Assembly: GCF_000685155.1 (NCBI RefSeq)
Contig: NZ_JMIY01000005.1
Location: 177,148-218,679, forward strand
Length of the DNA stretch: 41,532 nucleotides
DNA from: Candidatus Methanoperedens nitratireducens
GTDB lineage: Archaea; Halobacteriota; Methanosarcinia; Methanosarcinales; Methanoperedenaceae
Direction of reading: 5' to 3'
Of the stretch, positions 1-41,532 are shown in pieces. A program made the position numbers and the translations under genes. The notes beneath the pieces are model-generated. The model was not told the origin of the DNA and did no database searches. It saw only the letters and a program-made list of their open reading frames with translations. Position 1 is the stretch's first letter; every line of letters begins with the position of its first letter.

Positions 1-47
1 TTATCGGGATTGATGTACTGAACATGTCCATGAGTTGAAGTTGTCAT
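1..47 (-). CDS. 5' end of a gene running off the left edge
   Basis: An ATG at 45-47 on the minus strand opens a frame that stays open to the window edge (about 15 codons, beginning MTTSTHGHVQYINPD). A GGAG sequence lies about ten bases upstream, which supports a real start. The HVQYINP opening resembles the first residues of some RidA/YjgF-family proteins, but 15 residues cannot settle a family. Product unknown. Confidence 0.4.
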   Translation of the reverse strand, partial: MTTSTHGHVQYINPD

Positions 48-192
48 GATTCGAATTCTCCTAGAGTGAGGAGGTAGGGCACCCTTATGCGATGCGTTAT
101 GAGCATTATACTATCCTGATCTGCCATGGTTTTAAGGAAGGATTGCAGGAAAGCTGGCCTAAGTGGAGGGACTGGAATTGATCCCGGCCCGA

Positions 193-291
193 CTACTTCT
201 TTTGTGTCCCCTTTTCTCGATAAATGTCGAAAATTTCAAGAGATTTTAGAAATTTGACCGCTTGCCTTGAATATTTAATACCGAAAATCAT
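193..291 (-). pseudogene. Truncated RelE/ParE-type toxin remnant
   Basis: A 32-codon frame starts at an ATG that overlaps the stop of the upstream antitoxin-like gene (ATGA), the usual type II toxin-antitoxin arrangement. Its first 19 residues (MIFGIKYSRQAVKFLKSLE) look like the start of a RelE/ParE-superfamily toxin. The frame then turns into unrelated sequence and stops, where the family normally runs to about 85-95 residues. The toxin therefore appears cut by a deletion or insertion near position 235, leaving an orphan antitoxin. The family call rests on the short N-terminal match and the neighbour. Confidence 0.55.
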
Positions 292-491
292 ATTCCCAAT
301 TCATTCTTAAGATCCTCGTGAGAAGTAAGTATGTCAGAAGCTTTCTCTTTTCTGTATTCCTGCAAAGAGAGATAATCCTCTTCTGTTAGAATTGAGTCAA
401 TGTCTACCATGTGGCTCTTAATATAATCAAGATCTTCTCTAATAGCCCTTAATTCATGTAAAATCTCTTTTGAGTTTATTGCCTCAGACAT
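288..491 (-). CDS. Small antitoxin-like protein
   Basis: A 67-residue acidic protein, predicted mostly helical, with a heptad-like N-terminal half (ILHELRAIREDLDYIKSHM) and a C-terminal tail rich in Lys and Glu. This is the size and character of the short archaeal antitoxins paired with RelE/ParE toxins, which neutralise the toxin and often repress their own promoter. Its stop overlaps the start of a truncated toxin frame, so it once headed a type II pair. With the toxin broken it is probably an orphan. The function is inferred from position and composition, not from a diagnostic motif. Confidence 0.55.
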   Translation of the reverse strand: MSEAINSKEILHELRAIREDLDYIKSHMVDIDSILTEEDYLSLQEYRKEKASDILTSHEDLKNELGI

Positions 492-1410
492 ATTGAATAA
501 TTGATAATCAATTACATAAAAATAACTCTATTTTGTCATTTTCCATCTCTTTTCTACCTGAAAAGAATGCGCCGTTTAAATTTTATGATTGCACCGAGAT
601 CATCCGCTAATCTAACATGCAATCATACGTCATCGGTTAAGAGAAGAATCGTGATAAATCAATTGAAATCCATAAACTCACTAACAAGATTATAATTGAT
701 ACACTGCTGCAATAGGTGCGTATTTCAATATTTGGCACTTCTTGCCTATATCCTTGGATTTGTTCAAAAACATGAGCCTAAAGCCAATTATCCTCCTTAA
801 CCGATGACCAATGAACATGCAATCTTCATCGAATAAATCACCGCAAAGTTAGCCATGAACTGTGGTTTATAGATAACAATGAAAAAGACGATTAACAACG
901 AACTCAAAACGAACTTAAACGAACTCATCAGCCCGAGTTCGTATCGAGTTCGTACCAGTTCGGTGTTTATATTAGCTGAACCCCATCTGAGTCTAAGATG
1001 CGATATAGATTGAACTTTTTCATACCAGGACGCAAAGAGCGCAAAGCACAGAAGTATTAATCTTTGCGGTGAGCCTATCGGCTGCGCCTGAATGAAACAT
1101 AAATATCCAGACAACCCATAGAGATGCCATACCATTGGGCATCAATGCTGATGGATCACGGTTCATCGTGGTGCCCGTAACTTTCGCACCGCTCTCTGAG
1201 CAATTTATACCGCTCAAGCGCATGACCCGATAGGGATGAACATAGCTATTCATGCTGTTTCGCCGCACTGTGTAGTATTCCTATTGAATACTGGGCGAGA
1301 GAGCTGATAGGGCATGTGGGCATGGTGGCTCTGGGGTTCATGACCCTCACTACGAAAGCTTTATAGGTGGAGAACGATAGCAAGGCCGGTAGTCTAAAAT
1401 TTATGCAATC
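492..1410. other. Gene-poor stretch with repeats and possible RNA structure
   Basis: No convincing gene. Short frames here have low-complexity or repeat-derived translations. The stretch holds an inverted-repeat-bounded unit (838-1072) and, from about 1190 to 1400, a segment visibly richer in G and C than its surroundings. That segment contains hairpins such as 1274-1280 with 1286-1292 (7 bp, 5-base loop). Nothing in it matches an RNA family that I recognise. Confidence 0.5.
838..1072. repeat. Inverted-repeat unit with AGTTCGT arrays
   Basis: The 11-base sequence tcaccgcaaag at 838-848 recurs inverted at 1062-1072. Inside are three copies of acgaact (898-904, 909-915, 919-925) followed by three inverted copies (936-942, 947-953 and an imperfect 957-963). 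The inner pair forms an 8-bp stem, 919-926 with 935-942. A tandem cgcaaag repeat lies at 1030-1046. The same acgaact/agttcgt motif flanks the broken GxxExxY gene near 18.4 kb, so this may be a decayed or gene-less copy of that kind of locus. Confidence 0.5.
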
Positions 1411-1731
1411 TCATCCTTCATAAGATATGAAATGTGGATCTGTTAATTGAATATATTTTCTTATGGGAAAATAATGACAATAATGTATATTACTCTGACA
1501 ACAATTCGAACAATATCCAACCTTACAATCATATTCATTTTTTGGACTAAATTTTCCGGTATGCGGCCATTTCTCTTCATTAAATAACTTTGTTATTTGT
1601 TCAATAAGTTGTTTTTTCGTCAATTTTTCATTGTGTTCAATCTTAATGGTACCACCATCACGAATAACTCTATCGGCCACCAAATTAAATGATGCTTTGT
1701 GATTTCTTGTTATTGTTATATATAAACTCAT
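1411..1731 (-). CDS. Hypothetical protein with Cys/His cluster
   Basis: A 106-residue protein that I do not recognise. The N-terminal half is charged and mixed alpha/beta (about residues 1-57). Residues 69-86 carry C69, C74, C77, C78, H83, C85 and H86, a density that suggests metal binding, probably zinc. There is no signal peptide or membrane segment. The next gene downstream in the region (1763-2014) ends with a similar pattern of the form IEEI-x-DENKW, here ITKLFNEEKW at residues 46-55, so the two small proteins may be distant paralogues. It sits in an AT-rich accessory segment. Confidence 0.5.
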   Translation of the reverse strand: MSLYITITRNHKASFNLVADRVIRDGGTIKIEHNEKLTKKQLIEQITKLFNEEKWPHTGKFSPKNEYDCKVGYCSNCCQSNIHYCHYFPIRKYIQLTDPHFISYEG

Positions 1732-1762
1732 AAATCCTCTCTAAATCCAGTGTAAAAGGAAT

Positions 1763-2014
1763 CTAATACCATTTATTCTCGTCTATTATCTCTTCTATTT
1801 GTTTTTGAATACCTTTTTGATCGAGGTTAGTATAAGTACAATCTATAAACTCCTTATCAGGATTCTCGTATTGAAAAGGAATTAAATTCGAATCCGAGTC
1901 TACAATTGCTTTAACATTCATATCAAACAACCCATGTTCATTCATTTTAATTGTAAATTCTAATGTCATTATATCACTAAGATTCTCTAAGGTATTTTTA
2001 TATATAAAAACCAT
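1763..2014 (-). CDS. Hypothetical small protein
   Basis: An 83-residue acidic protein of unknown function. It has no signal peptide, membrane helix or recognisable motif. It ends with a predicted helix finishing in DENKWY, similar to the middle of the 106-residue protein encoded just downstream on the same strand about 30 bases away, so the two may be co-transcribed and related. Low GC and the lack of recognisable relatives fit accessory DNA. Confidence 0.45.
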   Translation of the reverse strand: MVFIYKNTLENLSDIMTLEFTIKMNEHGLFDMNVKAIVDSDSNLIPFQYENPDKEFIDCTYTNLDQKGIQKQIEEIIDENKWY

Positions 2015-2438
2015 AGGAATAAGAATAGTGTTATAAATAAAATATCAATTTTTCAAATTCCACTGCTTATCAAATGGATTATGGGTAATCAATCCCCATA
2101 TTTATTCTTCTCCTACTGCAAGTGAACCTCTCGCACCGATTTCTTGATGGTCAATTATTATATATGAGCCAAGATGGAGCCATCAAATCAATCATGAGGA
2201 CTGCCCTCCGCCCTAAAGGGAGCACGCAAAAGCGAATGTGCGCCTACCCACGATAACAACTTCGGGAGGAGTTAAGAGCATGTACGGGGTATAGTGATTG
2301 TTGCAGAAAAAATCTTATGCTCACAGAGGCGATGGATAAACAAACCATTCCTGAAATGCTGAAATTCAGGTGCACGGCGTCTAAAGAGTTCCCATAACGC
2401 TATGTTTTCCCATGTAACTGGGCTTTAACTTTTCAGTT
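2015..2438. other. Non-coding stretch, partly GC-rich
   Basis: No supported gene. From about 2170 to 2400 the base composition rises above that of the AT-rich neighbours, and there are weak hairpins, for example 2350-2355 with 2365-2370. It could be a decayed mobile element or an RNA. I cannot assign it. Confidence 0.35.
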
Positions 2439-3596
2439 TTATTTTCCAAAAGATCTAGGCCTTTTAATCAATTCAATATGTATTATGCTGTCCATGGGAA
2501 TGTATTCCAAGTGGATACTTTTATCTGGATGTTTAACCAAAAGTTGCACCGCTTCTTTATCCATTCTTTTAATTCTGCCATCCATGCTCTTTGGTCCTTT
2601 ACCACTTGCATCTCTTTTAATGATAACTCTAGCATATCTGAATATATCTGCTGAAATTCCTTTCTCCATTGATATCAAAGTTAATGCAATGAAAATAGAT
2701 GAAAATACCAATATTCCAAGAGTTAGAGACAAGTTTTTAATTGAAAGATTTAAATAAGCAAGAATGAGTAACAATATAAGCTTTGGAGGACCAAATATTA
2801 ATAAATCCAATAATAAATGACCGAGTTCTTTTAAAATAGATAATTTCGATTTATTTACGAAATAACTCTCTGTATTTGATATCTCTTGCCCAGACTCTGG
2901 AATTTTAGAGGCTTTTTCGGCATTCTCTTTAATATTATTATAAATCTTTTTCCCAATCTCTTTATAGATTCTCCCCTGCTTTTCGAAATATGAAATTAAA
3001 GATGTGCTAACTTTACTGCTTTTTATATTTATTTCTTGTAATGATTCAAGGGTCAGATACTTGGAAAACCACTCCAGCTCATATAGACTCTTGTATTCTA
3101 AAGAGTTTTCTGCTACATCGCATTTTCTTACACTCGAAAGCACAACCAACGTAATGTAAACGAAAGTCACAGCGATTGTAATTATGGATATTGCTTTATC
3201 TATAATTACTAATTTATAATAATCAGTGTATCCAAATAGAACTGATAATATTGCTACAATTATTATTAATATCAATGAGATTTTAAAATCAAATAAATAA
3301 AAGATTATTAATATCATAATAATTGAAGAAACAAGAAGCACACGATCAGGTAAGATAGGAAAAATCAAATATTTTGTAAACCAGAAAAAAGTAAAAAGAT
3401 ACCCAAAAATAAAAATCATACCATGAAAATTTAAAAAGGTTTTTTCTGGTAATTTAGGCCGATAAAAATTATAAAAAAATCCAAAATACGAAAATGAACC
3501 TACAATAATCGCTATAACTGTAGGAAATAACAGCAGTGGTTCAGATTTTGGAAAATAATTTATAATCTCCAAAATAAAATCTAAAAATTCAGACAT
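2439..3596 (-). CDS. Multi-pass membrane protein, function unknown
   Basis: A 385-residue protein with about seven hydrophobic segments. Five lie in the first 155 residues (about 20-43, 56-82, 85-104, 105-130, 131-155), followed by a charged soluble loop (about 156-250), two more helices (about 258-285 and 287-309) and a basic soluble tail of about 75 residues. I recognise no family. The soluble loop is Lys/Glu/Ser-rich and the tail contains an MDGRIKRMDKEAV segment. Strong AT bias and isolation from core genes suggest accessory DNA. The ATG at 3596 has AGGA upstream. Confidence 0.6.
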   Translation of the reverse strand: MSEFLDFILEIINYFPKSEPLLLFPTVIAIIVGSFSYFGFFYNFYRPKLPEKTFLNFHGMIFIFGYLFTFFWFTKYLIFPILPDRVLLVSSIIMILIIFYLFDFKISLILIIIVAILSVLFGYTDYYKLVIIDKAISIITIAVTFVYITLVVLSSVRKCDVAENSLEYKSLYELEWFSKYLTLESLQEINIKSSKVSTSLISYFEKQGRIYKEIGKKIYNNIKENAEKASKIPESGQEISNTESYFVNKSKLSILKELGHLLLDLLIFGPPKLILLLILAYLNLSIKNLSLTLGILVFSSIFIALTLISMEKGISADIFRYARVIIKRDASGKGPKSMDGRIKRMDKEAVQLLVKHPDKSIHLEYIPMDSIIHIELIKRPRSFGK

Positions 3597-4065
3597 TTTA
3601 ATCCTTTTACTTCATAATTTAAATTAATATAGCACAGTACATATATATAACTATATTGACTATATGAAAAATGCTGAATAATACTTCGTCCATGGTCTCA
3701 CTCATGCTCATAAACCCAGAACAACTTTTTATCAAAGCGAAAGATGAACGCATATATGGAAGCGCTCAAAAATAATTGATATCGAACATCATGCCGTGAG
3801 CCTGGGCTGCCGTGGCAGTGAGTTCCCCGGCTGAGCAGATAACCGTCGGCGCTTGCTCCGGACATTCGTCCTCGCACTGAAGAAATGCGCTTCGAGTAGC
3901 CCGGAAGAAACTACCTGACAAACCAAAGATACGCAGTAATTTCAGCCATTCGGGAATATGACAAGGATTATGTGCAATAGCCAGCCATTTTAATAGACCG
4001 CGCGCATAAAGAAAAAAAGGCTTTCAGGCTAAGAGGCGGATTCCAGAGGTTCTTGTGTTCGGAAT
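3597..4065. other. Non-coding stretch
   Basis: No supported gene or RNA. 3597-3770 is AT-rich. About 3790-3910 is GC-rich and may be a remnant of older sequence, but neither strand shows an open frame with recognisable content. Confidence 0.35.
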
Positions 4066-5262
4066 TCACCCATCATACCCGATCTCCTCTTTTGTGAGAT
4101 AGCACGCAGGGTCATCTGCCCAGACATTACCGTATATCGCCTCCGCACGCACGCGGAAATTCCCGTTGCAGATATCGAACCATTTGCACCTTGCGCACCT
4201 GTCAGCGTTAGCCTTTATGAGAGGCTTTCTGTTCTTGAGCCCTGCCATGAGCTCATTGCTCAGATCTGTCCAGATCTCGCTAAACTTTCGTTCCTTTACA
4301 TTTCCGAATGAATAATGCCTCCAGAACTGATCAGCATGGACCGAGCCGTCCCATGAGACACAGCCTATCCCTATGCCTGATGAATTGCCCTGGTTCATCT
4401 GGAGGAGTTCGAATACTTCCCCGGCGCGGGCAGGATTCTCTTTTAGAAGGCGGAAGTAGATATACGGGCCGTCACAGTGGTTATCAACTGTCAATACCTC
4501 AATCGGGAAGCCCCTGTCATGAAGGGCCTTTGTCCTCTCCATGATAAGGTCAAGCGTCTTTCTGCTCTCCTCGTGGCTCAGGTCTTCTTTTACCAGTCCT
4601 GAGCCGCGCCCGGCATATACAAGGTGGTAGAAGCAGACGCGCGGGATCTTCTCCTCTTCTAGAAGGTCGAATATGGCAGGGACATCACGTACGTTCTTCC
4701 TGTTGATAGTAAAACGCAAACCCACCTTGATGCCTTCTTCAATGCAGTTGCGCATACCCTGTAATGCAGCATCAAATGCGCCATCCATGCCCCTGAACCT
4801 GTCGTTTGTCTCTCTCATGCCGTCAAGTGATACGCCCACATAGGAAAGACCGATCTCCTTTAAGATTTTTGCAATTTTTTTATCGATCAAAGTGCCGTTT
4901 GTTGATATCACGGCGCGCATTCCTTTTGATCGTGCATACTGGGCAAGTAGAGGCAGATCAGGATGCATGAGCGGTTCACCGCCTGAGAAGAGTATCACAG
5001 GTGCGCCAAACCGTGCAAGATCATCTATTAGTTCCATGCCCTGCTGCGTGGTGAGTTCACCTTTATACTCAATGTCCCTGGATTGCGCATAGCAGTGGAT
5101 GCAGCGCAGGTTGCAGCGCCGGGTCATATTCCAGACCACAACCGGTTTTTTATCCTTTGAGAACTGAAGCAGATGGGAAGGGAGTTTGCCTGAATCGCGC
5201 CCGTATCTGAGGGCATCTGATGGTTCAACTATTCCACAGTAAAGCTTTGAGATACCTATCAT
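4066..5262 (-). CDS. ahbC: Radical SAM/SPASM enzyme, AhbC-type (12,18-didecarboxysiroheme deacetylase)
   Basis: A 398-residue radical SAM protein. The first cluster motif CxxxCxxC is at C50, C54 and C57. A C-terminal SPASM-type region has GCVSWDGSVHADQFW and then CARCKWFDIC, holding extra 4Fe-4S clusters. The MIGISKLYCG opening and the following SDALRYGR and LPSHLLQFS matches are what I associate with AhbC. AhbC removes the acetate side chains from 12,18-didecarboxysiroheme to give Fe-coproporphyrin III in the archaeal siroheme-dependent heme route. The paralogue AhbD is the main alternative. It is third in a run with NOG1 and a HesB-like gene. Start at ATG 5262, with GGTG about 8 bases upstream. 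Confidence 0.75.
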   Translation of the reverse strand: MIGISKLYCGIVEPSDALRYGRDSGKLPSHLLQFSKDKKPVVVWNMTRRCNLRCIHCYAQSRDIEYKGELTTQQGMELIDDLARFGAPVILFSGGEPLMHPDLPLLAQYARSKGMRAVISTNGTLIDKKIAKILKEIGLSYVGVSLDGMRETNDRFRGMDGAFDAALQGMRNCIEEGIKVGLRFTINRKNVRDVPAIFDLLEEEKIPRVCFYHLVYAGRGSGLVKEDLSHEESRKTLDLIMERTKALHDRGFPIEVLTVDNHCDGPYIYFRLLKENPARAGEVFELLQMNQGNSSGIGIGCVSWDGSVHADQFWRHYSFGNVKERKFSEIWTDLSNELMAGLKNRKPLIKANADRCARCKWFDICNGNFRVRAEAIYGNVWADDPACYLTKEEIGYDG

Positions 5263-5317
5263 CTTTATTCACCTGTATTATTCGAGTTATTACGAATCAA
5301 TTTATCTGATATCTATC

Positions 5318-5590
5318 TTATTCATACAGGTTAATAAGTAATCCTTTTTGTTCATCAAAATTGATCTCTACAGTAGATGCGTTATCTACAAGACCTTTTT
5401 CTATATGTACTGTGATCCCGCCCCGGGTATAGGTAGCATCACCTGAAAGCGCTTTTTTTACAGGTATGATCTCAAGCCGCCTGCAGCATCCCCCGCCGCT
5501 TATAAATATACGCACTGCCTGAGCATCCTCTTTTTTCAGGGTCTCCTTAATAAATTCGACAGCTTTATCATCTATTATGAATCTGCTCAT
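5318..5590 (-). CDS. HesB/IscA-like small protein with GGGCC motif
   Basis: A 90-residue protein. The layout, an N-terminal helix (DDKAVEFIKETLKK), a strand and glycine turn with two cysteines (ISGGGCC), and a C-terminal region like ITVHIEKGLV...IDF..GLLI, resembles the HesB/IscA fold. The usual C-terminal CGC cluster-binding pair is missing and the first cysteine position is a CC pair. It may carry or sense an Fe-S cluster or thiol, but that is inference. Its ATG overlaps the stop of the upstream NOG1-like gene by four bases, and the AhbC gene follows 55 bases downstream, so it may serve the Fe-S enzyme next to it. Confidence 0.5.
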   Translation of the reverse strand: MSRFIIDDKAVEFIKETLKKEDAQAVRIFISGGGCCRRLEIIPVKKALSGDATYTRGGITVHIEKGLVDNASTVEINFDEQKGLLINLYE

Positions 5591-6543
5591 TGTTTACCTT
5601 CAGTTAACATCCCCACAAGCCTGTTGAGAACTGCATCCACACCTTCGCCGGTCAGCGTGGACATGCTCATATCCGCGTTCTCGACCGGCTCTGCTATATC
5701 TATCTTGTTCGCCACAACCAGCATAGGTATCCCGAACTCTTTTTTTATCCCATCCAGCAGGTGCATCTGCTCTCTGAGGGTATAACCGCAGGTCTCAGAC
5801 GGGTCGATTATATATAAAATGGCCCCTCCGACATGCTTTAAGGCTAAAATTGCCTGAAGCTCGATCTCGTTCCTCTCCTCAAGAGGGCGGTCAAGCAGTC
5901 CAGGTGTATCAATGACCTGGTACCGTATCCCGCCCCTTGTGAAATGTCCAACAGCCAGTCCTTTCGTGGTAAAAGGGTATGAAGCGATCTCAGGTCTTGC
6001 GCTGCTGATGAGAGCCACAAAGCTGGATTTTCCCACATTCGGGTAACCTGCCACCACGATTGCCGGCCCCTCCCCGATATCCGGAAGTTTACGCAGCTTA
6101 TTTCGCGCATCGTTCAGGAATCGCAGGTTGCCATCGATGCTGTCCACAATTGAGGATATCCTGCCGAATGCCTGCTTGCGTACTACTTTTGCATCCTCGC
6201 TGTTGCGCATCATGCCCACATATCTTCTTGATATCTCTTTTATCTTATTTCCCGCCCACTGGATAGAGGCAAGGTTCATTTTTAACTCCTCGATACCTAC
6301 AAGTACATCGGCAAGCTCAAGATAAAAAGGCGGCATCTGGTCAAAGCTCGGGAATTTCCTGACTATGCTTGTAAGATTATCACTGAGTATGTTTGCTGCT
6401 GTAAGCAGCATAGATTCTTCGGCATCCAGTTTGGTCTTTCGATCCAGAATTCTCTTTCCGTGTTTTGCCCTGGCAGCGCGTCTGAAGGCTTTATCGAGAA
6501 GTTCCTCTGATGTAGGCACTGTGGGGATTTTTTCAAAAATCAT
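5587..6543 (-). CDS. NOG1-family GTPase
   Basis: A 318-residue protein with an N-terminal helical domain (about 1-155) and a TRAFAC-class G domain. G1 is GYPNVGKSS (166-174), the switch region includes YPFTTKG, G3 is DTPG (212-215), G4 is NKID (279-282), and a G5-like STLTGEG follows. The architecture matches the archaeal/eukaryotic NOG1 (GTPBP4) group, which acts in large ribosomal subunit assembly, in a short archaeal form that lacks the eukaryotic C-terminal extension. It is first in a run with the HesB-like and AhbC genes. Confidence 0.85.
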   Translation of the reverse strand: MIFEKIPTVPTSEELLDKAFRRAARAKHGKRILDRKTKLDAEESMLLTAANILSDNLTSIVRKFPSFDQMPPFYLELADVLVGIEELKMNLASIQWAGNKIKEISRRYVGMMRNSEDAKVVRKQAFGRISSIVDSIDGNLRFLNDARNKLRKLPDIGEGPAIVVAGYPNVGKSSFVALISSARPEIASYPFTTKGLAVGHFTRGGIRYQVIDTPGLLDRPLEERNEIELQAILALKHVGGAILYIIDPSETCGYTLREQMHLLDGIKKEFGIPMLVVANKIDIAEPVENADMSMSTLTGEGVDAVLNRLVGMLTEGKQ

Positions 6544-6647
6544 TGGACTAAAGATGCGGTGGATAGATAAAATGATTATGTAATAAAGGAAAAAACTTGT
6601 TAATAAGATGCAGATCCTATCGATCTTCTGCGAAATCCAGCTAACAG

Positions 6648-7787
6648 CTACTTCTCTTTACTTAGCACTGCAGCTTTGTGTATTTTTTCATTCAGGTATG
6701 ATACTTCCTGGGCCTTTGCCATGTGTTCCATAGCTTCACGGATCGGTTTTATGATCTCCACAGGGATTTCTTTAGGTACCTGTACTGGTGCTTTCGCTGT
6801 CTCCTTGATCTCACCGCTCAGGAATGGACATGTGACTCCTGTGAGAACAGACATAACGCGGACGCTGCCGGTCAATGCCGGGTCTACCTTGGCTCCCCAT
6901 ATCACGCGTTTTGTATATGGAACCTTCTGCATTATCTGTTCTCCTGCTATGGCCACTTCATCAAGGGTCATGTCCTCACCCCCGACTATGTGTATCATAA
7001 CACCATATGCAGTCGATATATCGGTAATATCAAGAAGAGGGGTTGAGAGCGCCTGAGAGACCGATTTTTCTATGCGGTTCTCACCATTACCTTCACCAAT
7101 TCCGATGGCCGATATTCCCCCGCGTTCCATCACAGCACGAAGATCTGCATAATCAAGATTCACAAGGCTTGGCTGGGTTATGGTATCAGTTAGATTCTTA
7201 ACAAACGAACCCACAAGTGCATTTGCAACGGCCAGAGCCTCTTTTAGCGGAAGGTTGCCTGCTACTTCCCTGAGCTTTGAATTATCTATCACGATTATTG
7301 AATCGCAGTTCTCTGCAAGTTCCTTTATGGCATTCCGCGCCTTCTCACGTCTTATCATCTCAATGGTGAACGGTATGGTTACGCATGCAATGGTGAGCGC
7401 ACCTGCTTCTCTTCCAGCCTCTGCAAAAACTGGTATCGCGCCTGTACCTGATCCTCCTCCCAGTCCTGCCACAAGGAACATAAGGTTGCTGCCCTTCAGC
7501 TCTTCCCTGATCTCATCCAGGTTCTCTCTTGCCGCCTCAGCACCTCTCTCAGGGAATCCTCCGCAGCCGTGCCCTTTACACAGCTTTTCACCGAGTAATA
7601 TGATCTTATCTGCCCTTGTCATTGTACTAAGATGCGGTGCATCTGTATTGGCCGCGATTATTTTACCGCCGGCAAGTTTCTTTTCAGCTATCCACGTAGC
7701 GATATTGCAGCCCGCACCACCAAGACCAACAACGGTAACAGATGGACGTGCAGTCTTTACTTTCTCCAATAATTCTTCTCTAGTCAT
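6648..7787 (-). CDS. ftsZ: Cell division protein FtsZ
   Basis: A 379-residue tubulin-like GTPase that forms the cytokinetic ring. The N-terminal GLGGAGCN loop, the tubulin signature GGGSGTG, and the synergy-loop region NLDYADLRAV are all present. The C-terminal 40 residues are a variable tail (KAPVQVPKEIPVEIIKPI) that may serve as the linker to membrane anchors. The ATG at 7787 has GGAGG seven bases upstream. Archaea usually carry FtsZ1 and FtsZ2, and the sequence alone does not let me say which this is. It is transcribed alone. Confidence 0.95.
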   Translation of the reverse strand: MTREELLEKVKTARPSVTVVGLGGAGCNIATWIAEKKLAGGKIIAANTDAPHLSTMTRADKIILLGEKLCKGHGCGGFPERGAEAARENLDEIREELKGSNLMFLVAGLGGGSGTGAIPVFAEAGREAGALTIACVTIPFTIEMIRREKARNAIKELAENCDSIIVIDNSKLREVAGNLPLKEALAVANALVGSFVKNLTDTITQPSLVNLDYADLRAVMERGGISAIGIGEGNGENRIEKSVSQALSTPLLDITDISTAYGVMIHIVGGEDMTLDEVAIAGEQIMQKVPYTKRVIWGAKVDPALTGSVRVMSVLTGVTCPFLSGEIKETAKAPVQVPKEIPVEIIKPIREAMEHMAKAQEVSYLNEKIHKAAVLSKEK

Positions 7788-7880
7788 AATCAGCCTCCAG
7801 TATTAAGTTGCCTTGTTAGTATTTAAATTCTTTTATTTAATGATGATATACAGGTTCAAGTTACCAATCAGCAGGATAAT

Positions 7881-7893
7881 AAATTATATATTA
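7881..7893 (+). promoter_or_regulatory. TATA box for the DUF2111 gene
   Basis: An AAATTATATATTA sequence is centred about 26 bases before the ATG at 7913, the archaeal TATA-to-transcription-start distance. This predicts a leaderless or near-leaderless mRNA. Confidence 0.5.
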
Positions 7894-7912
7894 TAAGACG
7901 TAAAACATTAAC

Positions 7913-8326
7913 ATGAACATGGATTACACCAAAATACAGATCTCAGCAGATTCAGATGCCAGAGAGGTAGCTCCTTTTGCAATGGCAGTGCATGAACTTT
8001 TAGGGCTTCCGGTCACAATGAGAAGTCTCAATAAAAAGGGTGTCAGAATCGAGAAAGGAAAAATCCTTGACGATAACTATACAGGCCCTGTACTGGAGCA
8101 GGTACTAAAAGAGAACCAGATCATCCGTACAATCCCTACAAACGGCAGATATACAGGAATTCCTGTAGTTGTAGCCCCGATAAGGAATAAAGAGGGCTAT
8201 GGAATTGCCGCCATAGGTATAGTGGATGTGGTAGGTACCGTAGATTTGGGGCTTGTATTTAGTGATTACCCTGAGGTTGTAAATCAGGTGCAGGATTGCT
8301 TAAGAGCGCGCATGTCAGTACCTTGA
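7913..8326 (+). CDS. DUF2111 family protein
   Basis: A 137-residue soluble protein matching what I know of DUF2111, a family found mainly in methanogenic archaea and close relatives and without an assigned function. It has an N-terminal helix with AVHELLGLPVTMRS and a beta-rich second half (GIPVVVAPIRN, GYGIAAIGIVDVVGTVDLG). No catalytic motif stands out. The stop overlaps a TTG start for the following RimI-like acetyltransferase, so the two are translationally coupled. Confidence 0.75.
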   Translation: MNMDYTKIQISADSDAREVAPFAMAVHELLGLPVTMRSLNKKGVRIEKGKILDDNYTGPVLEQVLKENQIIRTIPTNGRYTGIPVVVAPIRNKEGYGIAAIGIVDVVGTVDLGLVFSDYPEVVNQVQDCLRARMSVP

Positions 8327-8769
8327 AACAGCACATTCGTCTTGCAAAAAAAGAGGATTTACCCGAGCTAGTGGATCTTGAGAATATATGTTTTAAAGAA
8401 GATACTTTTAATAAAAAGCAGCTTGAATATCTATTACTCAGAGCTAAATCCTTAGTTATAGTCGTGTCAGTTGATGGAAAGATCATCGGGTCTGTTATTA
8501 TTCTATTGAGAGCCCATATCTCCCATGCAAGGATCTATTCACTGAATGTGCACCCCGGATACCGGCGCAGTGGCATAGGTAGTTTGCTTATGGATACAGC
8601 CCTGAAACTTTTAAAAGAGAGGGGGACTGAGAAAGTAACCCTTGAGGTAGAGGTTAACAATAGAGCAGCCCAGGATTTATACTATTCAAAGGATTTTTAC
8701 ATAGATAAGATGCTTAAAAATTATTATAAAAATGGTGAAGATGCAGTGCATCTTGTTAAAAGGTTATGA
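8323..8769 (+). CDS. RimI-like GNAT N-acetyltransferase
   Basis: A GNAT-fold protein of about 148 residues. The acetyl-CoA binding motif A is visible as LNVHPGYRRSGIGSLLM, after the strand ARIYSL, and is followed by VTLEVEVNNRAAQDLYYSKDF, the RimI/NAT pattern. It probably acetylates protein N-termini, as archaeal RimI/Ard1-like enzymes do. I prefer TTG at 8323, which overlaps the TGA of the DUF2111 gene. An upstream TTG at 8296 would extend it by nine residues inside that gene. The 3' end overlaps the convergent ATP-grasp gene by six bases. Confidence 0.8.
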   Translation: MKQHIRLAKKEDLPELVDLENICFKEDTFNKKQLEYLLLRAKSLVIVVSVDGKIIGSVIILLRAHISHARIYSLNVHPGYRRSGIGSLLMDTALKLLKERGTEKVTLEVEVNNRAAQDLYYSKDFYIDKMLKNYYKNGEDAVHLVKRL

Positions 8770-9633
8770 TACCAGTGCATTGATTATTTTTTCGTAGATG
8801 TCCTTGTCCACAGTATCCTCATACCCGTGATAGATACTGGGGTTATCGTTTATTTCGATAACTTTATAGCCGTCTTTTGTTTCTTTTACGTCAAGGCCAT
8901 AGAGACCATCACCAACACATTTTGATAGATTTATACTGATCTCTTTTAATTCCGAAGATATGCATTCCCTCGGTACCGGGATCGTATCACCCCATTTATT
9001 TTTTCCATTTATCTTTGATTTTACTTTCCAGCCGCCCCCTGGAAAACAGTATTTGCACAGATAGAGTACTTTATTTTGAAGGATGCCCACGCGCCAATCA
9101 AAATCTGATTGGATATACTCCTGAAGTATCAGGATCTTTGATTTCCTCAGGAAACGTTTTGAGATCTCGATAAATTCTGTTTCATTGCTTGCTTTCTCAA
9201 CATGGGATGAGAATCTTGTATAAGGCGTCTTGATTATGACAGGCGATCCAAGGGTATTGAATATGTTGTCAAGAGATTCTCTTGAATAATCACCGGTAAA
9301 CAGAAGAGATTTCGGTGAAGGGATATTGTTTTTCAAGAAAAGGTCATGAAGGATTGCCTTATTTGAGCATATCCTGATAGAGTGCGGATCATCAATCACC
9401 TTTAGCCCGGCCTGTTCTGCAAGCCGTGAGATGATGTACGCCGAGTTATTAGGGTCCGTTGTAGCCCTTATAAACAGTGAATCATACTCCTGTATCCTTG
9501 TAATATCCTCCTTAAAGATAAATTCAAATGTATGTCCCATCGCTTCCGCAGTCGATTTAAACTCCAGAAGAGCATTGCGCTCTGATATCAGAGCATCAAA
9601 GTTATATGCTTCTACAAAACATGCTATTTTCAT
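8764..9633 (-). CDS. RimK-like ATP-grasp ligase
   Basis: A 289-residue protein with the ATP-grasp fold. The nucleotide-binding strand VIIKTPYTRFSSHVEKA sits at about residue 125-145, LILQEYIQSDFDWRVGIL follows, and the Mg-binding segment is LDVKETKDGYKVIEINDNPS near the C-terminus. Such enzymes activate a carboxylate as acyl phosphate and join it to an amine or thiol, and the RimK group makes peptide-like bonds. The gene directly downstream of the RLAN gene (13-base gap) probably encodes the catalytic half of a two-subunit enzyme. The substrate is unknown. Confidence 0.8.
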   Translation of the reverse strand: MKIACFVEAYNFDALISERNALLEFKSTAEAMGHTFEFIFKEDITRIQEYDSLFIRATTDPNNSAYIISRLAEQAGLKVIDDPHSIRICSNKAILHDLFLKNNIPSPKSLLFTGDYSRESLDNIFNTLGSPVIIKTPYTRFSSHVEKASNETEFIEISKRFLRKSKILILQEYIQSDFDWRVGILQNKVLYLCKYCFPGGGWKVKSKINGKNKWGDTIPVPRECISSELKEISINLSKCVGDGLYGLDVKETKDGYKVIEINDNPSIYHGYEDTVDKDIYEKIINALVS

Positions 9634-9646
9634 AGATCAACCAGGT

Positions 9647-10294
9647 CTAAGTTTTTATCTTATGTACCTTATCATGAACAATATCCCACTTCACCTCTTT
9701 TTCCAAAGCGGGTTCACAATGGTTCAAAATAACATTACCATCATGTATCTGTACTATTAATTTACATATGGGAATATTAAACACATCAAAGAACCTCTTT
9801 GTGAATTCAGATGTTTCATCATTGGTTGATTCCCCGAACATCTGAACTATCTCAAGTACCTTACCCTTCACAGGATGAATTGATACAGGAAACCTGGCAT
9901 CCATGCTCATTTTTTTTATCATTCCAGGCAGTCTTGAGCCAGATCTCACGATCCTCATCGAGTTATTGGTGAAAGGGTTTACCGCAAATAACATGACCGG
10001 GACACTTAGATTTAGGTCGTCCTTTGGTTTTGTTACCAGCCTGTAACTACTGGTAATCAGGCCATATCTTCTTGCTTTCTCAATTAAGAGCGGGTTTCTG
10101 TATGCATCCATTATCTCTGTACAGCCTGGTGTGACATCTACTCCAAAGGTTTCAGCATGCGCAGATACATAATATCCCATCCGCAAATAACGGTAATCGC
10201 TGTTGATATTAAGTACGCTGTCGTCTACTGGTTGCCTTAAAAAAAATAACGGACTAGAGTCGGTCTCATCTTCGTTTTCGCTGACTATAATCAT
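9647..10294 (-). CDS. RLAN-domain protein (RimK-like ATP-grasp N-terminal domain)
   Basis: About 215 residues. The segment YRYLRMGYYVSAHAETFGVDVTPG matches the RLAN domain, which in most bacterial proteins I know of is fused to the N-terminus of a RimK-like ATP-grasp domain. Here it is a separate gene followed after 13 bases by the ATP-grasp gene, so the usual fusion is split. An in-frame ATG exists at 10321, but the TATA sequence at 10331-10340 puts the transcription start near 10310. The second ATG at 10294, beginning MIIVSENEDE, therefore fits better. Function unknown beyond partnering the ligase. Confidence 0.7.
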   Translation of the reverse strand: MIIVSENEDETDSSPLFFLRQPVDDSVLNINSDYRYLRMGYYVSAHAETFGVDVTPGCTEIMDAYRNPLLIEKARRYGLITSSYRLVTKPKDDLNLSVPVMLFAVNPFTNNSMRIVRSGSRLPGMIKKMSMDARFPVSIHPVKGKVLEIVQMFGESTNDETSEFTKRFFDVFNIPICKLIVQIHDGNVILNHCEPALEKEVKWDIVHDKVHKIKT

Positions 10295-10330
10295 TAAGAT
10301 ATCAGTCCGCTGTTTTAACATTATGGCTGA

Positions 10331-10340
10331 GTATATATAA
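10331..10340 (-). promoter_or_regulatory. TATA box for the RLAN/ATP-grasp operon
   Basis: TTATATATAC on the minus strand. Its distance places the predicted start of transcription downstream of the first possible ATG (10321) and supports the ATG at 10294. Confidence 0.45.
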
Positions 10341-10381
10341 GTAACGAGTGATAAGGTATGTTTCTTCTGAAACCTATTATA

Positions 10382-10455
10382 TGGGCCCGCTGAGATTCGA
10401 ACTCAGGATCCCCGCCGTGTAAAGGCGATGTCATAACCGACTAGACCACGGGCCC
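10382..10455 (-). tRNA. tRNA-Val (anticodon UAC)
   Basis: A complete 74-base cloverleaf read on the minus strand. Acceptor GGGCCCG pairs with CGGGCCC, followed by discriminator A. The T arm is CTGAG TTCGAAT CTCAG. The anticodon stem TCGCC/GGCGG holds the loop TTTACAC, giving anticodon TAC for valine. There is no intron and no encoded CCA. It lies between two oppositely oriented protein genes. Confidence 0.95.
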
Positions 10456-10563
10456 TCTGGGGCTTAAATGTCGTTCGTGGTATATAGTTTTTTGGCAGCA
10501 TCCTGGAGAAATTATTATCTCCTGCAGCGCCATAGTGTCGATAGATAAAAGAAGTGGTTCCTG

Positions 10564-11277
10564 ATGAAAATAATCCCTGCCATAGATCTGAAAAATAAAA
10601 AATGCGTATCCTTAGTCCAGGGCATTCCAGGCACGGAACGCGTATCCCTTGATGACCCGCTCGGTATTGCTGCGCGCTGGGTAAACGAGGGTGCCAGTGT
10701 GCTGCATCTTATCGACCTTGACGGCGCCATAGATGGGCATCGCTTAAACAGCGCCATGATCGAGTCTATAGTAAAAGATTTTAACATCGAAACGCAGGTC
10801 GGTGGGGGGATCAGATCAAAGGAAGATGCTGCCGCACTTCTGGACATCGGCGTGGACAGGGTGATCCTGGGGACTGCTGCCATAAATAATCCTCATCTTG
10901 TTGAGGAGCTTGCCTGCGAGTTTGGAGGTGAGCGCATCATGGTTGCCCTCGATTCAAGAGATGGCAGGGTAACCACCCACGGCTGGACAAAATACTCCAC
11001 TTCTACTGCAGTAGAGCTTGGTAAAAAATTCGAGGGATCAGGGGCAGGGAGCATACTATTCACTGATATCAATACAGAGGGGTTGCTAAGAGGCGTAAAC
11101 CCCAAACCAACAGAAGAACTTGTGCGGGCGCTTAAGATCCCGGTAATAGCTTCAGGCGGAATTACTACGCTATCTGATATAGAAGCAATCAAAAGAACAG
11201 GTGCATCCGGTGTTGTGGTGGGCGCTGCCCTCTATGTGGGAAAGTTCACGCTGCATCAGGCGCTCAGGTTGGAATAA
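10564..11277 (+). CDS. hisA: HisA, ProFAR isomerase
   Basis: A 237-residue TIM-barrel enzyme that converts ProFAR to PRFAR in histidine biosynthesis. The first strand IIPAIDLK carries the catalytic Asp. QVGGGIRS and IASGGITT are the two phosphate-binding turns, and the second catalytic Asp is in ILFTDINTEG. Length and motifs match HisA rather than HisF. It stands alone, with no other his genes in the window. Confidence 0.95.
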   Translation: MKIIPAIDLKNKKCVSLVQGIPGTERVSLDDPLGIAARWVNEGASVLHLIDLDGAIDGHRLNSAMIESIVKDFNIETQVGGGIRSKEDAAALLDIGVDRVILGTAAINNPHLVEELACEFGGERIMVALDSRDGRVTTHGWTKYSTSTAVELGKKFEGSGAGSILFTDINTEGLLRGVNPKPTEELVRALKIPVIASGGITTLSDIEAIKRTGASGVVVGAALYVGKFTLHQALRLE

Positions 11278-11295
11278 TAACACGGTAAATTTTTC

Positions 11296-11808
11296 TTATT
11301 CCTGATCTGACTGGGCGATTGCTCTTAATCTATTTACACCATCGATCTCCCGGATGATCTCAACAACATTCTCAGGGACGAAATGCTCCCATCTATCGCC
11401 CTCAAGCATCTTTCGCCTGATCTCTGTGCCTGAATAGTGATTTCGTCTAAACAGTGGTGATTGCTTGACCTGTATTCCGGCTTCGCTGAGCAACTCTATC
11501 ACAAGAGGGTTGTTGGTGTATGCAATCTGAAACGGCGGAACCATGGATTTTACATGTGGTACCCATAGCGAGTTGCGCTGTATATCCTCAATAGGTATCA
11601 CGTAATGCTTTATATCGAATTCTTCGATGGCTTTTGATACCATAAGTACGCGCTCACCTGCTGTAAAGGGATTCTCTATCTCATGGCTTATCTGGGCACT
11701 GCCAATACCGATTATGATCTCATCTACCTCATGCGCTATCTGTTTTATGACCTGATGATGCCCCATGTGGTATGGCTGGAATCTTCCCAGGTAAATTCCG
11801 CGGTGCAT
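11296..11808 (-). CDS. nadM: Archaeal nicotinamide-nucleotide adenylyltransferase
   Basis: A 170-residue nucleotidyltransferase-fold enzyme making NAD from NMN and ATP. The GRFQPYHMGH motif is near the N-terminus (about 8-17), the archaeal NMNAT pattern, and YSGTEIRRKM near residue 125 supplies the second ATP-binding motif. Size and motif spacing match the archaeal NadM family. It follows the FrhB-like gene with a one-base gap, making it third in the mer-frhB-nadM operon. Confidence 0.9.
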   Translation of the reverse strand: MHRGIYLGRFQPYHMGHHQVIKQIAHEVDEIIIGIGSAQISHEIENPFTAGERVLMVSKAIEEFDIKHYVIPIEDIQRNSLWVPHVKSMVPPFQIAYTNNPLVIELLSEAGIQVKQSPLFRRNHYSGTEIRRKMLEGDRWEHFVPENVVEIIREIDGVNRLRAIAQSDQE

Positions 11809-11809
11809 A

Positions 11810-13159
11810 TTACTCTTTAGATTTTACTGGTTTTGTCTCTTTTTCGATCTCAGGAGGAGGGATCTTCTCAAGCCTCTCCCGACCCCATGGCCTGGGTGGT
11901 GAGTCACGGCTCCATATTTCTTTCATAAACCCGCGCCAGTCCCACTTATTATGCTTGTGCTTCATATCGGTGAGTTTTTTAACCATGTCCAGGTTTATGG
12001 GTTTATCTGTGTATTCGATATCATTAACCTTGTTTAGATACTTCTCACCGGTTTCTGTTCTTACGAATATGGTGCTCCATCCATCATCAGAGCCTACAGA
12101 ACCCACTGATATATCAGCATAATAGGAAGTATAATCACAGCAGAAGTGGCACCCCTTCCGTGCCATTGGAGCCACATCTTTAATAGGCACTTCCTTTGTC
12201 TCTTTAGTGGTCTCAACAATGAATTTCCCTTTGTGGAAGTTCATCTTGACAGCATCCCTGATATCCACTCCCATGATCTTCGGTACAACCTCTGAGAACA
12301 TGATCTCCTCTGAGAAACTCTCCATGCAGATGAGACCTATTATTAATTCTATCCTGTTGAAATTCTCCCTGAACAGATGTGCCCCGTGCACCTGGCATGG
12401 AACTCCTACCAGAGCCACTTTCTTATATCTCTTCAGGATATTTTTGATCGGTTCAACATATGTTCTTGCTGCATCTTGCATAGAACCATCAGGCGAAATG
12501 AGCGGTGACTCGGCACTGCCAGCATATGCCCTGTGTATATCACGCATGGTAGCTACAACAGGCTGATAGGTATATTTTGTCCCGCCTGCCTTGACCACAT
12601 CCTCTGGACTGGTGAACGTGAATAACTTTGTCGACCATCTATCGTTCCTGACAACACCGATAGCACAGTCGATCTCACCCTGCTCAAGAAGTGATTTCAA
12701 TATCTGTGAAACCGCAGCGCCATCCTGGCCGTGGAGCGTCCTGCTCTTCCCTGCCCTCATGGACCTTATATTGTTAAATTCATCAACAGGAAAACCATCG
12801 AGTATCGGGCATACACGTTCGCATGCGTAGCACTGTACGCATGGGCTCACCTCTGCCCTGAAGGGGTTGATCCCCCTGAAAAGAGCCTCTGTTTTCAACT
12901 CCATTTTTCTGTAATTGTTCTTTTCTCTGGAGATATCAACCGGTTCTCTTCTGACCACAGGTGCATTTACAGGGCATATAGCCTCGCATGTACCGCAGGA
13001 GGAGCAGTAATTATACTCTGCTACATCTGCAATTTTTGGGAGCCCTACATTGGGGGCATGCATATCTCCCAGTCTTGTGAGAACGTTAGATTGGTTCGTT
13101 TTAGGGATCCCCCTCGATACAGGGGGATTTGGGACATTGCTGTCCGACTCTGTAAGCAC
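11810..13159 (-). CDS. FrhB/FdhB-family F420-binding iron-sulfur protein
   Basis: A 449-residue protein with two N-terminal 4Fe-4S motifs (CSSCGTCEAICP at about residue 52 and CVQCYACERVCP at about 107) and the FrhB core, including LVGVPCQVHGAHLF and the C-terminal CHFCCDYTSYYADISVGSVG. Family members bind FAD and move electrons between F420 and iron-sulfur clusters as subunits of F420-dependent enzymes. The GTG start at 13159 has GGAGG eight bases upstream, inside the end of mer. It is flanked by mer and nadM with one-base gaps, which implies a joint role with Mer. The tail is Pro/Lys/Glu-rich. Confidence 0.85.
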   Translation of the reverse strand: MLTESDSNVPNPPVSRGIPKTNQSNVLTRLGDMHAPNVGLPKIADVAEYNYCSSCGTCEAICPVNAPVVRREPVDISREKNNYRKMELKTEALFRGINPFRAEVSPCVQCYACERVCPILDGFPVDEFNNIRSMRAGKSRTLHGQDGAAVSQILKSLLEQGEIDCAIGVVRNDRWSTKLFTFTSPEDVVKAGGTKYTYQPVVATMRDIHRAYAGSAESPLISPDGSMQDAARTYVEPIKNILKRYKKVALVGVPCQVHGAHLFRENFNRIELIIGLICMESFSEEIMFSEVVPKIMGVDIRDAVKMNFHKGKFIVETTKETKEVPIKDVAPMARKGCHFCCDYTSYYADISVGSVGSDDGWSTIFVRTETGEKYLNKVNDIEYTDKPINLDMVKKLTDMKHKHNKWDWRGFMKEIWSRDSPPRPWGRERLEKIPPPEIEKETKPVKSKE

Positions 13160-13160
13160 T

Positions 13161-14150
<990 letters not shown>

Positions 14151-14217
14151 CTATAATTTTTCAAAGGTCAATCGTCTTTTCTTATTTAAAAGCATATTGG
14201 TTTTGTTCTGCATAATA

Positions 14218-14844
14218 TCACATATCCAGGAACTGGCTGGCCATCATTAATGACATCTTGATCTGCTCACCGGCATCTTCTTCCACGATATCCCCATGTC
14301 CCGGGTACATAATGCTAACATCCAGAAGTGTTAATTTTCTTATAGATTCAATCAATTGCTGTGTGCTTCCACCGTAGAGGTCTGTGCGCCCGAAACTTCC
14401 ATCCTGGAATACCGTATCTCCTGAGAAAAGAACCTTTGAGTGTGCATTATACAGGCAGATGCAGCCAGGAGTATGTCCTGGTGTATGTATGATCTCAAGC
14501 TCTCCGAAAAACTCGCCGCCTTTTAGCAGGATATCAGGAGTAATGGATGGAGTACTTCTCCCAAACATAATAGATGCACTTGCCTTTGCATTGCCAAGTA
14601 GAGGGGCGTCGTCCTTATGTATGGCTATTTTTGCACCAGATGCTCTTGCAACGTCTCCTGCACCACCTGTATGATCATAGTGGCAGTGGGTAAGTATGAT
14701 CGTCTCAAGATCCCCGATCTGGATATATCCCTCAAGTTCGGTGATTACAGAGCGTGCATCCATACCTACATCTATGAGTATAGAATCATCCACAAGGTAT
14801 GCATTTGCATCATACGGGGAACCATTCAGTTTTATGATCTTCAT
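14218..14844 (-). CDS. MBL-fold metallo-hydrolase (glyoxalase II-like)
   Basis: About 208 residues with the metallo-beta-lactamase motifs. THCHYDHTGG supplies the first metal ligands, HTPGHTPGC the next His, FSGDTVF the bridging Asp, and YPGHGD the last His. The layout matches the glyoxalase II/persulfide dioxygenase-like group of thioester hydrolases. The substrate is unknown. An upstream in-frame ATG at 14946 would add 34 residues translated from promoter sequence. The ATG at 14844, with GAGG just upstream and beginning MKIIKLNGSP, is preferred. It is divergent from the HTH-CBS regulator. Confidence 0.8.
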   Translation of the reverse strand: MKIIKLNGSPYDANAYLVDDSILIDVGMDARSVITELEGYIQIGDLETIILTHCHYDHTGGAGDVARASGAKIAIHKDDAPLLGNAKASASIMFGRSTPSITPDILLKGGEFFGELEIIHTPGHTPGCICLYNAHSKVLFSGDTVFQDGSFGRTDLYGGSTQQLIESIRKLTLLDVSIMYPGHGDIVEEDAGEQIKMSLMMASQFLDM

Positions 14845-14861
14845 ATAAGCCTCTACACTGT

Positions 14862-14876
14862 GAGATAATTTAAAAG
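14862..14876 (-). promoter_or_regulatory. TATA-like element for the MBL hydrolase gene
   Basis: The AT-rich element CTTTTAAATTATCTC on the minus strand is centred about 25 bases before the ATG at 14844. Confidence 0.35.
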
Positions 14877-14905
14877 TATGCAAAAAGGAACAGGTTAACA
14901 GAAGA

Positions 14906-14954
14906 TTATGCTCTATAGTAATATTAATATATAACTTATTACTCATAGTAATAA
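14906..14954 (+). promoter_or_regulatory. Paired palindromic operators around the TATA box of the HTH-CBS gene
   Basis: A perfect 8-bp palindrome with a 3-base centre, TTATTACT-CAT-AGTAATAA, occupies 14936-14954 and ends one base before the ATG at 14956. A second related 19-base site (13 of 19 positions identical) lies at 14906-14924. The two start 30 bases apart, about three helical turns. They bracket the TATA box AATATATAA at 14926-14934, which predicts a start of transcription at or next to the ATG. This is the layout of an autoregulated, leaderless archaeal gene. Confidence 0.6.
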
Positions 14955-14955
14955 T

Positions 14956-15513
14956 ATGTTCCTACCCACACCTGATGACATGAGAAAAATAAGGCTTGAG
15001 CTGAACCTTACCCAGAATGAACTCGCATCCAGAGCAGGTGTAAGCCAGCCTCTCGTTGCGCGTATAGAATCAGGAGATGTCGACCCAAGGCTCTCTACCC
15101 TTCGCAAGATATTCAACGCCTTTGATTCAGCCAGAAAAGAGAGGATCCTGGTCAGGGATATAATGCATTCACCGGTGATACATACAAGTTCAGGGGATTC
15201 GATAGAGGAAGCAGCATGGATTATGGAAGAACATGGTTTTTCCCAGATGCCTGTTATCGATAACGGGGTACCTGTAGGCAGCATCTCCACAGACCAGATC
15301 GTGCGCTCAATGACAGATCAGGATATAAGAAAAGTATCACATCTCCTTGTTCAGAATATCATGGATGACTCGTTCCCGACCATCTCACAAACGACTGATA
15401 CAAATACAGTATCAAGAATACTTGAGCAGAATCCTGCTGTGCTCGTGCTTGAGAGAGGAAAGGTCATAGGTGTCGTGACCAAACACGATATCATGAGGAT
15501 GCTGAGGGGGTAA
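14956..15513 (+). CDS. HTH-XRE plus paired CBS domain regulator
   Basis: A 185-residue protein. An XRE-type helix-turn-helix at about 7-60 contains LNLTQNELASRAGVSQPLVARIESG. Two CBS domains follow (about 68-120 and 128-183), together a Bateman module that usually binds adenine nucleotides or related ligands such as SAM. It probably represses or activates genes in response to a nucleotide signal. The palindromic sites at 14906-14954 overlap its own promoter, so autoregulation and control of the divergent MBL hydrolase are likely. The start follows from the promoter geometry. Confidence 0.85.
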   Translation: MFLPTPDDMRKIRLELNLTQNELASRAGVSQPLVARIESGDVDPRLSTLRKIFNAFDSARKERILVRDIMHSPVIHTSSGDSIEEAAWIMEEHGFSQMPVIDNGVPVGSISTDQIVRSMTDQDIRKVSHLLVQNIMDDSFPTISQTTDTNTVSRILEQNPAVLVLERGKVIGVVTKHDIMRMLRG

Positions 15514-15820
15514 ACCCTAAATACTCATAAATTAATATAGTGATATCCGGAACTACGAACTCTGGATAAATCGTGTTGATAGGTCCTTGCGGGAGAACGG
15601 CAACGCCAGATCGATGACCGTACAGACAACCCCAATGCGGTACACGCGAAAGCGCCTAACACATGGGTTACAGGATGGACAGCGGCATGAGCCAGTGGGT
15701 GAAATTTCTGAGTTAGTGTTAGGCTACAGCAAAATTTTAATTATTTTACATTTTATCTTTTAATAAGTCTTTCTTATAGAGCAGAATATTTAAAATAATT
15801 GATAACATCTAGCAGACCAT
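15514..15820 (+). other. Intergenic region with possible structured RNA
   Basis: No protein gene. From about 15571 to 15725 there is a GC-rich island inside AT-rich DNA. It contains a perfect 9-bp long-range stem (gcctaacac at 15654-15662 with gtgttaggc at 15716-15724), a cgcGAAAgcg tetraloop hairpin near 15645-15654, and a ttgc/gcaa pairing around 15588-15604. The look is that of a folded RNA, perhaps a group II intron domain fragment. The ilvD promoter follows (TATA-like 15785-15796). The strand of any RNA is not known. Confidence 0.4.
15785..15796 (+). promoter_or_regulatory. TATA box of ilvD
   Basis: AATATTTAAAAT is centred about 30 bases before the ATG at 15821, so the mRNA would be leaderless or nearly so. 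Confidence 0.45.
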
Positions 15821-17485
15821 ATGAGAAGCGATAATATCAAGAGAGGACTTGAACGTGCCCCGCACAGGTCTTTATTAAAAGCAGTCGGGCTTACTGATGA
15901 AGAGATGAACCTTCCGTTCATTGGAGTGGTAAATTCATGGAATGAGATCATCCCAGGGCATATCCATCTTGATAAGCTTGCAGATGCAGTAAAAGCCGGA
16001 ATACGCATGGCAGGTGGTGTTCCATTTGAGTTCAACACTATCGGGATATGCGACGGCATAGCAATGGGACACACGGGCATGAAGAACTCGCTTCCGAGCA
16101 GGGAATTAATAGCAGACAGTATCGAACTCATGGTTGAGGCGCACCAGTTTGATGGTATGGTCATGATACCTACCTGTGATAAGATCGTACCCGGTCACCT
16201 GATGGCTGCAGGAAGGCTTGATATCCCGGCGATTGTGGTCACAGGAGGGCCTATGATGCCAGGCATAGTAGGGGATGAGCCGCGGGATGTGATCTCATTA
16301 TTCGAGGCCGTTGGAGCGAGAAGGAGCAATAAGCTCACAGATCAGGATCTGAAGAACCTTGAGGACTATGCATGCTGTGGAGCAGGTTCATGCGCCGGAC
16401 TCTTTACTGCCAATACAATGGCATGCGTGACAGAGGCACTTGGCATGAGCCTGCCCGGATGCGGTACAGCCCATGCTGTGGATGCCAGAAAGATAAGGAT
16501 AGCAAAGCAATCGGGTATGAAGATACTTGAGCTCGTGAAAAAAGAGATAAAACCAGGACGGATTGTTACTGAAGAGTCGTTTGATAATGCAATTCGCATA
16601 GATATGGCAATCGGAGGAAGCACGAATACTGCGCTTCATCTTCCCGCTATAGCGGCTGAATTCGGACTTGATCTTCCGCTCTTGAGGTTCGATGAGATAA
16701 GCAAAGAGACCCCGCACCTGATAAATCTAAGGCCGGGGGGAAGCAGATACCTTATCGATTTTGAGCGTGCAGGAGGCGTTCATGCTATAATGCAGCGGCT
16801 GCAGGAGAGGCTCAATCTTGATGTTATGACGGTAACAGGAAAAAGCCTTGGAGAGAATCTCAGGGAGTACATAATCATAAACCCCCGTACCAATCAAGAG
16901 ATTATAGCCACACCTGATTCACCGGTGCACGCAGAGGGAGGTATAGCTGTGCTGCGCGGAAGCCTGGCGCCAGACGGGTCGGTGATAAAACAGACGGCAG
17001 TTAGCCAGAAGATGCAGAGGTATTCCGGGCCTGCCCGTGTCTTTGACAGCGAGGAGCTTGCAATGAGGGCTATAATGGAAAATAAGATCAAATCTGGCGA
17101 CTGCATAATCATACGCTATGAGGGTCCAAAAGGAGGGCCAGGGATGCGCGAGATGCTCTCCCCGACTGCTGCTATAGCCGGCATGGGACTGATCGATTCA
17201 GTGGCGCTCATCACAGACGGTCGGTTCTCAGGCGGAACAAGGGGGCCATGCATAGGCCATGTATCCCCGGAAGCGGCCGAGGGAGGGCCTATAGCTCTTG
17301 TTCATGATGGCGATACCATTGAGATAGATATTCCCGCACGGGTATTGAGCCTGAAGGTCTCACAGGAAGAATTAGAGAAAAGAAGAAAGATGTGGAAAGC
17401 TCCTGCATCAAGAGTTACAAAGGGCTATCTTGCACGCTACCAGAAACAGGTAGGTTCGGGTGATAAGGGTGCAATTATTTTATAG
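15821..17485 (+). CDS. ilvD: Dihydroxy-acid dehydratase
   Basis: A 554-residue enzyme that dehydrates 2,3-dihydroxy acids to 2-keto acids in valine and isoleucine synthesis and needs an Fe-S cluster. Cysteines expected to bind the cluster are visible in [22 protein letters not shown] and [16 protein letters not shown]. The C-terminal [11 protein letters not shown] and [14 protein letters not shown] motifs are typical of IlvD/Edd. Full length. It appears to be transcribed alone, behind its own promoter. Confidence 0.95.
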
Positions 17486-17592
17486 GTTATACTTAAAATT
17501 ATAAAATTAATTCAGCAGAAAATTTTCCAAATCTAAAGCGAAACACAAATCAATATAGATAGCACTTAGAGATACATAAGGAGAACTTAAAA

Positions 17593-17790
17593 ATGGATTG
17601 CTGTGAATCAAGTCAACCTAAAGAAACAGATAAAGATGTAAAAGCAGGTAGGCCTGGCAATTTGAATAATCCCGCTGAGAAAGAGAAAATCCACGGTGGC
17701 GGTTGCTGCGGCAGTGGCACGGGTATGTGGCTGCACCTGGTACTTATGGTCATTGTATTCATAGCAATGTGGTATTTCACAGGGAGATGA
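17593..17790 (+). CDS. Small Cys-rich single-pass membrane protein
   Basis: A 65-residue protein with CC at residues 3-4, a charged hydrophilic middle, a GGGCCGSG motif at about 36-43 and a C-terminal membrane helix (MWLHLVLMVIVFIAMWYF). I do not recognise a named family. The paired cysteines suggest metal or thiol chemistry at the membrane face. The ATG has an AAGGAG sequence upstream (17578-17583). Its stop overlaps an ATG at 17787, and the next gene encodes an exported Met/Cys-rich protein, so the two probably act together. Confidence 0.6.
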   Translation: MDCCESSQPKETDKDVKAGRPGNLNNPAEKEKIHGGGCCGSGTGMWLHLVLMVIVFIAMWYFTGR

Positions 17791-17795
17791 AAAAT

Positions 17796-18179
17796 ATGAA
17801 GAAGAAGACAATATTAGTTACCGGAATTCTCGGGATATTGCTGGTATTCGGGGCTGCTGTCGCACTGGCACAGAATACGGGCAGCGAGAAAACAAAGAAT
17901 GCTGAGAACCATGAATGTACTCCAGAGATGATGGAGAGTATGACAGAGGACTGCCCGGGGCAGATGATGCAGTCGGGAGCATGCGAAAGCATGATGAATG
18001 CTGCAGGTGGAAGCTCAATGGAGGCTGGCTGCAGTAAGATGATGAACAACAACAAGAGGTCAGCAGAGAATACCGAACCAGCAGAAGCAGACCACTGCGC
18101 TGATATGGGTTCTGGTATGGGCTCTATGATGGGTTCTATGATGGGCTCAAGCACAGAGGTCAGCGGGACTGTATTGTAA
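17796..18179 (+). CDS. Exported Met/Cys-rich protein, putative metal binder
   Basis: About 127 residues with an N-terminal signal peptide (KKKTILVTGILGILLVFGAAVALAQ). The mature part is rich in Met and Cys, with repeated MM pairs, single cysteines about every ten residues, and a C-terminal GSGMGSMMGSMMGSS repeat. Methionine-rich exported proteins of this kind often bind Cu(I) or Ag(I). That role is inference here. I prefer ATG 17796 because GGGAG lies nine bases upstream. ATG 17787 overlaps the previous stop and is the alternative. It follows the small Cys-rich membrane protein. Confidence 0.6.
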   Translation: MKKKTILVTGILGILLVFGAAVALAQNTGSEKTKNAENHECTPEMMESMTEDCPGQMMQSGACESMMNAAGGSSMEAGCSKMMNNNKRSAENTEPAEADHCADMGSGMGSMMGSMMGSSTEVSGTVL

Positions 18180-18192
18180 CATAACATTTTAC

Positions 18193-18200
18193 TTTTTTTT
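18193..18200 (+). terminator. Oligo-T terminator
   Basis: Eight consecutive T residues 13 bases after the stop of the Met-rich gene, the usual form of archaeal intrinsic termination. Confidence 0.4.
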
Positions 18201-18351
18201 CTATATTTGTTAAAATATCAAGCACTTTCACTCTGCTTGGCATTATTAAATAAGATTTAGAATTAATATTGTATTAGATATACGTCTGTAGCATTCGATT
18301 TCAATTGAAAATGAAATAATACTGGCCTGAACTGGAAATCTCTGATAAAAG

Positions 18352-18712
18352 AGTTCGTTCAGTTCGTTTTAGTTCGTTGTTTATCTTGTACAGAGGGATA
18401 TGATGGAATTAATATATAAACAAGAATTTTATGACATAAAATCAGCGTGTATAGCCATAAAAATTGAACTTGGTCTTGGATTCTTAGAAAAGGTATACGA
18501 AAACGCTCTAAAAATTGAACTTGAAGATAGAGGTTTCATAGTCAAGCAACAATTCCCGATTTTTGAATTATCTGAAAGCGACAGGGATTAAACTTGGAGT
18601 TTTAGTTAACTTTAGCAGAGAAAGAAATACAGTGGACATTGAACGGATACCAAATTTAATTTAAAAATAATAAAAATATATATTAATAAAAAACAACGAA
18701 CTAATACGAACT
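18352..18712. repeat. AGTTCGT arrays and 14-bp inverted repeat around the GxxExxY gene
   Basis: Three agttcgt copies at 18352-18358, 18361-18367 and 18371-18377 precede the broken gene. Two inverted copies (18696-18702 and 18706-18712) follow it. The innermost parts form a perfect 14-base inverted repeat, ttagttcgttgttt at 18369-18382 and aaacaacgaactaa at 18691-18704. The gene lies inside with only about 20-30 bases to spare on each side. The same motif occurs in the 838-1072 unit. Confidence 0.65.
18400..18664 (+). pseudogene. GxxExxY protein gene with internal deletion
   Basis: The 5' part encodes about 55 residues of a GxxExxY-family protein, including GLGFLEKVYENAL, which contains the name-giving motif. 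The frame stops at 18589-18591. From 18572 another frame encodes LKATGIKLGVLVNF and continues to a stop at 18662-18664, matching the family's C-terminus. About 35-45 residues between the two are absent and the frames differ by one, so an internal deletion has destroyed the gene. The family's molecular role is unknown. Inverted repeats flank it. Confidence 0.75.
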
Positions 18713-18959
18713 GTTAGAACTCCGGTTGATTTTGTTATCAGTTAAGATTGTCTAATTTAATATATTGAAAAAATATTTGTCTGAAAGTCATGTTATACCT
18801 CGATATGTCTATTTTGTCACCTTACAAGACTAACTTGACGCTATGGATCGCATGACTTTCTCTAAAAGATAAATTTAAGTATATTAACTGCAAGTAAGTC
18901 AAGAATCATATAATGTTCTGGCATACAGAATATATCATTATTAACTCAGGAGCAAAAGA
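18665..18959. other. Intergenic region upstream of S6e
   Basis: Contains the 3' arm of the GxxExxY inverted repeat, then a separate perfect 10-bp inverted repeat (18783-18792 with 18851-18860, 58 bases apart), and the S6e promoter region with AT-rich TATA-like sequence near 18869-18881. No gene seen. Confidence 0.4.
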
Positions 18960-19358
18960 ATGGTAGATTTCAGAGTAATAGTTTCGGATAGTAAGACTGC
19001 ACAGGCATACCAGGTAGTGGTCTCTGGAACAGCGGCTAATAAATTGATTGGTAAGAGCATAGGAGATACAGTAGGCGGAGATGCAGTGGGATTGGGTGGA
19101 TATATGATCAAGCTGACAGGCGGAACTGATAGAGATGGTTTTCCGATGAGGGGAGATCTACCAGGGCCGGGGAGAAGAAAGATCCTGGTTGCAGGCGGTG
19201 TGGGATATCACCCGAAGGCAAAGGGGGTCAGGAGACGAAAAACCATGCGCGGGCGTGAGATATCATCTGATATTTCCCAGATCAATGCTGTTATTGTTGA
19301 ATACGGCCAAAAGCCGCTAAGTGAGATCTTCCCGAAAAAAGAAGAGAAAGCGGAATAG
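18960..19358 (+). CDS. rps6e: 30S ribosomal protein S6e
   Basis: A 132-residue archaeal/eukaryotic-type small-subunit protein. GKSIGDTV, the GGTDRDGFPMR segment and the basic RRRKTMRGREIS region are characteristic of S6e. The C-terminal Lys/Glu tail is short, as in other archaeal forms. The ATG at 18960 has AGGAG seven bases upstream. This is a firm marker of archaeal origin. It appears monocistronic. Confidence 0.93.
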   Translation: MVDFRVIVSDSKTAQAYQVVVSGTAANKLIGKSIGDTVGGDAVGLGGYMIKLTGGTDRDGFPMRGDLPGPGRRKILVAGGVGYHPKAKGVRRRKTMRGREISSDISQINAVIVEYGQKPLSEIFPKKEEKAE

Positions 19359-19394
19359 AACAATAGAGCAAAAATAAAAGCAGGCGTTCTGCGC

Positions 19395-19967
19395 CTACTT
19401 CTCCATTGACATATAGGCAGACTTGAATTTGATCAAAGTGCCGAAGTCGCTGGTTCCAAGTTCCTGGTCATTAATCGACCCTGTGGCTGTAGCCTCACTG
19501 AAGGTTGAACGGTCACTGTATTTGCCTATGTAATCACCATATTTTGATATTGATTTGTAGCTTCCCTTAGTAACATCACCCACACCAGTCCACACGACCT
19601 TGACGGTTACTGTTTCTACTGTATAAGTATCCCAATCGTAGAGATCCACCTGCACATCAGAGAGTGTTGCCGATTTTAATTTATTATCTATGTTGAAGAC
19701 AGACTCCTGGGTGAATTTGTAACCCCACTTGCAGGAATAGCTGCCTTCCATGTACGTACAGATAGATGTGTAGATATCAGTTCCATCATTGGTCTTAAAG
19801 ACCGACAGATATGTATAAGTATCTACATTACCGACAGTCTCTGACCACTCTGCCGATGCCGAGGCGCCATTTTGTCGATAGATTGTCTTTGACTCCAGTG
19901 CCAGTGCGCCCATGGTCATCGAAAGCAAGACCATGAGAGCAAATGCTAACATATACAATTTTCTCAT
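19395..19967 (-). CDS. Secreted protein, function unknown
   Basis: About 190 residues. It has an N-terminal signal peptide (MRKLYMLAFALMVLLSMTMGALA) and a mature part rich in Thr, Ser, Tyr and predicted strands, suggesting an extracellular beta domain. No known family. Two cysteines (in TSICTYMEGSYSCKW) may form a disulfide. The ATG at 19967 has a perfect GGAGG six bases upstream. An in-frame start at 20006 would add 13 basic residues and is less likely. It stands alone, convergent with S6e. Confidence 0.65.
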   Translation of the reverse strand: MRKLYMLAFALMVLLSMTMGALALESKTIYRQNGASASAEWSETVGNVDTYTYLSVFKTNDGTDIYTSICTYMEGSYSCKWGYKFTQESVFNIDNKLKSATLSDVQVDLYDWDTYTVETVTVKVVWTGVGDVTKGSYKSISKYGDYIGKYSDRSTFSEATATGSINDQELGTSDFGTLIKFKSAYMSMEK

Positions 19968-20074
19968 CCCTAACCTCCATAATTTATGCGCAAAGTATTT
20001 ACGCACAGATTATAATGGAGTCACATAGTATTAAAACTACTTGTTTTATTTAGAGCATATGATCCCCTTTCAGG

Positions 20075-22183
20075 TCACGGCGTGGTCAGCAGCTCAAGCA
20101 TCTTCCCTGTATCAGTGGTTGGAAGCTTGCAGCTATAATTCTGGCATACATACGCTGTAGCTCTTCCATCAGTGCTTGAGAGGTACCTGGTATATTCAAC
20201 TAAACGGATGATCTCTGGCAGTTCGATCTCTCCTGGACGGAAGACCACTATCTTATCTGGTATAAACTCCTGTCTTAAAGCTGCCAGCATTGCTTTTGTA
20301 TCATTAGCCTGTGAATCGCCTGTTATAACCACTTCACTTGCAGGCCCGATTGCAAAATCAAGCGCCACCATAAACTGGGTATATCCTGATGGCACCTGTT
20401 GAATACTGTGTGAAAATGCCTGTCCGATCTGCATCGCCATCATCTCTAATTCGGGATTGGCAGTCATTCGGCCCAGACGGAGCAGGTTCAGCATTGCTAC
20501 CGAGTTGCCTGATGGTAGAGCACCGTCATAGATCTGTTTTTTGCGGACAATGACTTCCTCGGCATCATCTGCGGTAAGGTAAAAACCCAGGTGCTCATTA
20601 TCCCAGAAGTGTGTGATCTGATCAGTGGTGAGGTCAAGCGCTGTTTGCAGGTAACGTACTTTAAACGTGGTCTCATAAAGCTCTATCAATCCCCAGATAA
20701 GGGAGGTATAGTCATCCAAAAAAGCAGGTACTGCAAGCTCACCATCCCTGTACCGATGATATAATCGTCCTCTTGAGTCATGCATGTTCTCAAGGATAAA
20801 ATCGGCTGCTCTCTGTGCAGCGTCAGCATACGCAGGCTCATTAAAGACCTGCGCACCCTTTGATAGGGCAGCGATCATAAATCCATTCCAGTCAACCAGG
20901 ATCTTATCATCCTTACCAGGATGAATGCGCCTCTCACGGGCAGTGAATAGTTTCAGCCTGGCATCATCCAGCAGCTTTTGGAGCTTATCCACCGGGACCT
21001 TAAGATCAGAGGCGATCTCAGAGAGAGATCCTGTCAGGTGCAGGATATTTTTCCCTGTTAATCTCCCCTCTTCCCTGAAATTCCCCTCCTCCTCAATATT
21101 AAATATTCTCTTTACCAGGTCGCTCTCTTCCCCCAGTACCGTTCTTATCTCGTTCTCTGTCCACACGTAGAACTTCCCCTCAACGCCTTCGCTATCGGCA
21201 TCTTCACCTGAATAAAATCCCCCTTCTGGAGATGTCATATCCCGCAGTACATAGGTAAATATCTCCCTGGCTGCTCTTCCATATTCTTCGTCTTTAGTAG
21301 CCTGGTAGGCCTCTATGTATGCCATTGCGATCAGTGCCTGGTCATAGAGCATTTTTTCAAAATGTGGCACAAGCCATTTTGAATCAGTAGAATAGCGGTG
21401 AAAACCAAAGCCGATATGGTCATAGATGCCACCCATACGCATACCTGTAAGTGTCCGCTCCACCATCCGAAGGGCTATTATATCTCTTGTACGTCTCCAG
21501 TAACGGAGAAGGAACTGGAGGTTATGGGGTGTCGGGAACTTTGGAGCATCGTCAAAGCCGCCATGCTGCTCATCAAACATTGTCAAAAGCTGCTCATAAG
21601 CCATATTGAATACATCTTTATCAAGCTCCTCTCCAGGCTTGCCTCTGTATACTTCCCTGATTGATGAAGTGACCTTCATGGCCGTTTTTTCTACCTCATC
21701 CCTGTTCTTCTCCCAGAGATCTTTGATCCTCGGTATCAGTTCCAGCATCCCGGTTCTTCCAAATATGCTCTCCTTTGGGATGTATGTTGCAGCAAAAAAG
21801 GGCTTCTTATCAGGGGTAAGTATTATGTTAAGAGGCCATCCCCCGCTGCCGATCAATGCCTGACAGGCTCTCATATAGGTACTATCTATATCCGGCCTCT
21901 CCTCACGATCGACCTTTATGGATACAAATGCATCATTTATCAGCCTTGCCACTTCTTCATCATCATAGGATTCCCTCTCCATAACATGGCACCAGTGGCA
22001 GGTAGAATATCCGATGGATAGAAAAATCGGTTTATCCTCTTTCTTTGCCTTCTCAAATGCCTCCTGTCCCCATGGATACCAGTCCACGGGATTATATGCA
22101 TGCTGAAGGAGATACGGATTTTTTTCATATATTAAACGGTTCGGTTTTCTTTCCACTTCAGGTTGTTCGGTTTTATATATCAT
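20075..22183 (-). CDS. YyaL/spermatogenesis-associated-protein-20-like protein (DUF255)
   Basis: A 702-residue protein. The N-terminal thioredoxin-like DUF255 domain has [16 protein letters not shown] with C62 and C65 in a CxxC arrangement. The rest is an (alpha/alpha) barrel of the six-hairpin glycosidase type. The family is widespread and its reaction is uncertain. The domain mix suggests a redox or sugar-related role. The ATG at 22183 has a GAGG six bases upstream, and the stop of the crotonase gene is seven bases away, so it is the last gene of the crotonase/hydrolase operon. Confidence 0.85.
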
Positions 22184-22190
22184 TTAATCC

Positions 22191-22973
22191 TCACTCTCCT
22201 TTAAACCGGGGAGTTCTCTTCTCAATAAAGGCGTTCATACCTTCTATATGATCCTGGGAGGCAAAGCACTCGGAGAAGTAATTAATCTCCATCTCAAGCC
22301 CTCTACCTATATCCTGGTTTTTATTTATCAGATCTTTAGCCATTTTGATGGTTATCGGGCTTTTTTGTGCCAGAACCTGCGCCATTTTCTCAGCATTATC
22401 CATCAGTTCTTCATCCTTTACAACCATGTTGACAAGCCCGATAGAGAGAGCCTCTTTTGCACCTACAGTCCTGCCGGTCAGGATCATTTCCTTTGTTTTT
22501 CCTATGCCCACAAGTCTTGTAAGCCTCTGAGTGCCTCCAAAACCAGGAATAATACCGATTTTCACTTCAGGCTGGCCAATTCTTGCATTCTCTCCTGATA
22601 TACGGATATCGCAGGCAAGGGCCATTTCACATCCACCTCCCAGGACATAACCGCTGACTGCCGCAATTGTAGGCTTTTCCATATTCTCTATCTGGTTGAA
22701 GATCCTGTGACCGAGCCTGGACAAGGCCTCTGCCCCATTGGGATCTTTGTCTTTCAGTACTCTAATATCAACTCCTGCACTGAAGGTTTTACCTCCTGTT
22801 ATGATTATAGCTCTTATCTGTTTATCCTTCTCAAGATCAGTAAGTGAATCTCCAAGCTCCTTTAGTGTTTTTGCATCCAGTATATTCATAACCTCAGGCC
22901 GGTTCAAAATAATAGTTCCAATCTCTTTTTTTCTCTCTGTCACTATATGTTCATGCTCATTTCCTGCACTCAT
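22191..22973 (-). CDS. Enoyl-CoA hydratase/isomerase (crotonase family)
   Basis: A 260-residue crotonase. The oxyanion-hole segments (KTFSAGVDIRVL and VSGYVLGGGCEMALACD) are present. Both glutamates used by hydratases appear, in GQPEVKIGIIPG and in GKTKEMILTG. It can therefore be a true enoyl-CoA hydratase, for example acting on crotonyl-CoA, though family members vary widely. The downstream partner in the same run is the DUF255 protein. Upstream is a PhaC-like hydrolase, which suggests acyl-CoA or polyhydroxyalkanoate-related metabolism. Confidence 0.85.
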   Translation of the reverse strand: MSAGNEHEHIVTERKKEIGTIILNRPEVMNILDAKTLKELGDSLTDLEKDKQIRAIIITGGKTFSAGVDIRVLKDKDPNGAEALSRLGHRIFNQIENMEKPTIAAVSGYVLGGGCEMALACDIRISGENARIGQPEVKIGIIPGFGGTQRLTRLVGIGKTKEMILTGRTVGAKEALSIGLVNMVVKDEELMDNAEKMAQVLAQKSPITIKMAKDLINKNQDIGRGLEMEINYFSECFASQDHIEGMNAFIEKRTPRFKGE

Positions 22974-22994
22974 AGTACCCCTCAGAGCTTTTCC

Positions 22995-24152
22995 TTACCC
23001 TGCTGAATGCGCCTTTATCCATTCAATGATCTTTGGCCAGTTCTCTGCGAGAGGCACCCTGGCCATAAAAAGCCCGATGTGGCCTCCGTTAGCTATATCC
23101 TTTACAATCTCGCTCTTCTCAGTTCCGAGGCGTTCTTCAGCATTGAATACCTGTTCTTTCGGAGTTAATTCGTCTCTCTCCCCTGCTAATAGATACACAG
23201 GACACTTTATATCACCCAGGCTCAACCTCTTCCCGAGTCCGACAAACTCACCCTTAAAAAACCTGTTCTCCTTGAAGAGCTCTTTGACCACCTGGAGGTA
23301 CCACTTGCCCGGAAGGTCAATGGTGTGCTCATACCACCTCTCAAAGGTTTCAAACATCTTGACACATGGTGGTTTATTGATGTCTATATAGAGGCTCACA
23401 TACTTTTTTAAGTATTGTACCTCAGGGTGAATGCTTTTATAGCCAGCAAGCACAAGATCACCTCTCATGATCCCCCCTCCCATGGCTACAAGTCCATCAA
23501 AGAACTCCATGGGATATTTGTGCGCATAATCCTTAATTTTGTTCTCTCCAGTATCCGTATCTATAGGAGCCCCCACCACAGTAAGTGTATTCACCTTTTT
23601 CGGGAACCTTGCAGCGTACATGGCAATAAGCCATCCGCTCTGGCTCATGCCGACGAGATTTACCTGACCGCCTAATTCATCAACACAGATATCCAATTCA
23701 CTCAGATAGTTATCTATATCGTAGTGTTTCGTCTCCTCGGTTGCACTCTTCCAGTCTATAGAACATACTTTTTTAATTCCGTTCTTCAGGAGTGTTTCAA
23801 CAAGGCTCTGTCCAGGGGCGAAGTCGACTATCGTTGAGATATGACCGGAATAGGGAGGCACTATGAGTATGTTGATACCATCTTCCCCCTTCGAAAAATC
23901 CCTCAATTTCAACGTGTTCAGATCTAACTTTACTATATTATCCGTAATCCATGATGGCCTCTCAATCTGTACTCTTTCAATTGTTTCTAAAAATTTAAGG
24001 TTATCACTTAAAGTTATTCCGTTCTTCCTCACAGTTTCTATAATTTTATCTATATACTCTATATTAAATGCAGATGGAAAAAGAAACGGATTCCTTACCT
24101 CAGAGGATCTTAATAACTCCCTGGCTTCCTTTCTTTCGCTTGTATTGATCAT
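22995..24152 (-). CDS. PhaC-like alpha/beta hydrolase with Ser nucleophile
   Basis: A 385-residue alpha/beta-hydrolase. The nucleophile region GMSQSG (168-173) aligns with the GxCxGG box of polyhydroxyalkanoate synthases but has Ser170 in place of the catalytic Cys. Asp327 (AGERDELTP) and His358 (GGHIGLF) complete the triad, and the last motif is typical of PhaC. The family is otherwise used to make or break polyhydroxyalkanoates. The Cys-to-Ser change favours hydrolysis, but that is inference. The neighbours are a crotonase and a rubredoxin. Confidence 0.7.
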   Translation of the reverse strand: MINTSERKEARELLRSSEVRNPFLFPSAFNIEYIDKIIETVRKNGITLSDNLKFLETIERVQIERPSWITDNIVKLDLNTLKLRDFSKGEDGINILIVPPYSGHISTIVDFAPGQSLVETLLKNGIKKVCSIDWKSATEETKHYDIDNYLSELDICVDELGGQVNLVGMSQSGWLIAMYAARFPKKVNTLTVVGAPIDTDTGENKIKDYAHKYPMEFFDGLVAMGGGIMRGDLVLAGYKSIHPEVQYLKKYVSLYIDINKPPCVKMFETFERWYEHTIDLPGKWYLQVVKELFKENRFFKGEFVGLGKRLSLGDIKCPVYLLAGERDELTPKEQVFNAEERLGTEKSEIVKDIANGGHIGLFMARVPLAENWPKIIEWIKAHSAG

Positions 24153-24174
24153 ACTGATACCCCCTCTATTATTC

Positions 24175-24318
24175 TCACTCTATTTCTACAAATATATCCC
24201 TTCCACATATACCGCACGAAACACATACCCAGTCCTCTGGTAGAGGTTTAATTTTTTTGGGCTTCTCTTTTTCTGTGTCGTATACAAAATTACAGACCGT
24301 ACATTGATACTTTGTCAT
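24175..24318 (-). CDS. Rubredoxin
   Basis: A 47-residue protein, MTKYQCTVCNFVYD at the start and PEDWVCVSCG in the second half. The two CxxC knuckles (C6-x2-C9 and C32-x2-C35) bind a single iron. An extra Cys (CGICGRDIF) follows. The length is typical. It acts as a small electron carrier. It lies 28 bases after the stop of the lipoamide-dehydrogenase-type gene and 22 bases before the PhaC-like gene, all on one strand, and could serve the flavoenzyme. GAGGAG precedes the ATG. Confidence 0.88.
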   Translation of the reverse strand: MTKYQCTVCNFVYDTEKEKPKKIKPLPEDWVCVSCGICGRDIFVEIE

Positions 24319-24346
24319 CTCCTCACCTCGCGATTGCATCTTTAAG

Positions 24347-25774
24347 TTAAGTATATCTCAATCTCTCAAGAACATGATGATAGTGTGCAGGCGGCATAAG
24401 TGCGCTGAATGCCCTCTGCACAACCTCGCTCAGGGCAGGGTGGATGTGCATCCCCTCTCTGATTGGATTTGCGCTCTGCTGTGGAGTGTACATCAGGTTT
24501 ACGACCTCCTGAATAAGGATTGAAGCATAGGGACCGATTATATGCGCGCCCAGGATCTTATTTGTGCCCCTTTCCACGATCACCTTTACAAAATCGTCTT
24601 TCGCTTCCATTGACTGTCCCCTGGCGGTATCCTGGTACCTGTAGAAGCCTATTAGCACATTCTTTTCTCCATATTTTTCAACTGCCTCCTTCTCTCCCAT
24701 TCCCACACCTGCTATCTCAGGATGCGAATAAACCGCATGTGGGACGGCATGGTAATTAGCCTTGATCTTTTTATTCTGAAATGCATTGTAATAAACAGTA
24801 CGGGCCTCAAAGTTTGCCACATGCGTGAAAAGGTATTTTCCATCCGCATCTCCAAAAGCCCAGACATTCGGCTGTGATGTCTCAAAGTATTCATTTACAG
24901 CAATCCATCCTTTCCTGTCTGTTTCTATCCCGCCTCTCTCAGGATGCAGTATATCGCTGTTCGAAGCCCTCCCTGTGGCAACAAGGATCTCATCAACAGT
25001 TAGATCCATCTTTTTACCGCTACTCCTGTCCTGTGCAATGACTTTTTTCTTTCCATCGCCAGAGTCCTGCACCTCAACAACCTCATGATTTGTGATAATA
25101 TCCATATGCTCGGACATCTCTCTCTTTGCCAGTTCTGAGATCTCTGGTTCCTCATCAGGCAGGAACCTGGGATTTCGCCCGATTATGGTCACCTTTGAGC
25201 CCATGGTTGAGAAGAAATGTCCGTACTCTGCTGCAATGAATCCGCCTCCCATAATAGCCATGCTCTCTGGAAGCTCGGTCATTCTCAATAGTGTATCGCT
25301 TGTTTGATAACCCACATCACTCAGCCCCTTTACAGGCGGTATCATGGGCTTTGAACCAGCTCCGAGGAGTATCAATTTTGAGGTGATAGTCTCATCACCT
25401 ACCTTCATCGTGTAGGGAGCAATGAACTCTGCAATATCCTGATAATAATCTACGTTCGGACTGCTTTCCAGCCCCTTGCTTATCTTATTTATCTCTTCAG
25501 AGATTTTGCTCCTCATTCTTTCCATTATCCACTTGAAATCAATGCTCTTTAATTCCACATCAATGCCAAACTTCTCTACATTTTCTATTAACCTCACCAG
25601 GTCTGCAGGATAGATGAGCAATTTAGAGGGTATGCATGCCCTTGTAAGGCATATACCTCCAGGCTCATCTTTATCAATAACCGCGATCTTTGCGTTCGGA
25701 TTGCTTTCCAGTACCGGTCCAACAAAGTTCATTGCAGAGCCAGTCCCTACTATGATCATATCGTACTTTTTCAT
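24347..25774 (-). CDS. Lipoamide-dehydrogenase/mercuric-reductase-type flavoprotein disulfide reductase
   Basis: A 475-residue protein with an N-terminal FAD-binding fold, the redox-active disulfide CLTRACIPSK (CxxxxC), a second nucleotide-binding GGGFIAAEYG, the FAD motif VWAFGDADG, and the C-terminal His-Glu pair in HIHPALSEVV. This is the class I disulfide reductase layout. No lipoyl-enzyme genes are near, so a role as a true dihydrolipoamide dehydrogenase is not supported by context. A thiol reductase or an NAD(P)H-linked electron donor to the adjacent rubredoxin is possible. Confidence 0.85.
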   Translation of the reverse strand: MKKYDMIIVGTGSAMNFVGPVLESNPNAKIAVIDKDEPGGICLTRACIPSKLLIYPADLVRLIENVEKFGIDVELKSIDFKWIMERMRSKISEEINKISKGLESSPNVDYYQDIAEFIAPYTMKVGDETITSKLILLGAGSKPMIPPVKGLSDVGYQTSDTLLRMTELPESMAIMGGGFIAAEYGHFFSTMGSKVTIIGRNPRFLPDEEPEISELAKREMSEHMDIITNHEVVEVQDSGDGKKKVIAQDRSSGKKMDLTVDEILVATGRASNSDILHPERGGIETDRKGWIAVNEYFETSQPNVWAFGDADGKYLFTHVANFEARTVYYNAFQNKKIKANYHAVPHAVYSHPEIAGVGMGEKEAVEKYGEKNVLIGFYRYQDTARGQSMEAKDDFVKVIVERGTNKILGAHIIGPYASILIQEVVNLMYTPQQSANPIREGMHIHPALSEVVQRAFSALMPPAHYHHVLERLRYT

Positions 25775-25944
25775 TATATAACCCCCATCGAGAGAAAGGT
25801 CTATTATTATACAGATCGGACTTAAGCTTCAGAAAGGGTAGATGCTGGTTCTCCATGTGGTTTGTCATGGATAGGCCATTGCTTTTCAACCCGTAAGATC
25901 CAGCTTCACCCCACTGTTCCACTATAGTTCGGCTACATCTATGT

Positions 25945-26046
25945 TTAAGATTTTTTCTTGTGTTCTTTCTCTGCATGTTCCTTTAACTCCGGTTCGGAAC
26001 CAAATGTAGCACCGCACATCTGGCACTTGTATTGTTCAGGAGCCAT
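25945..26046 (-). CDS. 33-residue single C2H2 zinc-finger protein
   Basis: The frame encodes MAPEQYKCQMCGATFGSEPE and ends in KKKS. It has C8-x2-C11-x12-H24-x4-H29, with Phe15 and Leu21 in the hydrophobic core positions, a full canonical C2H2 finger. A GGAGGT sequence precedes the ATG. A close paralogue is encoded at 41333-41434. Both lie beside rubredoxin and flavoprotein genes. It may bind nucleic acid or a protein. The role is unknown. Confidence 0.75.
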   Translation of the reverse strand: MAPEQYKCQMCGATFGSEPELKEHAEKEHKKKS

Positions 26047-26186
26047 ATCCTATGTCACCTCCTTTTAGTTTTGTCATTATTTCACTAACTTTCATCCCGT
26101 CACTCCTAACTAGATGATTGAATTAATCCAAATAAATAGCTTTTGGTATATTTGAACTCATCCACTAATTCCAACTTCTCAAATTA

Positions 26187-26774
26187 TCAGATCAAAGTAA
26201 ATCTGGCCAAACAATCACATCTCCCATCATCCTCAAGCTTTCTGGTTTCAATTTCAACTTTACATTCTATGCCTGTCTGTTGAGCAATTCCTTCAAAGAA
26301 AGGTACCAGAACAGGCCAGGAAATATGTGCCTCAATACCCAATTTCCTGGCAATCCGAAAATATCTTGATGCCCCAAGGATTCTCATTATGGTCTCTTCC
26401 GGGGTGTACTTCTGGAATTCAAAGTTATACTCTGGACTGGCGTTATAAACCGCTGCAATAAATACTACAGCAAGTGCCCTGGTATCCTTCGGGATCTCTA
26501 TGCCACTTTCATGCAACTCTTTAGTCTTTAATTGACCTAACTCTCTGAAAACCGATTTTGAGATTGAATCCACCTTATCCCAGCCGCACTGCTGGCCTAC
26601 ATGTTTTAAAGCAAATCCATAGAATCCTGCTGTAACGTTGGAAAGTCCCAGGGTTAACTCCAGAGCGGTCTTAGGAAAAATCTTGTTCACTAAGTATTCT
26701 TCAAGTTCTTTATCAGGATACCCATCTTTTCCCCTGATGCCTTTCAATTCTTCATAAAGCTTTACACCTGTCAT
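26187..26774 (-). CDS. Hypothetical protein, possibly ATC-hydrolase-like
   Basis: A 195-residue soluble, mostly helical protein. The C-terminal segment GIECKVEIETRKLEDDGRCDCLARFTL faintly resembles the L-2-amino-thiazoline-4-carboxylate hydrolase-like family, whose members are mostly uncharacterised. I cannot show catalytic residues, so I treat the function as unknown. It lies between the C2H2 gene and the flavoprotein genes on the same strand, with 140-200 base gaps, and may be transcribed alone. Confidence 0.5.
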   Translation of the reverse strand: MTGVKLYEELKGIRGKDGYPDKELEEYLVNKIFPKTALELTLGLSNVTAGFYGFALKHVGQQCGWDKVDSISKSVFRELGQLKTKELHESGIEIPKDTRALAVVFIAAVYNASPEYNFEFQKYTPEETIMRILGASRYFRIARKLGIEAHISWPVLVPFFEGIAQQTGIECKVEIETRKLEDDGRCDCLARFTLI

Positions 26775-26971
26775 TATATATTACCCCCTCAATTCCTTAG
26801 AGAATTGTTGGTATCCAGAGGATATATAATTTCCCAGGGCTTTGCTGCTTACATTAGAAAAGATAATCGGTTATCTCAGGATCTTCTGACCGAGCGCGGG
26901 AATATTCGGAACAAGAGATCAGGTAAATATGCCGATCGTTAGGTGACCAGGGAGTCAAAGCTAAATAAGTG

Positions 26972-27613
26972 CTAAGAAATATTTACAAGCATATCCCTTA
27001 TTTTATGCCCCATCTCATTTGCTTTCTCAATGACATAATTCTGATCTTCTATCGCCATGTATTTATCTCTTGATGGCACGGCTCCCTTACCGAACAATAA
27101 CGGAACTGCACTTATCTTGCAGGTACCTCCATAACCGCAGGAAAGACATGAAACGTTCCCGGTTCCGCTGATCTTGCCGATGACGCTAAATCCTTCCATT
27201 TCCATGAAAGAGGCAATCTGATCTGCCACATTATCCACGCTTGGTATTCCTCTTCCAACCCCGACTGCTACTGCTGCTCCGATTTTATCTTTATTTAGCA
27301 TCTTTTGATGATGCATGGAGTACATCCGTTCGGTCAGCATCTTTGTTCTTGAGTCAAGAGTACCATAGGTAGGATAGCCGCCAATAACAAGAGCAGCACA
27401 CTCTTTGATTTTATTCTCGATGATGTGCCAGTCGTCCTGCTGCTTGCAAGTGTTGTCCTTAGCACAGCCAAGGCATGCTCTGCATGGATGGATATCATAT
27501 TCCGAAAGCTTGATGAATTCGTGATCAAGACCCGTGGCTTCAAGCACAGTTTTAACCAGCCTGTCGGTATTGCTGTTTTTAACCGGGCTTCCGCTTATTC
27601 CAAGCACCTGCAT
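26972..27613 (-). CDS. Iron-sulfur flavoprotein (Isf family)
   Basis: A 213-residue flavodoxin-like NADPH-dependent FMN reductase fold. It has the GSPVKNSNTD FMN phosphate loop and the compact cysteine motif CRACLGCAKDNTC (CxxCxxCx4C), which binds a 4Fe-4S cluster in Isf proteins. A second Cys group (CLSCGYGGTC) occurs near residue 155. Methanosarcina Isf accepts electrons from ferredoxin and can reduce oxygen or peroxide. This copy sits just after a paralogue, with a four-base gap to it. Confidence 0.82.
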   Translation of the reverse strand: MQVLGISGSPVKNSNTDRLVKTVLEATGLDHEFIKLSEYDIHPCRACLGCAKDNTCKQQDDWHIIENKIKECAALVIGGYPTYGTLDSRTKMLTERMYSMHHQKMLNKDKIGAAVAVGVGRGIPSVDNVADQIASFMEMEGFSVIGKISGTGNVSCLSCGYGGTCKISAVPLLFGKGAVPSRDKYMAIEDQNYVIEKANEMGHKIRDMLVNIS

Positions 27614-27617
27614 ATAA

Positions 27618-28328
27618 TCACCTACCGCTCTCTATTCTCTCTCTGATCATCTTTCCAATTTTCTCCGCCTCTGCTATCACCGGAGGCTCATCCTTTACCG
27701 ACCTGTAGCTTTTCAGAAATTTAGCAGAGCCACGTGCATAAGGTACATTATCGGGCAGGACCTCAAGATACTCCTTATACGCTTCACCAACCCCGAAGTC
27801 AATTCCGGTCAGTTCTTTTGAATAGGCATTCCAGACAGTATAATCGCAAGTCTCTCCTGGCCCGCATACAAAGCAGCACGGTGTCCCTTTAGCCGTCATA
27901 CTTCCAACTATCTCCATGCCTCCGGCGCGAAGGGCATTTCCCATCCACTCAGCTACCATCTTTTCAGCAGCCACTCCTACAGCCACCGTTGCTGCGATTT
28001 TTCCGCGCATCAGGAGTTTTATGTGTCTTTTTGAATAAAGCCTCTCTATGAATGCCTTCATAAAAGCGCTAGCTGAGCCGTAGTATGTGGGTGATCCTAC
28101 CACGATGGCATCAGCCTCCATCACTTTTTTGGAAAGCCACTTGAAATCGTCTTTGAGGACACATTCGTTCGTATAAACGCATTTCATACATGCGATGCAG
28201 GGACCTACTTTTATTTCAGAAAGTTTGATAAATTCGGTCTCTGCTCCTGTTGCTTCAAGAATAGCTTTTACTAACGCATCTGTATTACTGTCTTTTGTCG
28301 GACTTCCGCTCACTCCAAGCACTCTCAT
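27618..28328 (-). CDS. Iron-sulfur flavoprotein (Isf family), paralogue
   Basis: About 236 residues with the FMN loop GSPTKDSNTD and the cluster motif CIACMKCVYTNEC, the same CxxCxxCx4C pattern as the next gene, plus CCFVCGPGETC further on. It has an extra C-terminal insertion (about 175-210) that its partner lacks. The ATG at 28328, with GGTG upstream, is preferred over the GTG at 28337. The pair could form a heteromeric electron carrier or differ in acceptor. It follows the 55-residue Cys protein gene. Confidence 0.82.
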   Translation of the reverse strand: MRVLGVSGSPTKDSNTDALVKAILEATGAETEFIKLSEIKVGPCIACMKCVYTNECVLKDDFKWLSKKVMEADAIVVGSPTYYGSASAFMKAFIERLYSKRHIKLLMRGKIAATVAVGVAAEKMVAEWMGNALRAGGMEIVGSMTAKGTPCCFVCGPGETCDYTVWNAYSKELTGIDFGVGEAYKEYLEVLPDNVPYARGSAKFLKSYRSVKDEPPVIAEAEKIGKMIRERIESGR

Positions 28329-28348
28329 ATTATACACCGCCGGAAAAT

Positions 28349-28516
28349 CTATCTTTTTTTCAGCTCCATCATTCCTTTTATCTCGCCAGCTGTTTTTGAT
28401 ATAGGACAGCCGTCACCGTGTGTTTCACAACTGAAGCATGCGCTTTTTACTGCAGTTAACGATTTTTCAACCTCTTCTTTTGTTACGTTTTTGTTCGTGT
28501 ATTTCCATACCGGCAT
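28349..28516 (-). CDS. Small Cys-containing protein
   Basis: A 55-residue protein, MPVWKYTNKNVTKEEVEKSL and so on. It has a predicted amphipathic helix and the motif CFSCETHGDGC (CxxCx6C), enough for a metal or cluster site if paired or dimerised. It begins an apparent run with the two iron-sulfur flavoprotein genes, ending 20 bases before the first of them. A GGTG sequence precedes the ATG. The function is unknown, though its place suggests a redox accessory role. Confidence 0.6.
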   Translation of the reverse strand: MPVWKYTNKNVTKEEVEKSLTAVKSACFSCETHGDGCPISKTAGEIKGMMELKKR

Positions 28517-28750
28517 TTTTTCACCTTAAAACCATATAATTCAGTTATTCACATATACTTAGTCGTCATAAAAATGTACAAACTACATTTTAATACACAA
28601 ACATGACCTTTAAGGTTGCAATATTCACAGGACTCCTTCAAAAGAACGCAAGCCTGATAAATTGAGTAAATCAGTCATAACATGGCATATGGTATTTATG
28701 GTAAAAGAAAACGATAGTTAAAATCAGGAGATTCAATCCAGGAGATACAT
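28517..28750. other. Divergent intergenic region
   Basis: An AT-rich region of about 230 bases separating the iron-sulfur flavoprotein run from the anchored thioredoxin gene, so it should hold both promoters. I see no further gene and no clear operator. Confidence 0.3.
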
Positions 28751-29218
28751 ATGAGAACAAAAAAACTGATTTCGATCCTTGTGATGGTATTGATCATATC
28801 CTTTGCATACATCTCTTACAATATTTCTCTCACGGATTTCAAGCTCAGCGATACAAACAATACTTATCTTGGTGGCCTGACATGGTCAAAATCCCTTGAT
28901 AAGGGACTGCAGGCTGCACAGCAGGAAGATAAGCCTGTGATGGCATATTTCTGGGCAGTATGGTGCCAGTTCTGCAAGCAGTTCGAGTCAGAAACCCTGA
29001 GAAACCCGGAGGTAAACAGTATTCTTAGAGAGGATTACATTCTCGTGGCTATGGATCTGGATATTGACAAGGAAGTAGCGCGCAGGTATGGTGTGAGTTT
29101 CCCCCCTCACATGCTCTTTCTCGATGCCAGCGGTAACGTGCTTGAAAGAATTCCAGGAGCAGTGAATGCAGACTATTTTCTGCCAAGGTTAATAAATGTA
29201 AGAGATAAGATGAACTAA
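28751..29218 (+). CDS. Membrane-anchored thioredoxin-like protein
   Basis: A 155-residue protein. The N-terminal membrane helix or signal (KKLISILVMVLIISFAYISY) directs it outside. The thioredoxin domain has WCQFC as the active site and the cis-Pro segment SFPPHMLF. The layout is like that of the C-terminal domain of DsbD or other Trx-fold thiol reductases. It likely keeps extracytoplasmic thiols reduced or supports cytochrome maturation. GGAGATACAT precedes the ATG. It stands alone. Confidence 0.8.
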   Translation: MRTKKLISILVMVLIISFAYISYNISLTDFKLSDTNNTYLGGLTWSKSLDKGLQAAQQEDKPVMAYFWAVWCQFCKQFESETLRNPEVNSILREDYILVAMDLDIDKEVARRYGVSFPPHMLFLDASGNVLERIPGAVNADYFLPRLINVRDKMN

Positions 29219-29315
29219 TTCTGGGATACATCACAGTATCAAATCTCAGTTAACTATTTATCTTATTGTTAGCTTCTAAATGTCATCTGGTGAGTGTCTT
29301 TAGGCCCAGAGTAAA

Positions 29316-31046
29316 ATGGGGATATACATGAACTTCCAGCACGATATCATTATTGTAGGCGCTGGCTTAGCAGGGCTTCGGGCTGCAGTTGAGTGTGTGG
29401 ATAGAGCGGATGTCGCTGTTGTGAGTAAGGTTTTGCCCACGCGCTCCCATTCAGGCGCAGCACAAGGAGGAATTGCCGCTTCGCTTGGCAATGAAGAAGA
29501 AGATAACTGGGAATGGCACATGTTCGATACTGTCAAAGGAAGCGATTACCTTGCTGACCAGGATGCTGTTGAGATCATGGTAAGGGATGCTCCCCGGGTG
29601 ATATATGAACTGGAACATATGGGCGTTCCATTCAGCCGCAATGCTGCAGGAAAGATAGCCCAGCGCAACTTTGGAGGACATACACAGGATTATGGCAAAA
29701 GACCCGTGAAAAGAGCATGTCATGCATCTGACCGAACAGGAAGGGTCGTTCTTGATACGTTATTTGACCAGTGCCTGCGAAAAAATGTGAAATTCTACCA
29801 GGAACAGTACGTTCTTTCGCTTGTCTTTGAAGAAGGGAAATGTATGGGGGTTGTTACATACGATCTTTCCTCAGGAGAGCTAAATCTCATTGCTGCCAGA
29901 GCAGTTCTTCTTGCTACTGGCGGATGCGGTAAGATATATAAAACCACTTCCAACGGCTTTGCTTCGACTGGAGACGGTTTTGGTCTGGCATATCAATCGG
30001 GTATTCCTCTTCAGGATATGGAATTTATCCAGATCCATCCCACCGGACTTTATCCACTCGGTATCCTTGTAAGCGAAGCGGCAAGAGGAGAAGGAGGGAT
30101 TTTAAGGAATAAGATGGGAGAACGGTTTATGGAGCGATATGCACCCACTGTAAAAGACCTTGCACCAAGAGATATTGTTTCCCGTTCCATTCTGACCGAA
30201 GTCAAGGAAGGTAGGGGTTTTGATAGGGATTACGTTCATCTTGACCTGATGCATCTCGGTGAGGAAAGGATCATGGAGAAACTATGGGAAATTACCTCTT
30301 TTGTGAGGATTTATCTGGGTATTGACCCGGTAAAAGACCCCATTCCTGTCCTGCCCACCATCCATTATATCATGGGAGGTATCCCCACGGATTCAGAAGG
30401 CAGGGTTTTCATTGACGAGAAAGGCACGGTCGTTCAGGGTTTATTCGCTGCAGGAGAATGTGCCTGCGTGTCTGTCCACGGCGGGAACAGGCTCGGTTGC
30501 AATTCCCTCCTGGATTTGCTGGTATTCGGGAGGAGAAGCGGGATAGCAATGAAGCAATATATCTCGGAATCCGGAACTTCCACCATTTCCTACGAACCAT
30601 TAAAAATGGTTCAGGCTAAAATTGATGGTTTGTTGGACCATAAGGGCAAAGAAAAAATCGATGATATCAGGCGAATGATGCAGTCCTTGATGATGGATCG
30701 TTGTTCAGTCTTCCGGAATGAGGGGGGTCTTAAGAAAGGTATTGAGGAGACCCGGTCCCTGAAAGAACGCTACAGGGATATTAATATCGAAAATAAGGGG
30801 CCTTCTTACAATTACGAATTGATGGAAGCGATAGAACTGGGACATCAACTTGAGCTTGCAGAGGTGATACTCTTGAGCGCTCTTAACCGGAAGGAGAGCC
30901 GTGGAGCACACTTCCGGGATGATTTCCCGGAAAGGGATGACACTAATTATCTTAAACATACACTGGTTTTTCTCAACGAGAAACCTGATGTGAGGTATAA
31001 GCCAGTTAAGATCACACGATTCAAACCACAACCGAGGAACTACTGA
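29316..31046 (+). CDS. sdhA: Succinate dehydrogenase/fumarate reductase flavoprotein subunit
   Basis: A 576-residue flavoprotein that interconverts succinate and fumarate. The FAD fold GAGLAGLRA and the segment [11 protein letters not shown], with His45 in the place of the covalent FAD ligand, are present. Substrate motifs [14 protein letters not shown] and [13 protein letters not shown] follow. It overlaps the iron-sulfur subunit gene by one base (TGATG). No membrane anchor genes follow. An alternative start at 29328 (MNFQHD) is possible. Confidence 0.93.
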
Positions 31047-31765
31047 TGTTACTGAAATTCAAGATTTTTCGTTACGACCCAAAGAAGGATGAAAAGCCTT
31101 ACTATCAGGCTTATGAGATACAGGCAAACCCAGCGGATCGGATTCTGGATTGTCTCAACAGGATTCGCTGGGAACAGGATCCAACACTGTCTTTTCGCAT
31201 GTCCTGTGGTCATGGTGTTTGCGGTTCTGATGGGATGAGAATCAATGGCACAAGCGCACTGGCGTGCCAGAAGTTAGTTAAAGATTTTAAAGAGAATGAG
31301 GAGATTCTTATCGAGCCCCTGCAGGTGTTCAGAGTGGTCAGGGACCTGGTTGTTGATCAGGTGCCGTTCTTTGAAAAATACAATTCAGTCAAACCTTATC
31401 TTATCACAAACTCTCCTCCACCAGACAAGGAACGGCTCCAGTCCATTGAGGAGCACAAAATATTTGAGGATGCCATCCGCTGCATACTCTGCGCCTGCTG
31501 TACTTCCTCATGCCCAATAAATCAGGCAAAGGAGACAGAAACCTATATCGGCCCCGCTGCTCTCGTCAGAGCCTTCCGGTATCTCTTCGATTCAAGGGAC
31601 GAGGGTGCTGTGGAGAGGATATCTCTGCTGGATAATAAGGATGGGGCATGGGGCTGCCAGACCAGGTGGTGGTGCACAAAAGTGTGTCCCAAGGAAATAC
31701 CTGTCACAAAACAGATTGCCCAGATCAAGAAACGCATAATCGAAAGCAAAAAAGGTAAACAATAG
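31046..31765 (+). CDS. sdhB: Succinate dehydrogenase/fumarate reductase iron-sulfur subunit
   Basis: A 239-residue protein carrying three clusters. The 2Fe-2S site has C54, C59, Asp62 and C74, in the E. coli SdhB pattern. The 4Fe-4S site is C146-x2-C149-x2-C152-x3-C156. The last cluster uses C204, C210 and C214. It has no added CCG domain, so it is not the TfrB form of thiol:fumarate reductase. The next gene is a DUF2769 protein, not an anchor subunit. Electrons may go to a soluble carrier or to anchors encoded elsewhere. Confidence 0.92.
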   Translation: MLLKFKIFRYDPKKDEKPYYQAYEIQANPADRILDCLNRIRWEQDPTLSFRMSCGHGVCGSDGMRINGTSALACQKLVKDFKENEEILIEPLQVFRVVRDLVVDQVPFFEKYNSVKPYLITNSPPPDKERLQSIEEHKIFEDAIRCILCACCTSSCPINQAKETETYIGPAALVRAFRYLFDSRDEGAVERISLLDNKDGAWGCQTRWWCTKVCPKEIPVTKQIAQIKKRIIESKKGKQ

Positions 31766-31832
31766 AATCATTATACTTAAATAGGTTAGGGTTGTTTATT
31801 TTGCTATCAGGATAAATAATCGGGGTGAAAAT

Positions 31833-32126
31833 ATGCGACAGCAAAAAATGACTTTTAAACAGAATATGGAAGCAATGAGTAAGATGTCTCCTGAAGAAAG
31901 AGAAGCAAAAGTGGGGGAACTTACGAAGATGTGCATCTGTGCCGACTGCCCTACTTATGTTGGTACGGGAGAAAAGAAATTATTATTCTGTGCAACAGGA
32001 AAAAGTAAAATAATAAAAGAAGAGAAAGGCTGTATCTGTCCGGGTTGCCCGGTTTATGAGAATATGGGTCTGCGATGGGATTACTATTGCACTAAGGGTT
32101 CTGGTAAAGAACAGGCTGGAATATGA
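31833..32126 (+). CDS. DUF2769 family Cys-rich protein
   Basis: A 97-residue protein with seven cysteines in two related halves: CICADCPTY, then C, then CICPGCPVY and a final C. This is the DUF2769 pattern, found mostly in methanogenic archaea and relatives, function unknown. It probably binds iron or zinc. It lies between sdhB and the citrate synthase gene, six bases before the latter's first possible start, so it may be co-transcribed and could be a redox partner for this branch. Confidence 0.78.
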   Translation: MRQQKMTFKQNMEAMSKMSPEEREAKVGELTKMCICADCPTYVGTGEKKLLFCATGKSKIIKEEKGCICPGCPVYENMGLRWDYYCTKGSGKEQAGI

Positions 32127-32132
32127 TATTAT

Positions 32133-33314
32133 TTGAACAACATGGCTAAAGATATAGGATTGCGGGGAATCAAGGTAGCCGATACAAAAATATGTGCTAT
32201 AGATGGTGAAAAGGGCAAACTGATTTACAGGGGATACGACATACAGGAGTTAGCCCGGTATTCAAGTTTTGAAGAAACTGTCTATTTGCTTCTCTATGAA
32301 ACCCTTCCAGCCAGGAAAGAGTTAGAAATATTCAAGGAAACGCTGGCTTCTGAAAGACAGCTTCCAGCGGGGATAATCCGGCATCTGAAGAAGAGGAAAA
32401 AAACAGCTAACACCATGGATGTACTCCAATCTGTAATCCCAATGCTTGCAGATTTTGATATCGAGTCAAGAGCCGGAACAAAAGTGTCCTGCATAAAAAC
32501 ATCGATAAAACTTATTGCCAAAATGGTGACGCTGGTCGCTTACTTGGACAGGATCAGAAAGAATCTTGATATAAAAAAGCCAGATGAAAGACTGGGGCAT
32601 GCTGCAAATTTTCTGTACATGCTGACAGGAAATGTGCCAGATGTACAGACTGCCAGGGATTTTGATACCTGCCTCGTTCTACATGCTGAACATTCCTTTA
32701 ACGCTTCCACGTTTGCTGCAAGGGTAGTGGCATCAACCCGGGCAGATATGTATGCATGCGTTGGCGCTGCACTGGGCGCGCTTTCAGGCGAACTTCATGG
32801 CGGCGCCAATACACAAGTGATGAAAATGATTTGTGAAATTGATAAAACTGATGAGGTAGAGGAATGGGTAAAAGCAAGATTAGACGCGGGAAAAAAGATC
32901 ATGGGTATGGGTCATGCGGTCTATAAGACTGTGGATCCGCGTGCCCAGATTCTCTCAGGCATTTCAGAAAGACTGGCGGAAAGAACCGGGAATACAAAAT
33001 GGTTCGAGCTATCAAGAAAGATCGAGAATGTAGTAATGGTAGAGTTTAAAAAACGAAAAGGAAAAGATATCTATCCAAATGTAGATTTCTACAGCCCGTC
33101 CATCTACTGCATGATGGGAATTGGCCCTGAGCTTTTTACCCCTCTCTTTGCAGTTTCAAGAATAGCAGGGTGGTGCACGCATATTTTAGAGGAAAAATTT
33201 GCAGAAGCGCAGCCTAAAGCAGTCCTGTATAGACCGGAAGCAGAGTATATTGGAAGATACTGTGGAAATGAAGGATGTAAGTACGTGCCCATAGAGGAAC
33301 GGGAATACGCCTAA
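32133..33314 (+). CDS. Citrate synthase
   Basis: A 393-residue enzyme condensing acetyl-CoA with oxaloacetate. Catalytic His222 (LHGGAN), His261 (GMGHAVYKTVDPRA) and Asp318 (NVDFYS) match the positions known in archaeal citrate synthases. HAEHSFNAS is also present. The length is that of the type I archaeal/Gram-positive group. 2-Methylcitrate synthases are close relatives and cannot be excluded. ATG 32142 is a possible start inside the TTG frame. It overlaps the convergent TPP-enzyme gene by four bases. Confidence 0.9.
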   Translation: MNNMAKDIGLRGIKVADTKICAIDGEKGKLIYRGYDIQELARYSSFEETVYLLLYETLPARKELEIFKETLASERQLPAGIIRHLKKRKKTANTMDVLQSVIPMLADFDIESRAGTKVSCIKTSIKLIAKMVTLVAYLDRIRKNLDIKKPDERLGHAANFLYMLTGNVPDVQTARDFDTCLVLHAEHSFNASTFAARVVASTRADMYACVGAALGALSGELHGGANTQVMKMICEIDKTDEVEEWVKARLDAGKKIMGMGHAVYKTVDPRAQILSGISERLAERTGNTKWFELSRKIENVVMVEFKKRKGKDIYPNVDFYSPSIYCMMGIGPELFTPLFAVSRIAGWCTHILEEKFAEAQPKAVLYRPEAEYIGRYCGNEGCKYVPIEEREYA

Positions 33315-34948
33315 AATTTACATACATCCCCTTTCAACTTCCAAGAAAGTTTCATGTTCTCAGAGTAATCAACCTTAACATCAAAAACCCATATTCCGCC
33401 ATCTTCAAGTGCTTTTTTTAGCAGCGGGGCAAACTCCTCCTCCCTTTCTATCCTGACCCCATTTGCTCCAAAACTTTCCGCAAGTTCGACGAAGTCAGGG
33501 TTTGAAAACTCAACCCCAAAGCTCTTATTGAATTTTATTCTTGCCTTCCAGTCTATAGACCCGTATTTTGAGTCGTTAAAGATAATCACGACAAAACTGC
33601 ACCCAAGCCTCCTGGCGGTTTCAAGCTCCTGAACGTTCATCATAAAACCACCGTCGCCCACTGCAGCAACCACTTTCTTCTCGGTGAGAACAAGGTTTGC
33701 CGCAATAGCGCCCGGTAAAGCAAAACCCATGGAAGCTAAACCGTTGGAGATTATAACCGTGTTGGGTTCGTATGCAGGAAAGAGCCTTCCTATCCAGAGC
33801 TTGTGGGCGCCCACGTCACTGATAAGGATGTCACCCCTGGAAAGACACTTCCGTATATCATATAATATCTTCTGGGGCTTCATCGGAAAACTCGTGTCAT
33901 CCCTGAAGGATTCGAGTTCGCCTTCGATTATTCCCTTAAGCTTTATGAAGTATTCTGGTATTTCTTTTTTAAAGTTGCAACAAGTTACTAAATGCTTAAG
34001 TGTTTCCTTGATGCTTCCGATTAGAATAAACTCGGGCAGGTAGCTGGAATCCACTACTGGATGATTAGAATGGATATGGACTATATTTTTTGAAGCGCCC
34101 GGGTTCCAGAATCGCGGGCTGTACTCTACCGGATCAAATCCAATACAGATTACAAGGTCAGCAACGTCAATGCCGCAAATGATATAATCCTTTTCCTGAA
34201 TACCTACAGAGCCTAAGTAGAGGTGGCTGTCCGCAGGTATCGCCCCTTTCCCCATGAAAGTGGTGGCAACAGGTATACCCGTTCTGTCTACGAACTCTTT
34301 AAGCTCCGGGGAAGCTTCCTCCCTTAGAACTCCATTGCCTGCCAGGATTATGGGCATTGAAGCATTTTTTATAAAACCTGCCACTCTTTTCAATTCCTCT
34401 TCTCCTGGCGAACTGATATGACCTTTACCTTTCCTCTGAAGAGGTACTTTACCTGTATCCTCCTCCGCCACATCCTCAGGTAGCTCTATATGCACTGCTC
34501 CAGGCGCGTCAGCGGCTATATCAAATGCCTTCCTCACGATCTCAGGTATAAAGTCAGCACGCTTGATGGTCGTGTTCCAGGTGGTGACGTGTCTGAAAGA
34601 ACCCACTATGTCGATGTATTGATGTACTTCCTTGTGAGTTTTTTCCTGGTCTGCCTGCCCTGTTATCGCTACCAGAGGCACCCTGTCGAGATATGCGTCT
34701 GCCACGCCTGTTATAAGGTTTGTCGCCCCAGGACCAAGCGTAGAAAGGCAAACACCCGGAGTGTGCGTAACCCTGCCATAGACATCTGCCATAAAGGCTG
34801 CCCCATGCTCGTGCCTTGTAACAATGAATTTTATCTTTGACCTTGAAAGGGAATCCAGTATATCCAATACCTCCTCTCCAGGGACGCCAAATATGTACTC
34901 TACACCTTCGTTTTCAAGGCATCTTACGAAAAGGTCGCTGCCTTTCAT
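33311..34948 (-). CDS. TPP enzyme: probable 2-oxoglutarate decarboxylase (acetolactate synthase-like)
   Basis: A 545-residue thiamine-diphosphate enzyme. RHEHGAAFMAD supplies the TPP-activating Glu. GDGGFMMNVQELETA is the TPP/Mg motif. Automatic pipelines would call it acetolactate synthase. However, no regulatory subunit gene is nearby, and stretches such as CLENEGVEYIFG, TFMGKGAIP, EYSPRFWNP, ISDVGAHK and VDYSEN resemble my recollection of the cyanobacterial enzyme that turns 2-oxoglutarate into succinic semialdehyde. It directly follows an SSADH gene (one-base gap), as in that pathway. The substrate is an inference. Confidence 0.7.
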   Translation of the reverse strand: MKGSDLFVRCLENEGVEYIFGVPGEEVLDILDSLSRSKIKFIVTRHEHGAAFMADVYGRVTHTPGVCLSTLGPGATNLITGVADAYLDRVPLVAITGQADQEKTHKEVHQYIDIVGSFRHVTTWNTTIKRADFIPEIVRKAFDIAADAPGAVHIELPEDVAEEDTGKVPLQRKGKGHISSPGEEELKRVAGFIKNASMPIILAGNGVLREEASPELKEFVDRTGIPVATTFMGKGAIPADSHLYLGSVGIQEKDYIICGIDVADLVICIGFDPVEYSPRFWNPGASKNIVHIHSNHPVVDSSYLPEFILIGSIKETLKHLVTCCNFKKEIPEYFIKLKGIIEGELESFRDDTSFPMKPQKILYDIRKCLSRGDILISDVGAHKLWIGRLFPAYEPNTVIISNGLASMGFALPGAIAANLVLTEKKVVAAVGDGGFMMNVQELETARRLGCSFVVIIFNDSKYGSIDWKARIKFNKSFGVEFSNPDFVELAESFGANGVRIEREEEFAPLLKKALEDGGIWVFDVKVDYSENMKLSWKLKGDVCKF

Positions 34949-34949
34949 T

Positions 34950-36317
34950 TCAGTACACCGATATAGATTTGATATTCATGAACTCGTAGAGCCCGAATTT
35001 AGAGAGTTCTCTTCCAATACCGCTCTTCTTTACTCCTCCAAAAGGAAGGCGCGGGTCGGATTTGACCAGCGAATTTATAACAACAACTCCTACTTCAAGT
35101 TCCCTTGACAGCAAAAGCGCCTTCTCCCTGTCCTCGCTCCATATACTCGCCCCAAGACCCAGCTCAGATTCGTTGGCTACCTTTATAGCTTCAGACTCGT
35201 CTTTCACCGGAATTACAGGCGCTAAAGGACCAAATGTCTCCTCCTTCAACACCTTCATTTCCTGAGTCACATCAGTAAGGACTACGGGAGAATAAAAGAA
35301 CCCATTCCTTTTAAGTATTCCTCCTTCAAGCAGAGCTTTTGCACCTCTGGATAAGGCATCCTTCACCTGCTCTTCAAGAAGTTCTATCTGCTCCTCCCTC
35401 ACAAGCGGGCCAATGTCCGTATCCGGATCCATAGGGTCCCCTACTTTGAGGTTAGAAGCATGCTCAACAAATTTTGAGGTAAACTCTTCAGCTATACTTT
35501 CTTCGACGATGAAGCGTTTAGCAGCGATACAACTCTGACCTGCATCGAGAAACCTGCTTGCCACTCCTATCTTTGCAGCCTTTTCTATATCGGCATCCGC
35601 AAGTACAATGAAAGGATCGCTTCCCCCAAGTTCGAGGACGAACTTTTTCATGTTCTGCCCGCAAACCTCTGCCACCTTCTGTCCTGCGGAAACGCTCCCT
35701 GTTAAGGATACTGCATCAATCTCCTTTCTCTTTATAAGCGATGATGCAGTTGATCCATCGATCAGTAACGTCTGGAAGATCCCTTCGGAAAAACCTGCCT
35801 CTAAAAAAACATTTTCAAGTTCCAATGCACATAAGGGGACGTAGCTTGAATGTTTGAGTAATACAACGTTCCCGCCAGATAGGGCAGGGGCGGCAAAACG
35901 CAGTGCCTGCCAGAATGGAAAGTTCCATGGCATGATGCAGAGTATCGTTCCCCGCGGCTCAAATGAGACATATGCTTTCTTTGCATCCGTTTCCACGATT
36001 TCAGGTTCTAAAAACCTCTTTGCATTCTCCGCGAAGTACTCAAGAGCCCAGGCGCATTTTTCAACCTCGGGTATTGACTCTTTTATGGGTTTACCCATTT
36101 CGATTGTGATGATTTCGCCAAGTTCCGCCTTCCGTCTTCGCAACACCTTCGCAGCATTCAAAAGATATTCTGCTCTATCAGAGATATCCAGATTCTTCCA
36201 TCCTGAAAAGGCAGTCATGGACTTTCTAACCGCTTCGTTAATCCTTTCTTGCGAATAAAGCTCAAATTCCCTATTTATCTTTTCTGTGGCAGGGTTAATA
36301 GAGACAATCTTTTTCAT
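34950..36317 (-). CDS. Succinic semialdehyde dehydrogenase
   Basis: About 455 residues of the aldehyde dehydrogenase superfamily. MPWNFPFWQ begins the Rossmann region, LELGGSDPF has the general-base Glu, DAGQSCIAAKR holds the nucleophile Cys, and SDPRLPFGGVKKSGIGREL is near the end. These are typical of the NAD(P)-dependent GabD/Sad group that oxidises succinic semialdehyde to succinate. ATG 36326 overlaps the aconitase stop, but GGAG is nine bases before ATG 36317, so MKKIVSIN is preferred. Coupled to aconitase upstream and the TPP enzyme downstream. Confidence 0.83.
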   Translation of the reverse strand: MKKIVSINPATEKINREFELYSQERINEAVRKSMTAFSGWKNLDISDRAEYLLNAAKVLRRRKAELGEIITIEMGKPIKESIPEVEKCAWALEYFAENAKRFLEPEIVETDAKKAYVSFEPRGTILCIMPWNFPFWQALRFAAPALSGGNVVLLKHSSYVPLCALELENVFLEAGFSEGIFQTLLIDGSTASSLIKRKEIDAVSLTGSVSAGQKVAEVCGQNMKKFVLELGGSDPFIVLADADIEKAAKIGVASRFLDAGQSCIAAKRFIVEESIAEEFTSKFVEHASNLKVGDPMDPDTDIGPLVREEQIELLEEQVKDALSRGAKALLEGGILKRNGFFYSPVVLTDVTQEMKVLKEETFGPLAPVIPVKDESEAIKVANESELGLGASIWSEDREKALLLSRELEVGVVVINSLVKSDPRLPFGGVKKSGIGRELSKFGLYEFMNIKSISVY

Positions 36318-36322
36318 GGTTT

Positions 36323-39094
36323 TCATCTCCTTTTATTACCTAATATATTTCTGAGGAATGTATGCAGTATGCCGCCATTTCTATAAAATTCCACTTCAAT
36401 CGGCGCGTCCAGTCTTGCTATGACATTAAAAATCTCTTCTTTTCCATTTTCACCTTTTGCAACCACGCGCAGCTCTCCCCCAGGCTCTATGTTACTTGTA
36501 CCCAGGATATTTAGTACCTCATCTCCATTAATGCCCAGCGTATCTGCTTTCTCCCCTTTCATGAACTGCAGCGGCAGAACGCCCATTCCTACAAGGTTGC
36601 TCCTGTGGATACGCTCAAACGATTCAGCTATTACCGCGCTGACCCCAAGAAGACATGTACCCTTGGCAGCCCAATCGCGGGAACTCCCTGTGCCGTATTC
36701 CTTTCCCGCAATGATAGCAAGAGGAATACCATTCTTTTTGTAAAGCATTGCTGCATCGTAAATGGTCATCTCTTTTCCACCAGGGAAATAACGTGTCCAG
36801 CCTCCTTCTTTATCAGGAACCAGTTTGTTTCGAAGATTTATATTTGCGAATGTTCCCCGCATCATGACCTCATGATTCCCCCTTCTTGATCCATAGGAAT
36901 TGAAATCCAGATGAGCTACTCCTTGGGATATCAGATACTGGCCTGCAAGACTGTCTTGAGAAAATTCCCCAGCTGGAGAAATGTGGTCCGTTGTGATGCT
37001 ATCTCCCAGGTATACAAGTATCCTGAGATCCCTCAAGTCGCCCTTTTCAGGAGGCTTTATCGGGAAATCCCTGAAGAAAGGAGGTTCCTGAATATAGGTC
37101 GATTCGTTGTCCCATTTATAGAGTTCGCCTGAAGGGACTTTGAGATTCTCCCATAGCTCTGTACCGCTGGATACAACTGAATACTGTTTTTCAAACAACC
37201 GGGGGCTGATAGTATTTTTTATAACCTGCTGGATTTCCTCATGCCCGGGCCAGATATCTTTTAAATATACAGGTTTGCTATTAGGGTCGTATCCGATAGG
37301 TTCCGTTTTAAGATCAATATCTACCGTACCCGATATTGCATACGCTACAACTAACGGAGGTGAAGCAAGGTAATTTGCTTTGACGATCGGGTTAATCCTG
37401 CCCTCAAAATTGCGGTTTCCACTTAAGACCGCAGTGACTATCAGATTATTCTCTTTCATCGCCTTAGCAACATTTTCCGGAATTGGGCCGCTATTGCCTA
37501 TGCAGGTCGTGCATCCGTATCCCACGAGGTGGAATCCCAGAGCTTCAAGATAGGGCATGAGACCTGAGTTCACAAGATATTCGCTGACAACACGCGAACC
37601 CGGGGCAAGGCTCGTTTTAACATAAGGTTTGACCTTGAGTCCGCGCTCTACAGCGTTTCTTGCCAGAAGACCCGCCCCTATCATAACAGACGGGTTTGAA
37701 GTGTTGGTGCATGAGGTTATGGCTGCTATTACTATCGAACCGCTTTTTACCGGAACTTTCATCTCATATTTTGCGGCAGGCTCTTCCCCGCCAGTATGTT
37801 TATGCTCGACCCTGAAGCTTCCGCCCTCTCCCAGCCAGCGGTGATATTCATGATCCGCTTCCACTTTAGTTTTTTCCCGGAGAAATGTCTCCTCCATGGC
37901 ATTATGGAAACTTGCTTCCATTTCATCAAGAGGTATGCGATCCTGAGGTCGTTTCGGTCCTGCGAGGCTTGGTTCAACGGTGCTCATGTCAAGTTCCAAT
38001 GTCTCGCTGAACAGGGGTTCGGGACTTTCATCGGTGCGGAAAAGACCCTGCTCCATTGCATATAATTTAACCAGATCAACGTGTTCCCTTTTTCTTCCCG
38101 TCATCAGGAGATATTTCAATGTTTCATCATCGATGGGAAAGAACCCCACAGTAGCACCGTATTCAGGAGCCATATTGGATATAGTAGCCCGGTCGGGCAG
38201 GCTCAATGTGCTCAAACCCTGTCCATAGAATTCGACGAATTTGCCCACAACGTTATGTTTCCTTAACATCTGGGTAATGGTAAGAACGAGATCGGTGGCT
38301 GTTACTCCCTCCTTCAATTCACCGTAAAGCTTGAATCCCACAACCTCGGGAACCGGCATGTGATACGGCTGGCCGAGCATAACCGCTTCTGCTTCTATCC
38401 CTCCAACACCCCATCCCAGCACTCCCAAGCTATTTATCATCGTGGTATGAGAATCCATCCCGACAAGGGTATCTGGAAAGGCGATAAGTTCACTGTTCAC
38501 TTTTTTGACATGGACTACCGATGCAAGATACTCAAGATTTATCTGATGGACTATTCCTCTCCCCGGCGGAATAACGCGAAAGTTATCAAAAGCCTTTTGA
38601 CCCCATCGAAGAACAGCATACCTCTCGCGGTTTCGTTCAAATTCTTTTTTCTCATTATAAGCTCTGGCGTATGAGGTGCCGTAATAATCTACCTGTATGG
38701 AATGGTCAATAACCAGGTCTGCGGGTATAACAGGATTAATCCTTGCCGGGTCGCCTCCCAGCCTCTCTACAGCCGACCTCATGGCAGCCAGGTCGACCAC
38801 TGCAGGAACTCCAGTGAAATCCTGCAGAAGCACCCTTGCTGGAATAAAAGGTATCTCGCGCTCAACTCTATTTTTTGGATCCCATCTGGCTAAGGATTCA
38901 ACATCCTCTTCGGTAACAATTCGCTCATCCACATGCCGGAGGAGAGCTTCAAGCAATATCTTGATAGAGTATGGAAAACGGGAGATGTTCCCTAAGCCTA
39001 TCTCCTCAAGTCTGCTGAGGCGGTAGAGGGTAATACGACTCCTATCAGTACCAATAAAATCTTTAGACCCGAATGGATTCATGTATGCACTCAT
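36323..39094 (-). CDS. acnA: Aconitate hydratase (AcnA/IRP1 type)
   Basis: A 923-residue enzyme interconverting citrate and isocitrate. The cluster Cys are in [10 protein letters not shown] and [39 protein letters not shown] and the C-terminal swivel domain with [13 protein letters not shown] are full-length and intact. This is the bacterial/eukaryotic cytosolic type, not the shorter archaeal AcnX or split forms. The ATG at 39094 overlaps the clpP stop. ATG 39082 (MNPFGSK) is an alternative that matches the usual family start. Confidence 0.95.
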
Positions 39095-39708
39095 ATCCTT
39101 TTATTCGCTTTTACTACTCCTTCTCCAGCCCTCATTATTCCATCTATCAAACCGTACTCCACTGCTTCCTCTGCGGTCAGGAAGAAGTCCCTGTCCGTAT
39201 CTTTCTCAATGACCTCCATGGGCTGCCCCGTGTGATGGACTAAGATTTCGTTGAGATGTTCTTTGACCCTTGCCATCTCTTTTGCCTGGATAGCGATATC
39301 CGATGCCTGTCCCTGTGCGCCGCCAAGGGGCTGGTGTATCATCACCCGTGCGTTAGGATATGCCATCCTTTTTCCCTTGGTACCTGCTGCCAGTAAAACC
39401 GCAGCCATCGAGGCGGCCTGCCCAAGGCAGATGGTTTCGATACTGCATTTTATGCACTGCATGGTGTCGTATATAGCAAGACCAGCGGTAACCAGTCCTC
39501 CAGGGCTGTTTATGCAAATACGAATGTTACCTTCGAAGTCTTTTGCCTCTAAATAAAGAAGCTGGGCGATGATACTTTCTGCTGTATCCTCATTGATTTC
39601 ACCTGTGAGAAATATTATCTGGTCATCCAGCAGGCGAGAATAAATATCCAGCGTATGCGGACCATGTGGGGTTTGCTCAGATACATAGAGCATCTTTGGT
39701 GTTGCCAT
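39091..39708 (-). CDS. clpP: ATP-dependent Clp protease proteolytic subunit
   Basis: A 205-residue serine protease subunit. The catalytic triad is Ser100 ([11 protein letters not shown]), His125 ([10 protein letters not shown]) and Asp174 ([20 protein letters not shown]), with the same spacing as E. coli ClpP. The protein would form the 14-mer chamber fed by ClpX or ClpA. Most archaea lack ClpP and use the proteasome, so this is probably acquired from bacteria. No Clp ATPase is encoded in the window. It heads the run clpP-acnA-SSADH-TPP enzyme, overlapping acnA by four bases. Confidence 0.93.
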
Positions 39709-39777
39709 TGTTTTTCATCCTTTTTATTCAAATCGTTATGTTTTATATTGGATTAAATTATCGCTCTAGCAGCTTAT

Positions 39778-40998
39778 TCAGATGATTAACTCTTCCTTTT
39801 CAACCTCTCTATCACGCAATGAAAGTTTGGATACCTTGAACTTTACTCCATCTGCAAGAATCGCTTCCTCATGACCCTGCAATCTTGCAGCTGCAATTCG
39901 ACCTATGGCATCGGCTTTCATTATACCGCTTCCTGAAGTTCCACCGACCCATGTAAGGTTAGCCACTGACTCGATAACCGGGGTCATGTCTGGCCAGTGA
40001 TAATCATAATATCCTGCCCATTTGAGGGATAACTTGTAATTCTTAAGCTCTGGGAAATAATGGTTTAAAACAGGCTCGATTGCGCTATGAAAATAAAGTG
40101 GATCAGGTTCAGGATCGGACATCAAGTATGGTTGACCCAGATCGTCGGCGCAGCCCACAATAAGAATATTTTTATCCAGTATGGGCTTTATGTAAACCCC
40201 TCCTGCTGGAAGGATGACAGCAGGTTTTTTTGTTGAATTATGATTCATTAAGAGTTGGGCTGGGTCTTTTATGGTAAGGCCGAAAAGCTGCCGCTTTTTG
40301 GGAAGTATGCCTGAAACAATACCAATGGGAGCGAGTAGATCATGGATCCATGCTCCAGTTGCTATGACGAACTGTGTTCCATGGTAGGTATTGCTTTCTT
40401 GGTCCACAATCCCGCTGACCTTAACTTCGTCCCAGGGGGCATAGCGGCTGTTCTGTCCAGTCAAAATAAAGGACTTGATGTCTGTATCGAAACTGACATC
40501 TCCGCCTATGGATTTAAACTCAGAGGCATAGTGCTGGGCAAGCGCCATTCCAGAGATTGAACCGCACAGATGACAATAAATCCCAGCATATACATCAGGG
40601 AAAGGAGCTTTTGCTTTATGGTTTAGCCTGAGAATGTCTGATATTGCTGCCCTGTCCAGAACTTCAAATTTATCCTTTATCGGGTCAAGCTGCTGGATAC
40701 CATTTTGAGAGTCAGCCCATTGTTCTTCCGAAAAAAGCCAGAGATAACCTATGGGATCGAGCTGGACTTTATCCCCCAGCTCAAGATAATACCTGATCGA
40801 ACTGCCTGCCAGCACTCGACTGGTGTGGGACGAAAAAAAGTTCCGGTAAAGTGCTGCACTCCTTGCTGTATTACCCGCACCTGCACTGTGATTTTTGTCA
40901 AGGAGAAGTATCTTACTATCCTGCAGTGCACTTTTCAAGTAATAAGCAATGGAGCTTCCTATGACTCCTGCACCAACAATGATGTAGTCAAAGTTCAT
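39778..40998 (-). CDS. FAD-dependent oxidoreductase of the DAO family
   Basis: About 406 residues. The N-terminal FAD motif is IIVGAGVIGSSIAYYL. The segment GNTARSAALYRNFFSS follows, and the C-terminal part has WVGGTSGSGIMKADAIGRIAA, both typical of the glycine/sarcosine/D-amino-acid oxidase-like superfamily. The substrate is not evident. The longer frame begins at TTG 41016. The ATG at 40998 starts right before the FAD motif and is preferred. It ends 69 bases before the clpP start on the same strand, so it could share an operon. Confidence 0.78.
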   Translation of the reverse strand: MNFDYIIVGAGVIGSSIAYYLKSALQDSKILLLDKNHSAGAGNTARSAALYRNFFSSHTSRVLAGSSIRYYLELGDKVQLDPIGYLWLFSEEQWADSQNGIQQLDPIKDKFEVLDRAAISDILRLNHKAKAPFPDVYAGIYCHLCGSISGMALAQHYASEFKSIGGDVSFDTDIKSFILTGQNSRYAPWDEVKVSGIVDQESNTYHGTQFVIATGAWIHDLLAPIGIVSGILPKKRQLFGLTIKDPAQLLMNHNSTKKPAVILPAGGVYIKPILDKNILIVGCADDLGQPYLMSDPEPDPLYFHSAIEPVLNHYFPELKNYKLSLKWAGYYDYHWPDMTPVIESVANLTWVGGTSGSGIMKADAIGRIAAARLQGHEEAILADGVKFKVSKLSLRDREVEKEELII

Positions 40999-41160
40999 AA
41001 TATATGATGTATCCAATGTTTTTTGATTCTAGCATAATTTCAACTCCCAGTTCCATATTTGTTGAGACAACATATAAATTATTCTATTATTGCAAGGAGA
41101 ACAAAGATGGACAATATATATATACTCTTTTACTCCTAATGCTTGAACAGGGGAAATAAT

Positions 41161-41310
41161 ATGGCAAAATTCCGATGCACCGTATGCAATTATATCTATG
41201 ATGAAGGAAAAAAATTCAGCGAATTACCACCAAATTGGGTCTGTCCCATTTGTAGCGCACCTAAATCCGTTCTACAGAATCTCATTTCTCCCGCCAGAGT
41301 GCGATTTTAA
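41161..41310 (+). CDS. Rubredoxin-like protein
   Basis: A 49-residue protein, starting [14 protein letters not shown], with [13 protein letters not shown] in the second half. C6-x2-C9 and C28-x2-C31 make a rubredoxin iron site. Gly after the last Cys is replaced by Ser, and the C-terminus ([10 protein letters not shown]) is unlike typical rubredoxins. A GGGGAA sequence lies a few bases before the ATG, and a TATATATATA stretch at 41114-41123 could be its TATA box. A DAO-type flavoprotein gene diverges from it. Confidence 0.82.
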
Positions 41311-41332
41311 TTAAACAATCACTCTTCTCTGC

Positions 41333-41434
41333 TTATTTTGACTTTTTGTGTTCTTTCTTCGCATGCTCCATTAGCTCTGATTCAGATTTAAATGTAGCAC
41401 CACACATATTACACTTGTATTGCTTTTCAGCCAT
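41333..41434 (-). CDS. 33-residue single C2H2 zinc-finger protein, paralogue
   Basis: The frame encodes MAEKQYKCNMCGATFKSESE and ends in KKSK. C8-x2-C11-x12-H24-x4-H29 is canonical. About 24 of 33 residues match the protein at 25945-26046, including YKC-x-MCGATF. GGAAGTGA precedes the ATG. It is convergent with the second rubredoxin gene. The role is unknown. Repeated neighbourhood with rubredoxins suggests a linked function or co-duplication. Confidence 0.72.
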   Translation of the reverse strand: MAEKQYKCNMCGATFKSESELMEHAKKEHKKSK

Positions 41435-41475
41435 ATTCTCTGTCACTTCCCTTTGGCAGTAGTCACTTGCATTAA

Positions 41476-41532
41476 GAGCCTATCCGAAAAGTAGAAGAAT
41501 TACAATGTAGGGTAATGTGGGGTAATGACAAC
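41476..41532. mobile_element. Possible insertion-sequence end at the right edge
   Basis: The sequence gagcctatccgaaaagt at 41476-41492 resembles terminal inverted repeats of some IS4/IS5-type elements. It is followed at 41509-41526 by two near-tandem copies of gggtaatg. The window stops before any transposase could be seen, so this is a weak call. Confidence 0.2.

Follow-up and report, generated by a model that had tools for sequence, protein, structure and literature searches.

The window, a 41,532-nucleotide stretch of the Candidatus Methanoperedens nitratireducens genome, contains five minus-strand genes in a tight row, with gaps of 28, 22, 21 and 7 bp between them. The middle gene encodes an alpha/beta-hydrolase with Ser at the position of the catalytic Cys of PhaC, and we refer to its product as the Ser enzyme. 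From upstream to downstream, the features of the row are:

24347..25774, minus strand: dihydrolipoyl-dehydrogenase-type flavoprotein (NF004947, 770 bits, over the cut-off of 592), 28 bp upstream of the rubredoxin gene
24175..24318, minus strand: rubredoxin of 47 aa, carrying an additional Cys behind its second CxxC(G) knuckle; 22 bp separate its gene from that of the Ser enzyme downstream
22995..24152, minus strand: Ser enzyme, a 385-aa alpha/beta-hydrolase of the PhaC/PhaZ/DUF3141 superfamily (from the ORF, profiles, tree and structure model)
23634..23651, minus strand: nucleophile elbow of the Ser enzyme, codons GGC ATG AGC CAG AGC GGA, read as GMSQSG, residues 168-173
22191..22973, minus strand: crotonase / enoyl-CoA hydratase family protein (PF00378), encoded 21 bp after the Ser enzyme gene
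20075..22183, minus strand: 702-aa protein with a DsbH-like thioredoxin domain (PF03190) at its N terminus; its gene follows the crotonase gene after 7 bp and is the last of the row

The ORF of the Ser enzyme lies on the minus strand, and frame 1 of the plus strand over 22995-24152 is full of stops. The initial annotation had pointed to GMSQSG, Asp327 and GGHIGLF (His358); all three are present in the translated ORF under the same numbering, with Ser170 in GMSQSG as the nucleophile. In alignments, Ser170, Asp327 and His358 fall on the Cys, Asp and His positions of PhaC. Ser170 and Ser172 are both encoded by AGC, where the Cys relatives have TGC or TGT and GGC or GGT, respectively. From the codons of most relatives, both C170S (TGC to AGC) and G172S (GGC to AGC) are single-base steps. 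A chance ORF on the wrong strand was rejected on the basis of a conserved orthologue with a dN/dS of 0.147, and a sequencing error at the Cys codon was rejected because the AGC/AGC pair is common to two genomes.

The two neighbors named in the initial annotation are genuine. The crotonase is intact (PF00378, E 9.1e-71), and the rubredoxin matches PF00301 with 28.0 bits, over the gathering score of 23, and has the knuckles CTVC and CVSCG. In Pfam searches, the neighbors in the row matched flavoprotein, rubredoxin, crotonase and DsbH families, and there was no PhaE beside the Ser enzyme.

Family assignment and structure model

The best Pfam match of the Ser enzyme is DUF3141 (PF11339; E 8e-15, 54.9 bits, over the gathering score of 29.7), and it also matches PHB_depo_C (PF06850; E 3e-11, 43.6 bits, over the gathering score of 27) and Abhydrolase_1 (E 3.6e-10). 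Among the NCBIfam profiles, class III PhaC (TIGR01836) gave 126.9 bits, below its cut-off of 365.3; PhaZ (TIGR01849) gave 77.5 bits, below 300.75; class I PhaC gave 70.7 bits; and the lipase-box nPHAscl depolymerase profile (NF050089) gave 21.7 bits, below 300. PHA synthases came first (E 1.5e-10) when solved structures were searched with the sequence. The Pfam matches over gathering scores, together with the PhaC-type fold of the structure model, place the Ser enzyme in the PhaC/PhaZ/DUF3141 superfamily.

The structure model, made from 11 input sequences, had a mean pLDDT of 80 and a pTM of 0.79, with residues 1-63 below 50. Its best solved matches are (class I) PHA synthases, with VIA-align Z scores of 30.9-35.7 over 293-354 residues; next are gastric and lysosomal acid lipases (Z 25-26), and then a wide field around 21 that includes a Bacillus PhaZ. 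Ser170 lies between a strand (164-169) and a helix (171-182), as expected for a nucleophile elbow. The model supports the fold and not membership in a particular family, because four of its 11 inputs were themselves PhaC (two, class I) or PhaZ (two) sequences. We also considered an ordinary Ser hydrolase unrelated to PhaC. This was rejected because such profiles gave 15-19 bits, compared with 50-127 bits for the PhaC and PhaZ profiles, and because the top 15 Foldseek rows are all PhaC (the rows of the tree described below included no ordinary Ser hydrolases).

We built an unrooted tree of 39 rows (IQ-TREE, LG+C20), in which III_L036 was left out, L025 was cut to 260 residues and L058, identical to L057, was not used. 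A branch with support 100/98 separates class I and class III PhaC on one side from PhaZ, DUF3141 and the family of the Ser enzyme (99/97) on the other. The root was not inferred, so that "closer to PhaZ" is an unrooted reading only. Within the family, the two Ser proteins form a pair (100/99) nested in a Methanoperedens clade that also contains Cys copies (100/99), and four bacterial Cys members lie outside this clade. Our survey of superfamily ORFs at the loci examined covered 64 sequences: 61 have Cys, one does not contain the column, and two have Ser, namely the window gene and its orthologue in Mnv1. The nesting of the Ser pair among Cys relatives and the presence of Cys in 61 of the 63 readable ORFs indicate that Ser is the derived state. 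The natural Cys-to-Ser replacement proposed initially is thus upheld by the survey, and Cys is also present in all four bacterial family members that could be read.

The description of the protein as PhaC-like holds at the level of the PhaC/PhaZ superfamily, but the Ser enzyme is not a class III PhaC that has lost its Cys. It shares with class III PhaC (TIGR01836) the alpha/beta-hydrolase superfamily, a G-x-Nu-x-x-G elbow and the Asp and His positions, but its 127 bits fall short of the cut-off of 365, and it has a Ser nucleophile, sits across the 100/98 branch and has no PhaE among its row neighbors (Pfam). Its oxyanion-side loop is of the form P-x-x-GH, in contrast to the [NM][RK]xx-ILDL type in most PhaC rows. 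A polymerase as the starting point, also suggested initially, was not supported: the direct ancestor is a Cys enzyme of an uncharacterized family.

The Ser enzyme resembles the R. eutropha-type PhaZ (TIGR01849, PF06850; nPHAscl without lipase box) in its PHB_depo_C match, its side of the unrooted tree and a common P-x-S-G-H loop (PPYSGH in the Ser enzyme, AP[ML]SGH in the PhaZ rows), but all four PhaZ rows have Cys in a CQP box in contrast to Ser170 in GMSQSG. DUF3141 (PF11339) has the box GNCQAGW, with a Trp after the elbow as in the Ser enzyme; it differs in its Cys nucleophile and in its length, which is 595-796 aa in the three rows used. The intracellular PhaZ of Bacillus thuringiensis (nPHAscl with lipase box, PDB 8ynv) is a Ser alpha/beta hydrolase with PHB as its substrate. 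It belongs to another lineage, since the Ser enzyme reached 21.7 bits against the NF050089 cut-off of 300, and its fold match (Z 21.0) is no better than that of many other hydrolases. The Cys sisters of the Ser enzyme belong to the same family and have the same motif layout, but their elbow is GMCQGG or GLCQGG with Cys. They have been annotated as alpha/beta fold hydrolase, PHB de-polymerase domain protein or poly(3-hydroxyalkanoate) synthetase.

Relatives and their gene neighborhoods

The genome of the window (G000) encodes a Cys paralogue (GMCQGG; G000:C1:111294-112451) that is 68% identical to the Ser enzyme. A check for further Cys-type PhaC in this genome, suggested with the initial annotation, yielded four Cys-type PhaC-like genes (L008, L009, L010 and L011; GVCQGG in three and GYCTGG in one) in addition to this close paralogue. 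Two of the four adjoin ORFs that we read as PhaE-like, thiolase and reductase, labels given by reading alone.

Among 31 genomes of the genus, the close family is present in eight, at 11 loci (E ≤ 1e-30), some of which are only fragments. A Ser orthologue with GMSQSG and AGC/AGC codons, 79-81% identical, occurs in G009 alongside a Cys copy; this ORF and its flanks match those of the Mnv1 contig ('Ca. Methanoperedens nitroreducens'). There are six Cys copies in the genus (one each in G009, G013 and G019, two in G021 and the second copy in G000). The Ser enzyme is 64-69% identical to the Cys copies of the genus and 48% identical to the member on Burkholderia vietnamiensis pBVIE02. The remaining loci are incomplete. 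In G024 the neighborhood is ~93% identical in DNA, and the gene is cut by the ends of two contigs, which leaves out the nucleophile region; the N-terminal part has the Ser-type PPYSGH. The copy in G014 (L092:452-979, G014:C30) is a remnant: a frameshifting deletion took out approximately residues 158-177 and with them the nucleophile, and the remainder is truncated. Directly upstream of it lies a rubredoxin ORF. At a contig edge in G027, only an N-terminal fragment is present.

In a draw of 246 genomes from the phylum, the family profile gave more than 140 bits in no genome except that of the window, and scans of viral contigs with the family and with the PhaC of the window's genome gave no confirmed match. 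Named relatives are Mnv1 (two loci), a Methanoperedens MAG, a Methanoperedenaceae MAG, a MAG labelled Methanosarcina (small contig) and Rhodoblastus. The bacterial members are those of B. vietnamiensis pBVIE02 and Paraburkholderia aromaticivorans pBN2 (identical to each other), B. cenocepacia, Microvirga and Rhodoblastus, all with GLCQGG or GMCQGG at the elbow. In the MAG labelled Methanosarcina, the Cys member and a DNA polymerase II small subunit behind it form one reading frame (L025:39-2759, a 906-aa ORF), which is either a real fusion or a chimeric contig. The plasmid members (L057 and L058) lie in an island whose gene order is shared between B. vietnamiensis G4 and P. aromaticivorans BN5; it has genes for LemA, FtsH, YHS proteins, a metal P-type ATPase, a DUF3141 protein and methionine adenosyltransferase.

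The gene order of the window is partly kept at the Ser locus of G009 and at the G024 locus. In G009/Mnv1 the rubredoxin gene keeps its place immediately before the Ser gene; that for the flavoprotein lies ~1.6 kb downstream, and a different contig holds the best match to the crotonase. G024 keeps the order of the window on either side of the gap, with flavoprotein and rubredoxin on one contig and crotonase on the other.

A related rubredoxin was found within 7 kb at nine of 10 family loci, compared with 0.16 expected (some distances are rounded); the 10 loci include the G024 fragment and the G014 remnant, and of the 11 family loci the G027 fragment was left out. The probability computed for this linkage is overstated, because the loci have a common origin and because the rubredoxin profile was itself made from seven rubredoxins already near family genes. 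Only the neighbors at G021:C39 and G024:C16 are outside it, the latter being an orthologue of the window's rubredoxin. Near the Cys copies, the distances are ~40 bp (G021:C27), 230 bp (G013), 2.1 kb (G009:C7 and G021:C39) and 6.3 kb (G000:C1). No rubredoxin was found near the G019 copy or near the four bacterial members, and on G024:C77 there is a top-tier rubredoxin with no family gene in the 18 kb around it.

The rubredoxins form a subtype, with the extra Cys after the second knuckle in six of seven aligned copies, at both Ser and Cys loci (copies: window 24175-24318, minus strand, and loci L024, L091, L092, L022, L021, L020 and L007). Elsewhere in the genus, at L076 (G030:C59), a flavoprotein homologue lies near a rubredoxin-like stretch within a longer open frame (~2649-2810), which hints at a flavoprotein-rubredoxin pairing there as well.

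An NDP-forming acyl-CoA ligase gene directly follows four of the six Cys copies and is ~6.8 kb away in G019; none was found in the 18 kb around G021:C27. Beside the Cys paralogue, the ligase is one 681-aa ORF in Mnv1 and two ORFs in the window's genome (L007:6006-6710 and 6864-8288, minus strand), the result of either a broken gene or an assembly error. The adjoining ligase suggests that the Cys sister is involved in acyl-CoA chemistry. A P-type ATPase (PF00122), which we take to be of the heavy-metal type, flanks four of the six Methanoperedens Cys copies. The L007 locus also contains a 155-aa ORF consisting largely of GVSIGVSTG-type repeats (16994-17461, minus strand).

Constraint and residues changed with the nucleophile

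Between the Ser genes of the window and G009, dS is 0.83, dN is 0.122 and dN/dS is 0.147. The corresponding dN/dS values were 0.11-0.17 for four Cys-Cys pairs and 0.15-0.18 for two Ser-Cys pairs. The Ser gene is under purifying selection, and Ser is kept in two species.

We compared the Ser proteins with 63 alignment columns that are unchanged in the Cys members compared and filled in no fewer than six archaeal and three bacterial rows. Four of these columns (102, 170, 172 and 364) are changed in both Ser proteins. A102S is in the oxyanion-side loop, C170S and G172S are in the elbow, and G364A follows the catalytic His. These are the only departures of the window protein from family-invariant columns, and all four are in active-site loops. 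With A102S the loop becomes PPYSGH, similar to the AP[ML]SGH found in the PhaZ rows. Three more of the columns are changed in the G009 protein: T330A and F362V fall in motif windows, V157I does not. Altogether, six of the seven columns changed in either Ser protein are in motif windows, with a hypergeometric P of 0.001 that is only a guide because the motif windows were set after the changed columns had been seen.

The same comparison was made for the Cys members by leaving out one at a time. The six full Cys copies of the genus had 0-2 departures each and the two Burkholderia rows had 1-2, always outside the motif windows. For the distant Rhodoblastus row the count was 19, with three in motif windows, so the Ser forms are not alone in showing changes of this kind. 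Overall, the Cys-to-Ser replacement is real, derived and conserved, in a small family of the PhaC/PhaZ type.

Proposed function of the Ser enzyme

Cys is the nucleophile of PHA synthases and of R. eutropha-type depolymerases. The Ser protein is probably an active hydrolase. Our more specific reading, which we hold at even strength for and against, is that it is an active Ser hydrolase of hydroxyacyl (thio)esters that evolved from a Cys-type PhaC/PhaZ-like enzyme; catalytic activity, hydrolysis as the reaction and a hydroxyacyl (thio)ester as the substrate are each what we infer. The Ser form would have arisen by duplication of a PhaC/PhaZ superfamily enzyme with a Cys nucleophile. His358 and Asp327 would activate Ser170 for attack on an ester or thioester of a hydroxyacyl group, with a PHA chain or oligomer or a hydroxyacyl-CoA as candidate substrates. 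Water would then release the free hydroxy acid, and the acyl group would not be passed to another hydroxyl or to CoA.

Several features fit this proposal. Ser with the kept Asp and His is consistent with an oxyester intermediate that water can resolve, which points to a hydrolase, and the crotonase in the row makes hydroxyacyl or enoyl compounds plausible substrates. In the DED catalogue, PHA depolymerases have a catalytic Ser except for the intracellular 'no lipase box' family, which has Cys, and most have a hydrophobic residue at x1 of the elbow (PMC2666664); x1 is Met in the Ser enzyme, and we count it in favor of a hydrolase for this reason. Against the hydrolase reading, Ser172 replaces the Gly two residues after the nucleophile, so that the elbow is not a textbook GxSxG and catalysis could be hindered, and the change of Gly364 to Ala lies near the catalytic His. 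There are only two full Ser sequences, the third candidate (G024) being without its nucleophile region at the contig ends.

It seems unlikely, although worth weighing, that the protein is a Ser hydrolase with a non-PHA substrate, such as a lipid, an acyl-thiol or a repair substrate, in a redox-stress row. Most of its neighbors are redox proteins, a P-type ATPase is beside four of the six Methanoperedens Cys copies, and the Burkholderia and Paraburkholderia relatives are in the plasmid island with FtsH, the metal P-type ATPase and DUF3141, where the stretch seen has no annotated PHA synthesis genes. However, the strongest profiles are PhaC, PhaZ and DUF3141, and two acyl-CoA enzymes are close by, the crotonase next to the Ser enzyme and the acyl-CoA ligase after four of the six Cys copies.

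Replacement of Cys by Ser abolishes or strongly lowers activity in many engineered Cys enzymes. The Ser enzyme could accordingly be a pseudoenzyme that has lost catalysis and acts by binding or regulating PHA granules, the Cys paralogue or the rubredoxin system, and the second elbow Ser and G364A are unusual enough to be in keeping with this. In Chromobacterium PhaC, an account of alanine mutants reports that Cys, His and Asp are all essential, with Cys taking the acyl group from acyl-CoA (PMC5509742). Yet Asp327 and His358 are kept, the replacement is another nucleophile that persists between two species at a dS of 0.83 and a dN/dS of 0.147, and the changes cluster at the active site, as expected for retuning and not for decay. 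We therefore regard loss of catalysis as quite improbable.

Alpha/beta hydrolases include acyltransferases with Ser nucleophiles, and the best solved structural matches are PHA synthases, but it is very doubtful that the Ser enzyme is still an acyltransferase or polymerase, carrying the growing chain via an oxyester to make PHA or transferring hydroxyacyl groups, given its place outside the PhaC clade (TIGR01836, 127 bits compared with 365), the absence of PhaE family matches among the adjacent genes of the row and the four Cys PhaC-like genes already in the genome, two of them beside PhaE-like, thiolase and reductase genes (by reading).

The hydrolase reading can be extended to the redox setting of the row, in a conjecture that we put forward with little confidence. 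In one Methanoperedens lineage, a duplicated Cys enzyme that cooperates with an acyl-CoA ligase in acyl transfer to or from CoA might have been recast, within the row of flavoprotein, rubredoxin and DsbH-like genes, as an oxidation-proof Ser hydrolase that releases storage hydroxy acids when the thiol form is oxidized or inhibited; the linkage to rubredoxin might then reflect a Cys sister that is controlled by, or protected from, oxidation.

PhaC and PhaE are described as widespread in Methanoperedens, in a paper whose main text does not contain 'depolymer' or 'PhaZ' (PMC8561730), and a model of Methanoperedens names PhaB and PhaCE (PMC13079737). We found no natural Ser form of a PhaC/PhaZ-type enzyme in the open-licence literature. 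PhaZ of the TIGR01849 type, the one depolymerase type covered by this search, was over the cut-off in none of the 31 genomes of the genus (among 14 named control genomes it was over the cut-off in one, Caulobacter), so part of PHA recovery in the genus may lack an assigned enzyme. Because the close family is in only eight of the 31 genomes, it cannot be the general answer to PHA recovery. The choice between making, thiolysing and hydrolysing a polyester has usually been studied with engineered mutants. The window's genome has a matched natural pair, 68% identical, one with Cys and one with Ser, and with this pair the question of whether the nucleophile decides between transfer and hydrolysis is directly testable. 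The Ser enzyme may also bear on how Methanoperedens regains its storage carbon.
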